Shown: positions 1 through 40,911 of the stretch, piece by piece
Layout: each line of letters begins with the position of its first letter
Position numbering within the stretch: the first letter of the stretch is position 1
NCBI GenBank assembly: GCA_029567505.1
Contig: JAKPXO010000105.1
Coordinates: forward strand, 1 to 40,911
From: Acidobacteriota bacterium
GTDB lineage: Bacteria; Acidobacteriota; Thermoanaerobaculia; UBA5066
Length of the DNA stretch: 40,911 nt
Direction: 5' to 3'
Program-made: the position numbers and the translations under genes
Notes under the pieces: model-generated
Databases searched by the model: none
What the model was told of the DNA's origin: nothing
The model's input: the letters and a program-made list of their open reading frames with translations, nothing else

Positions 1-36
1 TGTCCTCCTCGTCGCCTCGGTGCTACGCTTCTTCAT

Positions 37-109
37 GGCCGGTCTCCCTTCTGGGCCTCGAGCCCGTCTTCTTTGCAGCTGATCTTCAGACTGCGGCGGG
101 AGACCGGCC
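37..109. repeat. 12-bp perfect inverted repeat
   Basis: The arms GGCCGGTCTCCC (37-48) and GGGAGACCGGCC (98-109) are exact reverse complements separated by 49 bases. The arm is longer than most chance inverted repeats in this GC-rich stretch, but the match does not extend further. It lies upstream of the first gene and has no T-run, so it is not a typical terminator. It could be a terminator remnant or a mobile-element end. No function is claimed. Confidence 0.45.
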
Positions 110-234
110 TTCTCATTCCATCTCGCTTCGCTCGCCGCTGAACCCACGGTCAGGTGGCACTCTCGCGTCGTCGCCACTCGTCTGATGCTCGGCGACACAG
201 CTCCCCTTCCCCTTTCCGTGTTAGGGATGCTGCT

Positions 235-936
235 ATGCCGCAACGTGACGCTCTCCTCATCGTCCTCGCGGGCCTGCTACCCGTGGCAGCCTCTGCTGCC
301 GCAGCTGCTCCGCAGCCGTCCTCACTCACCGTCGTCGTCATCGGCGTCCCCGATGGCTACTCCCTCCTCGGGCATTGGCTCGAGAAGCAGCTCTTCGCAC
401 GCACCGTCGTTCCGTCGAAGGCGGGCGACCCCTTTTCCTTCTCCGTTCAGGTTCCCGCCGGCCAGGGCCAACTCAAGCTCTGGGTTCTCACCACGGGCCA
501 GCGTGGTGTCAACACCGCGACCGCCGTCAAGGCCACTCTCCGCTCCGGTCGTCGCTACACCGTCACGGTGACCAGCGACGGGGTTCACTCCCTCCGCGCT
601 ACCTTGGCGCAGGACCCCGCCACCGACATCGCCCGATGCCACGGCTTGCCCGGGTCGATGAAGTGCAAGCGGACGCCGTTGGCCCGCGCCCAGCGGTGCA
701 TCGCCCTCGACGTGAACTCCGGTCCGTTCTCCACGCCGATGACCTTCGGCAGACCTCGCGTCTTCTTCGCCTCGTCGAGAATGCCGAGTGACCCGCACGC
801 CGGAGATCGACGTGTCGGTCGGGACGTCCGGACTGTCGCGCGTTCCTTCGTCCACGATCGTGAGGCAGCGATACCGCCGCCCCGTGGCGAGCGTGCTGGA
901 GATCGACGCTCGCCTTCCGCTGACGCCCGCCGTTAG
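235..936 (+). CDS. Secreted protein with 3' end overwritten by IS remnant
   Basis: I do not recognise the family. From the ATG at 235 the first ~24 residues look like a signal peptide: a charged start, a Leu/Val/Ala-rich core and an Ala-rich cleavage region. A beta-rich stretch with many Val, Thr and Gly follows to about residue 130. The frame stays open to 936, but from about 642 it runs antisense to a decayed IS3-type transposase. The C-terminal ~100 residues are Arg-, Pro- and Asp-rich and look non-native. The original gene therefore probably ended near 600-640, and the present tail is a read-through of inserted DNA. The frame is open upstream to a GTG at 154, but the signal peptide and a weak AGGG before 235 favour 235. 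It is either a truncated or a recently re-tailed gene. Confidence 0.5.
   Translation: MPQRDALLIVLAGLLPVAASAAAAAPQPSSLTVVVIGVPDGYSLLGHWLEKQLFARTVVPSKAGDPFSFSVQVPAGQGQLKLWVLTTGQRGVNTATAVKATLRSGRRYTVTVTSDGVHSLRATLAQDPATDIARCHGLPGSMKCKRTPLARAQRCIALDVNSGPFSTPMTFGRPRVFFASSRMPSDPHAGDRRVGRDVRTVARSFVHDREAAIPPPRGERAGDRRSPSADARR
642..900 (-). pseudogene. Decayed IS3-family transposase (orfB) fragment
   Basis: Read on the minus strand, two frames together give the middle of an IS3-type DDE transposase. The first frame (about 893 down to 786) reads TLATGRRYRCLTIVDE and then DTSISG, the usual stretch after the first catalytic Asp. After a frameshift near 780-786 the second frame (779 down to 642) reads LDEAKKTRGLPK, VENGPEF and LHFIDPGKP, the usual second-Asp region. 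The second catalytic Asp of the canonical DNGPEF motif is Glu here. The third acidic region (ESFNGRLRDECLN in relatives) is absent, because similarity stops at GKP. The frame then runs to a stop at 585. With both ends missing, a frameshift and a changed active site, this is a dead relic. No terminal inverted repeats were found. The family identification is from memory of IS3 consensus motifs. Confidence 0.75.
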
Positions 937-964
937 GCGCCGTTCGGACCCGTCACTGCCCTTC

Positions 965-1450
965 ATGAGCACCGGAAGGAACGCCTGGAACACGTCGTCT
1001 GAGACTCCCCGCCCCGTTCGAAGGTCGCGCTGGCCTGCGATCCTGGTGGCCGCGCTCGCGATCAGCGCCTGCCGCTCACCGACCGAGCCCGTACCCGCGA
1101 GCCCGACTTTGACGGGTCAGTGGGTCGGAACCGCCTCCCGAGGCCCGTGCGGCCAGGGCTGGGCCGAGGACTGGTCGACCGTTTCGATGACGCTCGTTCA
1201 GACGTCCACCTCCGTCACCGGCGAGGTGTTCGCCTCCGAAGGCCGCCGCTTCCCCGTTTCGAGCCTCGACGGCATCACCCTGCATGTATCCGGCCTCGAA
1301 GGCTCCTCCACCTGCTCCACCTACGCGTTCTTCATCAGCGACCGGCAGTACGACGGCCACGGAACGCTCGTGGCCTTCTCCGGCAACCTCTCTGGCCGGT
1401 GCTGCGGCACCCTCGCCGGCCCCTTCCGCGTCCAGCGTCGCCCGCAGTAG
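965..1450 (+). CDS. Small predicted lipoprotein
   Basis: This is a 161-residue protein of unknown function. It opens with Arg-rich residues, then a short hydrophobic segment ending in a lipobox (LAISAC), so it should be lipidated at the Cys and anchored to a membrane, probably the outer one. The mature part begins with Ser/Thr/Pro residues and then TLTGQWVGT, a start common in small beta-barrel, calycin-like lipoproteins. Several Cys residues remain: a GPCGQG near the start, SSTCSTY in the middle and a CC pair near the C-terminus, which could form disulfides. The ATG at 965 is chosen because it places the lipobox near residue 37. It stands alone, with a 476-base gene-free stretch downstream. 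Confidence 0.65.
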   Translation: MSTGRNAWNTSSETPRPVRRSRWPAILVAALAISACRSPTEPVPASPTLTGQWVGTASRGPCGQGWAEDWSTVSMTLVQTSTSVTGEVFASEGRRFPVSSLDGITLHVSGLEGSSTCSTYAFFISDRQYDGHGTLVAFSGNLSGRCCGTLAGPFRVQRRPQ

Positions 1451-1926
1451 GACCTTCCGTCCGGGCACCGCACCCACCTGCATTTCTGAAGCGCTCGCCT
1501 CGACGCGCGGTTCGGTGCCCGACTCGGCATGCACCGGACTCGCGCGGCCTCTCTGTCCGCGCCACGGACGCCCGCGGACAGGGCTTCGCAGGGAACCCCC
1601 GCCTGCCACGTTTCTCCGCCTCGTCGCTGCCGCGAACCTCGGCGCTCGCCGCGGGGGCGCTCCGGTGTCCGGGCCCGGGTCTCACTCAAATGGCGGCCCG
1701 GACCCCCAGCGCCCACACCTCCCGCCCATGGGGAGACCACCGGCGCATCCATGGTGGGCCCCGTACCCGTCCGGCCGTCGCCGCACCGATGCCGCTCGAC
1801 ATTCGTGCGTCGCTCCTTCTCCTCCATGAACAGCCACCTGACCGTTTCCGTGGGTTGGCTGATACTTCGAGGCACCCGGTCTCCCCGAAGACCCGGGGGA
1901 ACGACCTCCTGAGCAGCTACAGCGAG
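1451..1926. other. Gene-free GC-rich spacer with hairpins
   Basis: No convincing protein is encoded on either strand; the open frames are Arg/Pro/Ser-rich shadows. The stretch holds several inverted repeats. The clearest is CTGTCCGCG (1553-1561) with CGCGGACAG (1573-1581), a 9-bp stem with an 11-base loop. A shorter one is CGGTGC/GCACCG near 1513-1536. None is followed by a T-run. I looked for attC core sites (RYYYAAC with GTTRRRY) and found none here. Confidence 0.5.
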
Positions 1927-2430
1927 ATGACGACATTCATCACGGAGTCGCCCTGGAACCGTGCCCGACCGCGCGTTCTCGTCGTCGCCTGCTCAGACGG
2001 GCGGCTTCAGGAGAACCTCGACGACTTCCTGCAGCGGTCCCTTCGGATCACGCACTACGACCGCCTCTACGCTCCCGGCGGCGCCGGCGCATTGACCCGA
2101 AGCGGCTCCGACTTCATTCGGGCCGGGTTCTATCGCAGGGAGTGTCTCGACCTCGTGCGCCTCCACGGAATCCAGAGCCTGATCCTGCTGTTTCACGGCC
2201 CCGCCATCGACGGCCCCGCCGAGGCCGTCTGCGCCGACTACCGGCGGAAGCTCCCGGCCTCCTCCCTCCGAGACATCCGGCGCCAGCAGGAGGTTGACGC
2301 TCGAGAGCTTCGGTCGGCCGGCCTGGGCTGGCCGATGCCCGTCGAGACGCTCGTCTTCCGATGCGAGGTCGGCGCCGATGACGTCGTGCGCTTCGCAGCC
2401 CTCGCGGCAGAGCCCCCACAAATCGCCTGA
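1927..2430 (+). CDS. Beta-carbonic-anhydrase-like protein, one Zn ligand missing
   Basis: This 167-residue protein has the layout of a small beta-carbonic anhydrase. There is a beta strand followed by ACSDGR (C22, D24, R26), matching the family's C-x-D-x-R motif, in which Cys binds zinc and Asp/Arg form the gate. About 65 residues on is a second strand ending in LLFHGPA, where the family has H-x-x-C. H90 is in place but the second Cys ligand is Ala (A93). The protein therefore keeps two of three zinc ligands plus the Asp-Arg pair and probably does not bind zinc in the classical way. It may be catalytically altered or a binding protein. The ATG at 1927 is preferred because upstream in-frame sequence is unlike protein. 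It is flanked by long spacers and is not in an operon. Confidence 0.6.
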   Translation: MTTFITESPWNRARPRVLVVACSDGRLQENLDDFLQRSLRITHYDRLYAPGGAGALTRSGSDFIRAGFYRRECLDLVRLHGIQSLILLFHGPAIDGPAEAVCADYRRKLPASSLRDIRRQQEVDARELRSAGLGWPMPVETLVFRCEVGADDVVRFAALAAEPPQIA

Positions 2431-2431
2431 C

Positions 2432-2484
2432 TCCGGCGTCCCGCGGACTCGGTCCGCCGGGCTCCCCTCGCCGCCGACGCCGGA
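2432..2484. terminator. Nested hairpin just after carbonic-anhydrase-like gene
   Basis: The arms TCCGGCGTC (2432-2440) and GACGCCGGA (2476-2484) are exact reverse complements. Inside them GCGGAC and GTCCGC form a second stem around a 3-base loop. The structure begins two bases after the stop codon of the preceding gene. There is no T-run, so it may slow or stop transcription only weakly. Confidence 0.35.
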
Positions 2485-2641
2485 CGGTCGACTCCGCCGA
2501 ATCGCGCGTAGCCGGGCATCGGCCGACATCTCCGGGGCGACGCAGATTTCGGCGGGTCGACGGGTCGCGAATCGCTTCTCGGCCTTCGCGGGCCGCACGG
2601 GACCTCCAGGCCATACTCGTGGTTCAAGCGAGGAGAGAGCG

Positions 2642-2851
2642 ATGCCGGAGACCCCGAAGGCCAAGGGGCCTTCTTCGCACTTCCCGTCCATCGAGAAGAC
2701 GTACGGCAAGCCGATCTCCCTCTGCATGGGCGTCCTGGAGCGGGCGCGCCCCGTCAAGCACATGGAGCTCGTGAGCCTGCTCAAGACGGAGCATGGACTC
2801 GGACACGGCCACGCAAACGCCCTGGTCGCGCACGTTCTCGCGACGGAGTGA
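2642..2851 (+). CDS. DUF4287 domain protein
   Basis: This 69-residue protein matches what I remember of DUF4287 over almost its whole length. It has SHFPSIEKTYGKPIS near the N-terminus, then KHMELVSLLKTEHGLGHGHA, followed by an ALVAH helix. The His-rich GLGHGHANALV segment is the most conserved part of the family. No enzymatic role is established to my knowledge. A clear ribosome-binding site (GAGGAGAG) lies before the ATG. It is 100-124 bases upstream of the integrase gene on the same strand, so the two could be cotranscribed, although genes like this also occur alone. Confidence 0.8.
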   Translation: MPETPKAKGPSSHFPSIEKTYGKPISLCMGVLERARPVKHMELVSLLKTEHGLGHGHANALVAHVLATE

Positions 2852-2975
2852 CGGCCGGAGGGCGCCTCCATGTCGGAGCCGGGCCGTCCCTGGCGATGGC
2901 TCGCTACGGCGCGCTGCCGACGCGTGGCGCCCACGTTCGACGCCCGCGGGCATGGCTCCCATCTACGCTCCGGGA

Positions 2976-3989
2976 ATGTCAATCGCTACGACTGCCGACA
3001 CACCTCACGACCTTCTCGCCGTCCTCCGCCAGCGCCTGGTCCTCCTGGGGCGCTCCCCCCGCACCGTCGACGCATATGCCAATTGGGTCGGCCGGTTCTT
3101 TCGGTTCCACCCTCGCCGCGCCCCGTCCGAGCTCGGCATGGGCGACATCGAGTCGTTCCTCACGCACCTGGCGACCGTCGATCACGTCGCCGCCAGCACG
3201 CAGGGCCAGGCCCTCGCCGCGATCCTGTGCTTCTTCCGTGAGGTCCGCTCGATCGACCCGTCCACGCCGCTTCAGTTCGGCCGAGCCCGGCACACGCGCC
3301 ACATACCGACGGTCCTCAGCCAGCGCGAGGCTCTCGCTCTCCTCGGTTGCCTTCAAGGCACGCTTCGCCTCATCTGCCAGGTGCTGTACGGCTCCGGCCT
3401 TCGTCTCTCGGAGTGCCTGAATCTCCGCGTCCAGAACCTGGACTTCGATCACCATACGATCGTCGTCATCAACGGCAAGGGCGAGCGGGACAGGCTCACC
3501 GTCATTCCGCCCAGCCTCGAGAGGCCTCTCGAAACCCACCTTCGGCGCCTCTGGGCGCTGCATCAGGAGGACCTGCTCCGCGGCTACGGCCGCGTGCCCC
3601 TCCCGAACGCCTTCGCCCGCAAGGCTCCGACGGCCGCATGCGACTTCCGCTGGCAGTACCTGTTTCCCGGTTCCCGCCTGATCGACGACCCACGCACCGG
3701 GCTCCGCGGCCGTTGGCATCTCGATCCATCCGTCGTCCAGCGGGCGGTTCGCCAAGCGGCCCTGCGCGCCGGCCTCCGGAAGCGGGTCGGCCCCCACACG
3801 CTTCGCCATTCGTTCGCCACGCATCTCCTGGAGCGCGGCTGCGACCTCCGGCGCATCCAGTCCTTGCTCGGCCACGCCCATCTCGAGACGACGGCGATCT
3901 ACACGCACATCACGGACCTCGCCTCCGCCTCCATTCCCTCGCCCCTCGAGCCCGCCGTCGCAGCCGCCTCCTCGTCGCCGAAGACCTGA
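2976..3989 (+). CDS. intI: Integron-type integrase (tyrosine recombinase, IntI)
   Basis: This 337-residue tyrosine recombinase carries the full catalytic set: R143 (in LYGSGLRLSE), K168 (NGKGERDR), H274 and R277 (PHTLRHSFATH), H300 (LLGHAH) and Y309 (TAIYTH). Each lies three residues before the equivalent I remember in class 1 IntI1 (146, 171, 277, 280, 303, 312). Unlike ordinary XerC/D proteins it has the extra segment between the K and HxxR motifs, with GYGRVPLPNAFARK and WQYLFP at about residues 200-231. This segment is the hallmark of integron integrases that bind folded single-stranded attC. The ending SPLEP also resembles IntI1. An alternative ATG at 2952 would add 8 residues. No attI or attC could be recognised beside it. 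The gene appears intact, so the integrase should be active unless cassette sites have been lost or diverged. Confidence 0.9.
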   Translation: MSIATTADTPHDLLAVLRQRLVLLGRSPRTVDAYANWVGRFFRFHPRRAPSELGMGDIESFLTHLATVDHVAASTQGQALAAILCFFREVRSIDPSTPLQFGRARHTRHIPTVLSQREALALLGCLQGTLRLICQVLYGSGLRLSECLNLRVQNLDFDHHTIVVINGKGERDRLTVIPPSLERPLETHLRRLWALHQEDLLRGYGRVPLPNAFARKAPTAACDFRWQYLFPGSRLIDDPRTGLRGRWHLDPSVVQRAVRQAALRAGLRKRVGPHTLRHSFATHLLERGCDLRRIQSLLGHAHLETTAIYTHITDLASASIPSPLEPAVAAASSSPKT

Positions 3990-4457
3990 CCCCGCGTCCG
4001 GCGGCTCCCGGCGCCCGGAACCGCGAGCCGCTGAGGCCGACCGCCGGGCCGCGGCAGGGCCGCGCTCCATCCCCGATCCCTCGGACGGGGCGGTGCGGCG
4101 GACTCTCGCGGACCGGCGCGGCTTGCGATCCTCGTCGCCGCCCGCATGTCGCGCGCGGCAGAGTCCGCTCCGCCCGAGTCCGGAGCCAGCCCCGCCGTTC
4201 CGATCAGGCTGGTCGAAGCCTTCCCTCGTTCGCTCGCCGGCGAGCTCCGACGGCATGGCGGGTCCCGCCCCCGCCGGACCGATCGCCCGTCGCCTGACGG
4301 GGATCCGTCCGGCCCGGCGCGCCACGGCCTTCGCCTCGTTCGCCGCTGACGCTCGCGATCGGCCTGGCGGATCCTCGGCGTCGTGAGGCCGTCGCCCGGC
4401 CCACGACGGACGCAGGGCTGCGAACCGCTTCCCCACCACCGCCGCTCGAAGGACCGG
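3990..4457. other. Gene-free spacer downstream of integrase
   Basis: This 468-base stretch encodes no convincing protein; open frames here are Arg/Pro/Ser-rich shadows. It has no GTTRRRY or RYYYAAC core site on either strand, so it does not look like an attI or attC region. I see no transposase remnant in it. Confidence 0.5.
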
Positions 4458-4904
4458 ATGACCGCAATCGGACGTCTCGGACTGCTCCTGGGCCTCGCGT
4501 TCGCCCCGCTCTTGCACTTCGGACCACGCCCCTGGGCGCAGGTCCTCGTGGGCGCCCTCGTCGTTCTCGCCCTCCTCGCGGCGGCCGTCCTCACCTGGCG
4601 TCGCGCCGGCCTGCGTCTCGCTTCCGCGGGCATGGCCGTCGCGGGCCTCGCAATGGCGCTGCTCATGCGAATCCTCATCCGCGGGCCTGACCCCTTCGCC
4701 GCGCCGCCATCGGCGCTCATCGCGTTCGGCCTCGTCCTGCTCCTCGCCACGGCCTTCCTGCTCGCCCAGTCCCGAACCGCCCCGGAGCTCTGGGACCAGT
4801 GGCGCCGGCACCAGCGCACCGTGACGCTCGCGGATGTGCTCTGCTTCAGACAGATCCCGAGACTCCCCGGCGCGGGACCCTCGAGCCTGCCGATCCGGGC
4901 CTGA
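4458..4904 (+). CDS. Small integral membrane protein, unknown
   Basis: This is a 148-residue hydrophobic protein with about four predicted membrane helices: residues ~5-20, ~28-47, ~52-72 and ~88-107. They are separated by short loops bearing Arg pairs such as TWRR. The C-terminal ~40 residues are soluble, starting with RTAPELWDQWRRH. I do not recognise a family. Start chosen at the ATG at 4458 (MTAIGRLGLL), because upstream in-frame sequence is unstructured and Arg-rich. It stands as a single gene in the integrase neighbourhood, with a hairpin after it at 4963-4986. Confidence 0.6.
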   Translation: MTAIGRLGLLLGLAFAPLLHFGPRPWAQVLVGALVVLALLAAAVLTWRRAGLRLASAGMAVAGLAMALLMRILIRGPDPFAAPPSALIAFGLVLLLATAFLLAQSRTAPELWDQWRRHQRTVTLADVLCFRQIPRLPGAGPSSLPIRA

Positions 4905-4962
4905 GCCTCGAAGGGGGAGTCGAAAGGCCGCCCACGCCACCGAGCGACCAACCCGGTCTTCG

Positions 4963-4986
4963 CCGGGGCGCTCGCGAACGCCCCGG
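4963..4986. terminator. 8-bp hairpin after membrane-protein gene
   Basis: CCGGGGCG (4963-4970) and CGCCCCGG (4979-4986) form a perfect 8-bp stem with an 8-base loop, 59 bases after the preceding stop codon. There is no T-run. It may be a weak terminator. Confidence 0.35.
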
Positions 4987-5101
4987 CCCCGTTCGGGACG
5001 GTAGACTCCGAGCCCGGCCCCGCAACGCAGCGGCCTTCGCCGCGCGAGATCCGACGGCCGCGGGCGCTCACGACCGGCCCTCGGTGCCGAAGGAGTGACG
5101 A

Positions 5102-5392
5102 ATGAAGCTACCGGTTCGCCTGGTTTCGCTGCTGGCCTCCTGCACGCCCGCCTGGGCCGCCGCCGCGGAGGTCCTGCCGGAGGCGCCGCGATCGGCCGGG
5201 AACGTCGGGGCCTCGGGCCTCTGGGTCCTCGCGAACATCTGCTTCGCGGGCATGAGGGCGCAGAACAGCCCGCGCGCGGGATGGCGCATCGTCGCCTTCC
5301 TCTTCGGGCTCCCCGGAACCCTCGTGACGTACTTCGTCGTGGCCGAGGGAAGCGAGCGCGCCTACGGGATCGACATTCCCAGGAAGCGATGA
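5102..5392 (+). CDS. Small membrane protein with signal peptide, unknown
   Basis: This 96-residue protein starts with a signal-peptide-like segment (MKLPVRLVSLLASC, then Ala-rich). It continues with two hydrophobic segments, GLWVLANICFAGM (about 38-50) and IVAFLFGLPGTLVTYFVV (about 60-77), joined by a short polar loop. It ends with a basic tail (RKR). I do not recognise the family. The ribosome-binding site GAAGGAG is well placed before the ATG. It is the middle of three small same-strand genes after the integrase, all envelope-directed. Confidence 0.6.
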   Translation: MKLPVRLVSLLASCTPAWAAAAEVLPEAPRSAGNVGASGLWVLANICFAGMRAQNSPRAGWRIVAFLFGLPGTLVTYFVVAEGSERAYGIDIPRKR

Positions 5393-5462
5393 GCCCGGGA
5401 AGAACGCTTCACGACGCTCGCGTGCCGCCGACGTCCTCGATGAGGCACGTCGAGGAGATCCG

Positions 5463-5918
5463 ATGCGCACGACTCTGACCGCACTCGTCCTCTGCGGCCT
5501 CGGCTTCGCGGGATGCGCGACCCGAGGGGTCGCTCCCCCTCTCTCCCCCGAGGTCGAGCTCTCCCTGGACGACTTCCGGCGCGCCCTCGACGAGGCCACG
5601 CCCTCCGATCCCGTCTTCGATGACCGGGACCCTTCCGTGAAGGCGCGCCTGACTCCCCCTGTCGAGCTCCACCGCGTTCAGCCCGAGCTCAGCCGCGCGG
5701 CCCGCGCGCAGTCCCGCGAGGGGAACGTTGCGCTCGCGTGCGTCATCGAGCGCAACGGCTCGGTCTCGAACGTAAAGGTGCTCTCCGCGACCGGCCACGG
5801 CGACTTCACGGCCGCCTCCGTCGCGGCTGTTCGCCGGTGGCGCTACACCCCGGCGAAGATCGACGGCTCGACCGTCAGGCTGCTTCTCACCGTCACCACG
5901 TCCTACCGCGTCCGCTGA
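5463..5918 (+). CDS. TonB C-terminal-domain lipoprotein
   Basis: This 151-residue protein begins with a short signal ending in a lipobox (LGFAGC), so it is probably lipidated. Its C-terminal ~80 residues match a TonB_C fold: GNVALACVIERNGSVSNVKV, then FTAASVAAVRRWRYTPAK and a final strand. In full TonB proteins this domain touches the plug of outer-membrane receptors. Here the usual N-terminal membrane anchor and long Pro-rich spacer are missing, so it may work in the periplasm from a lipid anchor, or be a periplasmic adaptor. The ATG at 5463 is chosen because it starts the lipobox signal. It closes the row of + strand genes and faces a minus-strand lipoprotein gene across a shared hairpin. 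Confidence 0.75.
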   Translation: MRTTLTALVLCGLGFAGCATRGVAPPLSPEVELSLDDFRRALDEATPSDPVFDDRDPSVKARLTPPVELHRVQPELSRAARAQSREGNVALACVIERNGSVSNVKVLSATGHGDFTAASVAAVRRWRYTPAKIDGSTVRLLLTVTTSYRVR

Positions 5919-6008
5919 ACGGGCCTCTCTCTTCCACGCATCCGGAGGCCACGCCCACGCGGCTCGCGCCTTCAACCGGGGTGTCACGAGCCGGCTCGGT
6001 CCCGGCGG

Positions 6009-6031
6009 CCGGCAGCGGCCGGCGCTGCCGG
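6009..6031. terminator. Bidirectional hairpin between convergent genes
   Basis: CCGGCAGCG (6009-6017) and CGCTGCCGG (6023-6031) form a perfect 9-bp stem with a 5-base loop. It lies between the stop at 5918 (+) and the stop at 6036 (-), so it can end transcripts from both sides. There is no clear T-run on either strand. Confidence 0.5.
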
Positions 6032-6035
6032 ACCG

Positions 6036-6614
6036 CTAGGGTGCCGGGGTCGATTCCGGGGGTGATCCGGCCCCCGCCGCCCTCGAGCTCGCGAGGATCT
6101 CGGTGTATTCGGCCATCCGGATGTTCGACTCGGAGCGCGTCTGGATGAGGATATGGTTCTTCGTCCCCTTCTCGAGCGCCGAGACGGCGTTGAAGAGCCG
6201 GGCCTGCGCGTCTGAGACCCGGGCGGCGAACTCCTCCCGGGTGCCGGCCGGCGCAAGGACGATCGTCACGAGCTCCGTCGTGGCCTTGCGGACGGCGTCG
6301 ATGTCCCCCGCGCGTGGGAAGGACGAGTCGACGGGAACGGGCTCTCCGAGCTCGGTGAGATAGGTGACCGCGGCGAGCCCCTCGTCCGACGCCCGGTAGG
6401 CGTCAGCCGCTTCCCAGGACGGGGCGGTTCCCGCTTCCGCGGGAGCCTGGCCGGCCACGGCCTCGTCGTAGCGCGAGGCGAGGTGGCTGGCCGCGGCTCG
6501 GGCGACGTGGGCGTCGACGAGCGCCGCCTTGGTCGCGAGCTGCTCGGGAGTCGGTCCGCCGCCGCACGCGCCGACGGCCAGGGCCGCGAGGAGTCCGATC
6601 ACCGCTCTGGGCAT
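6036..6614 (-). CDS. Predicted lipoprotein, helical, unknown
   Basis: This 192-residue protein starts with a signal ending in a lipobox (LAVGAC) and then GGGPTPEQ, so it should be membrane-anchored. The rest is mostly alpha-helical, rich in Ala and Glu, with a central stretch resembling paired helices (EEFAARVSDAQARLFNAVSALEKG). There are no further Cys residues and no recognised domain. A good ribosome-binding site (GGGAGG on the minus strand) precedes the ATG at 6614. It diverges from the L,D-transpeptidase gene at 6705, and the two may share the 90-base promoter gap. Confidence 0.65.
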   Translation of the reverse strand: MPRAVIGLLAALAVGACGGGPTPEQLATKAALVDAHVARAAASHLASRYDEAVAGQAPAEAGTAPSWEAADAYRASDEGLAAVTYLTELGEPVPVDSSFPRAGDIDAVRKATTELVTIVLAPAGTREEFAARVSDAQARLFNAVSALEKGTKNHILIQTRSESNIRMAEYTEILASSRAAGAGSPPESTPAP

Positions 6615-6704
6615 GAGTGCCTCCCTTCGAGCCGGAGCCGGAAGCAGCCGCCGGTGCCACGGGTCCGGCCCCCTCTTCGATCCGCCCGATTCTAGGGCAG
6701 GCGC

Positions 6705-7265
6705 GTGAGAGGATGGCTCGTGTCCGGTCGCCCGACGCTCCTCGCCGTCGTCCTCGCGCTCGCCGCCCCCCTGCGGGCGGAGCCTCCCCTGCCCTCGCCC
6801 GTCGAGGCGCCAAGGATCGTCGTGAAGAAGGCGCGTCGCGAGCTCCTTCTCTTCTCCGGGGAGACGCTCCTGCGGACCTACCGCGTCGGGCTCGGGTTCA
6901 ACCCCGTCCCGCCGAAGGTACGGCAGGGGGACGGAGCGACGCCCGAGGGCCGCTACTTCGTCTGCCGGAAGAATCCGCGCAGCCAGTTCCTGCTCTCGCT
7001 CGGCCTGAACTACCCGAGCGCCGCCGACGCCGACCGCGGCCTCGCCGCCGGGCTCGTCACGCGCGGACAGCACCGGAGGATCGTCGAGGCGGAGCGGCGC
7101 GGGACGTGCCCGCCCTGGGACACGCGGCTCGGCGGCGAGATCTTCATCCACGGGCGGGGCTCCTCAAGCGACTGGACGTGGGGGTGCGTGGCGCTCGACG
7201 ACGGCGACGTCCGGGAGCTCTACGCGCGCATCCCCGTCGGGACGCCGGTCCTCGTCGAGCCGTGA
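6705..7265 (+). CDS. L,D-transpeptidase (YkuD family), secreted
   Basis: This 186-residue protein has an N-terminal signal peptide (ALAAPLRAEP at its end) and one YkuD catalytic domain. The domain starts with IVVKKARRELLLFSGETLL, followed by the usual GATPEGRYFVCRK region. The active-site pair is visible as H149 (IFIHGRG) and C161 (WTWGCVAL), the family's HxG...S/T-x-G-C pattern. Such enzymes form 3-3 crosslinks in peptidoglycan or attach proteins to it in the periplasm. There is no LysM or other binding domain. The start is a GTG at 6705; a second in-frame GTG at 6720 is possible and would still leave the signal peptide. Confidence 0.85.
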   Translation: MRGWLVSGRPTLLAVVLALAAPLRAEPPLPSPVEAPRIVVKKARRELLLFSGETLLRTYRVGLGFNPVPPKVRQGDGATPEGRYFVCRKNPRSQFLLSLGLNYPSAADADRGLAAGLVTRGQHRRIVEAERRGTCPPWDTRLGGEIFIHGRGSSSDWTWGCVALDDGDVRELYARIPVGTPVLVEP

Positions 7266-7308
7266 CGTGCCGGCCCGGCGGTAACGCCCTTCTGCCACAC
7301 TCGGACGC

Positions 7309-7701
7309 ATGGGCTCACTCCGCTTCTCCGTACTTCCCGGCTCGTGGGCCGTCGTCCGGTTCCCGCCCGACGCCGAGGTCCCGGCCGCGCTCCTCGCTGC
7401 GCCGTTCCACGCCGTGACGCGAACGGCGGCCGAGCTCTCGGTCGTCTGTCCGGACGGAGCGGTGCCCGAAGGGGCGCGCGCCGAGCGCGGCTGGGCGATC
7501 CTCGCGCTCGAGGGTCCGTTCCCGTTCGACCTCGTCGGCGTCCTCGCCGCGTTCCTCGTGCCGCTCGCCGAGGCCGGCGTCGGCATCTTCGCCCTGAGCA
7601 CGTTCGACACGGACTACGTCCTCGTGAAGCGGGAACGGCTCGAGGCGGCGCTCGAAGCCCTCTCCTCCGCCGGTCACGTGCGGACGGGCCCGGACGCCTG
7701 A
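7309..7701 (+). CDS. ACT-domain protein (COG3603-like)
   Basis: This 130-residue protein resembles the small two-ACT-domain proteins annotated as COG3603/ACT_7. Visible features are WAVVRFPPDAEVP near the start, AELSVVCPDGAVP in the middle, and the ligand-site-like GPFPFDLVGVLAAFLVPLAE and FALSTFDTDYVLVK segments towards the C-terminus. ACT domains bind amino acids. The position, facing the lysine operon with a 28-base overlap of the 3' ends (7674-7701), makes amino-acid sensing plausible, but no partner is known. Start is the ATG at 7309, 43 bases after the transpeptidase stop. Confidence 0.75.
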   Translation: MGSLRFSVLPGSWAVVRFPPDAEVPAALLAAPFHAVTRTAAELSVVCPDGAVPEGARAERGWAILALEGPFPFDLVGVLAAFLVPLAEAGVGIFALSTFDTDYVLVKRERLEAALEALSSAGHVRTGPDA

Positions 7702-8492
7702 GCGGCGTCGAGGCCTGGCCGGAGCGCCTCTTCGAGGATCGTCCGCGCGCCGGTCCTGGCGTCGCGGTACTTCACGATCACCGCCGCAGAGATCGAGAGG
7801 CCGCGCACGTGCGCCCAGGAGCCGGGCGCCGGCCGCGATCCCGGTACGACGACGGCGCCTTCGGGCACGGTCAGCGGCTGGCCTTCGCTCGCGCGGATCT
7901 CCCGCTCGCGGACGAGGTCGTAGAGGACGCTCGATCCGGTCAGGACGACGCCCGCCGCGAGGACCGCCCGCGCCCGCACCCGCACCCCCTCGTAGAGGCC
8001 GCAGCCCCCTCCGACGAAGACGTCGTCCTCGACGACGACCGGAAGCGCGCCGACGGGCTCGAGGACGCCTCCGATCTGCGACGCGGCCGAGAGGTGGACG
8101 CGCTTCCCCACCTGTGCGCAGGAGCCGACGAGGGTGTGGCTGTCGATCATCGTCCCCTCGTCGACGTACGCCCCGACGTTCACGTAGGCGGGCGGCATGA
8201 CGACGACGCAGGGCGCGACGAACGCGCCCCGCCGGATCGCCGACCCGCCCGGGACGACGCGGACGCCGGGCGGCACCTCGCCGCGCGGCGGGAGCGTGTC
8301 GCGGTCGCGGTACGCGAAGGGCGGCGCGGGGAGGTCGACGTCGACGCCGAGCCGGAACGCGGCGAGGATCCCGGCCTTCACCTCGGGGTTCACGCGCCAG
8401 CCGTCGCCCTCCGGCTCGGCCGCGCGCAGGTCGCCGCGCTCGAGCCGGTCGAGGAGGGCCAGGACCTCCCCGCGCGAGAGCTCGCCGCTCAC
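7674..8492 (-). CDS. dapD: Tetrahydrodipicolinate N-succinyltransferase
   Basis: DapD transfers succinyl from succinyl-CoA to tetrahydrodipicolinate in the succinylase branch of lysine and meso-diaminopimelate synthesis, in the cytoplasm. The 272-residue length fits the family. The left-handed beta-helix shows as repeating hexapeptides such as VNVGAYVDEGTMIDSHTLVG and VVVEDDVFVGGGCGLYEGV, with the conserved GSCAQVGKRVHLS and the C-terminal AAVIVKY. Start is a GTG at 8492 overlapping the dapA stop by 4 bases (GTGA on the minus strand). It is the last gene of the asd-lysC-dapB-dapA-dapD operon. Its 3' end overlaps the convergent ACT-domain gene by 28 bases. Confidence 0.9.
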   Translation of the reverse strand: MSGELSRGEVLALLDRLERGDLRAAEPEGDGWRVNPEVKAGILAAFRLGVDVDLPAPPFAYRDRDTLPPRGEVPPGVRVVPGGSAIRRGAFVAPCVVVMPPAYVNVGAYVDEGTMIDSHTLVGSCAQVGKRVHLSAASQIGGVLEPVGALPVVVEDDVFVGGGCGLYEGVRVRARAVLAAGVVLTGSSVLYDLVREREIRASEGQPLTVPEGAVVVPGSRPAPGSWAHVRGLSISAAVIVKYRDARTGARTILEEALRPGLDAAQASGPVRT

Positions 8493-9433
8493 GCCTCCTC
8501 CCCCACGGGGTCCCCGTCGGCGTCGAGGAGCCCTGCTTCCTTCAGCGCCTCCTCCATCGGCTTGTGCTGCCCCTTCGAGAGCGGCACGAGCGGCAGCCGG
8601 AGGACGTCCTGGACCAGCCCGAGGCGGTGGAGTGCCCACTTCACCGGGATCGGGTTCGACTCGCGGATGTTGGCCCGCATCAGCGGCAGGAGCTTCGCCT
8701 GCAGCCGGGCCGCCTCCTCCCGCTCGCCGGTGAGGGCGGCCTCCACGAGCGCGACGAGGAGCGCCGGCGCCTCGTTCGAGACGACGGCGATCACGCCGTC
8801 CGCCCCACACGCGATCATCGGGAGCGCGAGGGGGTCCTCCCCCGAGAGGACCGAGAAGCCCGCCGGCCGGTGGCGCAGGATCTCGCACGCCTGGTCGAGG
8901 CTCCCGGAGGCCTCCTTCACCGCGCACGTTCGCGGGTCTTCCGCGAGCGCGAGCACCGTCTCGGGGAGCATGTTCACGCCGGTGCGCGAGGGGACGTTGT
9001 AGGCGACGACGGGCAGGTGCCCGGCGTCGGCCACGGCGCGGAAGTGCTCGATCAGGCCGCGCGGGGTCGGCTTGTTGTAGTACGGCGTGACGACGAGGAG
9101 CGCGTCGGCCCCCGCCCTGCGGCAGCGCTCCGCCAGCTTCTGAGACCGGCGCGTGTCGTTCGAGCCGCAGCCGGCGATCACGCGGATGGGGCGGCGGGCC
9201 GTCCGCGCCTCCTCGACCGTGACCGCCACGACCCGCTCGTGCTCGTCGGGGTCGAGCGTGACCGCCTCCCCCGTCGTCCCGCACGGGACGACGCCCGCCA
9301 CGCCCCCGGCGACCTGGCGCCGCACGAGCTTCCGGAGCGCCGGCTCGTCGACCTCGCCCTTCTCCGAGAACGGCGTCACGAGCGCCGTGAAGGCTCCCGT
9401 GAGGTGGATGCGGGGCACCTCCTGCGTCTTCAT
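8489..9433 (-). CDS. dapA: 4-hydroxy-tetrahydrodipicolinate synthase
   Basis: DapA condenses aspartate semialdehyde with pyruvate, the first committed step to lysine and diaminopimelate. The 314-residue TIM-barrel has the expected residues: T53/T54 in GTTGEAVTL, Y145 in VVAYNVPSRTG and the Schiff-base lysine K173 in CAVKEASG. The C-terminal helix bundle (QDVLRLPLVPLSKGQHKPM) is present, and the total is about 20 residues longer than the E. coli enzyme. An AGGAGGA ribosome-binding site precedes the ATG at 9433, which overlaps the dapB stop by 4 bases (ATGA). Confidence 0.95.
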   Translation of the reverse strand: MKTQEVPRIHLTGAFTALVTPFSEKGEVDEPALRKLVRRQVAGGVAGVVPCGTTGEAVTLDPDEHERVVAVTVEEARTARRPIRVIAGCGSNDTRRSQKLAERCRRAGADALLVVTPYYNKPTPRGLIEHFRAVADAGHLPVVAYNVPSRTGVNMLPETVLALAEDPRTCAVKEASGSLDQACEILRHRPAGFSVLSGEDPLALPMIACGADGVIAVVSNEAPALLVALVEAALTGEREEAARLQAKLLPLMRANIRESNPIPVKWALHRLGLVQDVLRLPLVPLSKGQHKPMEEALKEAGLLDADGDPVGEEA

Positions 9434-10116
9434 CGGGTCCTCCTGTCGAGGAAGTCCTCGAACGTGACGGGCCCCGTCAGGCCCGAGGCGACGAGCCACT
9501 CGGCGGCCCGGACGGCGCCGAGGGCGAAGACCGACCGGGACCGGGCGCGGTGGACGAGCTCGATCGACTCGTCGGGCCCCTCGAAGACGAGGACGTGCTC
9601 TCCCGGCTGCCCGCCGTGGCGCAGCGAGACGATCGGGACCTCCTCGCCGGCGGGCCGACCGACGCCCACGGCCTCCGCGATCGCCTTCGCCGTCCCCGAC
9701 GGGGCGTCCCTCTTCGCGGAGTGATGCCGCTCCACGATCGCCGGCTCGAACTCCGGGATGCGTGCGAGCGCGCCGCCGAGGACCATCGCCGCCCGCCGGA
9801 GGGCGGCGACGCCGATCGAGAAGCTCGGCGCGTGGAGGAACGGCACTTTCCGCTCCTCGGCGAGCCGCCTCATCGGCGCGACGTCCCAGCCGGTCGTCCC
9901 CGAGACGACCGGGACGCGGTGCATCAGGAGAGTCGCCACCGTCTTCGGCGCCGACTCGGGTGCCGTGAACTCGAAGGCGACGTCCACGACGTCGGGCTCG
10001 AGCGCCTCCATGTCGTCGCGCCGGCCATAGCGGGCTCGGACTCCGTGGCCGCGCCGGAGGAGGACCGCCTCGATCTCCCGCCCCATCTTCCCTGGTCCCA
10101 CGATGAGAGCCTTCAC
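9430..10116 (-). CDS. dapB: 4-hydroxy-tetrahydrodipicolinate reductase
   Basis: DapB reduces the DapA product with NAD(P)H to tetrahydrodipicolinate. The Rossmann motif is seen as VGPGKMGREIE at the N-terminus, VPVVSGTTGW follows as the second signature, and the catalytic VERHHSAKRDAPSGTA carries the family's E-x-HH-x-x-K-x-D-x-P-S-GTA pattern. At 228 residues it is shorter than most bacterial DapB proteins (about 245-270). The start is a GTG at 10116 that overlaps the lysC stop by 4 bases; the glycine-rich motif right after supports it. Confidence 0.93.
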   Translation of the reverse strand: MKALIVGPGKMGREIEAVLLRRGHGVRARYGRRDDMEALEPDVVDVAFEFTAPESAPKTVATLLMHRVPVVSGTTGWDVAPMRRLAEERKVPFLHAPSFSIGVAALRRAAMVLGGALARIPEFEPAIVERHHSAKRDAPSGTAKAIAEAVGVGRPAGEEVPIVSLRHGGQPGEHVLVFEGPDESIELVHRARSRSVFALGAVRAAEWLVASGLTGPVTFEDFLDRRTR

Positions 10117-11486
10117 GCCGCCTCCTTCTCGAAGAGCGCGCGGTGGAGCCTGCGGAGCGCCTCGGGCGCGTCCTCCGCCCCCACCACGAACGTCAGGTTC
10201 GTCTCCGAGGCCCCCTGCGAGATGAGGACCACGTTGACCTCGCCGAGCGCCGCGAAGACGTTCGCGGCCACACGCGGCGTCGACCGGAGCCGCCGCCCGA
10301 CGACCGAGACGACCGCAAGGTCGGTGAGGACCGAGACCTCCGCGAAGGCCGAGAGGTCGCGCACCAGCGCCTCGAGCGGCGCCCTCTCGTCCACCGTGAC
10401 CGAGATCGACACCTCGCTCGTCGCGATGACGTCCACCGGCACGGCGTGCCGCTCGAAGACCGAGAAGACGCGCGCCGCGTAGCCGTGGGCGAGGAGCATC
10501 CGCGGACTGCCGACGAAGAGCGCTGCGACGCCCGGCCGCATCGCGAGCGCCCTCACCCCCGTTCCCGGCGCCTCGGAGCGGACCGTCGTCCCGGGCGCGT
10601 CGGGCCGGAGCGTGTTCCGCACCCGCACCGGGACCCCACGCGACACCGCCGGCCGGATCGTCGCCGGGTGGAGGACCTTCGCCCCGAAGAAGGCGAGCTC
10701 TGCCGCCTCGGCGTAGCCGACCTCCGGGACGATCCGCGCCGCGGGAACGACCCTCGGGTCGGCCGTCAGGATGCCGTCCACGTCGGTCCAGATCTCGATC
10801 GAAGCGACCCTCGCGCCGCACTCCTCGAGGGCCGCACCGAGGAGCGCCGCGGAGTAGTCCGACCCGCCGCGCCCGAGCGTCGTCGTGGCCCCGTCCGGCG
10901 CCGCGCCGACGAAGCCCCCCGTCACGACGACCCGCCCGGCCGCCCGCTCCGGCAGGAGCCGCCTCGCGACGTTCGCCGCGAGGGCCGCCTCGTCGGGCGT
11001 CGCGGCGCCGTGGCTCGCGTCGGTCGCCATCCACTCGCGCGGGTCGACGCGCGCCACCGCCACGCCCCGCTTCGCGAGCGCCGCGGAGACGAGCGCCGCC
11101 GAAAGGAGCTCCCCCGCCGCGCAGACGGCGTCCGCCGTCCGGGCCGAGAGCTCGCCGAGGAGGGCGACGCCGGTCGCCAGGCCGTCCAGCCGCGCGACCT
11201 CGCGCTCGATCTCGCCGCGGGCCGCCGCTTCGGCGGCCGGCCCGAGATCGAGAGCCTCCACGGCGGCATGGTGCTTCTCGCCGAGCGTCCGGAGCGCCGC
11301 CGAGGCGGCCTCGCGGTCTCCTTCCCGCGCCGCGCGCGAGAGGTCGAGAAGGGCGTCGGTGACGCCTCCCATCGCCGAGACGACGACGAACGGCTCCTCG
11401 GCGAGCCGGGCCTCCACCAGCTCCGCCACGCCCGCGACCCGCTCGCCGCTCCCCACCGAGGTGCCGCCGAACTTCATCACGAGCAT
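10113..11486 (-). CDS. lysC: Aspartate kinase
   Basis: LysC phosphorylates aspartate, opening the aspartate-family pathway. The 457-residue protein begins with the kinase signature MKFGGTSVG and has the conserved TTLGRGGSDYSAALLG and the nucleotide-binding FGAKVLHP. Two C-terminal ACT domains follow from about residue 310 (including VPVDVIATSEVSISVTVDE and VNVVLISQGASETNLTFVV), which in relatives bind lysine or threonine for feedback inhibition. There is no homoserine dehydrogenase fusion. The gene is 10 bases downstream of asd and overlaps dapB by 4 bases. Confidence 0.95.
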   Translation of the reverse strand: MLVMKFGGTSVGSGERVAGVAELVEARLAEEPFVVVSAMGGVTDALLDLSRAAREGDREAASAALRTLGEKHHAAVEALDLGPAAEAAARGEIEREVARLDGLATGVALLGELSARTADAVCAAGELLSAALVSAALAKRGVAVARVDPREWMATDASHGAATPDEAALAANVARRLLPERAAGRVVVTGGFVGAAPDGATTTLGRGGSDYSAALLGAALEECGARVASIEIWTDVDGILTADPRVVPAARIVPEVGYAEAAELAFFGAKVLHPATIRPAVSRGVPVRVRNTLRPDAPGTTVRSEAPGTGVRALAMRPGVAALFVGSPRMLLAHGYAARVFSVFERHAVPVDVIATSEVSISVTVDERAPLEALVRDLSAFAEVSVLTDLAVVSVVGRRLRSTPRVAANVFAALGEVNVVLISQGASETNLTFVVGAEDAPEALRRLHRALFEKEAA

Positions 11487-11496
11487 GGCGATCTCC

Positions 11497-12558
11497 TCAG
11501 ATCCGCCCCGTCGCGGCGAGGAGCTCGGCGTTCAGGAGCGCCGCGCCCGCCGCTCCGCGGACCGTGTTGTGGACGAGGAGCGTGAATCGTACGTCGTAGA
11601 CCGGGTCGGGCCGGAGGCGCCCCACGGTGACGACCATGCCGCGCCCCGCGTCGACGTCGCGGGCCGGCTGCGGGCGGTCCCGCTCGTCGCGCACGACGAT
11701 CGGCCGAGCCGGCGCCGAAGGGAGGTCGAGCCGCTGCGGCTCTCCCGCAAATCCCTCCAGCGCGGCACGGACCTCCTCGAGCGGCGCCCGCCGGCCGAGC
11801 TTCACGAAGACCGACTCGGTGTGCCCGTCACGGACCGGCACGCGGTTGACGGAGACCGAGATCGGGAACTCCGCCGGGACGACCCGTCCCCCCTCGAGCC
11901 TTCCGAGGATCTTCCCGGGCTCTTCCGCGATCTTCTCCTCCTCGCCGGCGATGAACGGGACGACGTTCCCCTGCGCGTCGAGCGAGGGGACGCCGGGGTA
12001 GCCGGCCCCCGAGAGCGCCTGGAGCGTCGTGACGCAGACCGCCTCGACGCCGAACGCGCGGTGGAGGGGCGCGAGGGCCATCGCGAGGCCCACGACGACG
12101 CAGTTCGGGTTCGTGACGATCCCGCCCCCCGCCGCGGCCCACTCCTGTCGGTCGAGGAGGGCGAGATGGCCGGCGTTCACCTCCGGGACCAGGAGCGGGA
12201 CGTCCGCGTGCATCCGGAACGACTTCGTGTTCGAGACGACGAGCTTCCCGCGCGCGGCCTGCAGCGGCTCGACATCGTCGGCCACCGCCGCGTCGAGGGC
12301 CGAGAGGACGAGCCGCGACGAGAGCGGCCCGTCGACCGGTCCCACGACGAGGTCCCGCGCCTCCCCGGGGACGTCGCCCGGGAGGATCCAGCGCGTCGCG
12401 TCGACGTACGTCTTCCCCAGCGAGCGCTCCGAGGCCGCCACCTCCGCGAGCCGGAGCGTCGGGTGCCCGGTGAGGAGCGACACCATCCGCTGCCCCACGG
12501 CCCCCGTCGCTCCGAGGACCGCCACCGGGATCCGCGCGTCGTTCGCTGCCGTCGTCAT
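11497..12558 (-). CDS. asd: Aspartate-semialdehyde dehydrogenase, archaeal/fungal-like type
   Basis: Asd reduces aspartyl phosphate to aspartate semialdehyde with NADPH. The 353-residue protein has the nucleotide-binding VLGATGAVGQRMVSLL at the N-terminus, the catalytic C153 in IVTNPNCVVVGLA, and QALSGAGYPGVPS, typical of the branch common in archaea and yeast rather than the E. coli one. The C-terminal HNTVRGAAGAALLNAELL is the conserved closing helix. It is the first gene of the lysine operon. A purine-rich GGAGGAG lies upstream of the ATG at 12558, and a terminator-like hairpin sits 43-67 bases before it. Confidence 0.93.
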   Translation of the reverse strand: MTTAANDARIPVAVLGATGAVGQRMVSLLTGHPTLRLAEVAASERSLGKTYVDATRWILPGDVPGEARDLVVGPVDGPLSSRLVLSALDAAVADDVEPLQAARGKLVVSNTKSFRMHADVPLLVPEVNAGHLALLDRQEWAAAGGGIVTNPNCVVVGLAMALAPLHRAFGVEAVCVTTLQALSGAGYPGVPSLDAQGNVVPFIAGEEEKIAEEPGKILGRLEGGRVVPAEFPISVSVNRVPVRDGHTESVFVKLGRRAPLEEVRAALEGFAGEPQRLDLPSAPARPIVVRDERDRPQPARDVDAGRGMVVTVGRLRPDPVYDVRFTLLVHNTVRGAAGAALLNAELLAATGRI

Positions 12559-12600
12559 GTCGTCCCTTCGCTCTCCTCCGGCAGGTGCGCCGGAAATGAA

Positions 12601-12625
12601 AGAGCCCGCCGATCCGGCGGGCTCT
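12601..12625 (-). terminator. Terminator-like hairpin, possible attenuator of asd operon
   Basis: AGAGCCCGCC (12601-12610) and GGCGGGCTCT (12616-12625) form a perfect 10-bp stem with a 5-base loop. On the minus strand it is followed by TTTCATTT, so it reads as a terminator in the direction of both the symporter and the asd operon. It lies 157 bases past the symporter stop and 43 bases before the asd start. It could simply end the symporter transcript. It could also be an attenuator for the lysine operon: a 15-codon frame (ATG at 12704, stop at 12657) precedes it, but that frame has no Lys, Met, Ile or aspartate-family-rich run. Confidence 0.7.
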
Positions 12626-12781
12626 GGCTTCTCTATCGGTTCCGTTCGACCGCGTCCTACACGCTCGTACGGTCCCCCGCCGGCCCGCCTCGCGGCGCGC
12701 GCATCGTCGTCTTCGTCGTCCGCTTTCGGCCGGTGACGGGGCTCATTGGCGGCGGATTCTGGGTGTGGACGGCGGGGCGTG

Positions 12782-14260
12782 TCAACCGGCCGTCGACGGC
12801 GAGGCGCTCGCGGCGTCCCCGGCGGGGCGCGCCTTCTCGGGGAGGAGGATCGAGAAGAGGACCGCCATCGCGAACGCGAGGAGATAGCTCGCGAGGCGCT
12901 CGGAGACGCCGGTGGGCTGCTCGAGGAACGTCTTCCAGACGATCGTCCCGACGGTCCCGGTCACGAGCGACGCGAAGACCCCGGCCCGCGACAGCCGCTT
13001 CCAGAAGAGGAGGAGGACGAGCGCCGGCCCGAACGACGATCCGATCCCCGACCAGGCGTAGGAGACGAGGCTGTAGACGGTGTCCCTCATGGTCAGGGCG
13101 AGGACGATGGCGATTGCGCCGACGGCGACGGTGGCCACCTGGTTCAGGAGGAGCATCCCGCGCGCCGTCGCGGCCTTCTTCCGGAGGCTCGCGAAGATGT
13201 CCTCGCTGAACGAGGCGGACGAGACGGTCACCTCCGACGAGGCGGTCGACATCATCGCGGAGATGACCCCCGAGAGAAGGAATCCGGCGAGGATCGGATT
13301 CACCAGGGTGAGGACCATCGCGGGCAGGACCTTCTCCGGGTCGGCGAGCGAGCCGCCCGAGCCGACGATCCCGCCCTTCGCGAAGGCGACGCCGAGCATC
13401 CCGATCAGGACCGCGCCGGAATAGGCGAGAAGCGTCCAGATCGTCGCCACGCGCACCGCCCTCTTCACGTCGCCCGCGCTCCGGATCGCCATCATCCGCG
13501 TCAGGAGCTGAGGCTGGCCGGTGTAGCCGAGCGCCCAGCTGAGGCCCGAGAGGACGAGGATCGCGGCGGCGGCGCCCGTCTTTCCCCCGGTGAGCGAGAG
13601 GTAGTCGGGTCCCGCCGCGGCGAACGCGGCCGCCAGGTCGAGCCCCCGTCCGCCCGCCGCGAAGAGGGCGATCACCGGGAACGCGACGAGCGTGAAGATC
13701 ATCAGGACCGCCTGGAGGACGTCGGTCACGACGACGGCGATGAAGCCGCCGATCCCGCAGTAGATCGTCACGACGGCCGAAGCGATGAGGATCCCCACGA
13801 GCGGGTCGAGCCCGAACGTCTCCTGGAGGACCTTCCCGGAGCCGCTGAACTGCGCGGCGATGTAGAGCAGGAAGAAGAAGACGACGATCGCCGCCGAGAG
13901 GAGCGAGATCGGCCTCTCGGCCCCCGGGAAGCGGCGTGCCAGGAGGCTCGACACGGTCATCGCCCCCGTCCGCTCCGTCTCGTCTCGCAGCCGTCGCGCC
14001 ATGACCATCCAGATGAAGAGGATCCCGGTGACGCAGCCGAGGGCGACCCAGATCGTCGACAGCCCGTCGGCGTACGCGTGACCGGTGAGGCCCAGGAACA
14101 GCCAGGCCGACTCCCCCGTCGCCCGCTCCGAGAGCGCGAGGGCCGTCCCTCCGAAGCGCCCGCCGCCGAGGACGAAGTCACGGTGAGAGCGCGCCCCGCG
14201 CGAATACCAGACCGCGAGCGAAACCGTCGCGACCATGTAGAGGACGAAGACGGCGATCAT
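12782..14260 (-). CDS. putP: Sodium:solute symporter, PutP-like
   Basis: This 492-residue membrane protein of the SSS family probably takes up proline or a related solute with Na+. About 13 hydrophobic helices are visible. Family signatures include YADGLSTIWVALGCVTG, YCGIGGFIAVVVTDVLQ, GYTGQPQLLTRMMAIRS and the Na+-site region MSTASSEVTVSSASFSEDIF, close to the corresponding PutP sequence. The C-terminus (ARPAGDAASASPSTAG) is soluble. The substrate is inferred only. A promoter-like TTGCCC-N17-TATGCT ends 6 bases before the ATG, so the mRNA may have little or no leader. Confidence 0.75.
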   Translation of the reverse strand: MIAVFVLYMVATVSLAVWYSRGARSHRDFVLGGGRFGGTALALSERATGESAWLFLGLTGHAYADGLSTIWVALGCVTGILFIWMVMARRLRDETERTGAMTVSSLLARRFPGAERPISLLSAAIVVFFFLLYIAAQFSGSGKVLQETFGLDPLVGILIASAVVTIYCGIGGFIAVVVTDVLQAVLMIFTLVAFPVIALFAAGGRGLDLAAAFAAAGPDYLSLTGGKTGAAAAILVLSGLSWALGYTGQPQLLTRMMAIRSAGDVKRAVRVATIWTLLAYSGAVLIGMLGVAFAKGGIVGSGGSLADPEKVLPAMVLTLVNPILAGFLLSGVISAMMSTASSEVTVSSASFSEDIFASLRKKAATARGMLLLNQVATVAVGAIAIVLALTMRDTVYSLVSYAWSGIGSSFGPALVLLLFWKRLSRAGVFASLVTGTVGTIVWKTFLEQPTGVSERLASYLLAFAMAVLFSILLPEKARPAGDAASASPSTAG

Positions 14261-14266
14261 CTTTCG

Positions 14267-14295
14267 AGCATAGGAAGGCCGGGTTCGCCGGGCAA
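14267..14295 (-). promoter_or_regulatory. Predicted sigma70-type promoter of symporter gene
   Basis: On the minus strand a -35 box TTGCCC (14290-14295) and a -10 box TATGCT (14267-14272) are separated by 17 bases. The predicted start of transcription is at or next to the ATG at 14260, so a leaderless mRNA is likely. No ribosome-binding site is seen before the ATG. Confidence 0.5.
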
Positions 14296-14311
14296 GGGCG
14301 CAATCGCCGCC

Positions 14312-14334
14312 CCGGCGCCCGGCCGGGCGGCCGG
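14312..14334 (-). terminator. GC-rich hairpin after methyltransferase gene
   Basis: CCGGCGCCC and GGGCGGCCGG form a 9-bp stem with a 1-base bulge and a GGCC loop, immediately downstream of the methyltransferase stop at 14336. There is no T-run. It would separate that gene from the symporter promoter. Confidence 0.4.
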
Positions 14335-14335
14335 C

Positions 14336-15919
14336 TCAGCCGACGAGGAGCGCCAGGCGCGCGATCCGCCCGATCGCCGGGCGGATCTCGCCCGCGAGGA
14401 GCGCCCGCGCCACCCCCTCCTCCCGCACGGGCCCCGACGCGTCGCTCAGCTCCAGCGCGCCCGAGCAGACCCGGGCGACGACCGCAGCCAGCACCTCCTC
14501 CTCGTCGCGCGTCCCGTCGAGCTCGAGGAGGACCGCGCGGGCGAGCTCGTCGAGCTCGACCCGCCTCCGGAGGAGGGAGGTCACGGTGCTCCCGCTCGCG
14601 GCCTGGCGGCGGGCGAGCGGGCTGCCGACGGGCCGCTCGGCCGGCTCGGCGGCGGGCCGGGGCGGACGGACGTGGAGATCGAGGAAGTCGGCGAGGAAGA
14701 GCCGGAGGAGCGACGAGCGGAGCGCCTCGCGCGTCTCCGTCGCGGGGCGCGGCGAGGAATCCGCGCTCCTTGAAAGGCTCTCGTGCACATGCTCCCAGAG
14801 CGTCCCGAACGGGAGCGCCGCCGGCCTCACCTCGTAGAGCGCGAGGAGAGCGGCCTTCAGCGCCGGGTCGTTCGTCCGGATCGAGCCCCCCCGCCCGGGG
14901 TGGACGAACTCGATCGGCCCGTCTTTCCCTTCCGCCTCCCCCGCGACCGGCGCGGGGACGACGACCGCGCGCGCCGCGAGACGCTCCACCGCCTCGGGCG
15001 ACGGCGCGGCGGCACGCAAGCCGCCCGCCCGCCGGAGGACCGACCGGCGGAAGGTCCGGTTGACCATCAGGTCGAGGTACTGCTCGCGGGCCGCGACGTC
15101 GCCGGCCCACCTCACGACGAGCTCCCGCGCCGCCTCCGGCAGGCTGGCGAAGAGGCCGGGCGCCTGCGCCTCGGCCACGAACTCCAGACCCGCGGCCGCC
15201 GCGCGCCGCAGGAACTCGTGCACGAAACAGGGGGCGTTGTCGTCCTCGAAGAACTCGTGGAGGAGGTACGTGTCGTCCGCCTCTCGGAACCGCGACGCCT
15301 CGACCTTCAGGACGCTCGCGTACGCCCCTTCCTGCCTCACGACGTGCCCCGCGAGCTCCTCCAGGAAGCCGCGCGCCCGTTCGACGCGCCCCTCCGGCGT
15401 CTCCTCCTCGCGCACGTGGAAGCGGACGAGGTCGCGGACCATGCCGCGCGAGCTCCAGCCGGGGTACGTGTTGTAGGAGACGTAGGCGAGGCCGTCCGGG
15501 GAGAGGTTCGTCGCGCAGATCGCGAGGATCCGCTCGCGGACCGGCTCGGGCACCCACGAGTAGACCCCGTGGCAGACGACGAAGTCGAACGTCCCGAACG
15601 CCGCGTCGATCTCCTCCAGCCCCATCGCGTGGAACGCGACGTTCCGGAGGCCGAGGGCCTCCGCGGCTTCGCGCGCCTCCGCGACCTGCCGCGTCGAGAG
15701 GTCGACCCCGACGAACGACGCCTCCGGCAGCTCCAGCGCCATCGGGAGGAGGTTCCCGCCGCGGGCGCAGCCGAGCTCGAGGACCCGGCAGCGCTCGACG
15801 GGAGGCGCCGGGAGGCCGTACACCGCGGCGAGCGTGGCGAGGCGGTCGGGGTGCGTCGCGCCGTGACACGTGTCGACGTACGGGACCTCGTCGTAGCTGC
15901 TGCCGGGAGCATTCGACAT
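14336..15919 (-). CDS. Class I SAM methyltransferase with regulatory domain (paralog A)
   Basis: The 527-residue protein has an N-terminal SAM-binding domain (CRVLELGCARGGNLLPMA at about 44-61, then ASFVGVDLSTRQV and FDFVVCHGVYSWV). A middle region of the kind annotated as methyltransferase regulatory domain (PF10119) starts near YVSYNTYPGWSSRGM. The C-terminal ~200 residues look like a winged-helix/PqqD-like segment (VTSLLRRRVELDELARAVLLELDGTRDEEEVLAAV). Proteins of this design are often described as protein methyltransferases, but the substrate here is unknown. GAGGAGGT precedes the ATG. It follows the ABC1 kinase gene by 62 bases, so the two are probably an operon. A paralog of the same layout is at 20907-22463. 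Confidence 0.8.
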   Translation of the reverse strand: MSNAPGSSYDEVPYVDTCHGATHPDRLATLAAVYGLPAPPVERCRVLELGCARGGNLLPMALELPEASFVGVDLSTRQVAEAREAAEALGLRNVAFHAMGLEEIDAAFGTFDFVVCHGVYSWVPEPVRERILAICATNLSPDGLAYVSYNTYPGWSSRGMVRDLVRFHVREEETPEGRVERARGFLEELAGHVVRQEGAYASVLKVEASRFREADDTYLLHEFFEDDNAPCFVHEFLRRAAAAGLEFVAEAQAPGLFASLPEAARELVVRWAGDVAAREQYLDLMVNRTFRRSVLRRAGGLRAAAPSPEAVERLAARAVVVPAPVAGEAEGKDGPIEFVHPGRGGSIRTNDPALKAALLALYEVRPAALPFGTLWEHVHESLSRSADSSPRPATETREALRSSLLRLFLADFLDLHVRPPRPAAEPAERPVGSPLARRQAASGSTVTSLLRRRVELDELARAVLLELDGTRDEEEVLAAVVARVCSGALELSDASGPVREEGVARALLAGEIRPAIGRIARLALLVG

Positions 15920-15981
15920 CGGGAGACCTCCTCGGGACGGAGCCCGCCCCCGCGACGGCGACGACCCCGTCCGGTCCGGAC

Positions 15982-17292
15982 TCAGGCGCTTTCCGTGAAC
16001 CGCCTGAGGATATCCCGCCACGGCCCCTCGGCGCGCAGCCGCGCGAGGTTGCCGAAGTGCCCGAGGACCGTCCGGTTGACGAAGACGATGTCCCGCGGGA
16101 ACCGGACGTCTCCCGCCTCCGAAAGGCTCGTCCGCGCCGCGTCGACCATCCGTCGCGCCACCGAGTCGTCCGAGCCGAACCGGTACGGCGGCGCCGGCCG
16201 GAGGAGCTCCACGACGAGCGCGGCCCAGGGCTCGACGAGATGCTCCTCGAGCGGGGCGCCGTCGAGGCGGTGCATCCCCATCCGCTTCAGGACGGCGGGC
16301 AGGTCGTCCGTCCGCCCCTCGAGCGCGGCCCGGCAGAGGCCCCGGTAGCCGCGGGCGAGGCGGAGCGGCACCTCCTTCACGCAGCCGAAGTCGTAGACGA
16401 CGACCCGCCCGTCCCGACGGAACGAGAAGTTCGCGAGGTTCGGATCGGCGTGCAGCAACCGGTGCTCGAGGAGACCCCGGAGGAGGAACGCGAAGAGGAC
16501 GGTTCCCCATCGGTCCTTCAGCGCCTGCGACGTCTGGGGCGCGCAGGCCTCGTCCGGAGAGAGTCCCTCCTCGTACTCGGTCGTCAGGATCCGCCCGGTG
16601 GAGGCCTCCTCGACGACCCGCGGGATGACGACCTCCGGCACGTCGGCGTGGAGCTCCGCCATCCGGCGCATCCGCTCCGCCTCGTGCAAGTAGTCGAGCT
16701 CCTCGCGCAGGCGGGCGCGCATCTCCTGCCAGATCGGCTCGAAGTCGACCTTCGAGACGAGCGCGACGACCGACTTCAGGACTCGCCGGAGGTTGCCGAG
16801 GTCGGCCTCCACCATCCGGTCGATCCCCGGGTACTGGATCTTCACGGCGACCCGCCGGCCGTCCCGCAGCACCGCCCGGTGGACCTGCCCGATCGAGGCG
16901 GCCGCGAACGCCTCCTCCTCGAAGCTCGCGAAGAGCTGGAGCGGGTCGCCCAGCTCCTCTTCGAGCTGCTCCTCGACCATCGAGAGCGGCAGGCTCGGCG
17001 ACTCCTTCTGCAGGGCCCGCAGGACGGCCGCGACCTCCGGCGGGAGGAAGGCGTCCTGCAGGCTGAGCATCTGCCCCACCTTCATCGCGGCGCCCTTCAT
17101 CTCCCCGAGCGTCGCGACGAGCCGGCGCGCGTTCCGGACGAGCTCCTCGACCCGGAGCTCCTCCCTCCGCGCCGCCGGCCGGCCGAGGCTCGAGACGAAC
17201 GCCGCCGCCGTCGACGTCCCCGCGCGCACGGCGAGCCCGCCCAGCTCGAGGAGCCGGCCCATCGAGGAGGTCTTCGGGGGGCGGCGGGGCAT
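15982..17292 (-). CDS. ABC1/UbiB-family atypical kinase (AarF-like)
   Basis: The 436-residue protein has the UbiB signatures: GAAMKVGQMLSLQ (KxGQ motif), AAASIGQVHRA (alanine-rich loop replacing the usual Gly loop), VAVKIQYPGI (ATP-site Lys), HADPNLANFSF (catalytic Asp/Asn) and VYDFGCVKEV (metal-binding DFG). In other bacteria such proteins support ubiquinone or other isoprenoid-lipid metabolism as ATPases. The role here is unknown, and no quinone genes are in the window. No C-terminal membrane helices of the UbiB type are obvious, so it may be a soluble subgroup. It diverges from the E1 alpha gene across a 66-base gap and is followed by a methyltransferase on its own strand. Confidence 0.85.
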   Translation of the reverse strand: MPRRPPKTSSMGRLLELGGLAVRAGTSTAAAFVSSLGRPAARREELRVEELVRNARRLVATLGEMKGAAMKVGQMLSLQDAFLPPEVAAVLRALQKESPSLPLSMVEEQLEEELGDPLQLFASFEEEAFAAASIGQVHRAVLRDGRRVAVKIQYPGIDRMVEADLGNLRRVLKSVVALVSKVDFEPIWQEMRARLREELDYLHEAERMRRMAELHADVPEVVIPRVVEEASTGRILTTEYEEGLSPDEACAPQTSQALKDRWGTVLFAFLLRGLLEHRLLHADPNLANFSFRRDGRVVVYDFGCVKEVPLRLARGYRGLCRAALEGRTDDLPAVLKRMGMHRLDGAPLEEHLVEPWAALVVELLRPAPPYRFGSDDSVARRMVDAARTSLSEAGDVRFPRDIVFVNRTVLGHFGNLARLRAEGPWRDILRRFTESA

Positions 17293-17303
17293 CGTCCCTG
17301 AGT

Positions 17304-17333
17304 TTGACGCATTGCGAAAACGGTGGCGATAAT
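17304..17333 (+). promoter_or_regulatory. Predicted sigma70-type promoter of the dehydrogenase operon
   Basis: The -35 box TTGACG (17304-17309) and the -10 box GATAAT (17328-17333) are separated by 18 bases, a near-consensus arrangement that stands out in this GC-rich DNA. Transcription would start near 17340, which rules out the GTG at 17323 as the start of E1 alpha and supports the ATG at 17359. Confidence 0.65.
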
Positions 17334-17358
17334 CAGGGGTTGGGCGCCCGCCCGACGT

Positions 17359-18372
17359 ATGACCGTCTCCCCAGAACAGCAGAGGCTCCTCTACAGGCAT
17401 CTCCTGCTCACCCGCCTCCTCGAGGAGCGGATGGTGAGCCTCTATCGCCAGGGAAAGATGACCGGCGGGCTCTACCGGTGCCTCGGCCAGGAGGCGACCG
17501 CCGTCGGCACCGCGTTCGCGCTCGAGGAGGAGGACCTCCTGATCCCGGTGATCCGAGACCTCGGCTCGGTGCTGGTGCGGGGAGCGCGGCCGGCGGACGT
17601 CCTCCGGCAGCTCCTCGCGAAGGCCGACGGCCCCTCCCGGGGGCGCGACGCCTTCCTCCACTTCTGCCTCCCGGAGAAGGGGCTCTACTCCGGGATCGCG
17701 ATGCTCGGGACGGCGGTGCCCGTCCTCGCGGGGATGGTCCTCGCCGACCGCTTCCTCGGGAGGCGGACCGTCGGGATGACGTACCTCGGCGAGGGCGGCA
17801 CGTCGACGGGGGCGTTCCACGAGGGGATCAACCTCGCCGGCGTGCAGAAGCTGCCGCTCGTCGTCGTCCTCGAGCACAACGGCTACTCCTATTCGACGCC
17901 GTCCGGGATGCAGTGCGCGGCCGCGACGCTCGCCGACAAGGCGGCCGGCTACGGCGTCGCGAGCGCGATCGTCGACGGGAACGACCTCCTCGCCGTCGTC
18001 GAGGCGGCACGGGCCGCCGTGGCGCACGCCCGCGCGGGGCGCGGCCCGTTCCTCCTCGAGTGCAAGACGTACCGGAGGAAGGGGCACGCCGAGCACGACG
18101 GCCAGGCCTACGTCGACGCGGAGGAGCTCGCCGAGTGGTCCCGCCGCGACCCGATCGCCCTCTTCGAGCGGCAGCTCGACGCGAGCGGCGTGATGGACGC
18201 CGCGGCCCGCGTGGCCGTCCGCGCCGAGGTCGACGCCGAGCTCGACGCCGCCGTCACCGAGGCCGAGGCCTCCCCCACCCCCGTCCCCGACCCGGAGTTC
18301 CGGGGAGTGAGGGCGGACGAGGAGGAGGTCGTGCGGCGCCGGCGCGAGACGTTCGTCGGGGGGCTCGCGTGA
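17359..18372 (+). CDS. 2-oxoacid dehydrogenase E1 component, alpha subunit
   Basis: This is the thiamine-diphosphate-binding subunit of a pyruvate or branched-chain 2-oxoacid dehydrogenase. The 337-residue protein has the N-terminal RHLLLTRLLEERMVSLYRQG, the substrate region GGLYRCLGQEATAVG, and the ThDP/Mg motif starting at GEGGTSTGAFHEG and ending in EHNGYSYSTP. The phosphorylation-loop-like YRRKGHAEHDGQAYVD follows. Heterotetrameric E1 (separate alpha and beta) is seen in BCKDH and in many Gram-positive-type PDHs. The sequence does not decide between pyruvate and branched-chain substrates. It is the first gene of the E1a-E1b-E2 operon and overlaps E1 beta by 4 bases. Confidence 0.9.
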   Translation: MTVSPEQQRLLYRHLLLTRLLEERMVSLYRQGKMTGGLYRCLGQEATAVGTAFALEEEDLLIPVIRDLGSVLVRGARPADVLRQLLAKADGPSRGRDAFLHFCLPEKGLYSGIAMLGTAVPVLAGMVLADRFLGRRTVGMTYLGEGGTSTGAFHEGINLAGVQKLPLVVVLEHNGYSYSTPSGMQCAAATLADKAAGYGVASAIVDGNDLLAVVEAARAAVAHARAGRGPFLLECKTYRRKGHAEHDGQAYVDAEELAEWSRRDPIALFERQLDASGVMDAAARVAVRAEVDAELDAAVTEAEASPTPVPDPEFRGVRADEEEVVRRRRETFVGGLA

Positions 18373-19358
18373 GCGGCACGCCCGCGCGGGAGGCGACGCT
18401 CCTCGACGCCGTCGGGATCGCGCTCGCCGAAGAGATGGAGCGCGACCCCCGCGTGATCCTCATGGGAGAGGACATCGGCGTCTACGGCGGCGCCTTCAAG
18501 GCGACGGCCGGCCTCCTCGATCGCTTCGGCCCCCACAGGGTGATCGACACGCCGGTCGTCGAGGAGGCGATCGTCGGCGCAGCGATCGGCGCCTCGCTCC
18601 GGGGCCTCCGTCCCGTCGTCGAGATGCAGTTCTTCGACTTCGCCTCGCGCGCGTTCGACATGATCACGAACTTCGCGGCGAAGCACCGCTACCGGACCGG
18701 GCTCGGCGTCCCGATCGTCGTCCGCGGCCCTTCGGGGGGCGGCGTCCAGGCGGGGCCGTTCCACTCCCAGAGCCCGGAGGGGTACTTCGCCCGGACACCG
18801 GGGCTCGCCGTCGTCGTCCCGTCGACCGCGGAGGACGCCCGCGGCCTCCTGAAGGCCGCGATCCGCGACGACGACCCGGTCCTCTTCCTCGAGCACAAGC
18901 TCCTCTACCGGAGGGCGAAGGGGCTCCTTCCCGAGGGAGACGGGCTCGTCCCGATCGGGAAGGCCGCCGTCCGCCGGCCGGGCCGCCACCTGACGATCGT
19001 GACATGGGGCGCGATGGTCCCGCTCGCGCTCGAGGGGACCGACGCGCTCGCCCGGGAGGGCGTCGAGGCCGAGGTCGTCGACCTCCGGACGCTCCTCCCG
19101 ATGGACGAGGAGACCGTCCTCGAATCGGTCCGGAAGACTTCGAAGGCGCTCGTCCTCCACGAGGAGTCGCGGACGCTCGGCGTCGGAGCCGAGGTGGCGG
19201 CCCTCCTCGCCGAGAAGGCGTTCGAGTGGCTCGACGCGCCCGTCGTCCGCCTGGCCGCCCCCGACACGCCCATTCCCTTCGCCCCCGCCCTGGAGGCCGC
19301 GTACCTGCCCGGCCCCGCGACGCTTCTGGCCGCCGCGCGTAAACTCGCGGCCTACTGA
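18369..19358 (+). CDS. 2-oxoacid dehydrogenase E1 component, beta subunit
   Basis: This is the partner of the alpha subunit in the E1 decarboxylase. The 329-residue protein has the conserved REATLLDAVGIALAEEME, GEDIGVYGGAFKAT, DTPVVEEAIVGAAIG, FDFASRAFDMITNFAAKHRY, SPEGYFARTPGL and the C-terminal VVDLRTLLPMDEETVLESV. These features match pyruvate and branched-chain E1 beta proteins, so the substrate is uncertain. The start is a GTG at 18369 overlapping the alpha stop (GTGA). It is followed 30 bases later by E2. No E3 (dihydrolipoamide dehydrogenase) gene is present, so a shared E3 must be encoded elsewhere. Confidence 0.92.
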   Translation: MSGTPAREATLLDAVGIALAEEMERDPRVILMGEDIGVYGGAFKATAGLLDRFGPHRVIDTPVVEEAIVGAAIGASLRGLRPVVEMQFFDFASRAFDMITNFAAKHRYRTGLGVPIVVRGPSGGGVQAGPFHSQSPEGYFARTPGLAVVVPSTAEDARGLLKAAIRDDDPVLFLEHKLLYRRAKGLLPEGDGLVPIGKAAVRRPGRHLTIVTWGAMVPLALEGTDALAREGVEAEVVDLRTLLPMDEETVLESVRKTSKALVLHEESRTLGVGAEVAALLAEKAFEWLDAPVVRLAAPDTPIPFAPALEAAYLPGPATLLAAARKLAAY

Positions 19359-19388
19359 CCCGACCTCGGGTAGACGGAGAATCGGACC

Positions 19389-20813
19389 ATGCCGACGAAC
19401 GTGATCATGCCGCAGATGGGCGAGTCGATCGCCGAAGGGACGCTGACCCGCTGGCTGAAGAAGGTCGGGGACGCCGTCAAGCGCGACGAGCCTCTCTTCG
19501 AGATCTCGACCGACAAGGTCGACGCCGAGATTCCCGCCCCGGCCGCCGGGGTCCTCCTCGAGATCATCGTGGCGGAAGGGACCACCGTCCCGATCAACAC
19601 CGTCGTCGCGAAGATCGGCGAGGCGGGCGAGGCGACGGCCTCCGCCCCGGCCGCCGAGGCGCCCGCTCCGGCGCCCGCCGCGGCGGCCGCCCCCGCCCCG
19701 ACGCCCGCTCCCGCCGCGCCCCCGGCTCCTGCGCCGGCTCCTGTGGCGGCGCCGGCCGCCCCGCACTTCACCGTCCCGCCGCAGCCCGGCGAGTCGAAGG
19801 AGGAGCTCCAGAAGCGCCGCTCCTCCCCCGTCGTCAGGAACATCGCCGAGGAGAAGGGGGTCGACCTCTCGCAGGTCCCCGGCACCGGCATCTCGGGCCG
19901 CGTGACGAAGGCCGACATCGTCGCGTTCGTCGAGAAGGGCGGGGCTCCGGCCGCCGCCCCCGCGCCTGCCCCGGCCCCCGCGCCTGCCGCCCCGGCTCCG
20001 GCTCCGGCCACCCTGGCGGCCGTTGTCGCGGCGCCGGCCCCCGCGCCCGCGAAGCCGGCTCCCGTCGCCCCGGCCACGCCCGTCATCTCCTTCCCCGCCG
20101 GCGCGAACGTCACCGTCGAGCCGATGTCGACGATGCGGAAGAAGATCGCGCAGCGGATGGTCGAGTCGAAGCAGACCTCCGCGCACGTCGCGACCGTCTT
20201 CGAGGTCGACTACACGAACATCGCCCGCCTGCGCGAGAGGGTGAAGGAGCGCTTCGCCGCCCAGTACGGGACGAAGCTCTCCTACATGCCGTTCATCTTC
20301 AAGGCCGTCATCGCCGGCCTGAAGGCCCGTCCCGCCGTGAACGCCTCGGTCTCCGGCGACGACGTCCTCTACCACCGCGACATCAACCTCGGCATGGCCG
20401 TCGCGCTCGACTGGGGCCTCATCGTCCCGGTCATCAAGAACGCCGACGACCTCTCGATCGTCGGGCTCGCCCGCGCCGCGAACGACCTCGCCAGCCGCGC
20501 CCGGACGAAGAAGCTCCTCCCCGACGAGGTCCAGGGCGGCACGTTCACGATCACGAACCCGGGCGTCTACGGCTCGCTCTTCGGCACGCCGATCATCAAC
20601 CAGCCGCAGGTCGCGATCCTGAACATCGGGACGATCGAGAAGCGGGCGAAGGTCGTGGAGATGCCCGACGGCAGCGACGCCATCGCCGTCCGGACGATGG
20701 GATACCTCGCCCTTTCGTTCGACCACCGCCTCGTCGACGGCGCCGAGGCCGACGCATTCATGGGCGTCGTCAAGGCGAGCCTGGAGAGCGGGAGCTTCGG
20801 CGACCTGGAATAG
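19389..20813 (+). CDS. Dihydrolipoamide acyltransferase (E2)
   Basis: The 474-residue E2 core protein has one lipoyl domain at residues 1-75, with lipoylated K43 in ISTDKVDAE. An Ala/Pro linker (about 80-125) leads to a peripheral subunit-binding domain (about 141-180, SSPVVRNIAEEKGVDLSQV and GTGISGRVTKADI). A second Ala/Pro linker follows, and then the acyltransferase domain from about 240. The catalytic H446 and D450 lie in FDHRLVDGAEA. Lipoylation needs LipB, encoded 1.6 kb downstream. The two linkers are low-complexity repeats of AP/PA. A strong hairpin terminator follows, so E1-E2 form a closed operon. Confidence 0.95.
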   Translation: MPTNVIMPQMGESIAEGTLTRWLKKVGDAVKRDEPLFEISTDKVDAEIPAPAAGVLLEIIVAEGTTVPINTVVAKIGEAGEATASAPAAEAPAPAPAAAAAPAPTPAPAAPPAPAPAPVAAPAAPHFTVPPQPGESKEELQKRRSSPVVRNIAEEKGVDLSQVPGTGISGRVTKADIVAFVEKGGAPAAAPAPAPAPAPAAPAPAPATLAAVVAAPAPAPAKPAPVAPATPVISFPAGANVTVEPMSTMRKKIAQRMVESKQTSAHVATVFEVDYTNIARLRERVKERFAAQYGTKLSYMPFIFKAVIAGLKARPAVNASVSGDDVLYHRDINLGMAVALDWGLIVPVIKNADDLSIVGLARAANDLASRARTKKLLPDEVQGGTFTITNPGVYGSLFGTPIINQPQVAILNIGTIEKRAKVVEMPDGSDAIAVRTMGYLALSFDHRLVDGAEADAFMGVVKASLESGSFGDLE

Positions 20814-20837
20814 AAGGGACACCACCACGAGCGGAGC

Positions 20838-20869
20838 GACGAACGGGGGGCCACGGCCCCCCGTTCGTC
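20838..20869 (+). terminator. Strong hairpin after E2
   Basis: GACGAACGGGGGGCC (20838-20852) and GGCCCCCCGTTCGTC (20855-20869) form a perfect 15-bp stem around a 2-base centre. The stem begins 24 bases after the E2 stop and ends 37 bases before the methyltransferase ATG. There is no long T-run. It probably ends most dehydrogenase transcripts. Confidence 0.7.
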
Positions 20870-20906
20870 CTCATGGAGCCCGGGCCGGCAGCGAGAAGGA
20901 GCGACG

Positions 20907-22463
20907 ATGGCTTCAGCAGGATCGGAATACGACGACGTCCCATACCTCGCCCCGTCGTTCGCGAACACCTACCCCGACGCCCTCGGCGTGGCCGCGATCC
21001 TGCGCGGCCTCGACGCGCCTCCCCTTCACGGGGCGCGCGTCCTCGAGCTCGGCTGCGCACGGGGCGCGAACCTCGTGCCGATGGCCTGGTCGATGCCCGA
21101 CTCCGAGTTCGTCGGCGTCGACCTCTCGCGCCGCCAGATCGAAGCCGCCCGCGAGCGGGCCGCGGCGGCCGGCACGGCCAACGTCACGTTCCACGCCATG
21201 GACCTGAGGGACGTCGACGACTCGTTCGGCGCCTTCGACTTCGTCGTGGCGCACGGCCTCTTCTCCTGGGTCCCGAGGGAGGTTCAGGAATCCCTCCTCG
21301 AGGTCTGCGCGCGGCGCCTCTCCCCGAACGGGATCGTCTACCTCAGCTACAACACCCTCCCGGGCTGGAGCGCGGGGGTGATGTTCCGGGAGATGGTCCT
21401 CTACCGCGTCCGCGGGATCGCCGACCCCGCGGAGCGTCTCCGGGAGGCGAGGGCCTTCCTCCGATTCCTCGCCGGGGCGACGAGGCCGAAGGAGACCATC
21501 TGGGCGGCGCAGCTGGACGAGCACGCGTCGTACTTCGAGCAGGCGCACGACTGGTATCTCCTCCACGACGACCTCGAGGCCGAGAACAACCCCGTCTACT
21601 TCCACGAGATCGTCGAGCGGGCCGGGCGGCACGGGCTCCAGTACGTCACGGAAGAGCGTTCCCTCACCTCGGGCGAGGTCCTGGCTCCCGAGGCCCTCGC
21701 GCAGCTCGACCGCTTCGCGGCGAACCGGATTGAGCGCGAGCAGGTCGTCGACTTCGCCTGCAGCCGCCGTTTCCGCCGGAGCCTCTTCTGCCGCGCCGGA
21801 CGGCCCCTCCCCACCGGCCCGGAGCCCGGCCGCCTCGCCGCCTGCCGTCTCCGGTCGCGCGTGAAGCCGGTCGACCCGTCGGCCGACCCGCTCACGCCGG
21901 GCTCGGAGAGCTTCCTCGGGCTCGACGGGCTGACGCTCGAGACCTCCGACGTCCGCCTGCGCACCCTCCTCCACGTCCTCTGGGGAGTCTGGCCGGGGAC
22001 GCTCGAGCACGCCGCCGCGACTCACGTCCTCGCCGAAGCGACCCGCCGCTCCGGCGGCCCGACGCCCGAGCCGCCCGTCCTCGACCGCATGGTCCACCAG
22101 GCCATCCTCGGCCAGGTCGTCTCCGCCCACCTCCTCGACCCGCAGATCGCCGCGGCCCTGCCCGAGCGCCCGTCCGCCTCCCCGGTCGCCCGGTACGAGG
22201 CCGCGGCCGGCGAGCCGGTGACCCACCTGCTCAACGGCTCGGGCGACCTCGACCCGCTCGACCGCTTCGTCGTCCGGCTCCTCGACGGCACGCGGACCCG
22301 GGACGACGTCGTCGCCTCCATCCGCGAGGCGCTCGACGCCGGCCAGCTCGAGCCGACCCCGTCGGGGCGCGCCGCGGAGCCGGGCGAGGAGCCGAAGTCC
22401 GCCGCAGAGCTCGCGGACCTCTCCCTCTCCCACCTCCTCGCGGCCTGCTACATTCACCGCTGA
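20907..22463 (+). CDS. Class I SAM methyltransferase with regulatory domain (paralog B)
   Basis: The 518-residue protein has the same layout as the gene at 14336-15919. The SAM site is RVLELGCARGANLVPMAW at about 44-61, then FVGVDLSRRQIEAA and FDFVVAHGLFSWV, followed by YLSYNTLPGWSAGVM at the start of the regulatory domain. The C-terminal region (THLLNGSGDLDPLDRFVVRL) matches the paralog's winged-helix segment loosely. The two share the EYDDVPY/SYDEVPY opening, so they are duplicates. The substrate is unknown. It lies between the E2 terminator and lipB, and its stop codon is immediately followed by the lipB ATG, suggesting cotranscription and translational coupling. Confidence 0.8.
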   Translation: MASAGSEYDDVPYLAPSFANTYPDALGVAAILRGLDAPPLHGARVLELGCARGANLVPMAWSMPDSEFVGVDLSRRQIEAARERAAAAGTANVTFHAMDLRDVDDSFGAFDFVVAHGLFSWVPREVQESLLEVCARRLSPNGIVYLSYNTLPGWSAGVMFREMVLYRVRGIADPAERLREARAFLRFLAGATRPKETIWAAQLDEHASYFEQAHDWYLLHDDLEAENNPVYFHEIVERAGRHGLQYVTEERSLTSGEVLAPEALAQLDRFAANRIEREQVVDFACSRRFRRSLFCRAGRPLPTGPEPGRLAACRLRSRVKPVDPSADPLTPGSESFLGLDGLTLETSDVRLRTLLHVLWGVWPGTLEHAAATHVLAEATRRSGGPTPEPPVLDRMVHQAILGQVVSAHLLDPQIAAALPERPSASPVARYEAAAGEPVTHLLNGSGDLDPLDRFVVRLLDGTRTRDDVVASIREALDAGQLEPTPSGRAAEPGEEPKSAAELADLSLSHLLAACYIHR

Positions 22464-23228
22464 ATGCGCCGCCCCGTCGACGTCGTCTCCCTCCTGCCGC
22501 TCGGTCCCCGCCCCTACGACGACGTCGTCGCCCTCCAGAAGGAGGCGGAAGCGCGTGCGAGGGAGGGCGGACGGGAGACCCTCTTCCTTCTCGAGCACGA
22601 GGACGTCATCACCGCCGGCCGGAACGCCGGCACCGACGACCTGCACCTCCCGGCCGAGCAGCTCGCCCGGCTCGGCGTGGCGTTCCGGCGCTCCGACCGG
22701 GGCGGAAAGCTGACGTTCCACGGACCGGGCCAGCTCGTCGCCTATCCGATCCTCCGCCTCGAAGGGCCCGAGAGGGACGTCCGCCGGTTCGTGCGTAGCC
22801 TGGAGGAGGTCCTGATCCTCACGGCGGCCGCCTTCGGCGTCACCGCCGCGCGGAGCGACCTCCCCGCGCGCTGGTCCTCCGTCTGGGTCGGCAACGACAA
22901 GCTCGCCGCCATCGGCGTCCACCTCTCCGACTGGGTCACGACGCACGGTGTCGCCCTCAACGTCACGACCCGCCTCGACAGGTTCGAGCTCTTCGTCCCG
23001 TGCGGCATCCGGGACGGCGGCGTCACCTCCCTCGAGAGGGCACGCTCCGACCTTCCGCCCCCGCCCCTCGTGGACGTCGCGGCCCGCTTCGTCGAGAGCT
23101 TCGCGGAGGTCTTCGAGCGCGACGCGGTTCCCGTGTCGGCGGCCTCCTCTTCGGAGGAGCTCGCCCCCCCGACCGCCGCGGCCAGCCGCTCGACCGGCCC
23201 GGACCGATCGCCCTCGAACGGCGCCTGA
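22464..23228 (+). CDS. lipB: Octanoyltransferase
   Basis: LipB moves octanoyl from acyl carrier protein to lipoyl domains such as that of the E2 encoded just upstream; LipA then adds sulfur. The 254-residue protein has H86 in GGKLTFHGPGQLVAYP, the catalytic lysine K147 in NDKLAAIGVH and the acyl-thioester cysteine C180 in LFVPCGIRDGGVTSLE. The C-terminal ~35 residues are Ser/Ala-rich and look like an unstructured extension. The ATG at 22464 directly follows the methyltransferase stop, with no gap and no separate ribosome-binding site outside that gene. lipA is not in the window. Confidence 0.93.
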   Translation: MRRPVDVVSLLPLGPRPYDDVVALQKEAEARAREGGRETLFLLEHEDVITAGRNAGTDDLHLPAEQLARLGVAFRRSDRGGKLTFHGPGQLVAYPILRLEGPERDVRRFVRSLEEVLILTAAAFGVTAARSDLPARWSSVWVGNDKLAAIGVHLSDWVTTHGVALNVTTRLDRFELFVPCGIRDGGVTSLERARSDLPPPPLVDVAARFVESFAEVFERDAVPVSAASSSEELAPPTAAASRSTGPDRSPSNGA

Positions 23229-23310
23229 AGCGGTTCAGGGACCCGACGGACGGACGGCTCCCGCAAAGCGGGGCGTCTCGCCGATCACGGAATCGGCGGC
23301 CAAGGGCGGC

Positions 23311-23835
23311 TCAGCGCGCCCGGACGGGGAGGGGGGGGTCTTTCTGCGCCTCGCGGCGCCGGCAGAGGCTCTCGACCATGTCGGTCACCTCGGCCCGCGG
23401 GAGGGCTTTCGGTCCGCTGCCGCCCGCGGTGGCGAGGACGTGGGCCTCCTCGAGGCACTCGTTCACGGAGCAGCCCTCACAAAGGAAGTACTCCGTCCCT
23501 TCGGGAAGCTCGGGCTCGGCCGCCGCGGCGAGGAGCTCGACGCCCCGCCCCGCGGGCGCCGTCCGCGTCACGAGCCGGGCCCCGACGAGCTCGTTCACGG
23601 CCCGGGAGACGGCGCTGCGCGCCCAGCCGCGAGCGGCGAGCGACTCGGACAGCTCGGCGAGGGTCGCGGGCGTGGCCGAACGCTGCAGGCCCCAGAGGAC
23701 GGCGGTGCGGGTCGGAGTGAGCGTGAGACCGGCGAGGCGGAGGACTTCCCGCAGCCGGAGCAGCTCGATGCGCGTCAGCTCGGCTCCCCAGCGGGGACCG
23801 GCGTTCGCAGGAGTTCGCGTCCGGCGCGTCGGCAC
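23311..23835 (-). CDS. Diverged Fur-like winged-helix regulator
   Basis: This 174-residue protein resembles Fur-family regulators in its DNA-binding half. LRLAGLTLTPTRTAVLWGL matches the family's L-R-x-T-x-x-R start, followed by ATLAELSESLAARGWARSAVSRAVNELVGARLV as the recognition helix region. The C-terminal half has CEGCSVNEC (Cys-x-x-Cys with a further Cys) but lacks the His-rich metal site of classic Fur. It may sense a metal, redox state or nothing of the kind; the target is unknown. The start is taken as the GTG at 23835, because the preceding in-frame residues are unlike protein. It is convergent with lipB and near two secreted Cys-rich genes, which would be reasonable targets. Confidence 0.6.
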   Translation of the reverse strand: MPTRRTRTPANAGPRWGAELTRIELLRLREVLRLAGLTLTPTRTAVLWGLQRSATPATLAELSESLAARGWARSAVSRAVNELVGARLVTRTAPAGRGVELLAAAAEPELPEGTEYFLCEGCSVNECLEEAHVLATAGGSGPKALPRAEVTDMVESLCRRREAQKDPPLPVRAR

Positions 23836-23945
23836 GCGCGAGGTGTAACATGGGAGGTTTGCCGCGGGCAAGCGGGCGCGGGACTCCGCGGGCAGATTCC
23901 GGAGACGGAAACGCCCTCCCCCCGGGCGGAGAGAGGGCGTCGGAT

Positions 23946-23962
23946 GCGGCTTCCGGAGCCGC
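23946..23962 (-). terminator. Short hairpin after secreted-protein gene
   Basis: GCGGCT (23946-23951) and AGCCGC (23957-23962) form a 6-bp stem with a 5-base loop, 12 bases past the minus-strand stop at 23974. A second stem with arms ACGCCCTC and GAGGGCGT follows at about 23911-23940. Together they may end the transcript. Confidence 0.4.
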
Positions 23963-23973
23963 AAGTGTCGAGC

Positions 23974-24783
23974 CTACTTCTCGTCGGCCGGGTACTTCGA
24001 CGAGACGAGGTTCGGGTAGATTGCCTTCATGAAATCGTAGAGCTCCTGGGGCTTGACGCTGTCGGAGCGCTTCCAGCCGACGTCGCGGAAGCGGTACTCG
24101 CCGTTCTCCGTCTTCACGCCCCACTCGAAGCACTCGGTCTCCTCGTTCGGAGCCCCCTTCAGGCAGACGAGGAACTGCTCCTTGATCGACTTCGCCGGAA
24201 GGATGAGGTTCTTCTTCTCGTCCTTCGCGTCGAGCCAGGAGAGCTTCTCTTCCTTGAAGGAGAGCCTGCCGTTGTCCCAGCGGCCCTTGAAGAGGACGAT
24301 CCCGTCGTTCCGGCGAACGAGGCCTTCCCAGGAGCGATCGGCCTGGGCGGCCAGGTCGACCGGCGGGGCCGCCGGGGCGACCGGCGCGACGGCGGCCGGC
24401 ACCGGGGCCGCCGGGGAGGTGACGGGCGCGACGGCGGCCGGGGCGGCCATCGGGCGCTGCGCCGTCTTCATCATCGCCTCGATGATCGACTCGGGAAGGT
24501 TCGCCGCCTTGGAGAGGACGATGTCGTCGGCGGAGAGCTGGTAGATCACCGCCTCCGACTCGATCTTCCGCTTGATGAACTCCTCGGAGAGGTTCCCCTT
24601 CCAGAGCTTGATGATCTCCTCGAACGGCTTCGGAGCCGGCGGCGGGGGCGGGGCGGGGGCCACCTGGGCGATCTCGGCCGGCGGCGGGGGCGGGGCGTCC
24701 TGGGAGAGGGCGGCGCCGGGGATCGTCAGCGTCGTCGCGACGACGAACGCGCCCAACGCGCCGGAGAGCTTCATCAGGGACAT
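23974..24783 (-). CDS. Secreted Pro-rich protein, unknown
   Basis: This 269-residue protein has an N-terminal signal peptide (hydrophobic core, cleavage near AALSQDA). A Pro/Ala-rich stretch follows (PPPPPAEIAQVAPAPPPPPAP), then a helical domain containing KLWKGNLSEEFIKRKIESE and LSKAANLPESIIEAMM. A second Pro/Ala-rich linker (about 118-145) joins a C-terminal beta-rich domain (SWEGLVRRNDGIVLFKGRWDNG) with two Cys residues (LVCLKG, TECFEWG). I do not recognise the family. GAGGAGGT precedes the ATG at 24783. It diverges from the Cys-rich gene at 24945. Confidence 0.65.
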   Translation of the reverse strand: MSLMKLSGALGAFVVATTLTIPGAALSQDAPPPPPAEIAQVAPAPPPPPAPKPFEEIIKLWKGNLSEEFIKRKIESEAVIYQLSADDIVLSKAANLPESIIEAMMKTAQRPMAAPAAVAPVTSPAAPVPAAVAPVAPAAPPVDLAAQADRSWEGLVRRNDGIVLFKGRWDNGRLSFKEEKLSWLDAKDEKKNLILPAKSIKEQFLVCLKGAPNEETECFEWGVKTENGEYRFRDVGWKRSDSVKPQELYDFMKAIYPNLVSSKYPADEK

Positions 24784-24944
24784 CTGTGCGTACCTCCTCT
24801 GCTCGACCGGGAGCCGGGGTCGACCGCGCGGGCGAAACGCTCCCGATCCTCGCTGAGCGTCCATTCTCGCTCACGAACCGGTCGGGCGCACGACCCCCGT
24901 GCGGGGGCGGTCCCCTGGCACGCGTTTTCGATACGATCCCTCCG

Positions 24945-25361
24945 ATGGCCCTCCGCCCCGCAGCTTCGGCACGACCGCTCGCCGCGCTGGCGCTCGCGGT
25001 GTCTCTCCTGCCGTTCACGCTCCCGGCAGGGCCTCCGGCGCCCTGCCCCGCCTCCGTGCCGTCGCCCGCGTCGGGCTGCTGCCCCTCGAGCGCCCCGCCC
25101 GCCTGCCCGGCCTGTCCCACCGAGGGTCGCCCTTCGGCGCCGACGGCGCCGAAGAGGGCGGCCGCCTGCTGCTCCCCCGCGGCGGTCCTCCCCCGCGCCT
25201 CGAGGCTGATCGAGGCGGAGGCCCCGTCGGCGCGGGCCGACGGCCTCGTCCGGGTCCGATCCTCCCGCTCCACGGCGCGCGCGGAGGCCGACGCCCGGCG
25301 GTCGTCCGTCGTCGCCGCGTCTCCTCCCCCTCGTCTCCTCGCCTGCACGTTCCGGAACTGA
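24945..25361 (+). CDS. Secreted Cys-rich protein, unknown (gene 1 of pair)
   Basis: This is a 138-residue protein with a signal peptide (Leu/Ala-rich core ending near PAGPPAP) and eight Cys residues. They include GCCPSS, ACPACP and AACCSPA clusters in the first half of the mature chain. The C-terminal ~60 residues are Arg/Ser/Ala-rich. The cysteines suggest metal binding or disulfides, but I recognise no family. A -10-like TACGAT (24932-24937) lies 7 bases before the ATG, so a leaderless start is possible; no ribosome-binding site is obvious. It is the first of two Cys-rich secreted genes. The low-complexity tail lowers confidence. Confidence 0.45.
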   Translation: MALRPAASARPLAALALAVSLLPFTLPAGPPAPCPASVPSPASGCCPSSAPPACPACPTEGRPSAPTAPKRAAACCSPAAVLPRASRLIEAEAPSARADGLVRVRSSRSTARAEADARRSSVVAASPPPRLLACTFRN

Positions 25362-25489
25362 CCGGTCCCGCGGGAGGCACCACGTCTTCCGCGCCGCGAG
25401 AGCGGATCGCCTCCGCCCGCCGACCGACGGAAGGGGCGCGGCCCGAAGCCGCGCCCCACGAGAAACGAAGAGACAAGAAGGAGAACCTC

Positions 25490-25741
25490 ATGCGTCAGAT
25501 CGCTTCCCTCGCCCTCGCTCTCGCCCTCGTCGCCGCCCCGGCCGCGCTCGCCGGACCGGAATGCGCCGGCCATGCCAAGGCCGCCTCCTGCTGCGCGAAG
25601 AAGGACGGCGCCGACGCCGGCAAGAAGTGCGACCCCGCGAGCTGCAAGAAGGACGCCGCGAAGTGCACCCACGCCGACAAGGCCAAGTGCGCCGAGGCGT
25701 GCGCGAAGAAGGCCGAGGCGCCGAAGCCCGCGAAGAGCTGA
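25490..25741 (+). CDS. Small secreted Cys/Lys-rich protein (gene 2 of pair)
   Basis: This 83-residue protein has a clear signal peptide (LALALALVAAPAALAG) and a mature part of about 60 residues with eight Cys residues in short Lys/Ala-rich repeats: SCCAKK, KKCDPASCKK, AKCTHADKAKC, AEACAKK. The regular spacing and two His residues fit a metal-binding periplasmic protein, for example for copper, zinc or nickel. That is inference from composition only. A good ribosome-binding site (AAGGAG) precedes the ATG at 25490. It is followed by a very strong terminator at 25765-25799. Confidence 0.65.
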   Translation: MRQIASLALALALVAAPAALAGPECAGHAKAASCCAKKDGADAGKKCDPASCKKDAAKCTHADKAKCAEACAKKAEAPKPAKS

Positions 25742-25764
25742 GCGCCGACGCTCGAATCCCCGAG

Positions 25765-25799
25765 GGGGCCCGGACGCCGACGGCGTCCGGGCCCCTTTT
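25765..25799 (+). terminator. Strong Rho-independent terminator
   Basis: GGGGCCCGGACGCC (25765-25778) and GGCGTCCGGGCCCC (25782-25795) form a perfect 14-bp stem with a 3-base loop, followed by TTTT (25796-25799). It ends the Cys-rich gene pair. Confidence 0.85.
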
Positions 25800-25879
25800 C
25801 CGTTTCGGGCCGTACGGCGGGGGCCGCGCGCGGCGCGGCCCCGTGAGAAGATGGCCGGCCGGAGGGTTGAGGAGGAGCG

Positions 25880-28800
25880 GTGCCTGGGAGCCGGTCCGGA
25901 CGCGGAGCCCGATTCGCGGGCGCCCTCGCGTTGATCGCGTCGCTCGCCCTCCCCGTCTCCGCCCAGCTCCCGTTCGAGGTGATCGGCCTCGGCGACGGGC
26001 TCCCGCAGTCGCAGCTCCCGACGATGGCGCAGGATCGGGACGGGTTCCTCTGGATCGGGACGCTCGGAGGCCTCGCGCGGTTCGACGGGAACGCGATCGA
26101 GACCTTCTCCACGAAGGACGGCCTTCCCTCGAACTACGTCGAGGAGCTCCTCCTGGACGACGAGGGAACTCTCTGGATCGGCACCGTCGCGGGCGTCGCA
26201 CGGTGGCGCGGGCGACGGCTGGAGCCGTTCCCGGCCGCCGGCGCCGCGCGGTGCCGCGCGATCGCGCGCGACTCCGAAGGACGGATCTGGCTCGGGACGG
26301 AAGAAGGGGTCCTGCGCTGCGAGAAGCACGCCTGCGCCACCGTCTTCGGCGGGCCGGAGCGCCCGGTGACGACATTCGACGTCCTCCCGACGGCGCGCGG
26401 GACGTACGCGGCGACGAGCCGCGGGCTCTACCGGATCGAGGGCGGGGCGGCGGAGCTCGAGGCCGGTCCGCCCGCGCTCGGCGACGGCGGTCGCGCCCTG
26501 GCGGAGACACCGGAGGGGCTCTGGCTCGGGACCGCGACTCGCGGCCTCTGGCTGCGGTCCGGCGCGGAGTGGAAGCCGGTCCCGCTGATGCCGCGCGGCG
26601 GACGGGCCGTCTTCCGGATCACGATCGGTCCTTCGGGTACGTTCTACGTCGCGACGAACGACTCCGGGCTCTTCCTCCGCCGTCCTGGGACGGTCGCGTT
26701 CGAGCGCTGGAGCACCGAGAACGGGCTCCCTTCGAACGTCGTCAACTTCGCGTTCGAGGACCGCGAGGAGAACGTCTGGGTCGGGACCGACGTCGGAGGC
26801 CTCGCCCGCTTCCGCGGGCAGCTCGTCCGGAACCTCGGGGCGAAGGAGGGGCTGCCGTCCTCGTGCGTCTTCTCGATGAGCGAGACGCCGGACGGAGACC
26901 TCTGGCTCGGGACGATGCGTGGAGCGGCTCGCCTCCTGCGCGGCGCGGAACCGCGCGTCGTCGAGGTCGTGGGCGAGGCGCAGGGGCTCGCGAACGAACT
27001 CGTCTTCCGCGCCGAGCGCGACCCCGACGGGAGCCTCTGGGTCTGGTCGGAAGGGGGCCTGCAGCGCCGGCGGCCGGGCGAGGAGCGGCTCGGGCCGGTC
27101 GACGAATACGGCTCGGCGATCAGCGCCGACGTCTGGGGGTTCGCCTTCGACGGCGACGCGCGCCTCTGGGTCGGCAGCCGCCGCGCCGAGGGCGGGCTCG
27201 CCGTGCGTCGCGCGGACGGGACGTGGCGCGTCTTCGACCGCCTCCCGGACGGCTCGCGGATCGACGTGGCGCACGCCCTGGCGCGGCGCCGCGCGGGGGG
27301 CGTCTGGGCGGCGTTCGGCGCACGCCTCGCCGCGTGCGACGGCGAGACTGTCGTCCCGCTCCCCGACCCGCCCGCGGCGATGAGCAGCCCCTACGTGAAC
27401 AAGCTCTTCGAGGACGGCAAGGGGCGCCTCTGGGCCGCGAGCGGGAGCGGCCTGGCCCGGCTCGAGACGGACGGGACGTGGACGCTCCTGACGGACCGCC
27501 TCGGCAGCCCGTACGTCTACTTCGTCGGCGAGGACCGGACGGGGACGATCTGGGTCGGGACGACGCGGGGCGTCTACAGGCTCGGCGCGGGCGACGCCGT
27601 GACGCCGTTCACGCCCGACGACGGCCTCGCCGGGTGGGAGACGAACATCAACGCGTTCCACACCGACCGCGACGGCGTCGTCTGGATCGGGACGGTCGAC
27701 GGCCTCTCGCGGTACGACCCGGCCTCGCACCGCCCGAACGCGCACCCGCCGCGCGTCGTCGTCGAGTCGGTCCGCCTCCCGGGGCGGGAGGTCTCGTTCC
27801 CCACCCGCCTCGAGCTCTCCTGGTCGGAGCGGTCGGCGGCGTTCCGCGTGGCGGTCCTCTCGTACCGCGCCCGGGGACGGACGGCCTACCGCGCCCGCCT
27901 GGAGGGGCTCGAGGAGGGCTGGCTCCCGCCGCGACGCGAGTCCGAGCTTCGCTACACGAACCTCCCCGCCGGCGACCTGACGCTCCACGTCCAGGGGATC
28001 AACGAGTCGGGGCTCTGGGGCGAGGTCGTGAAGATCCCGATCCGAGTCCACCCGCCGTTCTGGATGGCGGCGTGGTTCCGCGCCGCCGTCCTCCTCGCGC
28101 TCGTCGCCGCGGTGGCCGCCACGTTCCGCTGGAGGACGCTCGTCCTCCGCCGGAGGAACCGGGAGCTCGAGCGGGTCGTCGCGGAGCGGACGACCGACCT
28201 CGCCACCGCGAACGACCACCTTCGGCACGCCCAGGGCGAGATCGCGCGGCTCCTCGAGGCGAGCCCGGCCCCGTCCGAGAACGTGGCGAGCTGGTCCCAG
28301 GCGCTCGCCGCCGACGTCGCGAGCGCGATCGGCGCGGAGCGGATCGGCATCTGGGAAGTCCGCGACGACGTCGTCGTCCCCCTCTCCGACGCCGGCCTCG
28401 CTCCGCCACGCATCGACGACCTCCGCGGCTCGACCCCGGGCAGCCCGCGCCCGCTCCCGTCGGAGGAGGGAGCGGCCGTCGTGCCGGTCTCCGGGATGAG
28501 CTCCGAGCTCCGCGGCGCCCTTCGCGTCCTGGGTCCGGCGGTCGTCTGGGGAGAGACCGAGCGGCGGCTCGTGGGCGGGTTCGCGCACCAGCTCGGCGCC
28601 GCGCTCGACATGGCCCACATGCGCCGCCAGCTCTCGACCCTCCGCGAGAAGCGAGAGGCGACGCTCCGCGAGATGCACGAGCAGGGGATCGCCACGCTCC
28701 AGATCTGCCCGCTCTGCGGGCGCTGCTACGACCAGGCGGCCGAGGAATGCGCGGTCGACGGCTCCCCGCTCGACACGCCGCGCCCGCTCCCCTTCGAGCT

Positions 28801-29656
28801 GCTCGGCCGCTACCGGTTCGAGCGCATCCTCGGGCAGGGGGGGATGGCGACGGTCTTCTCCGCCCGCGACACGCGCCTCGCGCGCGACGTCGCCATCAAG
28901 CTGATCCGGCCGGAGCACTTCGGAGATTCCGAGCTCAAGGCCCGTTTCGAGCACGAAGCGCGAACGATCGCCCGGATCTCGCATCCCGGCGTCATCGGCC
29001 TCTTCGACTCCGGCGAGCTCCCCGACGGCACCGCGTTCCTCGTGATGGAGATGCTCCGCGGGCACGACCTGGCGCACGTCCTCCTCGAGTGCGGGACCGG
29101 GACTCCGCGGCAGGTCGCCCAGCTCGCGCGCGAGGCGGGCGCGGCGCTCGCCGCCGCCCACGCGGCGGGCGTCGTCCACCGCGACATCAAGCCGGGGAAC
29201 CTCTTCCTCGCCGACGACCCGGCGGGCTTCCGCGTGAAGGTGCTCGACTTCGGCCTCGCCAAGGAGATGGCCCACGAGCATGGTCTGACGCGCACGGGAA
29301 TGGTCGTCGGGACGCCGGAGTACATGTCCCCCGAGCAGGTGCACGGCTGGAACGTCGACGCGCGCACCGACGTCTACTCGCTCGGCGCCGTCTGCTACGA
29401 GGCGCTCCTCGGCCGCCGGGCGATCCGGGGCGAGGACCTGGGGCGGATCTTGGCGAACGTCATCGACGAGGTCCCGCCCCCCGCCTCGTCGGTCCTCCCC
29501 GGAGTCCCGGAGGCGGCCTCCGTCGCCCTCGCGGCGGCCCTCGCGAAGGACGTCTTCGAGAGGCCGTCCGACGTCGCCGCCTGGTCGGAGACCCTCGCCG
29601 CCTCGCTCGAGACGATGCCGGACGGCCTCGCCTCGGGCTGGACGAGAATCGACTGA
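25880..29656 (+). CDS. Periplasmic beta-propeller sensor fused to Ser/Thr protein kinase
   Basis: This 1258-residue protein appears to be a complete trans-membrane sensor kinase. A signal peptide is followed by about 12 propeller blades (residues ~30-640, repeats such as LWIGTLGGLARF, VWVGTDVGGLARF, LWLGTMRGAARL). A Y_Y_Y-like domain comes next (about 643-726), then one membrane helix (about 729-750). A charged linker with a possible GAF-like region (about 760-940) leads to a zinc-ribbon-like knot (C943, C946, C949, C957 in ICPLCGRCYDQAAEECAVDG). A eukaryotic-type kinase follows (about 975-1240): G-loop GQGGMATVF, K1007 in VAIKLI, D1102 in VVHRDIKPGN, D1123 in LDFGLAK. The propeller plus Y_Y_Y usually sits on histidine kinases. 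The GTG start at 25880 follows GAGGAGG. Confidence 0.9.
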   Translation: MPGSRSGRGARFAGALALIASLALPVSAQLPFEVIGLGDGLPQSQLPTMAQDRDGFLWIGTLGGLARFDGNAIETFSTKDGLPSNYVEELLLDDEGTLWIGTVAGVARWRGRRLEPFPAAGAARCRAIARDSEGRIWLGTEEGVLRCEKHACATVFGGPERPVTTFDVLPTARGTYAATSRGLYRIEGGAAELEAGPPALGDGGRALAETPEGLWLGTATRGLWLRSGAEWKPVPLMPRGGRAVFRITIGPSGTFYVATNDSGLFLRRPGTVAFERWSTENGLPSNVVNFAFEDREENVWVGTDVGGLARFRGQLVRNLGAKEGLPSSCVFSMSETPDGDLWLGTMRGAARLLRGAEPRVVEVVGEAQGLANELVFRAERDPDGSLWVWSEGGLQRRRPGEERLGPVDEYGSAISADVWGFAFDGDARLWVGSRRAEGGLAVRRADGTWRVFDRLPDGSRIDVAHALARRRAGGVWAAFGARLAACDGETVVPLPDPPAAMSSPYVNKLFEDGKGRLWAASGSGLARLETDGTWTLLTDRLGSPYVYFVGEDRTGTIWVGTTRGVYRLGAGDAVTPFTPDDGLAGWETNINAFHTDRDGVVWIGTVDGLSRYDPASHRPNAHPPRVVVESVRLPGREVSFPTRLELSWSERSAAFRVAVLSYRARGRTAYRARLEGLEEGWLPPRRESELRYTNLPAGDLTLHVQGINESGLWGEVVKIPIRVHPPFWMAAWFRAAVLLALVAAVAATFRWRTLVLRRRNRELERVVAERTTDLATANDHLRHAQGEIARLLEASPAPSENVASWSQALAADVASAIGAERIGIWEVRDDVVVPLSDAGLAPPRIDDLRGSTPGSPRPLPSEEGAAVVPVSGMSSELRGALRVLGPAVVWGETERRLVGGFAHQLGAALDMAHMRRQLSTLREKREATLREMHEQGIATLQICPLCGRCYDQAAEECAVDGSPLDTPRPLPFELLGRYRFERILGQGGMATVFSARDTRLARDVAIKLIRPEHFGDSELKARFEHEARTIARISHPGVIGLFDSGELPDGTAFLVMEMLRGHDLAHVLLECGTGTPRQVAQLAREAGAALAAAHAAGVVHRDIKPGNLFLADDPAGFRVKVLDFGLAKEMAHEHGLTRTGMVVGTPEYMSPEQVHGWNVDARTDVYSLGAVCYEALLGRRAIRGEDLGRILANVIDEVPPPASSVLPGVPEAASVALAAALAKDVFERPSDVAAWSETLAASLETMPDGLASGWTRID

Positions 29657-29690
29657 AGCGCGCGGCGCGGCCGCGCCCCGGAGGATCGGC

Positions 29691-30494
29691 ATGAGACGAG
29701 ACAGCCTGCTCCCCGTCGTCGCGCTCGCCCTCGCGGCGATCGTCCCCGTCCTCCCGGCCACGGCGCAGGAGGAGAACCGCGCGACGGACGCGCAGCGGCT
29801 CCGCCGCTACAAGGGCGCGATCGCGAAGTACGAGAGGGCGCTGAAGCTCCTCGAGAAGAGCGACCGCGAGCGGGCGCTCGACGCCCTCGCCGTCAGCATC
29901 GAGGAGATGCCCGACTTCCCGGACTCGCATCTCCTCCGGGCGCGGCTCCTCTACGGCGAGAAGGAGTACTCCCGCGCGCTCGAGGAGGTCGTCGCCGGCC
30001 GGGCCGCGTACGAGAAGACCGCCGACCTGCGCGCGGGGATGCAGGCCGACCGCCGGAAGGCGCTGACGGAGAGGTTGCGCGCGAAGGACGCCGCGATCTC
30101 GGAGCAGTCCGGACGCCTCGCGAAGGCTCCGGCCGACCAGCGGGCACAGATCGAGAGGCTCGTCGCCCGGCTCCAGGGCGAGCGGTTCGACATCGAGCGC
30201 GAGCTCCACGAGCACAGACCCGACCCGCAGGGCGTGCCGGCCCGCTACAGCAGCCTCCACGGGAACGTCCTCCTCCGGCTCGGCCGGGACGCCGAGGCGA
30301 TCGCGCAGTACGAGGAGGCGCTGAAGGCCGACCCGGCGTGGGGCGAGGCGGCGAACAACCTCGCGAGCCTCTACCACATGGCCGGGAAGCACGAGAGGGC
30401 GCTCGAGATCGTCACCCAGGCCGAGAAGCTGGGTGCGCCGCTCCACCCCGAGCTGAAGAAGTCGATCGAAGCGGCCCTCGCCCGCCGTCCGTAG
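29691..30494 (+). CDS. Secreted TPR-repeat protein
   Basis: This 267-residue protein has a signal peptide (LPVVALALAAIVPVLPATAQE). Tetratricopeptide-like helices follow at about residues 45-100 (KYERALKLLEKSDRERALDAL; DSHLLRARLLYGEKEYSRALEEV). A coiled-coil segment covers about 120-180, and two canonical TPRs come near the end (GNVLLRLGRDAEAIAQYEEALKADP, then NNLASLYHMAGKHERALEIV). TPRs bind proteins, so it may be a scaffold. It starts 34 bases after the propeller-kinase gene on the same strand, with GGAGG before the ATG, so the two are probably cotranscribed and could work together in the envelope. Confidence 0.8.
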   Translation: MRRDSLLPVVALALAAIVPVLPATAQEENRATDAQRLRRYKGAIAKYERALKLLEKSDRERALDALAVSIEEMPDFPDSHLLRARLLYGEKEYSRALEEVVAGRAAYEKTADLRAGMQADRRKALTERLRAKDAAISEQSGRLAKAPADQRAQIERLVARLQGERFDIERELHEHRPDPQGVPARYSSLHGNVLLRLGRDAEAIAQYEEALKADPAWGEAANNLASLYHMAGKHERALEIVTQAEKLGAPLHPELKKSIEAALARRP

Positions 30495-30620
30495 GCCGGA
30501 GGCGGGCCGGGACCCGGGCCGGCTCCTCCGGTTCCCCCGACCCTCAATCGGGCATATGCTTACAGGCCGCAGGTTGGGACGGCCCGCCGGCCGGACCCCG
30601 CCCGAATCGAGGAGGTAACG

Positions 30621-31124
30621 ATGGGCACCAGAGGACGCGAGATCGTCGGCATCGACGTCGAGAAGGTCATCGAGATGCTGAACGCGGCCTACGCGAGCGA
30701 GTGGCTCGCGTACTACCAGTACTGGCTCGGCGCGAAGCTGATCAAGGGACCGATGAAGGACGCCGTCGCCGCGGAGCTGACCCTCCACGCGACCGAGGAG
30801 CTGAACCACGCCGTCATGGTCGCGGGCCGGATCCTCCAGCTCGGCGGGACGCCGCTCCTCGACCCGCACGAGTGGTTCGACAAGAGCCCGTGCGCCTACG
30901 ACGCCCCGAAGGACCCGTACGTCGCGGTCCTCCTCGACGAGAACATCGCCGGCGAGCAGTGCGCCATCGACACCTACAAGAAGATCATGGACGCCACGAA
31001 GGACAAGGACATGGTGACCTACAACATGGCGCTCACGATCCTCGAGCAGGAGGTCGAGCACGAGGAGGACCTCCAGAGCCTCAAGGAGGACCTCGACCTC
31101 CTCTTCACGCGCGGGACGAAGTAG
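30621..31124 (+). CDS. Ferritin-like (Dps/bacterioferritin-type) protein
   Basis: This 167-residue four-helix-bundle protein is likely to bind iron and detoxify peroxide or store iron. Helix A has E27 in YASEWLAYYQYW. Helix B has AELTLHATEELNHAVMV with E52, H56, E59/E60 and H63. Later helices carry ENIAGEQCAIDTYKK and EQEVEHEEDLQSL. These give the two-metal ferroxidase ligands of the ferritin superfamily. There is one Cys in the third helix and one in the loop (SPCAYDA), as in some archaeal-type Dps-like proteins. GAGGAGG precedes the ATG. It lies 30 bases upstream of the DUF134 gene. Confidence 0.8.
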   Translation: MGTRGREIVGIDVEKVIEMLNAAYASEWLAYYQYWLGAKLIKGPMKDAVAAELTLHATEELNHAVMVAGRILQLGGTPLLDPHEWFDKSPCAYDAPKDPYVAVLLDENIAGEQCAIDTYKKIMDATKDKDMVTYNMALTILEQEVEHEEDLQSLKEDLDLLFTRGTK

Positions 31125-31154
31125 GGCGAGCCCCGCCCGCGAGGTCCCTTCCCC

Positions 31155-31493
31155 ATGCCCCGTCCCTGCTGCCGCCGCCGGATCGCCGGGGCCCCGCCCG
31201 CCGGGGTCTTCAAGCCTGCCGGCATCCCGGGCCGCTTCCTCGAGGAGGTCGTCCTCGGGCTGGACGGCCTCGAGGCGATTCGCCTCGCGGACCTCGAGGG
31301 GCTCTACCAGGAGGAGGCGGCGGCGCGGATGGGGGTCTCGCGGGCGACGTTCGGGCGGATCGTCGCCGAGGCGCGCCGCCGCGTCGCGGAAGCGCTCGTC
31401 GAAGGGAAGCTCCTCCGGATCGAGGGAGGGCCGGTCTCGGAAACCGAAGAGGGCGCCGAGACCGGCCCCGTTCCGCCGAAGGCGAAAAGGTGA
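31155..31493 (+). CDS. DUF134 family protein (putative helix-turn-helix)
   Basis: The 112-residue protein opens with MPRPCCRRRI and has FKPAGIPGRFLEEVVLGLDGLEAIRLADLEGLYQEEAAARMGVSRATFGRIV, close to what I remember of the DUF134 family, including a sigma-region-4-like helix-turn-helix (QEEAAARMGVSRATFGRIVAEARRRVAEAL). It is probably a DNA-binding regulator. Its Cys pair at positions 5-6 could bind metal. Its stop overlaps the GTG of the next gene by 4 bases, and it follows the ferritin gene closely, so it may control iron/sulfur genes. This is inference. Confidence 0.8.
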   Translation: MPRPCCRRRIAGAPPAGVFKPAGIPGRFLEEVVLGLDGLEAIRLADLEGLYQEEAAARMGVSRATFGRIVAEARRRVAEALVEGKLLRIEGGPVSETEEGAETGPVPPKAKR

Positions 31494-32458
31494 GCGTCCC
31501 GCGCGTCCGCCTCGCCCATCTCCCGACGCCGGTCGAGGAGATGCCTCACCTCACCCAGTCGCTCGGCGGCCCGCGCCTCCTCGTCAAGCGCGACGACCTG
31601 ACCGGACTCGCGCTCGGCGGGAACAAGACCCGGAAGCTGGAGTTCCTCGTCGCCGAGGCCGAGGCGGGCGGGGCGCGGACGCTCGTCACCGCCGGGGCGC
31701 TCCAGTCGAACCACTGCCGGCAGACGGCCGCCGCGGCCGCCCGCTTCGGGATGGGGTGCGTCCTCGTCCTGACGGGCGAGACCCCCGCCTCGCCCACCGG
31801 CAACCACCTCCTCGACCTCCTCTTCGGCGCGCGCGTCGTCCCGGTGGCCGACCGCGCCGACCGGGACCGCGTCCTCGCGGAAACGGTCGCGGCGCTCTCG
31901 GCGGACGGGGCGGCCCCCTACCTCGTCCCGTACGGCGGAAGCAGCCCGACCGGCGCCCTCGGCTACGCGTTCGCGATGGAGGAGCTCCTCGCGCAGGGCG
32001 TGGAGGCCGACTGGCTCGTCTTCGGCACCTCGAGCGGCGGGACCCACGCCGGGCTCCTCCTCGGCCAGCGCCTCTTCGGGTTCCGGGGGAAGGTCCTCGG
32101 GATCAGCATCGACGAGCCGGAGGAGTGGCTGAAGGCGCACGTCTCCGCCCTCGCGTCCGACGCGAGCGAGCGGCTCGGCCCGCGGATCTCCTTCGCCCCT
32201 GCCGACGTCCTTGCCGACGACCGCTACTGCCGCGCCGGCTACGGCGTCTTGACCGACCTCGAGCGCGAGGCGATCCGTCTCTTCGCGCGGCACGAAGGCC
32301 TCCTCCTCGACCCCGTCTACACCGGACGGGCCGCCGGAGGGCTGATCGACCTGGTCCGGAAGGGAGTCTTCCGGCGCGGCGAGCGGGTCCTCTTCTGGAA
32401 CACCGGCGGCCAGCCGGCCCTCTTCTCCGAGAAGTACCAGTCCGCCCTCCTGTCCTGA
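31490..32458 (+). CDS. D-cysteine desulfhydrase / ACC-deaminase-like PLP enzyme
   Basis: The 322-residue protein belongs to the fold-type II PLP family that includes D-cysteine desulfhydrase and 1-aminocyclopropane-1-carboxylate deaminase. Visible features are PTPVEEMPHL, the PLP lysine K46 in LALGGNKTRKLEFL, TAGALQSNHCRQTA, FGTSSGGTHAGL (phosphate site) and LDPVYTGRAAGGL. The motifs do not separate the two activities. D-cysteine desulfhydrase, giving pyruvate, sulfide and ammonia, is the more usual role in bacteria. Start is a GTG at 31490 overlapping the DUF134 stop (GTGA). Confidence 0.8.
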   Translation: MSVPRVRLAHLPTPVEEMPHLTQSLGGPRLLVKRDDLTGLALGGNKTRKLEFLVAEAEAGGARTLVTAGALQSNHCRQTAAAAARFGMGCVLVLTGETPASPTGNHLLDLLFGARVVPVADRADRDRVLAETVAALSADGAAPYLVPYGGSSPTGALGYAFAMEELLAQGVEADWLVFGTSSGGTHAGLLLGQRLFGFRGKVLGISIDEPEEWLKAHVSALASDASERLGPRISFAPADVLADDRYCRAGYGVLTDLEREAIRLFARHEGLLLDPVYTGRAAGGLIDLVRKGVFRRGERVLFWNTGGQPALFSEKYQSALLS

Positions 32459-32527
32459 AGGCGCGCGGCACGCTCCGGGACGAAACCCCAGGCTCGTCCA
32501 GGCGTAGATGACTCTGGAGTGAGCAGC

Positions 32528-35500
32528 ATGCCAGCGACAAGACGTCTCTCCCCCGCCACCGCGGCCTCCGCCGCGGCGCTCCTTCTCGCCCTCTGCGTTC
32601 CCGCCGCCCCAGTCCGGGCCGAGAACGCCCTCTGGCTCCGCTCGGCGGCGATCTCCCCCGACGGGAAGACGGTCGCCTTCAGCTACCGGGGCGACCTCTG
32701 GACCGTCCCGGTCGCCGGCGGTGCCGCAACGCCGATCACCGTCGCCGCGGCCTACGACACCGCCCCCGTCTGGTCGCCCGACGGAAGGAAGATCGCCTTC
32801 GCCTCCGACCGCTACGGCAACTTCGACGTCTTCGTGATGCCGGCCGCCGGGGGTGAGGCGAAGCGCCTCACGTTCCACTCGGCCGACGACACGCCGACGA
32901 GCTTCACGCCCGACGGCAAGGCCGTCCTCTTCGGCTCGGCCCGCCTCGACGCCGCGAAGAACGTCCAGTTCCCAACCGGCGCCCAGCCGGAGCTCTACCA
33001 GGTGTCGCTCGCGGGCGGCATGCCGGCGCAGCTCCTCTCCACGCCGTCCCTCTACGCCGTCTGGGACAAGGCCGCCGAGCGGCTCGCCTACTCGGACGTG
33101 AAGGGCTACGAGATGGAGTGGAGGAAACACGACAGCTCGTCGTTCGCGCGCGACGTCTGGGTCTACGAGAAGAAGAGCGGCAAGCACACGAGGCTGACCG
33201 CGTTCGGCTTCGACGACCGGCAGCCCGTCTGGTCGCCCGACGAAAAGTCGCTCTACTACCTCTCGGAAAAGAGCGGCACGTTCAACGTCTGGAAGCTCGA
33301 CCTCGCCGACCCGGGCACGCCCGCGCAGGTCACGACGCACAAGACCCACCCTGTCCGCTTCCTCTCCGCCTCTTCCGCGGGCGACCTCTGCTACACGTGG
33401 GACGGCGAGATCTGGGTCCGCCCCGCGGGCGCGAACGAGAGCCGGAAGCTCTCCGTCACCGCCGCCGCCGACCGGCGCGACCTCGAGGTCGCCCCCGTCG
33501 ACGTCGCCTCCGACGCGAACGAGCTCGAGCTCTCCCCGAACGGCAAGGAGGTCGCCTTCGTCGCCCGCGGCGAGGTCTTCGTCGCTTCCGTCGAGCACGG
33601 CACGACCCGCCGGATCACCGACACGCCGGGCCAGGAGCGCTCCGTCAGCTTCTCCCCCGACGGCAAGAGCCTCCTCTACGCCGGCGAGCGCGACGGCAGC
33701 TGGAACGTCTACCGGACCGACCGGATCGACCCCGAGGAAACCGCCTTCTACAACGCCACGGCTCTGAAGGAATCGGCCGTCGTCGCCACGGCCGCCGAGG
33801 AGTTACAGCCCGCGTTCTCGCCCGACGGCAAGGAGGTCGCCTTCCTCGAGGAGAGGACGACGCTCAAGGTCGTCAACCTCGCGACCGGCAAGAGCCGCGT
33901 CGTCCTCCCCGGCGAGATGAACTACTCCTATGCCGACGGCGATCAGTGGTTCCAGTGGTCGCCCGACGGCAGGAGCTTCGCCGTCCAGTTCCTCAGCCCC
34001 ACCCGCTGGTCGGGCGAGGTCGGCATCGTCGACGCCGCCGGCGGCAAGCCGGTCGTCAACGTCACCCGGAGCGGCTACGAGGAGGAGGCGCCGAAGTGGG
34101 CCCGCAAGGGCGAGGTCCTCTTCTGGGCCTCCGACCGCTTCGGCACGCGCCAGCACTCCGGCTACCCCCGCGAGCAGGACGTCTTCGCCGCCTTCCTGAC
34201 GAAGAAGGCCTGGGACCGCTTCCACCTCGACGAGACCGCCTACGCGCAGCTTCTGGAGAAGGAGAAAGAGGCGGAGAAGAAGAAGGACAAGGACGCCGAC
34301 AAGGGGAAGGACGACAAGAAGGGGAAGGAGGCCGAGAAGAAGGCTGACGGCGACGTCAAGCTCCCCGACCCGGTCGCCTTCGAGCTGGACGGCCTCGACA
34401 AGCGGATCGCCCGCCTCTCCCTCCACTCCGCGAGCCTCGACGACGCGGCGCTCACGCCCGACGGCGAGACGCTCGTCTACCTCGCCCGCTTCGAGAAGGG
34501 GGCCGACCTCTGGAAGTACGTCCCGAGGAAGGAGGAGGTCAAGCTCGTCGCCAAGCTGGACGCCGAGCGGGGCGCCCGCCTCCGCCTCGACCCCGACGGG
34601 AAGAAGGCGATCGTCCTCGCCGACGGGAAGCTCTCCTCCATCGACCTCGACTCGGGCAAGGCGACGCCGATCAAGGCCTCGGCGAAGGTCGAGCTGAAGG
34701 CCGCCGAGGAGCGCACGGCCCTCTTCGAGCACGCGTGGCGCCAGACGCTGAAGAAGTTCTACGTCGAGGACCTCCACGGCGTCGACTGGCCCGCGATGAA
34801 GACGGCCTACGCCCGCTTCCTCCCCCACGTCGTCGAGAACCGCGACTTCGCCGAGCTGATCTCCGAGATGCAGGGCGAGCTGAACGCTTCGCACACGGGC
34901 GGCCGTTATCGCCCGCAGCGCCGCGACGGCGACACCACCGCCTCGCTCGCGTTCTTCCCCGACCCCGCCTACACGGGCGAGGGCGTCAAGGTCCTCGAAG
35001 TGATCGAGGGCGGCCCGCTCACGAAGGCCGGGACGAAGGTCGTCCCGGGCGTCGTCATCACCTCGATCGACGGCGCCCCGATCGCCGCCGGCGCGAACTG
35101 GTACCCGATGCTCAACCGGAAGGCGGGCCAGCTGGTCCGCCTCGGCCTCCTCGACCCGAAGGACGGGAAGAGGTGGGAAGAGACGGTCAAGCCGATCGCC
35201 CCCGGCGAGCAGCAGGGGCTCCTCTACGACCGCTGGGTCAAGTCGCGCCGCGCCGAGGTCGAGCGCCTCTCCGGCGGTCGGCTCGGCTACGCCCACATCC
35301 GCGGCATGAACGACGGCGCCTACCGCGAGATCTTCGAGGAGGTCTTCGGCCGGGCCGTCGACAAGGACGGCATCGTCCTCGACACCCGCTGGAACGGCGG
35401 CGGGAACCTCGTCGAGCCGCTCACCGTCTTCCTCACGGGGCAGGTCTACGCCCGCTCCGTGCCGCGCGGCCGGCAGATCGGCGTCGAGCCCGGCAACCGC

Positions 35501-35836
35501 TGGACGAAGCCCTCGATCGTCGTCATGAACGAGGGGAACTACTCCGACGCCCACTGCTTCCCGACGGCCTACAAGGTCCTCGGCATCGGCGAGACCGTCG
35601 GCATGCAGGTCCCCGGCACCTGCACCTCCGTCTGGTGGGAGCGCCTCCAGGACAAGTCGCTCACGTTCGGGATCCCGCAGGTCGGCTACATCGACCCCGC
35701 CGGGAACATGGCCGAGAACAACCACCTGAACGCCGACCACGAGGTCGACAACGACCCCGCCCTCGAGGTCACGGGCCGCGACCAGCAGCTCGAGAAGGCC
35801 GTCGAGGTCCTGATGAAGAAGGTGCCGAAGAGGTGA
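32528..35836 (+). CDS. Tricorn-like S41 protease, secreted
   Basis: This 1102-residue protein has a signal peptide (ending near APVRAEN) and WD40/PD40-type beta-propeller repeats (AISPDGKTVAFSYRGDLW, VWSPDGRKIAFASDR and others) up to about residue 560. A Lys/Asp/Glu-rich linker follows at 577-608 (EKEAEKKKDKDADKGKDDKK). After it come a second set of PD40-like strands, a C1 helical domain (about 735-800), a PDZ region (about 815-880) and the S41 catalytic core. The nucleophile is probably S1006 in NEGNYSDAHCF. Related proteins digest peptides in the periplasm or outside. The ATG at 32528 is preferred to a GTG at 32519, because GGAG sits 8 bases before the ATG. Confidence 0.9.
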   Translation: MPATRRLSPATAASAAALLLALCVPAAPVRAENALWLRSAAISPDGKTVAFSYRGDLWTVPVAGGAATPITVAAAYDTAPVWSPDGRKIAFASDRYGNFDVFVMPAAGGEAKRLTFHSADDTPTSFTPDGKAVLFGSARLDAAKNVQFPTGAQPELYQVSLAGGMPAQLLSTPSLYAVWDKAAERLAYSDVKGYEMEWRKHDSSSFARDVWVYEKKSGKHTRLTAFGFDDRQPVWSPDEKSLYYLSEKSGTFNVWKLDLADPGTPAQVTTHKTHPVRFLSASSAGDLCYTWDGEIWVRPAGANESRKLSVTAAADRRDLEVAPVDVASDANELELSPNGKEVAFVARGEVFVASVEHGTTRRITDTPGQERSVSFSPDGKSLLYAGERDGSWNVYRTDRIDPEETAFYNATALKESAVVATAAEELQPAFSPDGKEVAFLEERTTLKVVNLATGKSRVVLPGEMNYSYADGDQWFQWSPDGRSFAVQFLSPTRWSGEVGIVDAAGGKPVVNVTRSGYEEEAPKWARKGEVLFWASDRFGTRQHSGYPREQDVFAAFLTKKAWDRFHLDETAYAQLLEKEKEAEKKKDKDADKGKDDKKGKEAEKKADGDVKLPDPVAFELDGLDKRIARLSLHSASLDDAALTPDGETLVYLARFEKGADLWKYVPRKEEVKLVAKLDAERGARLRLDPDGKKAIVLADGKLSSIDLDSGKATPIKASAKVELKAAEERTALFEHAWRQTLKKFYVEDLHGVDWPAMKTAYARFLPHVVENRDFAELISEMQGELNASHTGGRYRPQRRDGDTTASLAFFPDPAYTGEGVKVLEVIEGGPLTKAGTKVVPGVVITSIDGAPIAAGANWYPMLNRKAGQLVRLGLLDPKDGKRWEETVKPIAPGEQQGLLYDRWVKSRRAEVERLSGGRLGYAHIRGMNDGAYREIFEEVFGRAVDKDGIVLDTRWNGGGNLVEPLTVFLTGQVYARSVPRGRQIGVEPGNRWTKPSIVVMNEGNYSDAHCFPTAYKVLGIGETVGMQVPGTCTSVWWERLQDKSLTFGIPQVGYIDPAGNMAENNHLNADHEVDNDPALEVTGRDQQLEKAVEVLMKKVPKR

Positions 35837-35873
35837 TCCGGTAAGTCAGCCCGCCGGCTCGGATCAGCCGGAA

Positions 35874-35909
35874 GAAGGCCCCGCCGCGGGAGTCCGCGGC
35901 GGGGCCTTC
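35874..35909 (+). terminator. Strong hairpin after S41 protease
   Basis: GAAGGCCCCGCCGCGG (35874-35889) and CCGCGGCGGGGCCTTC (35894-35909) form a perfect 16-bp stem with a GAGT loop. There is no T-run. It lies 38 bases past the stop codon. Confidence 0.75.
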
Positions 35910-36054
35910 GCGCGTCTGCGATCGGGCCCGGGAGCGCTCGTGACGGGGGGGCAGCCCGCCGCTCCCGCCGAGCCTCGCATGGCGCTGGCCGCGCGCAGCG
36001 CTATCCTGCCCGGTGGCGCCGCGCGTCGCGCGGGACGCCGCCGGGAGGGACGCG

Positions 36055-36462
36055 ATGAGCATCCGGGAGAAGGTCCTCGGGCCGACGTCGAAGTACGACC
36101 GGCGGCTCCCCTACACCTACGAGGCGCGCATCGCCGTCGCGGGCGTCCCCGGGATGACGGAGAGCTGGATCGACGACACGCTCTGCGGCCTCCTCGAGAA
36201 GCTCGCCGCCGAGAAGACGGAGCCCGCCGACGTCACGATCCTGGAGGTGCGCCCCGAAGGGGAGGTCCCGGTCGACGTCGCGCATTGCCTCGGCGCGGAC
36301 GGGACGTGGCTCCGTCGCCCGGAGGCCTGCCGGGTCTTCGAGGAGCACTACGCCGGGCACGAGCGGACGGGTCGGTGCTGCTACCGGGACCGCTCGCGCG
36401 AGGCGGACGGGCCGTTCGTCGAGTACGACCCGCCGACGGAAGGGACGAAGGCGTCGGGCTGA
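36055..36462 (+). CDS. Conserved-looking protein with Cys residues, unknown
   Basis: This 135-residue soluble protein is of no family I recognise. It has a beta-alpha look: YEARIAVAGVPG, TESWIDDTLCGLLEKLAAEK, VTILEVRPEGEV. The C-terminal half contains four Cys residues: AHCLGADG, EACRVFEEHY and RCCYRD. A GGGAGGGA ribosome-binding site precedes the ATG at 36055. It is monocistronic and convergent with the phospholipase-D-like gene, 22 bases away. The codon pattern matches its neighbours, so I treat it as real. Confidence 0.6.
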   Translation: MSIREKVLGPTSKYDRRLPYTYEARIAVAGVPGMTESWIDDTLCGLLEKLAAEKTEPADVTILEVRPEGEVPVDVAHCLGADGTWLRRPEACRVFEEHYAGHERTGRCCYRDRSREADGPFVEYDPPTEGTKASG

Positions 36463-36484
36463 CGCCGCGCGCGGGCGGCCCGGG

Positions 36485-37741
36485 TCAGTACTGCGACCCG
36501 AGGATCGCGTAGAACCACTCGAGGATCCGGTAGCCGAGGCCGCGGTCCTTCCACTCCTCGAGCGTGATCCGGTGCGAGTGCGCCAGGTCCTTCTCGAACG
36601 TCTCGAGCATCGAGCCCGCGAACTCCCGGTCGAAGACGTGGACGTTCGACTCGTAGTTCCAGGTGAAGGAGCGGTTCGTGACGTTCGTCGAGCCGACGCT
36701 CCCCCACGTCCCGTCGACGACCATCGTCTTCGCGTGCAGGCGCGCCTTCTGGTACTCCCAGATCTCGACGCCCGCCTCGAGGAGGCTCGAGTAGTCGTTC
36801 CTGCCGGCGTAGCGGACGATCGCGTGGTCGGTGTGCGGCCCCTGCAGGAGGAGCCGGACGCGGACCCCGCGCTTCACGGCGTCGACGAGGGCGCGGCGCG
36901 CGGTCCGGTCGAGGACGAAGTAGGCGCTCGTCAGGTCGATGCTCTTCGTGGCGGAGCCGACCGCGACGAGGAACGAGAGGCGGGCCGGGTTCGAGTCGAA
37001 TCCCGGCGTCGAGTCCATTACCTGGCAGACGGCCTCTCCGGCGTGACCGTTCGTCGGGTAGAGAGCCCGGCCGGCGAGGAGCTCGTCCGTCGCCTCCAGC
37101 CAGGCGCGCCCGAAGGCCGCCTGGAGCTGCCGCGCCACCGGCCCTTCCACGCGGACGACGGTCTCGCGCCAGCGGTCCGGCCCGTCGGCGTCGCCCATCC
37201 ATTCGTCGGCGATGCAGACGCCGCCGACGAACCCGATCCTCCCGTCGACGACGAGGACCTTGCGGTGGGTCCGGAGGTGGATCTTCCGGAGCGTCTTCAT
37301 CGAGAGGGGGCGGAAGAAGACGACCGAGGCCCCCGCTTCCTCGAGGAGCTTCTCGTTCTCCGCCCCGAACCCGACCGAGCCGATCGCGTCGAGGAGGAGG
37401 CGCACGGAGACCCCCGCCCGCGCGCGCTCCGCCAGGGCCGCGGCCATCTCCCGCGCGATCTTCCCGTCGCGGTAGATGTACGACTCGAAGTGGATGCTCG
37501 ACTGGGCCGAGGCGATCGCCTCGAGCATCGCCGGGAAGATCTGGTCGCCGTTCTCGAGGAGCCGGGCGGTGTTGCCGGACACCGGCTCGTTGCCGGACGC
37601 GATCGTGAATGCGGCGAGGGGATCGGCCCGGGGCGACGTGAGCGTCGGGCGATACCTCAGCCGCAGCGAGCTCGTGCAGCCGGCGAGGAAGACGAACGCG
37701 ATCGCGACGGAAAGGGCCGGTCGGAGGTTTCGGTTCCGCAC
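36485..37741 (-). CDS. Phospholipase D / cardiolipin-synthase-like lipoprotein
   Basis: The 418-residue protein has a lipobox (FLAGCTSS), so it is lipid-anchored, and two HKD motifs: HRKVLVVDG followed by FVGG, and HAKTMVVDG followed by GSTN. Two HKD motifs in one chain are typical of cardiolipin synthases of the ClsB/ClsC type and related phospholipases. Substrate binding residues (ESYIYRDGKIAREMAAAL, SMKTLRKIHL) are present. The lipid anchor is unusual for a cardiolipin synthase, which suggests work at the outer leaflet or in the periplasm. The start is a GTG at 37741. It is divergent from the NifS-SelD gene, 80 bases away. Confidence 0.8.
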   Translation of the reverse strand: MRNRNLRPALSVAIAFVFLAGCTSSLRLRYRPTLTSPRADPLAAFTIASGNEPVSGNTARLLENGDQIFPAMLEAIASAQSSIHFESYIYRDGKIAREMAAALAERARAGVSVRLLLDAIGSVGFGAENEKLLEEAGASVVFFRPLSMKTLRKIHLRTHRKVLVVDGRIGFVGGVCIADEWMGDADGPDRWRETVVRVEGPVARQLQAAFGRAWLEATDELLAGRALYPTNGHAGEAVCQVMDSTPGFDSNPARLSFLVAVGSATKSIDLTSAYFVLDRTARRALVDAVKRGVRVRLLLQGPHTDHAIVRYAGRNDYSSLLEAGVEIWEYQKARLHAKTMVVDGTWGSVGSTNVTNRSFTWNYESNVHVFDREFAGSMLETFEKDLAHSHRITLEEWKDRGLGYRILEWFYAILGSQY

Positions 37742-37809
37742 TCGATCCGCGAGGATACGCGCTCCGGAGCCGGCGCGCCGGATGACACCTCCGACTCCCC
37801 GTCCGTGCC

Positions 37810-37815
37810 GATAAT
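37810..37815 (+). promoter_or_regulatory. Candidate -10 box before NifS-SelD, possible leaderless mRNA
   Basis: GATAAT at 37810-37815 ends 6 bases before the ATG at 37822, so transcription would start at about the ATG. No ribosome-binding site is seen. A good -35 box at the usual distance is lacking; ATGACA near 37782 is 22 bases away. The same hexamer occurs in the promoter at 17328. Confidence 0.35.
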
Positions 37816-37821
37816 CGGGGC

Positions 37822-40035
37822 ATGACGCCGATTCCCGTCTACCTCGACTACAACGCCACGACGCCGGTCGACCCGGAGGTCGCCGAGGCGATGCTGCCGT
37901 TCCTCACGCAGCGATTCGGGAACCCCTCGAGCGGCCACCCGTACGGCGTCGAGGCGCGGGCCGCCGTCGAGGCGGCGCGGCGGCAGGTCGCCGCCCTCCT
38001 CGGGGCGCGCCCCGAAGAGCTCGTCTTCACGAGCGGCGGGACCGAGGGAAGCAATACGGTGATCCAGGGCGTCGCGCGGCTCCTCCGGGGAAAGGGGCGG
38101 CACGTCGTCACGTCGGCGATCGAGCACCCGGCGGTCCTCGAGCCGTGCGCCCTCCTCGAGGAGGACGGTTGGAGCGTCACGCGCGTCAGGGTGGACGGCG
38201 AAGGGCGCGTCGACCCGGCCGACGTCGCCGGCGCGATCACCGACGGGACCGTCCTCGTCACCGTGATGCACGCGAACAACGAGGTCGGGACGATTCAGGA
38301 GATCGCCGAGATCGCGCGACTCGCGCACGAGCGGGGCGTCCTCGTCCACACCGACGCGGCGCAGTCGGTCGGGAAGGTCCCGGTCGACGTGTCCGCTCTC
38401 GGCGTCGACTTCCTGACGCTCGCCGGGCACAAGCTCTACGCCCCGAAGGGAGTCGGGGCGCTCTGGATCCGCTCCGGCCTCGCGCTGCCGCCGCTCCTTC
38501 GCGGCGCCTCGCACGAGGCGGGCCGCCGCGCCGGGACGGAGAACGTCCTCGAGATCGTCGCCCTCGGAAAGGCGTGCGAGGTCGCGCAACGTCGCCTCGC
38601 CGCGGACGCCCGGCGCTTCGAGGAGCTGCGCGAGCGGCTCGCGGAGGCGCTCGTGCGCGAGGCCGCCGGCCTGCGCCGCAACAGCCCCCGGCAGCGTTGC
38701 CTCCCGAACACGCTCAGCGTCTCCTTCCCCGGCGTCGACGCGAGCGCCCTCCTCGCCGAGGTGGGCGAGAAGGTGGCCGCGTCGGCTGGCGCCGCCTGCC
38801 ACGCCGCGGGAGTCGAGATCTCGTCGGTCCTCCGGGCGATGGGCATCCCGGAGGAGGACGCCATGGGGACGGTCCGCTTCTCCGTCGGCCGTGGGACGAC
38901 GCCCGCGATGGTCGACGAGGCGGCGCGCGTCGTCGGCGAGGCGGTCCGGCGAATGCGGCCGGAGGCGGCTGCGACCCCCGCGGCCGCGACGGGCGACGAG
39001 CGCGTGAGGCTGACCCGCTTCACGCACGGGATGGGCTGCGCCTGCAAGCTGCGGCCGCAGGACCTCGAGCAGGTCCTCCGGTCGCTCCCGAAGGGGACCG
39101 ACTCGGCCGTCCTCGTCGGCCCCGAGCGCTCCGACGACGCGGCGGTCTATCGACTTTCAGACGAGCTCGCCCTGGTGACGACCGTCGACTTCTTCACGCC
39201 GATCGTCGACGACCCGTTCGACTTCGGCGCCGTGAGCGCCGCGAACTCGCTGAGCGACGTCTGGGCGATGGGCGGGCGGCCCCTCTTCGCGCTGAGCATC
39301 GTCGCCTTCCCGTCGCGCCGTCTCCCGCTCTCCGTCCTCGAGCGGATCCTCGCCGGCGCGGCCGAGGTGGCGCGCGAGGCGGGGATCGAGATCGTGGGCG
39401 GGCACACCGTCGACGACACCGAGCCGAAGTTCGGCCTCGCCGTGACGGGTGTCGTCCGCCCCGACCAGGTCGTCACGAACGCCGGCGCGCGCCCCGGCGA
39501 CGCCCTCGTCCTGACGAAGCCGATCGGGACCGGCATCCTCGCGACGGCTGTGAAGCGCGGCCTCGCGGGAGACGACGCGACGCGTCGCCTCGTCACGACG
39601 ATGCGGACGCTCAACCGCGGCGCTGCCGAGGCGATGGTCGAGGTCGGCGCCTCGGCCGCGACCGACGTGACTGGCTTCGGCCTCCTCGGCCACCTCCGCG
39701 AGATGGCGGCGGCCTCCGGCGTCGACGCGGAAGTCGAGGCGGCTTCCGTCCCGCTCCTCCCCGGGGTGCGCGACCTCGCCGCGGCCGACGGCGCCCCCGG
39801 CGGCTCGCTCGAGAACCTCGACCACGTCGCGCCGCACGTCGACTTCGCCCCCGGCCTCTCGCGCGTCGACCGCCTCCTCCTCGCCGACGCTCAGACGTCG
39901 GGAGGTCTCCTGATCGCAGTCCCCGAGGAGCGCTCCGTAGTGCTCCTCGCGACACTCGCCGCTCGCGGCGTCGCGGACGCGCGCCGGGTCGGTCGGATCG
40001 CGGGGGCGGGAACGGGGCGGATCCGGGTCCGCTGA
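37822..40035 (+). CDS. Cysteine desulfurase-selenophosphate synthetase fusion (NifS-SelD)
   Basis: This 737-residue protein joins two enzymes in one chain. Residues ~1-385 are a NifS/IscS-type cysteine desulfurase: VYLDYNATTPVDPEV, FTSGGTEGSN, the PLP lysine K204 in LAGHKLYAPKG, RAGTENVLEIV, and catalytic C326 in SAGAACHAAGVEISS. An Ala/Pro linker (about 386-396) leads to selenophosphate synthetase: VRLTRFTHGMGCACKL with C406, C408 and K409, then DDAAVYRLSD, FFTPIVDDPFDFG, GGHTVDD, TDVTGFGLLGHL and ADAQTSGGLL, all standard SelD motifs. The pair could make selenide (or sulfane selenium) and pass it to SelD, which forms selenophosphate for selenocysteine or 2-selenouridine. The active-site residue is Cys, not Sec. 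No selA, selB or selU is in the window. Confidence 0.9.
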   Translation: MTPIPVYLDYNATTPVDPEVAEAMLPFLTQRFGNPSSGHPYGVEARAAVEAARRQVAALLGARPEELVFTSGGTEGSNTVIQGVARLLRGKGRHVVTSAIEHPAVLEPCALLEEDGWSVTRVRVDGEGRVDPADVAGAITDGTVLVTVMHANNEVGTIQEIAEIARLAHERGVLVHTDAAQSVGKVPVDVSALGVDFLTLAGHKLYAPKGVGALWIRSGLALPPLLRGASHEAGRRAGTENVLEIVALGKACEVAQRRLAADARRFEELRERLAEALVREAAGLRRNSPRQRCLPNTLSVSFPGVDASALLAEVGEKVAASAGAACHAAGVEISSVLRAMGIPEEDAMGTVRFSVGRGTTPAMVDEAARVVGEAVRRMRPEAAATPAAATGDERVRLTRFTHGMGCACKLRPQDLEQVLRSLPKGTDSAVLVGPERSDDAAVYRLSDELALVTTVDFFTPIVDDPFDFGAVSAANSLSDVWAMGGRPLFALSIVAFPSRRLPLSVLERILAGAAEVAREAGIEIVGGHTVDDTEPKFGLAVTGVVRPDQVVTNAGARPGDALVLTKPIGTGILATAVKRGLAGDDATRRLVTTMRTLNRGAAEAMVEVGASAATDVTGFGLLGHLREMAAASGVDAEVEAASVPLLPGVRDLAAADGAPGGSLENLDHVAPHVDFAPGLSRVDRLLLADAQTSGGLLIAVPEERSVVLLATLAARGVADARRVGRIAGAGTGRIRVR

Positions 40036-40095
40036 CCTCCGGCCGAACGCAGGAACGGACCCCGGCGCCCCGTCGCTTCCGCCGGCGCCGTCGCC

Positions 40096-40512
40096 TCAGG
40101 CTCCCCGGTTCCTCATCCGCTCCACCGACCGCCGGACGAGCTCCTCGAGGACGCCCGCGTCGACGTCCGCGAGACGGTTGAGGTAGAGGCAGGACTTTCC
40201 CGTCTTGTGCTTCCCGAGCCGCTTCATGAGGTCGGCGTCCTTCTCGAACCCGGGCATGAGGTAGAGAGTGAGCGCCTGCTTGCGCGGCGAGAAGCCGGCG
40301 ATCGGCCAGTCGCCGGTCTGTCCGCTCGCGTAGGTGTACGTGTACGAGCCGAAGCCGACGATGCTCGGGCCCCACATCTTCGGCTCCTCCCCCGTGATCC
40401 GCTTCATCAGTGCGAGGACTTCGCGGGCGTCCTCGCGCCTTCTCGGGTCCGCGACCGCGTCGAGGAACGCCGCGACGCTCGCGTCGGTCTTCTTCGTCTT
40501 CGGCTCGGCCAT
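40096..40512 (-). CDS. DUF1801-family protein (YdhG/YjhQ-like)
   Basis: This 138-residue protein matches DUF1801: DASVAAFLDAVADPRRREDAREVLALMKRITGEEPKMWGPSIVGFGSYTYTYASGQTGDWPIAGFSPRKQALTLYLM in pieces of the usual order. The fold is related to iron-chaperone and frataxin-like proteins, but the function of this subgroup is unknown. It is convergent with the NifS-SelD gene and divergent from the methyltransferase at 40596, so the 83-base gap between 40512 and 40596 may hold promoters for both. Confidence 0.85.
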   Translation of the reverse strand: MAEPKTKKTDASVAAFLDAVADPRRREDAREVLALMKRITGEEPKMWGPSIVGFGSYTYTYASGQTGDWPIAGFSPRKQALTLYLMPGFEKDADLMKRLGKHKTGKSCLYLNRLADVDAGVLEELVRRSVERMRNRGA

Positions 40513-40595
40513 GGTCGCCTCCGGATGGCGCCGAGACTACCCCGGCCGGAGTGGATCGCGGCAGAATGGCTGGAACGCCGTTCGAAGGAGCCCCC

Positions 40596-40911
40596 ATGCC
40601 CGAAGCCCCCGCCGGCCTCCGCCGCCCCGAGTTCCCCCGCTCCGCCCGCTACGACGCCGACTTCCTCCTCGACAACCAGATGGGGCCGTGCGCGATCTGG
40701 CTCCTCGAGTGGCTCTGCGAGAAGTTCCCGCTCGCCCCCGGCGCGCGGGTCCTCGACCTCGGCTGCGGGAAGGCGATGACGTCGGTCTTCCTCGCGAAGG
40801 AGTACGGCGCGAAGGTCCACGCCGTCGACCTCTGGATGAGCCCCGACAAGAACTGGGAGCGGGTCGCCGGTGCGGGCGCCGCCGACCTCGTCTGCCCGGT
40901 GCGCGCCGAGG
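40596..40911 (+). CDS. SAM-dependent methyltransferase, cut by window end
   Basis: The N-terminal 105 residues of a class I SAM methyltransferase are visible. The SAM motif is ARVLDLGCGKAMTSVFLAKE at about 50-69, followed by AKVHAVDLWM as the second strand. The frame stays open to the end of the window. GAAGGAG precedes the ATG at 40596; an in-frame ATG at 40566 exists but has no such site. The substrate cannot be told from the fragment. Confidence 0.8.
   Translation, partial: MPEAPAGLRRPEFPRSARYDADFLLDNQMGPCAIWLLEWLCEKFPLAPGARVLDLGCGKAMTSVFLAKEYGAKVHAVDLWMSPDKNWERVAGAGAADLVCPVRAE

Follow-up and report, generated by a model that had tools for sequence, protein, structure and literature searches.

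The predicted receptor kinase gene and its neighbours

The window analysed here is a stretch of 40,911 nucleotides from contig JAKPXO010000105.1 of an uncultured Acidobacteriota bacterium. It contains a gene that encodes a predicted receptor Ser/Thr kinase of 1258 aa and is preceded by a ribosome-binding site (Table 1). The GC content of its reading frame is 0.74/0.54/0.95 at codon positions 1/2/3, which is the bias of a real gene. Orthologues are found in two congeners (92–93% identity) and in another genus (G008, 74% identity). The genome to which the window belongs (G000) has a size of 5.1 Mb in 532 contigs, is 96% complete and encodes about 33 Hanks kinases. In an rpoB tree it groups with named Acidobacteriota, apart from Myxococcota, Planctomycetota, Gemmatimonadota and Melainabacteria (support 100/98).

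Upstream of the kinase gene lies a gene for a small Cys-rich secreted protein of about 83 aa (25490–25741, + strand; MRQIASLALALALVAAPAALAGPECAGHAKAASCCAKK...), which from its sequence looks metal-binding. A terminator-like hairpin and a T run stand between the two genes, suggesting that the kinase gene may form its own transcription unit. The gene for a secreted TPR protein starts 35 bases downstream of the kinase gene, and the sequence-only reading regarded this protein as a possible partner whose conservation should be checked. It adjoins the kinase gene in one congener and lies 6.7 kb away in another, and no homologue was detected in the other seven genomes of the family searched, including the genus with the 74% orthologue. 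On the basis of this distribution, we reject the TPR gene as a conserved partner of the receptor kinase and regard it as a local neighbour. Immediately downstream of the 74% orthologue (L081, G008:C52), the next gene appears by eye to encode a lipoprotein with TPR and FG-GAP-like repeats in place of the TPR protein. In a congener, a minus-strand gene between the kinase and TPR genes (L093, G001:C515, 5732–6709) encodes 325 aa with many ALKSDAFQ/ALKNDAFQ repeats. Other genes nearby encode pyruvate-dehydrogenase-type enzymes, a lipoate ligase, enzymes of the aspartate pathway, a ferritin and a Tricorn protease. Nothing resembling a polysaccharide-type locus was seen among the neighbourhood genes scanned, and they indicate no operon partner, substrate or ligand.

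Table 1. Features of the receptor kinase locus (positions in the window; residues of the receptor kinase)
Feature	Position	Strand	Remarks
Terminator-like hairpin and T run	25765..25799	+	GGGGCCCGGACGCC-GAC-GGCGTCCGGGCCCCTTTT; between the small Cys-rich gene and the kinase gene
Ribosome-binding site AGGAGG	25870..25875	+	Directly 5' of the GTG
Receptor kinase gene	25880..29656	+	GTG start, 1258 aa
Signal peptide, residues 1–29	25880..25966	+	Hydropathy peak at residue 12; cleavage site by eye
Propeller region, residues 31–625	25970..27754	+	Reg_prop; 12 motif blades; matches to PDB 3v9f/4a2l
Y_Y_Y domain, residues 665–723	27872..28048	+	Pfam PF07495, E 2.3e-7
Membrane helix, residues 729–751	28064..28132	+	Hydropathy maximum 2.08 over 19 residues, starting at 729
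Charged helical linker, residues 752–795	28133..28264	+	ERVVAERTTDLATANDHLRHAQGEIARLLE; kept in homologues
GAF-like domain, residues ~799–925	28274..28654	+	By homologues, without a Pfam call here
Cys4 knuckle, residues 943–961	28706..28762	+	CPLCGRCYDQAAEECAVDG; C943, C946, C949, C957
Hanks-type Ser/Thr kinase domain, residues 978–1240	28811..29599	+	Pfam Pkinase 978–1197, E 1.3e-40
Secreted TPR protein	29691..30494	+	Pfam TPR; neighbour

A propeller-type sensor head joined to a Ser/Thr kinase

Most of the head of the protein is homologous to structures of sensors from the gut bacterium Bacteroides, which are its best PDB matches (3v9f, E 6e-43; 4a2l, E 6e-39), in agreement with the sequence-only reading that it is of the hybrid-sensor type of Bacteroidetes. 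Pfam found Reg_prop in seven stretches (E 2.3e-40). About 12 blades had been claimed and the motif was indeed counted 12 times; together with two degenerate blades seen by eye near residues 173 and 475 this makes 14, the count expected for two seven-bladed propellers. Thus, the Reg_prop blades are predicted to form a double propeller, as in heads of the hybrid two-component type. The Y_Y_Y-like domain proposed earlier corresponds to the PF07495 match and adjoins the membrane helix, again as in such heads. The hydropathy profile has two maxima, one at the signal peptide and the other at residues 729–750, where the sequence-only reading had placed the membrane helix, the absence of which would have spoken against a sensor. 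Two structure models, each predicted from one sequence, were of low quality (mean pLDDT 44 and 39) and support nothing.

The linker that follows the membrane helix is likely a coiled coil. The region between the helix and the Cys motif, in which the earlier reading had seen no domain, is probably GAF-like. This assignment is based on homologues: Pfam called GAF in four of 11 proteins with the same domain order and in several other proteins that share this cytoplasmic part, and gave no GAF match at E<1 in the receptor kinase of the window. The four Cys residues are exactly at the positions claimed, and only 0.1% of random placements give four Cys clustered this tightly. Among 11 aligned proteins, namely the window's protein and others with 30–74% identity to it, C943, C946, C957 and D960 are invariant and C949, the third Cys, is not. 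We infer that the knuckle is a putative Zn-binding site.

The kinase domain, described earlier as a complete Hanks-type kinase with a eukaryotic-like output, bears out that description. The glycine loop, the Lys of the VAIK motif, the Glu of the C-helix, HRD, Asn and DFG are all present and do not vary in the alignment, and PknA and PknB are the closest solved structures (E ~1e-53 to 1e-47). The output is therefore predicted to be an active Ser/Thr kinase with intact catalytic residues. It might be argued that the kinase domain is mainly a scaffold, or a pseudokinase, and that signalling works by recruitment of other proteins to the GAF-like domain and the Cys knuckle. In favour of this, Hanks-type catalysis in general needs neither GAF-like domains nor Cys knuckles. 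However, K1007, E1026, HRD (1100–1102), N1107, DFG (1123–1125) and the activation-segment PE are the same in each of the 11 proteins of the alignment, despite identities of only 30–74%, and we regard a scaffold as quite improbable.

This combination of domains differs from the systems it resembles. The hybrid two-component systems of Bacteroides (BT4663, PDB 4a2l; 3v9f, 3ott) have the periplasmic 14-blade double propeller, Y_Y_Y and membrane helix in common with the receptor kinase, with significant sequence homology. The present protein is not one of them: its Ser/Thr kinase comes after the GAF-like and Cys4 parts, and Pfam found no HisKA, HATPase, receiver or HTH_AraC in the chain. Transmembrane Hanks kinases of the PknA/PknB type share the kinase domain and the single membrane helix, whereas here a propeller sensor is N-terminal, the kinase is C-terminal and PASTA repeats are absent. 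Membership in the PASTA kinases (PknB/Stk1) was rejected, as the PASTA-kinase model gave 259.6 against the 450-bit NCBIfam cut-off and matched the kinase part only. Diguanylate cyclases with a propeller and Y_Y_Y, such as GdpX2 and GdpX3 of Xanthomonas (PMC6637768) and L027, L030, L032 and L033 of this genome, have the same type of head on an output that is likewise not a histidine kinase, although that output is GGDEF instead of a Ser/Thr kinase. In the open-access literature searched, no description of a fusion between propeller/Y_Y_Y and a Ser/Thr kinase was found.

A rare fusion and an apparently portable kinase cassette

How common this design is in Acidobacteriota had been left open by the sequence-only reading. 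The order propeller, Y_Y_Y, membrane helix and kinase cassette was found in at least 19 proteins, distributed over at least 12 of the roughly 498 Acidobacteriota genomes screened and over at least four families; these numbers are lower bounds because only 3–16 candidates were scored per genome. Thus, the design is not a one-off and yet is rare in the phylum. It is expanded in the family of the window's genome, where a single genome can hold as many as five copies. The carriers in the family are G008 (the 74% orthologue and two paralogues), G006 (five copies), and G007 and G009 (two, plus one partial copy), and the two congeners carry the same order with each copy split across two contigs. Carriers in other families and classes are G153, G173, G423, G457 and G463. 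One propeller-kinase open frame, L092 (G009:C98, 2959–8463, + strand), is 1835 aa long, but its first ~640 residues seem to be read-through of non-coding sequence ahead of the true start.

Since the window's genome is in 532 contigs, the fusion might be suspected to be an artefact of a fragmented metagenome assembly. The same fusion in independent genomes, including the full-length 74%-identical copy in G008, and in better assemblies of about 50–120 contigs, refutes this, and we give it practically no weight.

The same search in three other phyla, Myxococcota, Planctomycetota and Gemmatimonadota (588 genomes), gave no match that reaches into Y_Y_Y. A Myxococcota genome (G630) has, as judged by eye, the cassette behind a receiver domain, and a Gemmatimonadota genome (G1034) has one cassette-length match. 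A profile search of contigs with alignment A1 was swamped by generic kinases and found a propeller-kinase frame at none of 80 named loci; among the 40 kinases detected at these loci, only three had a CxxC..C motif just upstream.

Homologues that match only from the linker onward carry other types of head. Receiver domains stand in front of the cassette in L021, a paralogue in the same genome, and in L041, L042, L044, L045, L053, L057, L067–L070, L096 and L196. Other heads are 7TMR-DISM (L192), PDZ with helices (L055) and several membrane helices (L022, L094, L194). The receiver-headed kinases L021, L053, L045, L057, L041, L042, L044 and others have the same cassette at ~43–52% identity, whereas their head is a cytoplasmic response-regulator receiver and lacks the propeller. 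Most members of the cassette have a spacing of 157 aa between the first Cys and HRD. The sequence-only reading saw in the Cys motif something extra to this design, but the motif belongs to the kinase cassette and stays constant under every type of head. As the motif travels with the cassette, it is no oddity of the window's protein, and the idea that it is special to this protein was rejected.

Mapping the heads on a tree of the cassette requires five changes for propeller heads and eight for the four head classes combined, where three would be the minimum. If the starred branches alone are considered, the propeller label has to change just twice, and how many head swaps took place is therefore uncertain. 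The neighbours of the window's clade on this tree are cassettes with multi-helix heads (G132, G199).

The head is shuffled as well. Among ten further propeller-Y_Y_Y proteins of this genome, four end in HisKA/HATPase (one of these also has receivers and Hpt), four in GGDEF and one in a SpoIIE phosphatase, and the tenth is truncated at a contig end. Outside the family, the closest relatives by the whole head are L038 and L039, which show 40–41% identity over residues 12–784, where the match ends, and appear by eye to be GGDEF proteins. The head also occurs on other outputs and the cassette with other heads; therefore, the fusion is one combination in a two-sided domain shuffling. Judged by these comparisons, the fusion is a real but rare mix-and-match design, because in this phylum the same kinase cassette is found with several other heads. 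It appears that the actual unit is a portable cassette of Acidobacteriota, consisting of coiled coil, GAF, Cys4 and kinase, that is joined to different input heads.

Signalling model and wider connections

We think it probable that the protein is a receptor Ser/Thr kinase in which a ligand on the propeller head moves a dimer of Y_Y_Y and membrane helices, and in which the coiled coil and GAF-like domain relay this motion to the kinase. It would be a single-pass receptor of the inner membrane whose periplasmic double propeller and Y_Y_Y head binds an envelope ligand. By analogy with the Bacteroides relatives, whose hybrid two-component sensors have two seven-bladed propellers and are reported to bind oligosaccharides (PMC3243724), this ligand may be an oligosaccharide. 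Its binding would shift the paired Y_Y_Y domains and membrane helices within the dimer, for which the model is the scissor-like transmembrane motion reported for BT4663 (cited in PMC8534201). The coiled coil and the GAF-like domain would transmit the signal, to which they may contribute a cue from the cytoplasm. In turn, the kinase would autophosphorylate in trans and phosphorylate cytoplasmic targets. Trans-autophosphorylation is known for kinases of the PknB type. Of this reading, the sequences themselves show the order of the domains, the membrane helix, the intact catalytic residues, the conservation of the order in several genera and the exchange of heads, whereas dimerisation, the class of ligand, Zn binding, activation in trans and the targets are inferred.

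The GAF-like and Cys4 part is constant while the heads vary, and this would also fit a main input from the cytoplasm, either a GAF ligand or redox or metal at the Cys4 knuckle, with the propeller head serving mainly for localisation or cell-wall anchoring. We consider this unlikely, since a signal relay would be just as likely to have a constant middle part and the heads are large, conserved and of known input-module types (receiver, 7TMR-DISM and propeller-Y_Y_Y). The inputs of bacterial receptor Ser/Thr kinases are mostly unknown. For the family of the propeller head, binding assays can reveal the ligands, and ligand control of such a kinase thus becomes testable. In addition, the cassette offers a natural series, one kinase module on receiver, propeller and multi-helix heads, that would be useful for studying how such kinases switch.

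The receiver-headed sister proteins, which may deserve more interest, are candidates for direct links from His-Asp to Ser/Thr phosphorylation. L021 (G000:C25, ~4445–7723, minus strand) combines a receiver domain with the same GAF/Cys4/kinase cassette and is possibly such a link; comparable proteins occur repeatedly in the class. Some receiver-headed kinases have a HisKA segment ahead of the receiver, namely L067 and L069 (by Pfam) and L231 (by eye), and no HATPase domain was called in them. We tentatively propose, giving it slightly less than an even chance, that Acidobacteriota own a dedicated, interchangeable Ser/Thr-kinase output cassette that plugs into the input heads also used by histidine kinases, including receivers, so that two-component phosphorelays and periplasmic sensors of the sugar type would directly feed a Ser/Thr phosphorylation network, opposed in this genome by a propeller-headed SpoIIE-type phosphatase. 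The last of these is L031 (G000:C105, 1249–4563, minus strand), a propeller-Y_Y_Y protein that ends in a SpoIIE-type phosphatase and is a possible antagonist of the propeller-headed kinase.
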